From NCBI GenBank assembly GCA_016188625.1, contig JACPHL010000063.1, forward strand, positions 1 to 22,016: 22,016 nucleotides of DNA, given 5' to 3'. The translations under genes were made by a program, and so were the position numbers. The notes below the pieces were generated by a model. The model worked only from the letters and a program-made list of their open reading frames with translations, was not told the DNA's origin and did not search any database. This DNA comes from Candidatus Rokuibacteriota bacterium (GTDB lineage: Bacteria; Methylomirabilota; Methylomirabilia; Rokubacteriales; JACPHL01). Below are positions 1 to 22,016 of the stretch, in pieces. Position 1 is the stretch's first letter, and the number at the start of each line of letters is the position of its first letter.

Positions 1-1380
1 GAGGATGGCCGACAGGGGCGGCTTGAGCTTCATGTACCGGTCCAGGGTCACCATCAAATCCCCGATGATGATGATGGCGGTCGCCAGGGCCAGGCCGAAG
101 GCGAAGTAGGTGGCGAACTCCCGCACCAGGTAGCGGTCCACGATGTGCCGGCTCCGGCGGCGCACCACGCGTCGGCGCACGACCCGGCCGGCCGGCGCGG
201 CCCGGGGCCGCCCGCGCACGAGGGCGTCCCAGAACCGGCCGGCCAGGGCGTCCAGGACGGCGCCGAAGGGAAGCCGGATCTCGCGGGAGGAGACCCAGAG
301 GAGGGCGACCCCGATCGCCCCCACCAGCAGGTTCGGACCCCACATCGCGAGCCAGGGCGGGATCCGCCCGGCGTCGCCCAGGCTCTCCCCCGTGGTGAGG
401 AAGACGTAGTAGAGGAGGAGGATGGGGAGGCTGACGACGAAGGCCGCCCACCGTCCGCCCCGGTGGGTCCGGATCCCCAGGGGAAGCCCGATCACCGCGA
501 AGACCAGGCAGGCGGCCGGGATGGCGTACTTCTTGTGGATCTCGACGAGGTAGGGGTTGGGGTTCCCCCCGCCGACCCGGAGGGTCTCGGCCTGGGCGCG
601 GAGCTCGGCGAGGGTCATCTCCCGGTCGCCCTTGGGCGCCTCCCCGGCCTGCACCAGGGGGTTCTCGAGGGTGAGGGAGAGGTCGTAGAGGCGGAAGGCG
701 ACCTGGCGGTATTTCTGAAGCTCCCGGGGATTGGTCTCGTGGACGGTTCCGTCGAGGAGGCGCAGGGTGATCCGCCGGTTGGCCTCGTCGGTGAGGAGTC
801 GCCCCTCCCGCGCCGTGATTACCCGCGATTCCTCCGGCCTCCGCTCGTCGGCCACGAAGACCCCGCGGAGGGCGGCCTGGGGGGTCGACAGCTCCTCCAC
901 GTAGATGACGAAGTTCCCGAAGGTGTCGTTGAAGATCCGCTCCTTGAGCCCCACCGAGGCCTGGGTCCTGAGGATATCGAAGACCAGCGACTTGAAGGCG
1001 TAGTTCCCCCAGGGGACGGCCTCCATGATGAGGAAGGCCGTGACCAGGCCCACCGCGCCGGAGAACAGGAGCACCGGCCGGAACAGCCGGAGGGGGCTGA
1101 CCCCGGAGGCCTTGAGGGCGACGATCTCCAGGTCCCCGGAGAGCCGCCCGAAGGCGATCAGGATGGCCAGGAGGAGCCCCATGGGGATGGTCAGCACGAG
1201 GAAGGCGGGGAGGATGTAGACGAGGAGGAGGGCGACCAGGGGGAAGGGGACCCCCTTGTTGATGATCAGGTCCGTGAGGTCGAAGATCTTGTCGATGAGG
1301 AGCAGGAACGTGAACAGGAGGATGCCCAGGAGGAAGGGGGAGAGGAGCTCCCGGTAGAGGTACCGATCGAGGATCTTCAC
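1..1380 (-). CDS. lptFG: LptF-LptG fused LPS export permease (partial, runs off left edge)
   Basis: Inner-membrane permease of the LptBFG ABC transporter, which extracts LPS and passes it to LptC/LptA. The minus-strand frame is open from GTG at 1380 to the window edge (460 codons) with no stop; I checked every triplet. The first module has the LptF/YjgP layout: N-terminal ILDRYLYREL, hydrophobic segments near residues 15-35, 48-75 and 100-122, a soluble periplasmic part, then further hydrophobic segments near 285-365. An Arg-rich linker (about 380-412) follows, and at residue 413 the LptF/LptG N-terminal signature recurs (IVDRYLVREF, then a hydrophobic segment and GDLMVTLDRYMK). The protein therefore looks like LptF joined to the start of LptG. 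LptF and LptG are usually separate proteins of about 350-400 aa. GTG was chosen because GGAGGG lies just upstream and no in-frame ATG precedes it. The 3' end is outside the window. Confidence 0.85.
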   Translation of the reverse strand, partial: MKILDRYLYRELLSPFLLGILLFTFLLLIDKIFDLTDLIINKGVPFPLVALLLVYILPAFLVLTIPMGLLLAILIAFGRLSGDLEIVALKASGVSPLRLFRPVLLFSGAVGLVTAFLIMEAVPWGNYAFKSLVFDILRTQASVGLKERIFNDTFGNFVIYVEELSTPQAALRGVFVADERRPEESRVITAREGRLLTDEANRRITLRLLDGTVHETNPRELQKYRQVAFRLYDLSLTLENPLVQAGEAPKGDREMTLAELRAQAETLRVGGGNPNPYLVEIHKKYAIPAACLVFAVIGLPLGIRTHRGGRWAAFVVSLPILLLYYVFLTTGESLGDAGRIPPWLAMWGPNLLVGAIGVALLWVSSREIRLPFGAVLDALAGRFWDALVRGRPRAAPAGRVVRRRVVRRRSRHIVDRYLVREFATYFAFGLALATAIIIIGDLMVTLDRYMKLKPPLSAIL

Positions 1381-1391
1381 GGCCCTCCGCC

Positions 1392-1420
1392 ATTCTACGG
1401 GCGCCCCGCGTCCTTGTAAA
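1392..1420 (-). promoter_or_regulatory. Sigma70-type promoter of lptFG
   Basis: On the minus strand, TTTACA (1420-1415) is followed after 17 nt by TAGAAT (1397-1392); each box matches the consensus at 5 of 6 positions. The predicted transcript start near 1385 would leave only about 5 nt before the GTG at 1380. The -35 box overlaps that of the valS promoter on the other strand. Confidence 0.6.
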
Positions 1421-1443
1421 TCCCCGTCGCGCGATGCTAGAAT
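1414..1443 (+). promoter_or_regulatory. Sigma70-type promoter of valS
   Basis: TTGTAA (1414-1419), an 18-nt spacer, then TAGAAT (1438-1443). A start of transcription near 1450 would give a leader of about 9 nt before the valS ATG, and no Shine-Dalgarno sequence is visible there. The 78-bp divergent gap thus holds two back-to-back promoters whose -35 boxes occupy almost the same bases. Confidence 0.55.
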
Positions 1444-1458
1444 GGCTTTTACACACCC

Positions 1459-4075
<2,617 letters not shown>

Positions 4076-4095
<20 letters not shown>

Positions 4096-4867
4096 GGACC
4101 ACCCCGATCCGACCCTCGCCAGGCGGTTCGGCGCCCGGCTCCGGGGCCGCTGGGGCCGCCCGCTCTACGCCCTCCGCTCCACCCCCTCGACCCAGACGGT
4201 GCTCCACCGGCTGGCCGCCGACGGCGCCCCCGAGGGGACGGTCGTGGTGGCGGATCACCAGACCCGGGGGCGGGGGCGCTACGGCCGGAGCTGGGTCGCG
4301 TCCCCGGGGAAGGCACTCCTGGCCTCCATCCTCCTCCGCCCGGCGCGCTCGCCGCCGCGCCTCGGCGAGATCGGCCTGGCCGCGGCCGTGGCCGCCGCCG
4401 ACGCGCTCGAGACCACCGCGGGGGTGGCGGTCCGGATCAAGTGGCCCAACGACCTCCTGGTCGGCTCGAAAAAGGTTGCCGGGATCCTCGCCGAGGCGGC
4501 GCTGGAAGGGGCCGGGGGCGGCTACGTGGCCCTGGGGGTGGGGATCAACGTGAGCCAGGGGCCGGAGGAGTTCTCCTCGGAGCTCCGGGGGCGCGCCACC
4601 TCCCTCGCCCTGGCCGGCGGGCGACCGGTCGGGCGCGAGGCGCTCCTCGCCGCGCTCCTGGCCGAGCTCGAGGCCCGCTACCGGACGCTCTCCACGGAAG
4701 GGTTCCCCCCGATCCGGGAGGCCTGGCTCGCCCGGGCCGTCCTGGGCCAGCGGGTCGTCTACGGGGGAGGGGAGGGGGTGGCGGTGGACCTGGCCCCGGA
4801 CGGGGGCCTGATCGTCCGAAACGGGGACGGCCGCCTGACGACCATCGTCTCGGGCGAGGTCGGCTGA
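4076..4867 (+). CDS. birA: Biotin--[acetyl-CoA-carboxylase] ligase (monofunctional)
   Basis: Attaches biotin to the carboxyl-carrier subunit of acetyl-CoA carboxylase and related enzymes through biotinyl-5'-AMP. The 263-aa protein shows the family signatures in order: STPSTQ at 35-40, GRGRYGRSW at 65-73 (biotinyl-AMP loop), KWPNDL at 122-127 and KVAGIL at 133-138, followed by a small C-terminal SH3-like domain. Only about 30 residues precede the catalytic core, so the DNA-binding helix-turn-helix of E. coli-type BirA is absent; it should be an enzyme only, not a biotin-operon repressor. It starts inside the valS 3' end and is followed 22 nt later by coaX; birA-coaX adjacency is common in bacteria. 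Confidence 0.94.
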
Positions 4868-4889
4868 GGGCCGGGGGAGGGGATCGCCG

Positions 4890-5663
4890 ATGCTCCTGGT
4901 GATGGACGTGGGGAACACCAACACCGTCCTCGGGGTGTACGACGGTCGCCGTCTGGTGGCCAGCTGGCGGCTCACCAGCCGGCGCGAGCAGACCGCGGAC
5001 GAGTACGGGGTCTTCACCGAGACCCTGCTCCGGGCGCGGGGGCTCGAGCCCGGGGCGATCCGCGACATCGTCATCTCCACCGTGGTGCCGCCGGTCCAGC
5101 AGACCCTCGAGGAGATGTGCGAGCGCTACTTCGGGCTCCGCCCCCTCGTGGTGGAGCCGGGCGAGCGCGTCCCGCTCCCCCTCCGGGTGGAGAACCCCCG
5201 CGAGATCGGCGCCGACCGGATCGTCAACGCCGTGGCGGCCATCGCCCTCTACGGCCCCCCGCTCATCGTCATCGACTTCGGGACCGCCACGACCTTCGAC
5301 TGCATCTCGCCGCGCGGGGAGTTCCTGGGGGGCGCCATCGCCCCCGGGCTCACCACGGCCGCCGAGGCCCTCTTCACGAAGGCCGCGCGCCTGTTCCGCG
5401 TCGAGCTGGTCCGTCCCAAGGAGGTCATCGGCCGGAACACGGTCACCAACATCCAGTCCGGGCTCGTCTACGGGTACGCCGGGCTGGTGGACGGCCTGGT
5501 GGAGCGCATGCGCGCCGAGATGGAGGGGGACCCGAAGGTGATCGCCACGGGCGGCCTCGCCCCCCTCATCGCCCAGGTGGCCCGGACGATCCACGAGGTC
5601 AACCCCGACCTCACCCTGGAGGGGCTCCGGGTCATCCACGAAACGGCCCGGGGGCTCCCTTGA
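4890..5663 (+). CDS. coaX: Type III pantothenate kinase
   Basis: Catalyses the first step of coenzyme A synthesis, ATP-dependent phosphorylation of pantothenate. This is the acetate/sugar-kinase-fold type III enzyme, which is usually not feedback-inhibited by CoA. The 257-aa length is typical. Visible signatures are the phosphate loop DVGNTNT at residues 6-12, GADR at 107-110 with the likely catalytic Asp109, and the second phosphate motif DFGTATTFD at 129-137 followed by GGAIAPGL. The ATG at 4890 has a GGGAGGGG ribosome-binding site. It is the third gene of the valS-birA-coaX set. The next promoter's -35 box overlaps its stop codon. Confidence 0.95.
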   Translation: MLLVMDVGNTNTVLGVYDGRRLVASWRLTSRREQTADEYGVFTETLLRARGLEPGAIRDIVISTVVPPVQQTLEEMCERYFGLRPLVVEPGERVPLPLRVENPREIGADRIVNAVAAIALYGPPLIVIDFGTATTFDCISPRGEFLGGAIAPGLTTAAEALFTKAARLFRVELVRPKEVIGRNTVTNIQSGLVYGYAGLVDGLVERMRAEMEGDPKVIATGGLAPLIAQVARTIHEVNPDLTLEGLRVIHETARGLP

Positions 5664-5688
5664 CAGGGGCGACGGCGATCCGTATAAT
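5660..5688 (+). promoter_or_regulatory. Perfect-consensus sigma70 promoter of guaB3-guaA
   Basis: TTGACA (5660-5665), exactly 17 nt, then TATAAT (5683-5688): both hexamers and the spacer are ideal. The -35 box overlaps the coaX stop codon (5661-5663). Transcription should start near 5695 and give a leader of about 64 nt ending in the strong ribosome-binding site TAAGGAGGT (5743-5751). Confidence 0.85.
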
Positions 5689-5758
5689 GCAACAAAATCT
5701 TGTGGGGGGGCCGTCCTGATTCCCTAGATCTGGGGGCTCGGCTAAGGAGGTTAAGGGC

Positions 5759-6928
5759 ATGGGCATGTGGATCGGTCGCGGGCGGAAGGCCCGGGTCGCC
5801 TACGGGTTCGATGACGTCGCCCTCGTTCCCGGGACGGTGACCGTCAACCCCAACGAGGCGGACATCACCTGGGAGCTCGCGGGCCGCCGGATCGAGCTCC
5901 CGATCCTGGCCGCCGCCATGGACGGGGTGGTGGACCCTCGCTTCGCGGTCGAGATGGGGCGGCTCGGGGGGATCGCGGTCCTCAACCTCGAGGGGATCCA
6001 GACCCGCTACGAGCACCCGGAGGAGGTCATCGACCGGATCATCTCCGGGAGCCACGACGAGGGGACCCGGATCATCCAGTCGATCTACGGCGAGCCCATC
6101 AAGGAGGAGCTGGTCCACCGGCGCATCACCGAGATCAAGAAGGGCGGCGGGTCCGCCGTGGTCTCCGCCATCCCCCAGCGCGCCGTGCGCTTCGCCAAGC
6201 TGGCCGAGGAGGCCGGCGCGGACTTCTTTGTCGTCCAGTCCACGGTCACCACCGCCCGCCACATCGCCACCGAGTACGAGCCCCTGGACTTCGCCCGGCT
6301 GAAGCGCGAGCTGGCCATCCCCCTCATCGTGGGGAACTGCGTCACCTACGAGGCCGCCCTGGAGCTGATGCAGACCGGGGTCGATGCCCTCCTCATCGGG
6401 GTGGGGCCCGGGGCGGCCTGCACCTCCCGCGAGGTCCTGGGGCTCGGGGTCCCGCAGGTCACGGCCACCGCCGACACCGCCGCGGCCCGCGACTTCCACC
6501 ACAAGCAATCGGGGCGCTATGTCCCCATCATCACCGACGGGGGGATGACCACCGGCGGGGACATCTGCAAGGCCCTGGCCGCCGGCGCCGACGCCGTGCT
6601 GATCGGTTCGGCCTTCGCGCGGGCGATCGAGGCCCCGGGGCGGGGCTACCACTGGGGGATGGCGACCCCTCACCAGAACCTCCCCCGCGGGACCCGGATC
6701 CACGTGGGGGCCGTCGGCCCGCTGGAGCAGAGCCTCTTCGGCGCCGCCTTCACCGACGACGGGACCATGAACCTCGTCGGCGCCCTTCGCACCTGCATGG
6801 GCTCGGTGGGGGCCCGCACCATCCGGGAGTTCCAGCTCACCGAGATGATTATCGCCCCCGCCATCAAGACGGAGGGGAAGATCTTCCAGAAGGTCCAGCG
6901 GGCGCAGCAGCTGGGGATGGGGCGATGA
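5759..6928 (+). CDS. guaB3: GuaB3-family IMP dehydrogenase (no CBS domains)
   Basis: TIM-barrel enzyme of the IMPDH/GMP reductase superfamily, expected to oxidise IMP to XMP with NAD+, supplying the substrate of GuaA directly downstream. At 389 aa it lacks room for the CBS (Bateman) pair of GuaB-type enzymes. The active-site loop GPGAACTSRE places the catalytic Cys at residue 221; the following DGGM and the GSAFARA segment fit the IMP phosphate site. The N-terminal block (FDDVALVPG) and the block DPRFAVEMGRLGGIAVLNLEG are characteristic of the GuaB3 group known from Actinobacteria and cyanobacteria. ATG 5759 lies 8 nt after an ideal ribosome-binding site; ATG 5765 is an alternative. IMPDH activity of GuaB3 is family knowledge; GMP reductase cannot be excluded from sequence alone. 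Confidence 0.88.
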   Translation: MGMWIGRGRKARVAYGFDDVALVPGTVTVNPNEADITWELAGRRIELPILAAAMDGVVDPRFAVEMGRLGGIAVLNLEGIQTRYEHPEEVIDRIISGSHDEGTRIIQSIYGEPIKEELVHRRITEIKKGGGSAVVSAIPQRAVRFAKLAEEAGADFFVVQSTVTTARHIATEYEPLDFARLKRELAIPLIVGNCVTYEAALELMQTGVDALLIGVGPGAACTSREVLGLGVPQVTATADTAAARDFHHKQSGRYVPIITDGGMTTGGDICKALAAGADAVLIGSAFARAIEAPGRGYHWGMATPHQNLPRGTRIHVGAVGPLEQSLFGAAFTDDGTMNLVGALRTCMGSVGARTIREFQLTEMIIAPAIKTEGKIFQKVQRAQQLGMGR

Positions 6929-6934
6929 CCCCCG

Positions 6935-8479
6935 GTGGATAAGGTCGCAGTCCTCGACTACGGCTCCCAGTACACCCAGCTCATCGCGCGGCGGATCCGC
7001 GAGGCCCGGGTCTACTCGGAGATCTTCCCTCCTGACGTCCCCCTCGACCGGCTGCGGGGTGAGTACCGGGCCGTCATCCTCTCCGGCGGGCCGGCGAGCG
7101 TCTACGACGAGGGCTCCCCCCTGCCGGAGCGGGCCCTGTTCGAGGCCGGCCTGCCCATCCTCGGGATCTGCTACGGGATGCAGGCCATGGCCGCCTGCCT
7201 CGGGGGGCGGGTGATCCCGGCCGCGCAGCGGGAGTACGGCCGCGCCGACCTCAGGTTCGAGGCCCGCGATCCACTCTTCGAGGGCGTGGCCGCGGAGTTG
7301 CCGGACGGGCGGATTGCGGTCTGGATGAGCCACGGCGACACGGTCCTGGCCCCGCCGCCCGGCTTCGCCCGCCTCGGCGGGACCGCGAACTGTCCGGTCG
7401 CCGCCATGGCCGACCCGGGCCGTCGGCTCTACGCCCTCCAGTTCCACCCCGAGGTCGCCCACACCCCGCAGGGGCGGCGGATCCTCGAGAACTTCCTCTT
7501 CCGGGTCGCCGGGCTCGAGCCCACCTGGTCCATGGCCTCCTTCGTCGAGGACGCGATCGAGGCGATCTGCCGGCGGGTCGGCCAGGGGCGGGTCCTCTGC
7601 GCGCTGTCGGGCGGGGTGGACTCCGCCGTCACCGCGCTGCTCGTCCACCGGGCCGTGGGCGACCGGCTCGTCGCCGTCTTCGTGGACAACGGGCTCCTGC
7701 GCAAAGGGGAAGGGGAGTCGGTGCGGCGGACCTTCCGGGAGCATTTCGGTATGAACCTCGTGTACATGGACGCGGCCCAACGCTTCCTGGACCGCCTCCG
7801 CGGGGTCACCGACCCCGAGGCCAAGCGCAAGGCGATCGGGGCGGAGTTCATCACCGTCTTCGAGCAGGAGGCCCGCCGGCTCGGCGCCGTCGAGTTCCTC
7901 GCCCAGGGGACCCTCTACCCGGATGTCATCGAGTCGACCCCCCACCGGGGGCCGTCGGCCACCATCAAGACCCACCACAACGTCGGGGGGCTCCCGCCGG
8001 ACCTCCGGTTCCAGCTCATCGAGCCGCTCCGGGAGCTCTTCAAGGACGAGGTCCGCCAGGTGGCGAAGCTGCTGGGCCTCCCGGACGGGATCGTCTGGCG
8101 CCAGCCGTTCCCGGGCCCGGGGCTCGCCGTGCGGATCCTGGGGGAGGTGACCGAGGAGCGCCTCGAGATCCTCCGGGAGGCCGACGCCATCGTCCAGGAG
8201 GAGGTCCGGGCCGCTGGGCTCGAGCGGGAGCTCTGGCAGGCCTTCGCCGTGCTGCTCCCGGTCCGGACCGTGGGGGTGATGGGGGACTTTCGGACCTACG
8301 CCCAGGTCATCGCCCTCCGCGCGGTGATGAGCCAGGACGCCATGACCGCGGACTGGGCGCGCCTGCCCTACGACCTCCTGGGGCGGATCTCGAGCCGGAT
8401 CATCAACGAGGTGAAGAGCGTCAACCGGGTGGTCTACGACATCTCCTCCAAGCCCCCCAGCACCATCGGGTGGGAGTGA
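6935..8479 (+). CDS. guaA: GMP synthase (glutamine-hydrolysing)
   Basis: Converts XMP to GMP using ATP and ammonia from glutamine, the last step of de novo guanine nucleotide synthesis. The 514-aa protein has the expected order: a class I glutamine amidotransferase domain ([15 protein letters not shown] at the N-terminus, nucleophile Cys79 in GICYGMQ, and the FHPEV His/Glu block), then the ATP-pyrophosphatase domain with PP-loop SGGVDS at 225-230, then the C-terminal dimerisation domain ([11 protein letters not shown]; ends KPPSTIGWE, as in other GuaA). The GTG start lies 6 nt after the guaB3 stop, so the two genes form a compact guanylate operon. Confidence 0.97.
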
Positions 8480-8524
8480 GGGTGCCAGACGGACCGCCGG
8501 GGTGCCTCGCCTGAGAGAGGCCGG

Positions 8525-9001
8525 GTGGAGCCGAAGCCGATCAGCGCCTCGCGGGTGGTGCTCTCGCGGGTGATGCAGCCCCTGGACGCCAACGTCCAGG
8601 GGAATGTCCACGGGGGGGTCGTCCTCCGACTGATGGACGAGGCGGGCGGCGTGGCGGCGGCCCGCCACTGCCGCGCGCGCGCCGTGACCGCGGCCATCGA
8701 CAGCTTCAGCTTCCTCTCCCCAGTCCTGGTCGGCCACCTGGTCACGGTCAAGGCCTCGCTGAACTGGGTCGGCCGCTCGAGCATGGAGGTGGGGGTGAAG
8801 GTCGAGGCGGAGGACCTCCGGACCGGTCAGGTCACCCACACCTCGTCGGGCTATCTCGTCTACGTCTGCCTGGACGACCAGGGCGGCCCGAAGGAGGTCC
8901 CGCGCCTGCTCCCGGAGAGCGACGAGGACCGCCGCCGGATGGTCGAGGCCGAGGCGCGCCAGCGGGCCCGGCTGGCACGGAAGGCCAAGGGCGGGGCATG
9001 A
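8525..9001 (+). CDS. Acyl-CoA thioesterase, hotdog fold (YciA/BACH type)
   Basis: Predicted cytoplasmic thioesterase that hydrolyses acyl-CoA to free acid and CoA. The 158-aa protein matches the single-hotdog acyl-CoA hydrolase pattern: NVHGGVVLRLMDEAGGVAA near residues 27-45, the AIDSFSF strand, then V.ASLNWVGRSSMEVGVKVEAE, with the typical Asp (D38) in the helix. The last ~35 residues form a charged, Arg/Glu-rich tail. GTG 8525 has AGAGAGG 4 nt upstream. Its stop overlaps the next gene by 4 nt (ATGA), so the two are probably translationally coupled. The real substrate is not readable from the sequence. Confidence 0.85.
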   Translation: MEPKPISASRVVLSRVMQPLDANVQGNVHGGVVLRLMDEAGGVAAARHCRARAVTAAIDSFSFLSPVLVGHLVTVKASLNWVGRSSMEVGVKVEAEDLRTGQVTHTSSGYLVYVCLDDQGGPKEVPRLLPESDEDRRRMVEAEARQRARLARKAKGGA

Positions 9002-9939
9002 GGATCGTCTCCCTCATCCCCAGCGGGACCGAGATCGCCTGCCTCCTGGGCCTCGGGGAGCAGCTCATCGGGGTCAGCCACGAGTGCGACTACCCCCCCG
9101 AGGCGCGGGGCAAGTCGGTCCTCATCCGCCCGACCCTCGCCGCCGACCTCCTCGCCAGCGCCGAGATCGATCGGCGGATCGTCGAACGCCGGCGGGCCGG
9201 GGCGCCCGTCTACCTCCTCGACCCAGACCTCCTCGCCCGGGCCGCCCCCGATCTCATCCTGACCCAGGCCCTCTGCGACGTCTGCGCCGTCGGCTACCGC
9301 GACGTCGCCGCCGTCGCCGAACGGCTGCCGCGCCGGCCCGAGATCCTCTCCCTGGATCCGCGGACGCTCGGGGACGTGCTCGAGGACATCCAGCGCGTGG
9401 CCGCCGCGACCGGCGCCGTGGAGCGCGGCCGCGCGGCGGTCGCCGACCTCCGCCGCAGGATCGACCGCGTGGCCGGGCGGGTCCGGGAGGCCCGGGGCCG
9501 GCCCCGGGTGGCCTGCCTCGAGTGGCTCGACCCGCCCTATGCGGCTGGCCACTGGATCCCCGAGATGGTGGAGCGGGCCGGCGGGGTGGACGTCCTCGGC
9601 TCGAAGGGCTCCCCCTCGGTCCCGGTCGCCTCGGAAGCGGTGCGGGAGGCGCGGCCGGAGATCGTGGTCCTGACGCCGTGCGGCTTCGAGATCCCGCGCA
9701 CCCTCCGGGAGCTGGCCGGCCTGACGGAGCGCCCCGGGTGGTGGGACCTCCCCGCGGTCCGGGCGGAGCAGGTCTGGGTCGTGAACGGGCACGCCTACTA
9801 CAGCCGCTCCGGGCCCCGGCTGGTGGACGGCCTCGAGTACCTCGCCCAGATCCTCCACCCCGAGCTGTTCCCCTGGACCGCGCCTCTGGAGGCCGTGCTC
9901 CACCTCGATCTCTCGAGCGTCCCCGGGGATCGCGCATGA
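8998..9939 (+). CDS. Cobalamin-binding-like periplasmic-fold protein without signal peptide
   Basis: Resembles the BtuF/TroA class III solute-binding fold (PF01497 type): N-terminal MRIVSLIPSGTEIACLLGLG, a central long helix, and a C-terminal lobe with GWWDLPAVRAEQVWVVNG. At 313 aa it has the usual length, but it starts directly at the first beta strand with no secretion signal or lipobox, so as annotated it stays in the cytoplasm. It carries SHECDYP (Cys30) and CDVC (Cys93, Cys96), motifs seen in a sub-group annotated as cobalamin-binding protein. No permease or ATPase gene is adjacent. It overlaps the thioesterase by 4 nt. Ligand and role are unknown; a haem, corrinoid or metal-related function is possible. 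Confidence 0.72.
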   Translation: MRIVSLIPSGTEIACLLGLGEQLIGVSHECDYPPEARGKSVLIRPTLAADLLASAEIDRRIVERRRAGAPVYLLDPDLLARAAPDLILTQALCDVCAVGYRDVAAVAERLPRRPEILSLDPRTLGDVLEDIQRVAAATGAVERGRAAVADLRRRIDRVAGRVREARGRPRVACLEWLDPPYAAGHWIPEMVERAGGVDVLGSKGSPSVPVASEAVREARPEIVVLTPCGFEIPRTLRELAGLTERPGWWDLPAVRAEQVWVVNGHAYYSRSGPRLVDGLEYLAQILHPELFPWTAPLEAVLHLDLSSVPGDRA

Positions 9940-9974
9940 GGCATCTGGTGTCACAGCTTCGCTCTGAGGAGGCA

Positions 9975-10143
9975 TTCCGAGCGCCGGCTGTGCCGGCGCA
10001 ACCGGTGTGGGGAGGGAGGGCCCGATCCGTTCGCCGAAGGGCGAACGGCCAGGCTTTGCCTGGAGGGCCCTTTCGAACGGGGTCCCCGCCGGGCCGTAGG
10101 CCCGGTGGGGTGCTCGGAAGGGGGCAGCGCCCCCCTCCGAGGG
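9975..10143 (-). repeat. Hairpin-rich intergenic repeat, copy A (inverted, with internal insertion)
   Basis: Reverse-orientation relative of the two repeats at 18481 and 20642. Shared parts are the hairpin at 9981-9999 (8-bp stem GCGCCGGC, loop TGT) with flanking CCGAGCG and CGCAACC, a GGGGAGG stretch, and the G5/C6 hairpin at 10113-10141 bounded by CTCGG and CCGAG. Between these shared parts, copy A carries about 100 nt with three further hairpins: 10027-10048 (9-bp stem CCGTTCGCC), 10049-10063 (CCAGGC, loop TTT) and 10084-10110 (12-bp stem with one G.T pair, loop GTA). The whole gap between the cobalamin-binding-like gene and cruF is essentially tandem stem-loops. No protein gene is supported here. 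Confidence 0.7.
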
Positions 10144-10176
10144 ACTTGGCGCTTGCAAAGGCCCGCGGGAGGCAGT

Positions 10177-10961
10177 ATGCTGCGGGTGATCTCGGCCATG
10201 GCAGGGTTCGTCGAGCTCGCAGTCGGGACGGTGGCCCTGAGGCCCTATGTTTTCGCCTTCTTCCTGCTCTTCCTCTTCGCGGCGGTGGCCGAGCTCGGCT
10301 GGCGGCGGGCGGCGGCACTCACCGGCCTGGCCTTCGGCCTGGCCTTCGCCGCGGAGTTCTCCTCCACCCGGACCGGGATCCCCTTCGGGCTCTACCACTA
10401 CACCCAGGCGACCCGCGGGCAGGAGCTCTTCCTCGCCAACGTCCCCCTCATGGACTCCCCCTCTCCTTCACCTTCCTCGCCTACGGGTCCCTCGGCCTGG
10501 CCCGCCTGCTGCTCGCCTCGGCCCGGCCGGGGCCGCTGGTGGCGGTGAGCGGGCTCCTCTTCATGCTCCTCGACGTGGTCATCGACCCCCTGGCCGTGCG
10601 CGGGGACCGGTGGTTCCTGGGGCAAATCTTCTCCTACCCCGAGGGCGGGCCCTACTTCGGGGTGCCCCTGTCCAACTTCGCGGGGTGGCTGCTGCTCGGC
10701 TGGGCCATCGTCGGGGCCTACCTCGCCCTGGCCCCCCGGCTCGGCGGCGCGCCGCCGGCGTGGGCCGCGCGTCTGCCGGGCCGGGCCCTCTACGCGCCGG
10801 CGCTCTTCTACCTGGTGCTCGTCTTCAACCTGGCCGTGACGTGGGCGATCGAGGAGCCGGCCCTCCTCTGGGCGGGGCTCCTCGTCCACCTCCCCGTGGG
10901 GCTCCTCGCGCTGGCGCGGCTGGGCGAGACGCTTCCCCATCGGACCGAGCCCGCCGGATGA
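10177..10961 (+). pseudogene. cruF: CruF-type carotenoid biosynthesis membrane protein, frameshifted
   Basis: Multi-pass membrane protein of the PF04240 (CruF / bisanhydrobacterioruberin hydratase) family, expected to hydrate a carotenoid end group. Translation from ATG 10177 (GGGAGG 4 nt upstream) gives two hydrophobic segments and the family motif IPFGLYHYT...NVPLMDS. The frame must then change for LSFTFLAYGSLGLARLLLA and the remaining four or five hydrophobic helices ending at TGA 10959-10961. The break is in a run of five C at about 10457-10461: one C more, or two fewer, restores the reading frame. Total 785 nt (about 261 codons) matches the family length. The cause may be a sequencing or assembly error, a real mutation, or slippage. 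The stop overlaps an ATG (ATGA), and hpnH follows 40 nt later. Confidence 0.75.
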
Positions 10962-11001
10962 ACCCTCGGCGGAAGCTGCGATACATGGAGGGTTTCTAGA
11001 G

Positions 11002-12003
11002 ATGGGCACGCCGCTCGCGCAGAACCTCGAGCTGCTCGTCTACACGGCCCGGATGCGCCTCCGGGGGAAGCAGCGCTACCCCTTCGTCCTGATGCTGGAG
11101 CCCACCGAGCGCTGCAACGTCTCCTGCGACGGCTGCGGCCGGATCCGGGAGTACAAGGACCTCATGCACGTCAACATGAGCCTCCAGCAGTGCCTCGGGG
11201 CCGTGGAGGAGTCGGGGGCGCCGGTGGTCTCCCTCTGCGGGGGGGAGCCGACCGTCTACCCCTGGATCAGCGAGCTGGTCCAGGGGATCCTGGACCGGCG
11301 GCGGTGGATCTACCTCTGCACCAACGCCCAGACCCTCACGCGGACCCTCCACAAGTACCCCCGCTCCAAGCGTCTCATCTTCAACATCCACCTGGACGGG
11401 ATGGCCAAGACCCACGACGCCATCATGAACCTCCCCGGGGCCTTCGACCGCGCCATCGACGCCCTCAGGAGCGCCAAGGCGCGGGGGTACCGGGTCTGCA
11501 CCAACACCACCGTCTTCAAAGAGTCCGACCCCGAGGAGATCATCGAGCTCTGCCGACACGTCGCGAGCCTCGGGGCCGAGGCGCTCCTCCTCTCCCCCGG
11601 GTTCTCCTACACCGCGCTCCAGGGGGCCGACCTCTTCCTCGGCCGCGAGCAGACCCGCCAGGTCTTCCGGAGGATCTGGGAGGGGGTGAAGGACCTCCCG
11701 CTGGGGAACACCCCGGTGTACTGGGACTTCCTCATCGGGAAGAAGGAGCTGGCCTGCTCGGCCTGGGCCAACCCCACCTTCAACCCGGCGGGGTGGAAGG
11801 GCCCCTGTTACCTCATCACCGACCAGCACCACAAGACGTTCGAGGGGCTCATGGAGGACACCCCCTGGGAGCTGTACGGCACCGGCAAGGACCCGCGCTG
11901 CGCCCAGTGCATGGTGCACTGCGGCTACGAGGGGGCCGCCATCATCGAGTCGGGGAAGTCCATCCGGGACATGTGGAGGATGTTCCGGTGGAGCTTCCTC
12001 TAA
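11002..12003 (+). CDS. hpnH: Adenosyl-hopene transferase HpnH (radical SAM)
   Basis: Radical SAM enzyme that adds the 5'-deoxyadenosyl group of SAM to diploptene, giving adenosylhopane, the first committed step to extended C35 hopanoids. The 333-aa protein has the Fe-S cluster motif CNVSCDGC (Cys38, Cys42, Cys45), GGEP at 80-83, and the HpnH-type C-terminal domain with the Cys cluster RCAQCMVHCGYE. The N-terminus (YPFVLMLEPTERCNVSC) is typical of HpnH. ATG 11002 is preceded by GGAGGG at 10987-10992 (9-nt spacing). It overlaps hpnG by 16 nt, and the pair acts consecutively in the pathway. Confidence 0.94.
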   Translation: MGTPLAQNLELLVYTARMRLRGKQRYPFVLMLEPTERCNVSCDGCGRIREYKDLMHVNMSLQQCLGAVEESGAPVVSLCGGEPTVYPWISELVQGILDRRRWIYLCTNAQTLTRTLHKYPRSKRLIFNIHLDGMAKTHDAIMNLPGAFDRAIDALRSAKARGYRVCTNTTVFKESDPEEIIELCRHVASLGAEALLLSPGFSYTALQGADLFLGREQTRQVFRRIWEGVKDLPLGNTPVYWDFLIGKKELACSAWANPTFNPAGWKGPCYLITDQHHKTFEGLMEDTPWELYGTGKDPRCAQCMVHCGYEGAAIIESGKSIRDMWRMFRWSFL

Positions 12004-12710
12004 GACCGCTCCTCGTCCTCGTCGCCGTCGCCCACGAGGCGCGCGGCCTGGCCCGCCCGCTCCGGCTCGCCCGCACCTCGCATGGCTACGAGGCCCCCGG
12101 GGTCTTGCTCGTCCCCGTCGGGCTCCGGGCCTCGGCCCTCCCCCGCCTCGAGCCCGCCCTGACGGCCCTCGAGCCCCGTGCGGTCCTGATCGCCGGATTG
12201 GCCGGCGGGCTCGCCCCCGATCTGCGACCGGGGGACCTCATCGTCGCGAGCCCCGTACTCCAAGTCGACCGGGGGGTGGCGCTGGTCCCGGACCAGCCCC
12301 TCCAGGACCGGGCGATCAAGGCCCTGGAGGCAGGCCGCCTCCCCTTCCGCGTCGGCCCCCTCGTCACCGTGCCCGAGCCCGTCCCGACGCCGGAGGCCAA
12401 GGCGCGCCTCTGGCAGGAGACCGGGGCGCTGGCCGCGGACATGGAGAGCGCCCTGCTCCTCGACTGGGCGAGCCGGCGCGGCCTCCCGGCCGTGGCCGTC
12501 CGCGCGGTCGCCGACGGCCCCCGGGACCCGCTCCCGCCGGCCCTCCTCGACCTCGTCGCCGCCGACGGCCGGCTCCGCCCGGGCGCCCTCGCCGGGCTCC
12601 TGGCGCGCCCGGGGCGGCTCCGGGCCGCGCTCGCCCTCAGCCGGCGCTCCCGGGTGGCCCTCGGGCGGCTCGGGACCTTCCTCGACGCCTTTGCCTCCTC
12701 CCGGCCCTGA
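11988..12710 (+). CDS. hpnG: Hopanoid-associated phosphorylase HpnG
   Basis: Nucleoside-phosphorylase-fold enzyme that removes adenine from adenosylhopane, leading to (phospho)ribosylhopane. The 240-aa protein shows the purine/uridine phosphorylase pattern: N-terminal beta strand LLVLVAVAHEA, the glycine-rich segment LIAGLAGGLAPDLRPGDLIVA near 67-87, and ADMESALLLDWA near 150-161 with the purine-site Glu153. I chose GTG 11988, inside the hpnH 3' end, because GGAGGA lies 7 nt upstream and it gives the expected short lead (MELPLRPLL) before the first strand. The stop is shared with the next gene's apparent CTG start (CTGA). Confidence 0.9.
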   Translation: MELPLRPLLVLVAVAHEARGLARPLRLARTSHGYEAPGVLLVPVGLRASALPRLEPALTALEPRAVLIAGLAGGLAPDLRPGDLIVASPVLQVDRGVALVPDQPLQDRAIKALEAGRLPFRVGPLVTVPEPVPTPEAKARLWQETGALAADMESALLLDWASRRGLPAVAVRAVADGPRDPLPPALLDLVAADGRLRPGALAGLLARPGRLRAALALSRRSRVALGRLGTFLDAFASSRP

Positions 12711-13891
12711 CGCGCGCCCTTCGCCTCTCCCTGGCCCTGGCCTGGCTCCTCGCGCTCCCCGAGGCGCGCGCCGAGGTCTCCTTCATCCCGCTCCCGGCCT
12801 TCGACACCGACCCCAACGAGGGCGAGACCTACGGGGTGCTCCCGGTGGTGCTCTTCCGGAGTCCCGCGGGGGAGGTGGAGCGCATCATCGCCCCGTCCCT
12901 GACCTTCAACGAGATCCGCGGCGTCACCGGCACCTTCCGCTACTTCGGCTACCCCTCGCCGGACGAGCGGGTCCAGGCGATCCTCGGCTACTCCTCCCGG
13001 ATCGAGCGGGAGGTGGACCTGGGCTACCGGCACCTCGCCCTATTCGCCAACCGCTTCCACGTCGAGCTCCGCCTCCTCCACGAGCGGGACGCGGCGGTGC
13101 GCTTCTTCGGCCTCGGCGGGGAGAGCCGGGAGGAGAACGAGACCAACTTCACCCTGGAGACCACCGGGTTCAGGGGCCGCTTCGGGGTCAACGTCACCCC
13201 CACCGCCCGGCTGTCGCTGGGGGAGCGGGTCGAGAAGATCGAGATCCGCCGGGGGGGCGTCCGCGACCTCCCCTTCGTCGGGGAGCGCTTCCCGACCCTC
13301 CCCGGGCTCGGCGGGGCGGTGATCCACGCCCAGCGGGTGGCCTTCACCTTCGACACCCGGGATTCGCTGACCACCCCGACCCGGGGGGTCGCCGCCGGCG
13401 CCTTCCTGGAGGCCTCGGCGGAGGCGCTGGGGAGCGCGGCGAACTACGTGAGGATCGGGGGCGAAGGGGTCAGCCTGAACCCCGTCTTCGACCACCGGCT
13501 CGTCCTCGTCGCCCACGGCCTCGTCGAGGTGCTGAGCGGGGACGAGGACACCCCCTTCGTCGTCCGCCCCGCGCTGGGCGGGGAGGACACCCTCCGGGGC
13601 TTCGGGGCGAACCGCTTCTTCGGGGACGGCCGTCTCCTGCTGAACCTGGAGGCCCGGGTGCGCATGCTCCGGCTCGAGCTGTTCGGGGTCGAGGCGGAGT
13701 TCGAAGGGGTCCCGTTCGTGGACCTCGGGAAGGTCTTCACGAGCGTGGGGGCGGTCCACCGGGGGCGCCTCGAGGTGACCCCGGGGCTCGGGTTCCGCGC
13801 CCTGACCCGGCCGAACGTGGTCGGGCGGTTGGACATCGGCGTGGGACGCGAGGGGGCGGCCATCTTCGTCGGCCTCGACTACCCCTTTTGA
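12707..13891 (+). CDS. POTRA-less Omp85/BamA-like outer-membrane barrel
   Basis: Predicted outer-membrane protein with a signal peptide and an Omp85-type (bacterial surface antigen, PF01103) barrel but no POTRA domains. Reading from CTG 12707 gives a clear signal sequence (TRALRLSLALAWLLALPEARA, cleavage about residue 22/23), then FIPLPAFDTDPNEGETYG, FDTRDS at 215-220 with PTRG, the Omp85 loop-6 motif LRGF at 296-299, and an aromatic C-terminal residue (LDYPF) as BAM substrates have. No ATG, GTG or TTG is available in frame before GTG 12836, which would delete the signal peptide, so CTG or another non-standard start is likely. It overlaps the hpnG stop by 4 nt (CTGA). Its place between hpnG and hpnA suggests a role in envelope lipid handling, but that is inference. 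Confidence 0.8.
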   Translation: MTRALRLSLALAWLLALPEARAEVSFIPLPAFDTDPNEGETYGVLPVVLFRSPAGEVERIIAPSLTFNEIRGVTGTFRYFGYPSPDERVQAILGYSSRIEREVDLGYRHLALFANRFHVELRLLHERDAAVRFFGLGGESREENETNFTLETTGFRGRFGVNVTPTARLSLGERVEKIEIRRGGVRDLPFVGERFPTLPGLGGAVIHAQRVAFTFDTRDSLTTPTRGVAAGAFLEASAEALGSAANYVRIGGEGVSLNPVFDHRLVLVAHGLVEVLSGDEDTPFVVRPALGGEDTLRGFGANRFFGDGRLLLNLEARVRMLRLELFGVEAEFEGVPFVDLGKVFTSVGAVHRGRLEVTPGLGFRALTRPNVVGRLDIGVGREGAAIFVGLDYPF

Positions 13892-13901
13892 GGACGGCGG
13901 C

Positions 13902-14894
13902 GTGCCGGCGCTGGTGACGGGGGCGACCGGATTCATCGGGGCCACCCTCGTCCGGGAGCTCCTGGCCGAGGAGGAGGCGGTCCGGGTCCTGGCCCGTCCG
14001 ACGAGCGACCGGCGGGCCATCGAGGGCCTCCCCGTCGAGGTCGCGGTCGGCGATCTCCTGGACCCCGCTTCCCTCCCTGCGGCCCTCCGGGGCTGCCGGG
14101 TCCTCTACCACGTGGCGGCCGACTACCGGCTCTTCGCCCGCGAGCCGGCCCTCCTCTACCGGACCAACGTCGAGGGGACCCGGGCCCTGCTCCAGGCCGC
14201 CCTCGACCTCGGGGTCGAGCGGGTGGTCTACACCTCGAGCGTGGGGACCCTCGGCCTCCCCGGGGACGGGCGCCCCGGGACCGAGACCACCCCGGTCCGC
14301 CTCGAGGAGATGGTCGGGGATTACAAGCGCTCCAAGTTCCTTGCCGAGCGCGAGGCCGAGGCCTTCGCCGCCCGCGGCCTCGGCGTCGTGATCGTCAACC
14401 CCTCGGCGCCGGTCGGCCCCTGGGATGTCAAGCCGACCCCGACCGGCAGGATGATCGTGGACTACCTCCGGCGCCGGATGTTCGGCTACCTGGCCACGGG
14501 GCTGAACCTCGTCCACGTGCGGGACGTCGCGCGCGGGCACCTCCTCGCCGCCCGGATCGGGCGGGCGGGGGAGAGGTATATCCTGGGCCACGCGGCGGGG
14601 AACCTCTGGCTCCGCGAGATCTTCCAGCGCCTCGCGGCCGTGAGCGGGATCCCGGCGCCGCGCCGCCGGATCCCGTACTGGGTGGCCTTCGGCTCCGCCG
14701 CCGTCTGCGGGCTGGGGGCGCGCCTCACGGGCCGGGGGCCCCTGGCGTCCCGGACCGCCGTCCGGATGGCCGCCAAGCCGATGTTCTTCGACCCCGGGAA
14801 GGCCGTCCGGGAGCTCGGCCTCCCCCAGACCCCGGTGGACGAGGCGCTCCGGGAGGCGGTGGAGTGGTTCCGGGCCCACGGCTACGCCCCCTGA
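13902..14894 (+). CDS. hpnA: Hopanoid-associated sugar epimerase HpnA
   Basis: Extended short-chain dehydrogenase (NAD-dependent epimerase family) consistently found in hopanoid gene clusters; its exact substrate is unsettled. The 330-aa protein has the Rossmann motif TGATGFIG at residues 6-13, the AADYRLFA segment typical of HpnA, TSSVGTLG, and the catalytic pair Tyr141 and Lys145 (YKRSK). NPSAPVGPWDVKPTPTGRMI follows, also characteristic of HpnA. GTG 13902 lies 10 nt after the barrel gene, with GAGGA overlapping that gene's stop as ribosome-binding site. Last gene of the hpnH-hpnG-barrel-hpnA run. Confidence 0.9.
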   Translation: MPALVTGATGFIGATLVRELLAEEEAVRVLARPTSDRRAIEGLPVEVAVGDLLDPASLPAALRGCRVLYHVAADYRLFAREPALLYRTNVEGTRALLQAALDLGVERVVYTSSVGTLGLPGDGRPGTETTPVRLEEMVGDYKRSKFLAEREAEAFAARGLGVVIVNPSAPVGPWDVKPTPTGRMIVDYLRRRMFGYLATGLNLVHVRDVARGHLLAARIGRAGERYILGHAAGNLWLREIFQRLAAVSGIPAPRRRIPYWVAFGSAAVCGLGARLTGRGPLASRTAVRMAAKPMFFDPGKAVRELGLPQTPVDEALREAVEWFRAHGYAP

Positions 14895-14911
14895 GGACGG
14901 GGCGCCTCCCC

Positions 14912-14939
14912 TTGACCGGGGAGGGTCGCCGTGTATAAT
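14912..14939 (+). promoter_or_regulatory. Sigma70-type promoter of the hpnD operon
   Basis: TTGACC (14912-14917), 16-nt spacer, TATAAT (14934-14939). Transcription would start near 14946, about 32 nt before hpnD. A GGCGCC/GGCGCC stem with a 3-nt loop (14948-14962) lies in the leader. This separates hpnD and following genes from the hpnH-hpnA run. Confidence 0.75.
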
Positions 14940-14977
14940 CCAGCTACGGCGCCGCGGGCGCCGGGCCGGAGGTGCTG

Positions 14978-15823
14978 ATGAACGCGGCCGAGCTCTGCTC
15001 CGCCCTGACCCGCAAGAGCCGCTCCAGCTTCTACTACTCCTTCCTCTTCCTCCCCCGCGCCAAGCGGCAGGCCATCTACGCGGTCTACGCCTTCTGCCGG
15101 ACCGTGGACGACGTCGTGGACCTCGGGGGGAGCCCTGGGGAGCAGCGGCGGCTCCTGGCGGAGTGGCGGGCCGAGCTCGACCGCTGCTACGGCGGGCGCC
15201 CCGCCCACCCCATCGCGGTCCGGCTGGCCGAGGTGGTGCGCGACTTCCCGATCCCGCGCGCCTGCCTTGAGGCGATCGTGGACGGCGTCGAGATGGACCT
15301 CGACAAGCGCCGCTACGCGACCTTCGAGGAGCTCTACGAGTACTGCTACCGGGTCGCGTCAGCCGTCGGGCTCTCGTGCATCGAAATCTTCGGCTACACC
15401 GACCGGCGGGCCCGGGAGTACGCCGTGAACCTCGGGGTGGCGCTCCAGCTCACCAACATCCTGCGCGACCTCCAGCCCGACGCCGAGCGGGGCCGGATCT
15501 ACCTCCCCCAGGACGAGCTCAGGCGCTACCGCTACCCGGAGGAGGATCTCCTCCAGGGGCGCTACACCCCCGCCTTCGTGGAGCTCATGCGCTTTCAGGC
15601 CGAGCGCGCCCGGGCCTACTTCCGGGCCGCCCGGACCGCCCTGCCGCCCGCCGATCGCCGGCGGCTGGTCGCCGCCGAGATCATGGGGGCCATCTACTTC
15701 ACCCTGCTGGAGGCGATCGAGCGGCGCGAGTTCCGGGTCTTCGGGGAGCGGGTCCAGCTCTCGGCCCCCCGTAAGCTCGCCCTCGCCCTGGGCTGCTGGC
15801 TCCGCGCCATGCTCCGCCCGTGA
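14978..15823 (+). CDS. hpnD: Presqualene diphosphate synthase HpnD (squalene/phytoene synthase family)
   Basis: Condenses two farnesyl diphosphates to presqualene diphosphate on the HpnCDE route to squalene, the precursor of hopanoids. The 281-aa all-helical protein has both diphosphate-binding Asp motifs: DDVVD at residues 44-48 (after YAVYAFCRTV) and DLQPD at 164-168 (after LQLTNILR, followed by ERGRIYLP). The N-terminal SRSSFYYSFLFLPRAKR is typical of HpnD rather than HpnC. ATG 14978 has GGAGG 5 nt upstream; an in-frame GTG at 14972 is less well placed. hpnC and hpnE are not in the window. The stop overlaps the next gene by 4 nt (GTGA). Confidence 0.88.
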   Translation: MNAAELCSALTRKSRSSFYYSFLFLPRAKRQAIYAVYAFCRTVDDVVDLGGSPGEQRRLLAEWRAELDRCYGGRPAHPIAVRLAEVVRDFPIPRACLEAIVDGVEMDLDKRRYATFEELYEYCYRVASAVGLSCIEIFGYTDRRAREYAVNLGVALQLTNILRDLQPDAERGRIYLPQDELRRYRYPEEDLLQGRYTPAFVELMRFQAERARAYFRAARTALPPADRRRLVAAEIMGAIYFTLLEAIERREFRVFGERVQLSAPRKLALALGCWLRAMLRP

Positions 15824-16830
15824 AGGCCGCCGTCCACACCGCGCCCGGCCGGATCGCGCTTCAGGACTGGCCGACCCCCGGCATCGGGCCGGGGGAGCTC
15901 CTGCTCCGGGTCCGGGGGTGCGGGGTCTGCGGCTCCGACCTCGCCAAGTGGCGGGGCGCGGCCGAGCGGCCGGCGGTCCTCGGCCACGAGGTGGTGGGCG
16001 AGGTCGTCCGGGTCGGTGAGGGAGGCGAGGCGCCCTTCGCCGAGGGGGAGCGGGTCGTCGTGGCGCACCACGTCCCCTGCCAGGCCTGCCACTACTGCCT
16101 GCGGCAGAGCCCCTCCATGTGCCGGGCCTTCAAGGCCTCGAACCTCGACCCGGGCGGGTTCGCGGAGTTCCTCCGGGTCCCGGCCCCCAACGTCCGCTTC
16201 GCCACCTTCCGGATCCCCGAGGGGATGCCCGACGAGGTCGCCGCCTTCACCGAGCCGTTGGCCTGCGGTCTCCGGGCGGTCCGCCGGCTGAGTCTCCTCC
16301 CGGGCGATACGGTCGTGCTCCTCGGACTCGGCTCCGTCGGCTGCCTCCTCACCCAGCTCATCCGGCGGGCCGGGGGGCGGGTGCTCGGGGTGGACCCGCT
16401 CCCCGAGCGGCGGGCCCTGGCCCGGCGCCTCGGCGCCGACGAGGCGATCCCCCCGGAGGGGGTGGGCGAGCGGGTCCGCGCGGTGACCGAGGGGCGGGGG
16501 GCCGATCGCGTCGTCCTCGCCGTGGCGGACCCGGCCCTGGTCAGCCGGGGCTTCGACTGGGTGCGCGACGGCGGGGCGATCCACCTCTTCGCGGGGGAGG
16601 GCGAGACCGTGCTCCCGGTCGGGGCCCTCTACCACCGCGAGCTCACCCTGACCGCGACGTACTCCGCCTCCCCCCAAGAGCTGGCCGAGGCCTTCGGCCT
16701 CCTGGTGGACGGGGCCGTCCGGGTGGCGGAGCTGGTCTCGCACCGGATCCCCCTCGAGCGGCTCCAGGAGGCGGTGGGGCTGCTCGACCGCCGGCAGGCC
16801 CTGAAGGTCTTCGTGGAGGTGGGGCGGTGA
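15820..16830 (+). CDS. Zinc-dependent medium-chain dehydrogenase, copy 1 (sorbitol/threonine dehydrogenase-like)
   Basis: NAD(P)-dependent alcohol dehydrogenase of the zinc MDR family, 336 aa. The catalytic zinc ligands are visible as Cys37 (GCGVCGSD) and His56-Glu57 (LGHE). The structural zinc site is Cys87, Cys90, Cys93 and Cys101 (CQACHYC...C), and the nucleotide-binding motif is GLGSVG. Closest general resemblance is to sorbitol/L-threonine-type dehydrogenases; the substrate cannot be read. GTG 15820 overlaps the hpnD stop (GTGA), and the gene overlaps the second dehydrogenase in the same way, so hpnD and both dehydrogenases are translationally coupled. A role in modifying an isoprenoid or hopanoid product is inferred from that coupling only. 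Confidence 0.85.
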   Translation: MKAAVHTAPGRIALQDWPTPGIGPGELLLRVRGCGVCGSDLAKWRGAAERPAVLGHEVVGEVVRVGEGGEAPFAEGERVVVAHHVPCQACHYCLRQSPSMCRAFKASNLDPGGFAEFLRVPAPNVRFATFRIPEGMPDEVAAFTEPLACGLRAVRRLSLLPGDTVVLLGLGSVGCLLTQLIRRAGGRVLGVDPLPERRALARRLGADEAIPPEGVGERVRAVTEGRGADRVVLAVADPALVSRGFDWVRDGGAIHLFAGEGETVLPVGALYHRELTLTATYSASPQELAEAFGLLVDGAVRVAELVSHRIPLERLQEAVGLLDRRQALKVFVEVGR

Positions 16831-17852
16831 GGGCCCAGGTCTTCCACGGCCCGGGGGACCTCCGCTACGAGGAGCTGCCCGTCCCGACGCCCGGGCCCGG
16901 GGAGGTCCTCGTCCGCGTCGAGGCGGCCCTGACCTGCGGGACGGACGTCAAGGTCCTCCGCCGGGGCCACCCCCTCATGATCCCCACGGTCCCCACCGTC
17001 TTCGGCCACGAGCTGGCCGGGACGGTGGCCGCGGTCGGCCCGGGCGTCCGGACCGTGCGCGAGGGGGACCGGGTCGCGGTCGCCAACTCGGCCCCGTGCG
17101 AGGCCTGCCGGTACTGCCGGGCGGGCCGCCAGAACCTCTGCGACGACCTCCTCTTCGTCAACGGGGCCTACGGCGAGTACATGCTCGTCCCGCCCCGCGT
17201 CGTCCTCCGGAACCTCGTCCCTCTGGCCCCGCGCCTGGCCGCGCCCCGCGCCGCCTTCGCCGAGCCCCTGGCCTGCGCGCTCCACGCCGTCGAGGCCGCC
17301 GCCGTCGGGCCGGAGGAGCGGGTCGTCGTGTTCGGACACGGGCCGCTCGGCCTGCTCCTCGGGCTCCTCGCCCGGGCCCGCGGGGCGCGGGTGGTCCTGG
17401 TGGGCAGGGCCGGGCCCCGCCTTACCGTGGCGCGGGGCCTCGGGTTCGAGACCTGCCTGGACGTCACCGGGATAGACGATCCCGTCGCCGCCCTCCGCGA
17501 GGCCACGGGCGGGGTCGGGGCCCACCACGTCATTGACGCGACCGGACGCCCCGAGGTCTGGGAGCAGGCCGTCGCCGCCGCCGCCAAGGGCGGGACGGTG
17601 GTCTTCTTCGGCGGCTGCGCGCCCGGCACCTCGATCCGCCTCGACACCCGGCGGGTCCACTACGAGGAGCTCCGGCTCCTTGGCGTCTTCCACCACACCC
17701 CGGCCCTGATCTGCCGGGCCCTGGACCTCCTGGCCTCGGGGGGCGTGGACCCCATGCCGCTGGTGACCCATCAGATGGACCTCAAGGACGTCCCCGAGGC
17801 CCTGGCCCTCATGGCCCGGGGCGAGGCCCTCAAGGTGCTGATCCATCCCTAG
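16827..17852 (+). CDS. Zinc-dependent medium-chain dehydrogenase, copy 2 (sorbitol/threonine dehydrogenase-like)
   Basis: Second zinc MDR enzyme of 341 aa, clearly related to but diverged from the preceding one. It keeps the catalytic Cys37 (LTCGTD), His61-Glu62 (FGHELAG), and the structural Cys91, Cys94, Cys97, Cys105 (CEACRYC...C). The nucleotide-binding motif is GHGPLG. The start is GTG 16827, whose bases overlap the previous stop (GTGA); this gives the expected short N-terminus MRAQVFHGPGDLRYEE. Two intact, tightly coupled, diverged MDR genes suggest either two successive oxidoreductions or a hetero-oligomer. Substrate unknown. pagL-like follows after 22 nt, probably in the same transcript. 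Confidence 0.86.
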   Translation: MRAQVFHGPGDLRYEELPVPTPGPGEVLVRVEAALTCGTDVKVLRRGHPLMIPTVPTVFGHELAGTVAAVGPGVRTVREGDRVAVANSAPCEACRYCRAGRQNLCDDLLFVNGAYGEYMLVPPRVVLRNLVPLAPRLAAPRAAFAEPLACALHAVEAAAVGPEERVVVFGHGPLGLLLGLLARARGARVVLVGRAGPRLTVARGLGFETCLDVTGIDDPVAALREATGGVGAHHVIDATGRPEVWEQAVAAAAKGGTVVFFGGCAPGTSIRLDTRRVHYEELRLLGVFHHTPALICRALDLLASGGVDPMPLVTHQMDLKDVPEALALMARGEALKVLIHP

Positions 17853-17874
17853 CTGAAGAGAGGAGAGCCGACCG

Positions 17875-18477
17875 ATGCGACCTGCTCCCCGCTGGTCCTT
17901 CCTGCTCATGGGGTTGCTCGTCCTCATCGCCGATCCCGTCGCCGCCCAGCCGCCCCGGGAGGGGCTCCGGGCCGGGATGAAGGAGCTGACGCTCGCCGGC
18001 GGCTACACGGTGAGCCACGACATCCCCTCAGGGGCCGGGCCCACGGTCCGATCCGTTCTGGTAATGCCGCGCCTCGGCTACGTCCTGACCGATCCGGCGG
18101 GTTCGGCCCCGCTGCGGGGGACCCTCGAGGTCGTCGGGGAGCCGTTCGTCCAGCTCTTCACCGACCCCGCTGAGCGGGCCGGCGTTGGCGCCTCGGCGCT
18201 CCTCCGGTGGATCTTCGCTACGGGGACCGCCTTCCTCCCCTACGTGGAGGGGGGGGTGGGGGTGATGGGGAACGAGGACCTCGATATCCGCCAGAACAAC
18301 TGCAATGTCAACTTCGTCGTCGAGGGCGGGGTCGGCGGCCTCGTCTTCCTGGGCGAGCGGTGGGCCCTGACCGGCGGCTACCGCTTCCAACACGTCTCCA
18401 ACGCCAACATCTGCTCCCAGAACCTGGGGATCAACTCGAGCCTCTTCACCCTCGGGGTCAGCTATTTCTTCCCCTAG
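17875..18477 (+). CDS. pagL: PagL-like outer-membrane lipid A 3-O-deacylase family protein
   Basis: Small outer-membrane barrel of the acyloxyacyl hydrolase (PagL) family, which trims an acyl chain from lipid A. The 200-aa product has a signal peptide (MRPAPRWSFLLMGLLVLIA, cleavage near residue 24 after VAA) and amphipathic strands. The PagL active-site block is YRFQHVSNANI, with His173 and Ser175 at the catalytic His and Ser positions. The position of the catalytic Glu (Glu140 in the Pseudomonas enzyme) is Asn187 (GIN), so the triad is altered, as in many family members. It ends SYFFP. ATG 17875 follows AGGAG at 17861. It lies behind the hpnD-MDR-MDR genes and is followed by repeat copy B. 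Activity on lipid A is unproven. Confidence 0.75.
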   Translation: MRPAPRWSFLLMGLLVLIADPVAAQPPREGLRAGMKELTLAGGYTVSHDIPSGAGPTVRSVLVMPRLGYVLTDPAGSAPLRGTLEVVGEPFVQLFTDPAERAGVGASALLRWIFATGTAFLPYVEGGVGVMGNEDLDIRQNNCNVNFVVEGGVGGLVFLGERWALTGGYRFQHVSNANICSQNLGINSSLFTLGVSYFFP

Positions 18478-18480
18478 GTA

Positions 18481-18613
18481 CCTCGGAGGGGGGCTTCGCC
18501 CCCCTTCCGAAACCTCCCCCCAAGGCTGCGCGGGCCAAGCCCGCGCTCGGAGCGGACCACCCAATGCGAGGGCGGACAGTCCAGAGCGCGCGAGCGCACA
18601 GCGTTACTCGGAC
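18481..18613 (+). repeat. Hairpin-rich intergenic repeat, copy B
   Basis: About 133 nt directly after the pagL-like gene and closely similar along its length to 20642-20774; copy A at 9975 shares its core. Hairpin 1 (18484-18509) pairs G6C with GC6 around a TTC loop and extends through CGGA/TTCCG with one bulge. Hairpin 2 (18528-18546) has an 8-bp perfect stem GCGCGGGC with loop CAA. The shared right end is CAGCGTTACTCGGAC. The first hairpin may also act as a transcription end or 3' stabiliser for pagL, though no T-run follows. The remainder of this 326-nt gene-free gap (18614-18803) holds the ispH promoter and leader. Confidence 0.8.
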
Positions 18614-18696
18614 GTACCCTTCGCGCGCGTGGTCTCAGGCGGTACCCCGGCGCTGGGAAGGAGGAGGACGGGCCATGGGAGAGACCGAGGGGAACC

Positions 18697-18725
18697 TTGA
18701 AAAGGCCCGGGGGGTCCGCTATACT
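18697..18725 (+). promoter_or_regulatory. Sigma70-type promoter of ispH
   Basis: TTGAAA (18697-18702), 17-nt spacer, TATACT (18720-18725). A start near 18732 gives a leader of about 72 nt before the ispH GTG. This shows that ispH is separately expressed from the upstream pagL operon, and it rules out in-frame start codons upstream of the promoter. Confidence 0.75.
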
Positions 18726-18803
18726 GAGGGCCGTTTCCAGTGGGCCCGGTGGGGCGAATCGGCCCTCCGGACATCCCGGTCACCCCAATCCAGGAGGATC
18801 CCG

Positions 18804-19787
18804 GTGGGTTTGAAGGAGGTCGTGCTGGCCGGCCCCCGCGGCTTCTGCGCCGGGGTCGAGCGGGCGATCGAAATCGTCGAGGAGGCCCTCGAGGTCGTGG
18901 GGGCTCCGATCTACGTCCGGAAGGAGATCGTCCACAACCGGCACGTGGTGGACGCCCTGGGGGCCAAGGGGGCGATCTTCGTGGACGAGCTGGATGAGGT
19001 CCCGCCCGGGGCCACGGTGGTCTTCAGCGCCCACGGCGTCGCGCCGGAGGTCCGCGAGCGGTCCCGGGGTCGCGGGCTCCGGGTGATCGACGCGACCTGC
19101 CCGTTGGTGACCAAGGTCCACCTGGAGGCGATCCGCTACGCCCGCGCCGGCTACACCATCATCCTGGTGGGACACGAGGACCACGACGAGGTGATCGGGA
19201 CGACCGGCGAGGCCCCTGACCGGATCCGGGTGGTCGCCGACGTCGAGGAGGCCGAGGCCCTGGAGGTCCCGGACCCCTCGCGGGTCGCCTACCTCACCCA
19301 GACCACGCTCTCCGTGGACGACACCCGGGCGGTCATCGAGGTCCTGCGCCGCCGGTTCCCCGGGATCGTCGGCCCCTCCAAGGACGACATCTGCTACGCG
19401 ACCCAGAACCGGCAGGCCGCCGTGAAGGAGCTCGCCCGGCAGGTGGACGTGGTCCTGGTCCTGGGGGCGGCCAACAGCTCCAACGCGAACCGGCTCCGGG
19501 AGGTGGCGGAGGCGGCGGGGGCGCGGGCCCACCTCATCAACGATGTCCGGGACATCCGGGCCGAGTGGTTGGACGGGGCGCGGAAGGTCGGGGTGACGGC
19601 CGGGGCCTCCACCCCCGAGTTCCTCGTCCGGGAACTCGTCGAGCTCCTGGAGACGCCGGGCCACACGACCGTCCGCGAGCTCCGCGTGGTGGACGAGGCC
19701 GTCAAGTTCGCCCTCCCCCCTGAGCTGATGGAGATCGCCCGGGAGGCGGGCAAGCCGCTCGGCCGATCGAGCCCGCTGAGTTCATAG
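18804..19787 (+). CDS. ispH: 4-hydroxy-3-methylbut-2-enyl diphosphate reductase
   Basis: Iron-sulfur enzyme that performs the last step of the MEP pathway, making IPP and DMAPP from HMBPP. The 327-aa protein has the three cluster cysteines Cys14 (GFCAGV), Cys99 (DATCP) and Cys197 (DICYAT). It also has His45 (VHN), His77 (SAHGV), His127/Glu129 (HDEV), TQTTLS near 165-170 and SSNANR near 225-230 for substrate binding. GTG 18804 was chosen because AGGAGG lies 6 nt upstream and the N-terminus then begins at the first strand; the frame is open further upstream but crosses the promoter. It supplies C5 units for the hopanoid and carotenoid genes nearby. An intrinsic terminator follows. Confidence 0.96.
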   Translation: MGLKEVVLAGPRGFCAGVERAIEIVEEALEVVGAPIYVRKEIVHNRHVVDALGAKGAIFVDELDEVPPGATVVFSAHGVAPEVRERSRGRGLRVIDATCPLVTKVHLEAIRYARAGYTIILVGHEDHDEVIGTTGEAPDRIRVVADVEEAEALEVPDPSRVAYLTQTTLSVDDTRAVIEVLRRRFPGIVGPSKDDICYATQNRQAAVKELARQVDVVLVLGAANSSNANRLREVAEAAGARAHLINDVRDIRAEWLDGARKVGVTAGASTPEFLVRELVELLETPGHTTVRELRVVDEAVKFALPPELMEIAREAGKPLGRSSPLSS

Positions 19788-19810
19788 CCGACCCGGGATC
19801 GCGCGCGCGG

Positions 19811-19853
19811 CCGCCCCTTCCCCCGGCCCAGGGCAAGGGGCGGTGCTGTTTTT
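19811..19853 (+). terminator. Rho-independent terminator of ispH
   Basis: The 9-bp stem CCGCCCCTT (19811-19819) pairs with AAGGGGCGG (19835-19843), extended inward by CCC/GGG after one mismatch. TGCTG and a run of five T (19849-19853) follow. It lies 24 nt after the ispH stop, and its end reaches to 20 nt before the SDR start. Confidence 0.8.
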
Positions 19854-19873
19854 GACCGGGAAAGGAGAGAGGG

Positions 19874-20640
19874 ATGAAGCTCGAGGGGCGGGTGGCCATC
19901 GTCACCGGCGGCAGCCGGGGCATCGGCCGCGCGACGGCCCGGGCACCCGGGAGGGGGCCCGGGTCGTGATCAACTCGCGCGCCGAGGAGCGCGCGCGGGC
20001 CGTGGCCGATCGGCTGGTCAAGGAAGGGGCGGAGGCGATCGCGGTCGCCGCCGACGTCTCCCGGAAGGCGGAGGTGGACCGACTGGTGGACGCGGCCGTC
20101 CAGGCCTGGGGGCGGCTCGACGTCATGGTCAACAACGCCGGGACCTCGATGATCGTCCCCTCGGTCGAGCTCGGCGAGGCCGACTGGCGCCGGACCATCG
20201 ACCTCAACCTGACCGGGGCCTTCCTGGGCTGCCAGGCCGCGGCCCGCGTCATGATCCCCCAGGGGGGCGGCTCGATCATCAACATCGGCTCGATCCTCGC
20301 CGAGGTCGGGCTGCCGAAGCGGGCCGCCTACTGCGCCTCCAAGCACGGTCTCGTCGGGCTGACGCGGGTCCTGGGCACGGAGTGGGCCCGCCACGGGGTG
20401 CGGGTGAACTGCCTCAACCCGGGCTACATCAAGACCACCATGGACGTCCACGACCAGACGGTGGGCGACTACACCGACGCCGACATCCACCGCCGGACCC
20501 CGGCCGGCCGCTTCGGGGGCGTGGACGAGGTGGCCCGGGCGGCCCTCTTCCTCGCCTCGGACGACGCCGCCTATATCAGCGGGGACACCCTCAACGTGGA
20601 CGGCGGCTGGGTCGCCTACGGCGGCTGGGGCAACTATTAA
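19874..20640 (+). pseudogene. Short-chain dehydrogenase/reductase (FabG-like), frameshifted near the N-terminus
   Basis: Classical NAD(P)-dependent SDR, role unknown. ATG 19874 (AAAGGAGAG upstream) reads MKLEGRVAIVTGGSRGIGRATARA, the normal cofactor-binding start with the TGxxxGIG motif. This frame then fails at about 19945, and the protein continues in another frame as REGARVVINSRAEERARAV. The rest is intact: NNAG, catalytic Ser in NIGSIL, YCASK, and the C-terminal DGGW. Around the junction, six bases of the usual two codons before REGAR are reduced to two, consistent with a 4-nt deletion (767 nt present; 771 would give 257 codons). The junction sits among three closely spaced CCCGGG sites, so slippage or an assembly error are both possible. 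Repeat copy C follows directly. Confidence 0.8.
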
Positions 20641-20641
20641 T

Positions 20642-20774
20642 CCTCGGAGGGGGGCTTCGCCCCCCTTCCGAACCTCCCCCCAGGGTTGCGGCGGCAAAGC
20701 CGCCGCTCGGAGCGGACCAGTCAAGCCGCGAGGCGAGGTTCAGGGCGTGGAAGGGCACAGCGTTTATTCGGACA
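20642..20774 (+). repeat. Hairpin-rich intergenic repeat, copy C
   Basis: Same orientation as copy B and similar over its full length, from CCTCGGAGGGG to CAGCGTTTATTCGGAC. Hairpin 1 (about 20645-20670) is identical in stem and TTC loop to that of copy B. Hairpin 2 (20688-20706) has the stem GCGGCGGC with loop AAA: two base pairs differ from copy B, and both partners have changed so pairing is kept. It fills most of the gap between the SDR and the FAD oxidoreductase. Confidence 0.8.
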
Positions 20775-20793
20775 GGCCAGGCCGGAGGCGGCG

Positions 20794-22016
20794 GTGAGCG
20801 AGGCGGCGCAGGTCGTCGTCGTGGGGGGCGGGATCTGGGGGTGCGCCATCGCCTACCACCTGGCCCGGGCCGGCGTCCGGGACGTCCTCGTGCTGGAGCG
20901 CCGCGAGCTCGCCTCGGGGAACACCTCGCAGGCGGCGGGCCTGGTCGGCCAGCTCCGGGCCTCCGAGCCGATCGCCCGCGCCATCATGGGGGTGGTCGCC
21001 CGCCTCGTCCGGTGGGAGGCCGAGCACGGGGAGGATCCGGGCTTCCGCCAGGTCGGGAGCCTGAAGCTCGCCCTCACCGAGGCGCGGGTCGCCGAGCTGG
21101 AGGCCCACGTCGCCCAGGCCCGGCGCTGGGGGCTCGAGGTCGAGCTGATCCCGCCCCACGAGGCCCAGGTCCGCGTCCCGCTCCTCGAGCCGAAGGGGGT
21201 CAGGGCGTGCGCCTTCATCCCGAGCGACGGCTACGCCGAGCCCTACACCCTGGCCCAGGCCCTGGCGCGCGCGGCCCGGCGGCTCGGGGTCCGGTTCAGG
21301 ACCTGGACCCCGGTGACCGCGATCGGCGTCCGGCGCGGCCGGGTGACGGGGGTCGAGACGCCCGAGGGGCCGGTCGCCGCTGAGACGGTCGTGGTGGCGG
21401 CCGGGCCGTGGGTCGAGCTGATCGGCGCCTGGCTCGGGCTCCGCCTCCCGATGATCCCGATCCGCCACCAGCTCTGGGTCACCGCGCCCCTGGACGGGAT
21501 CCCGCGGGAGATACCGGTGGTCCGGGTCCCCGACGCCTCGGTCTACATCCGCCCGGAGGTCGGGGGGCTCCTCCTCGGCGGCTTCGAGGGGCGGCCGAAG
21601 AGCGTGGCCATGGCGGAGCTGCCGTCCGCCTTCACCATCGAGGAGACCGAGAAGGACCTCGGGGTCCTGGAGGAGCTCGGCGCCGGGCTCACCCGGGCCT
21701 TCCCGGCCCTCGGGGCCGCCCCGATCATCCGGGGGTGCGCGGGGCTCCCGACCTTCACCCCGGACGGGGAGTACCTGATCGGCCCGGTCCCCCGGGCGGC
21801 CGGGCTCTTCATCGCGGCCGGGTGCAACGCCGTCGGGATCGCCGGCGCGCTCCTGATCGGCGAATGGCTGAGCGAGCTGATCCTGGAGGGGAAGACCGCG
21901 GTGGACACCTCGGCCCAGGCCCTGGGCCGCTTCGGGGCCCGCTACCGGAGCCGCCGGCGGCTCCGGGCGGAGTGCGAGTCGATCTACGCGAACTTCTACA
22001 GCCTCGACAAGGGGGC
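20794..22016 (+). CDS. FAD-dependent oxidoreductase, sarcosine/dimethylglycine dehydrogenase type (3' end outside window)
   Basis: DAO-family flavoprotein, open from GTG 20794 to the right edge (407 codons). The GTG is 5 nt after GGAGG (20784-20788). The N-terminus VVVVGGGIWGCAIAYHLARAG is a dinucleotide-binding fold. SGNTSQAAGLVGQLR matches the FAD-contacting block of sarcosine/dimethylglycine dehydrogenases, and GLFIAAGCNAVGIAGA is the C-terminal FAD contact. After about residue 370 the text (RFGARYRSRRRL...IYANFYSL) looks like the linker leading to a GcvT-like folate domain, which would lie beyond the window. A demethylating or amine-oxidising role is family-level inference; the gene may be about twice the visible length. 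Confidence 0.85.
   Translation, partial: MSEAAQVVVVGGGIWGCAIAYHLARAGVRDVLVLERRELASGNTSQAAGLVGQLRASEPIARAIMGVVARLVRWEAEHGEDPGFRQVGSLKLALTEARVAELEAHVAQARRWGLEVELIPPHEAQVRVPLLEPKGVRACAFIPSDGYAEPYTLAQALARAARRLGVRFRTWTPVTAIGVRRGRVTGVETPEGPVAAETVVVAAGPWVELIGAWLGLRLPMIPIRHQLWVTAPLDGIPREIPVVRVPDASVYIRPEVGGLLLGGFEGRPKSVAMAELPSAFTIEETEKDLGVLEELGAGLTRAFPALGAAPIIRGCAGLPTFTPDGEYLIGPVPRAAGLFIAAGCNAVGIAGALLIGEWLSELILEGKTAVDTSAQALGRFGARYRSRRRLRAECESIYANFYSLDKG

Follow-up and report, generated by a model that had tools for sequence, protein, structure and literature searches.

The window analysed here, a whole stretch of 22,016 nucleotides of DNA, contains three intergenic copies of a repeat, which raise the question of what kind of element this is and whether it affects the genes beside it. 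The initial annotation described the copies as having a common two-hairpin core, in which the stems of hairpin 2 differ among copies and the opposite arm matches each time. We found hairpin 1 in all three copies (A, B and C), and all three hairpin 2 stems are as they had been given. Scores in the following list refer to R1, a covariance model built from 22 copies.

18474..18477, + strand: left-end CTAG of copy A (sequence; CTAG enriched at left ends, also where no stop is required)
18475-18477, + strand: TAG stop codon of the gene upstream of copy A, inside the left-end CTAG
18480..18622, + strand: copy A, full-length element, forward (R1 146.3 bits, E 4e-33)
18483..18510, + strand: hairpin 1 of copy A (sequence; family covariation)
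18513..18521, + strand: CCTCCCCCC of copy A, which is GGGGGGAGG on the other strand (sequence; conserved in the family)
18528..18546, + strand: hairpin 2 of copy A, GCGCGGGC-CAA-GCCCGCGC (sequence)
20641..20782, + strand: copy B, full-length element, forward (R1 135.4 bits, E 2e-30)
20644..20671, + strand: hairpin 1 of copy B (sequence)
20673..20681, + strand: CCTCCCCCC of copy B, GGGGGGAGG on the other strand (sequence)
20688..20706, + strand: hairpin 2 of copy B, GCGGCGGC-AAA-GCCGCCGC (sequence)
9976..10143, - strand: copy C, reversed composite (weak R1 halves at 10038-10143 and 9912-10026)
10114-10140, - strand: hairpin 1 of copy C (sequence)
about 9981-9999, - strand: hairpin 2 of copy C, GCGCCGGC-ACA-GCCGGCGC (sequence)

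Copy B starts 2 nt after the TAA stop codon (20638-20640) of an SDR gene. In copy C, roughly 115 nt with other palindromes lie between hairpin 1 and hairpin 2, and because this stretch splits the hairpins, the copy scores only as two weak R1 halves. A second palindromic module (TTCGCC..GGCGAA) occurs within copy C (10000-10113) and also at three other loci of the same genome (L060, L098 and L109).

The frames 10177-10548 and 10539-10961 overlap and look like two parts of one membrane protein gene (10177-10961) interrupted by a frameshift, which may be an error of assembly. Positions 11002-17852 hold an apparent hopanoid/terpenoid cluster, with what sequence features suggest to be an hpnH-like radical SAM protein and a squalene/phytoene synthase-like protein.

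Family size and structure

The covariance-model search of the genome and its relatives that the initial annotation had proposed places the three copies in a large family. The window's own MAG (G000; 2.6 Mb, 84% complete) yielded 42 matches in a DNA search and at least 143 R1 matches at E<=0.01 among the 150 candidates scored, and the exact core pattern matched 89 times, versus once for a reversed-pattern control. Many of the G000 matches fall at the ends of contigs, for example C58, C281, C70, C35, C137, C299 and C343. The assembly has therefore probably been broken up by the repeat, whose copy number would then be higher than counted. R1 matches occur in 57 of the 59 order-level genomes searched, G000 included, and outside the order there was one match, a weak one, among 35 other genomes of the class. 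Around ispH, 4 of 29 loci in relatives have R1 matches. No Rfam model matched at gathering thresholds.

The conserved core of about 75 nt consists of hairpin 1, CCTCCCCCC and hairpin 2, and a variable tail extends the element to about 140 nt. The forward consensus begins with CTAG, 4 nt, CTCGGAGGGGGGC-loop-GCCCCCCTTCCGA, 1 to 3 nt and CCTCCCCCC. It continues with approximately GGTTGCG plus hairpin 2, CTCGGAGCGG, the variable tail, ACTCGGACGGGCTC and CTAG. Alignment columns in G000 have a mean identity of 0.91 across the first 75 or so positions and of 0.75 across the tail.

The stem changes keep their pairing: for 84 copies at 80 loci in other genomes, standard pairs fill 97.7% of the pair cells and 88 cells have changes on both sides, compared with 29.5 in shuffles, in an alignment that favours structure because it was fitted to R1. 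Sliding the pair partners abolishes the covariation signal, and one hairpin 2 pair alone accounts for 40 double changes. The initial annotation took paired changes in the window to mean that structure is conserved. The compensatory changes do extend throughout the family. Selection on the stems as structures, as judged from the alignment, is plausible and indeed likely but not proven, since hairpin self-correction during replication also yields paired changes.

Element ends and gene context

Genes around 200 copies (116 in G000 and 84 in relatives) were called with a simple finder that scores codon usage and had the window as its training sequence. In many copies, exactly 4 nt separate the stop codon of the upstream gene from CTCGGAG, and hairpin 1 often begins 4 nt after the stop. 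The ends of the element carry CTAG, which has a TA core and often doubles as the stop codon of the neighbouring gene, and CTAG is above background at both ends. At the left end, it is also found where the neighbouring gene runs in the opposite direction and no stop is needed (7/33 and 11/36, with p about 1e-8 and 1e-14, respectively). At the right end, 6 of 47 copies whose next gene is codirectional have it (p 6e-5).

In G000, the stops that abut the element are TAG in 35 cases, TAA in 27 and TGA in 13, whereas other genes compared in this genome have 120 TGA, 42 TAG and 19 TAA. Given this difference in usage, the common denominator is the TA core inside CTAG-like sites. The stop codon itself was considered as the signal and was ruled out by the CTAG ends that occur where no stop is needed. 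Insertion at CTAG or YTAR sites with a TA core would place copies flush with stop codons and leave the gene undamaged, because TAG and TAA contain this core.

Counting orientation relative to genes, which the initial annotation had also suggested, showed that the intergenic copies lie between codirectional genes in 124 cases, convergent genes in 46 and divergent genes in 5 (n=175). Gene pairs from these loci that lack the element number 151, 9 and 24, respectively (n=184). Convergent pairs are therefore enriched around the element (46/175 vs 9/184) and divergent pairs are depleted (5/175 vs 24/184).

Probable mobility

The element is a high-copy intergenic repeat, probably mobile and non-autonomous, that occurs mainly in one order. 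The REP/MITE-like character proposed in the initial annotation is borne out by copy number, intergenic location, CTAG-tagged ends and compensatory stem changes. Because G000 yielded neither a Y1 (RAYT) nor an IS630 transposase, we infer mobility, and with it a mobilising enzyme, from copy number, the ends and the comparison of occupied with empty junctions. With regard to a possible target-site duplication, CTAG exceeds background at both ends; at the trpA-accD site, G000 reads GGCTAG...TTAGCCGATG, and relatives in which the site is empty, none of them of the same species, read CTAGCCATG.

The link to a TnpA-REP (Y1) transposase that had been suggested was not supported. PF01797 has no match in G000 (84% complete), is absent from most high-copy relatives and, where it occurs (11 of 59 genomes), does not track copy number, and mobilisation by this enzyme was rejected on the lack of a gene in G000 and of a link to copy number. 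IS630 has a target of the same kind, but no IS630-type DDE_3 gene was found in G000 (84% complete), its presence in relatives does not track copy number, and its ends differ, so it too was rejected. In one relative (G003), an IS630-like element (L474, 236-1395) is inserted in a CTAG, with one copy of the repeat immediately on either side. The inverted repeats of this IS630-like element are unlike the ends of the repeat. No parental IS with matching ends was identified in G000 or the relatives searched. Clear terminal inverted repeats are absent from the repeat, whose outermost few consensus bases are weakly alike (similar to CTAGGTGCC on the left and GGCTCCTAG on the right).

Reversed copies upstream of start codons

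In the transcript of a reversed copy, hairpin 2 is followed by GGGGGGAGG and then, after 1-3 nt, by hairpin 1, which a short gap separates from the gene. A start codon lies 1-13 nt from hairpin 1 in 36 of 67 reversed copies (29 ATG and 7 GTG), and in none of these 36 does the gap between hairpin 1 and the start contain a Shine-Dalgarno sequence. The GGAGG of the element is kept in nearly all reversed copies. When hairpin 1 is excluded, GGAGG is 4-16 nt from the start, with a median of 8 nt (32 reversed copies with parsed geometry), and native GGAGG sites at the same loci have a median spacing of 7 nt; the range is bounded by the 13-nt cut-off, so this agreement is consistency and not proof. 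The genes after reversed copies are genuine, have plausible N-termini and count housekeeping genes among them. Judged by sequence features, they presumably include gyrA, accD, argC, recO, hpt, pdhB, icd, rplC, uvrC and adk.

In the window, no copy is both reversed and flush with a start codon. The reversed copy C is followed by a start (10177) only after about 33 nt, and that start has its own GGGAGG.

Several observations temper the significance of this geometry. A strong Shine-Dalgarno sequence precedes 46% of ordinary genes at the same loci (138/297), so a gene that lacks one is not unusual. Forward copies conserve GGGGGGAGG to about the same degree, which a role in ribosome binding alone does not explain. 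Folding prediction has GGAGG partly paired (mean unpaired 0.30). Hairpin-flush starts number 0/65 in forward copies versus 36/67 in reversed copies, but on the hairpin 2 side there is always further element sequence, so this comparison makes the orientation bias look larger than it is. With distances taken from the ends of the element, the effect of orientation weakens: it is significant in G000 (p 0.003) and not in relatives (p 0.41).

Orthologous junctions show the same arrangement repeatedly. Without the element, the trpA stop adjoins the accD start, as in CTAGCC-ATG (L341) and GTAGCC-ATG (L343). In all eight occupied trpA-accD sites found, from several genera and two families, the element is reversed and hairpin 1 lies 3-12 nt from the ATG. 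At rpsJ-rplC, five copies are reversed and close and one is forward and far; in one reversed copy (L420), the GGAGG before hairpin 1 has been lost. Two copies at uvrB-uvrC are reversed. These counts are not independent: the genes were chosen on the basis of a known occupied site in one or more genomes, and common ancestry may account for some of the copies. Upstream of rplC, two genomes (L394 in G013 and L406 in G011) have a variant element in which hairpin 1 is different and is preceded by a GGTGGAGAAGG stretch; it too is directly upstream of a start codon.

Alternative explanations

The repeat could simply be selfish, a REP/MITE-like element that persists where it does least harm, next to stop codons or within the short gaps of operons. 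GGAGG near starts would then be incidental, and translation of the downstream genes would depend on coupling or on weak sites. The CTAG ends would account for stop-codon contiguity, the equal conservation of the core in both orientations is as expected, and REPs elsewhere lie near gene 3′ ends and supply TAG stops (PMC3733652). However, such a repeat does not predict a recurrent GGAGG at near-native spacing on the start-facing side, or the all-reversed independent sightings at trpA-accD, and we consider it a rather unlikely full account. It is improbable that forward copies are the functional ones, with a hairpin 4 nt after the stop acting as a 3′-end element that stalls ribosomes, stabilises mRNA or causes Rho-independent-like termination, and that reversed copies are tolerated leftovers. 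The frequent 4-nt distance and the enrichment of convergent pairs would fit, as would the stalling of ribosomes by E. coli REPs at most 15 nt from a stop codon (PMC12306157). By contrast, copies A and B have no U-tract terminator (no terminator-like site, i.e., GC stem plus U-tract, occurs at 17800-21200), reversed copies are as numerous in relatives (34 codirectional copies reversed and 23 forward), and they recur at orthologous sites. Copies in the forward orientation, A and B among them, may still have a REP-like 3′-end role (PMC12306157).

BIMEs bind DNA proteins, and strong GC palindromes are present here in both orientations, so a protein-binding palindrome at the DNA level (a nucleoid or gyrase site) for which orientation is irrelevant could also be imagined. 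This would predict neither the spacing to start codons nor the single orientation at orthologous junctions, and we regard it as highly improbable.

A candidate split ribosome-binding site

The reading that we favour is that the REP/MITE-like element is, on one strand, also a portable "split" ribosome-binding site. Based on the sequences, this is somewhat probable and is not demonstrated: conservation in forward copies, partial pairing of GGAGG, the frequency of ordinary genes with a strong Shine-Dalgarno sequence and the weak orientation effect in relatives all hold down our confidence. The two strands would act differently. In the forward orientation, hairpin 1 would start about 4 nt after the upstream stop, and downstream genes would use their own promoter or Shine-Dalgarno sequence. 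In the reversed orientation, looping out hairpin 1 would bring GGAGG to normal Shine-Dalgarno spacing, and the split site would replace the stop-start coupling that the insertion had broken. The family, its range across the order, its CTAG ends, the contiguity with stop codons, the order of Shine-Dalgarno, hairpin and start, and the recurrence of this order at orthologous junctions are computational findings; ribosome use of GGAGG, like mobility and the mobilising enzyme, is inferred.

If ribosomes do use GGAGG, the family would be a natural repeated experiment in which translational coupling is swapped for a portable initiation site, and the tolerance of insertions inside essential operons would be explained. 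A Shine-Dalgarno sequence about 40 nt upstream of the start would still be in place once the hairpin was looped out. More tentatively, a repeat that is probably mobile might spread split ribosome-binding sites through operons across the order. Insertion in one orientation might rewire translation of the essential genes gyrA, accD and rplC, so that a shared Shine-Dalgarno sequence gated by a hairpin takes the place of stop-start coupling, and these genes could be co-regulated; we hold this wider scenario to be possible, with the odds somewhat against it. The order-wide family, the coincidence of CTAG with stops, and the antisense Shine-Dalgarno sequence with a hairpin directly before start codons all go beyond the initial annotation.

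Comparison with known systems

Bacterial interspersed repeats are usually viewed as passengers or 3′-end elements. In the open-licence literature that we searched, we found no description of a repeat that carries its neighbours' Shine-Dalgarno sequence, and a MITE review among the sources searched does not mention ribosome binding.

The family is REP/MITE-like in distribution, but departs from RAYT-REPs and IS-derived MITEs in the features that define them. Like GTAG-/CGTC-tagged REPs, whose termini can supply a TAG stop (PMC3733652), and like REP/BIME in E. coli, it consists of high-copy intergenic palindromes near gene 3′ ends that are depleted between divergent genes. RAYT-associated REPs, however, are single palindromes of 20-40 bp with a GTAG tag and a Y1 transposase in the genome, whereas this repeat has two hairpins in its core plus a longer tail, mostly CTAG about 4 nt before the hairpin, and no such transposase in G000. 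Judging by the title of Tenzen and Ohtsubo 1991, as given in the references of PMC2170065, the target of IS630 is TA in CTAG. The repeat resembles IS630/Tc1-mariner-type MITEs in being short, non-coding, repeated and associated with a TA-containing target; unlike them, it has no clear terminal inverted repeats and no parental IS with matching ends.

Two systems are related to the proposed role in translation. TAACTGA repeats in marine Beggiatoaceae are abundant and intergenic, lie over the ribosome-binding region and have a proposed role in translation (PMC4679880), but are unstructured direct repeats of a heptamer without Shine-Dalgarno character, unlike the two-hairpin repeat. Closer in geometry are genes 38 and 25 of T4, which have split ribosome-binding sites in the order Shine-Dalgarno, hairpin and AUG (PMC3014915). 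There, and putatively here to judge by the sequence, an intervening hairpin brings the Shine-Dalgarno sequence to the start codon; the T4 cases are single-gene arrangements in a phage, whereas the present arrangement belongs to a dispersed repeat.
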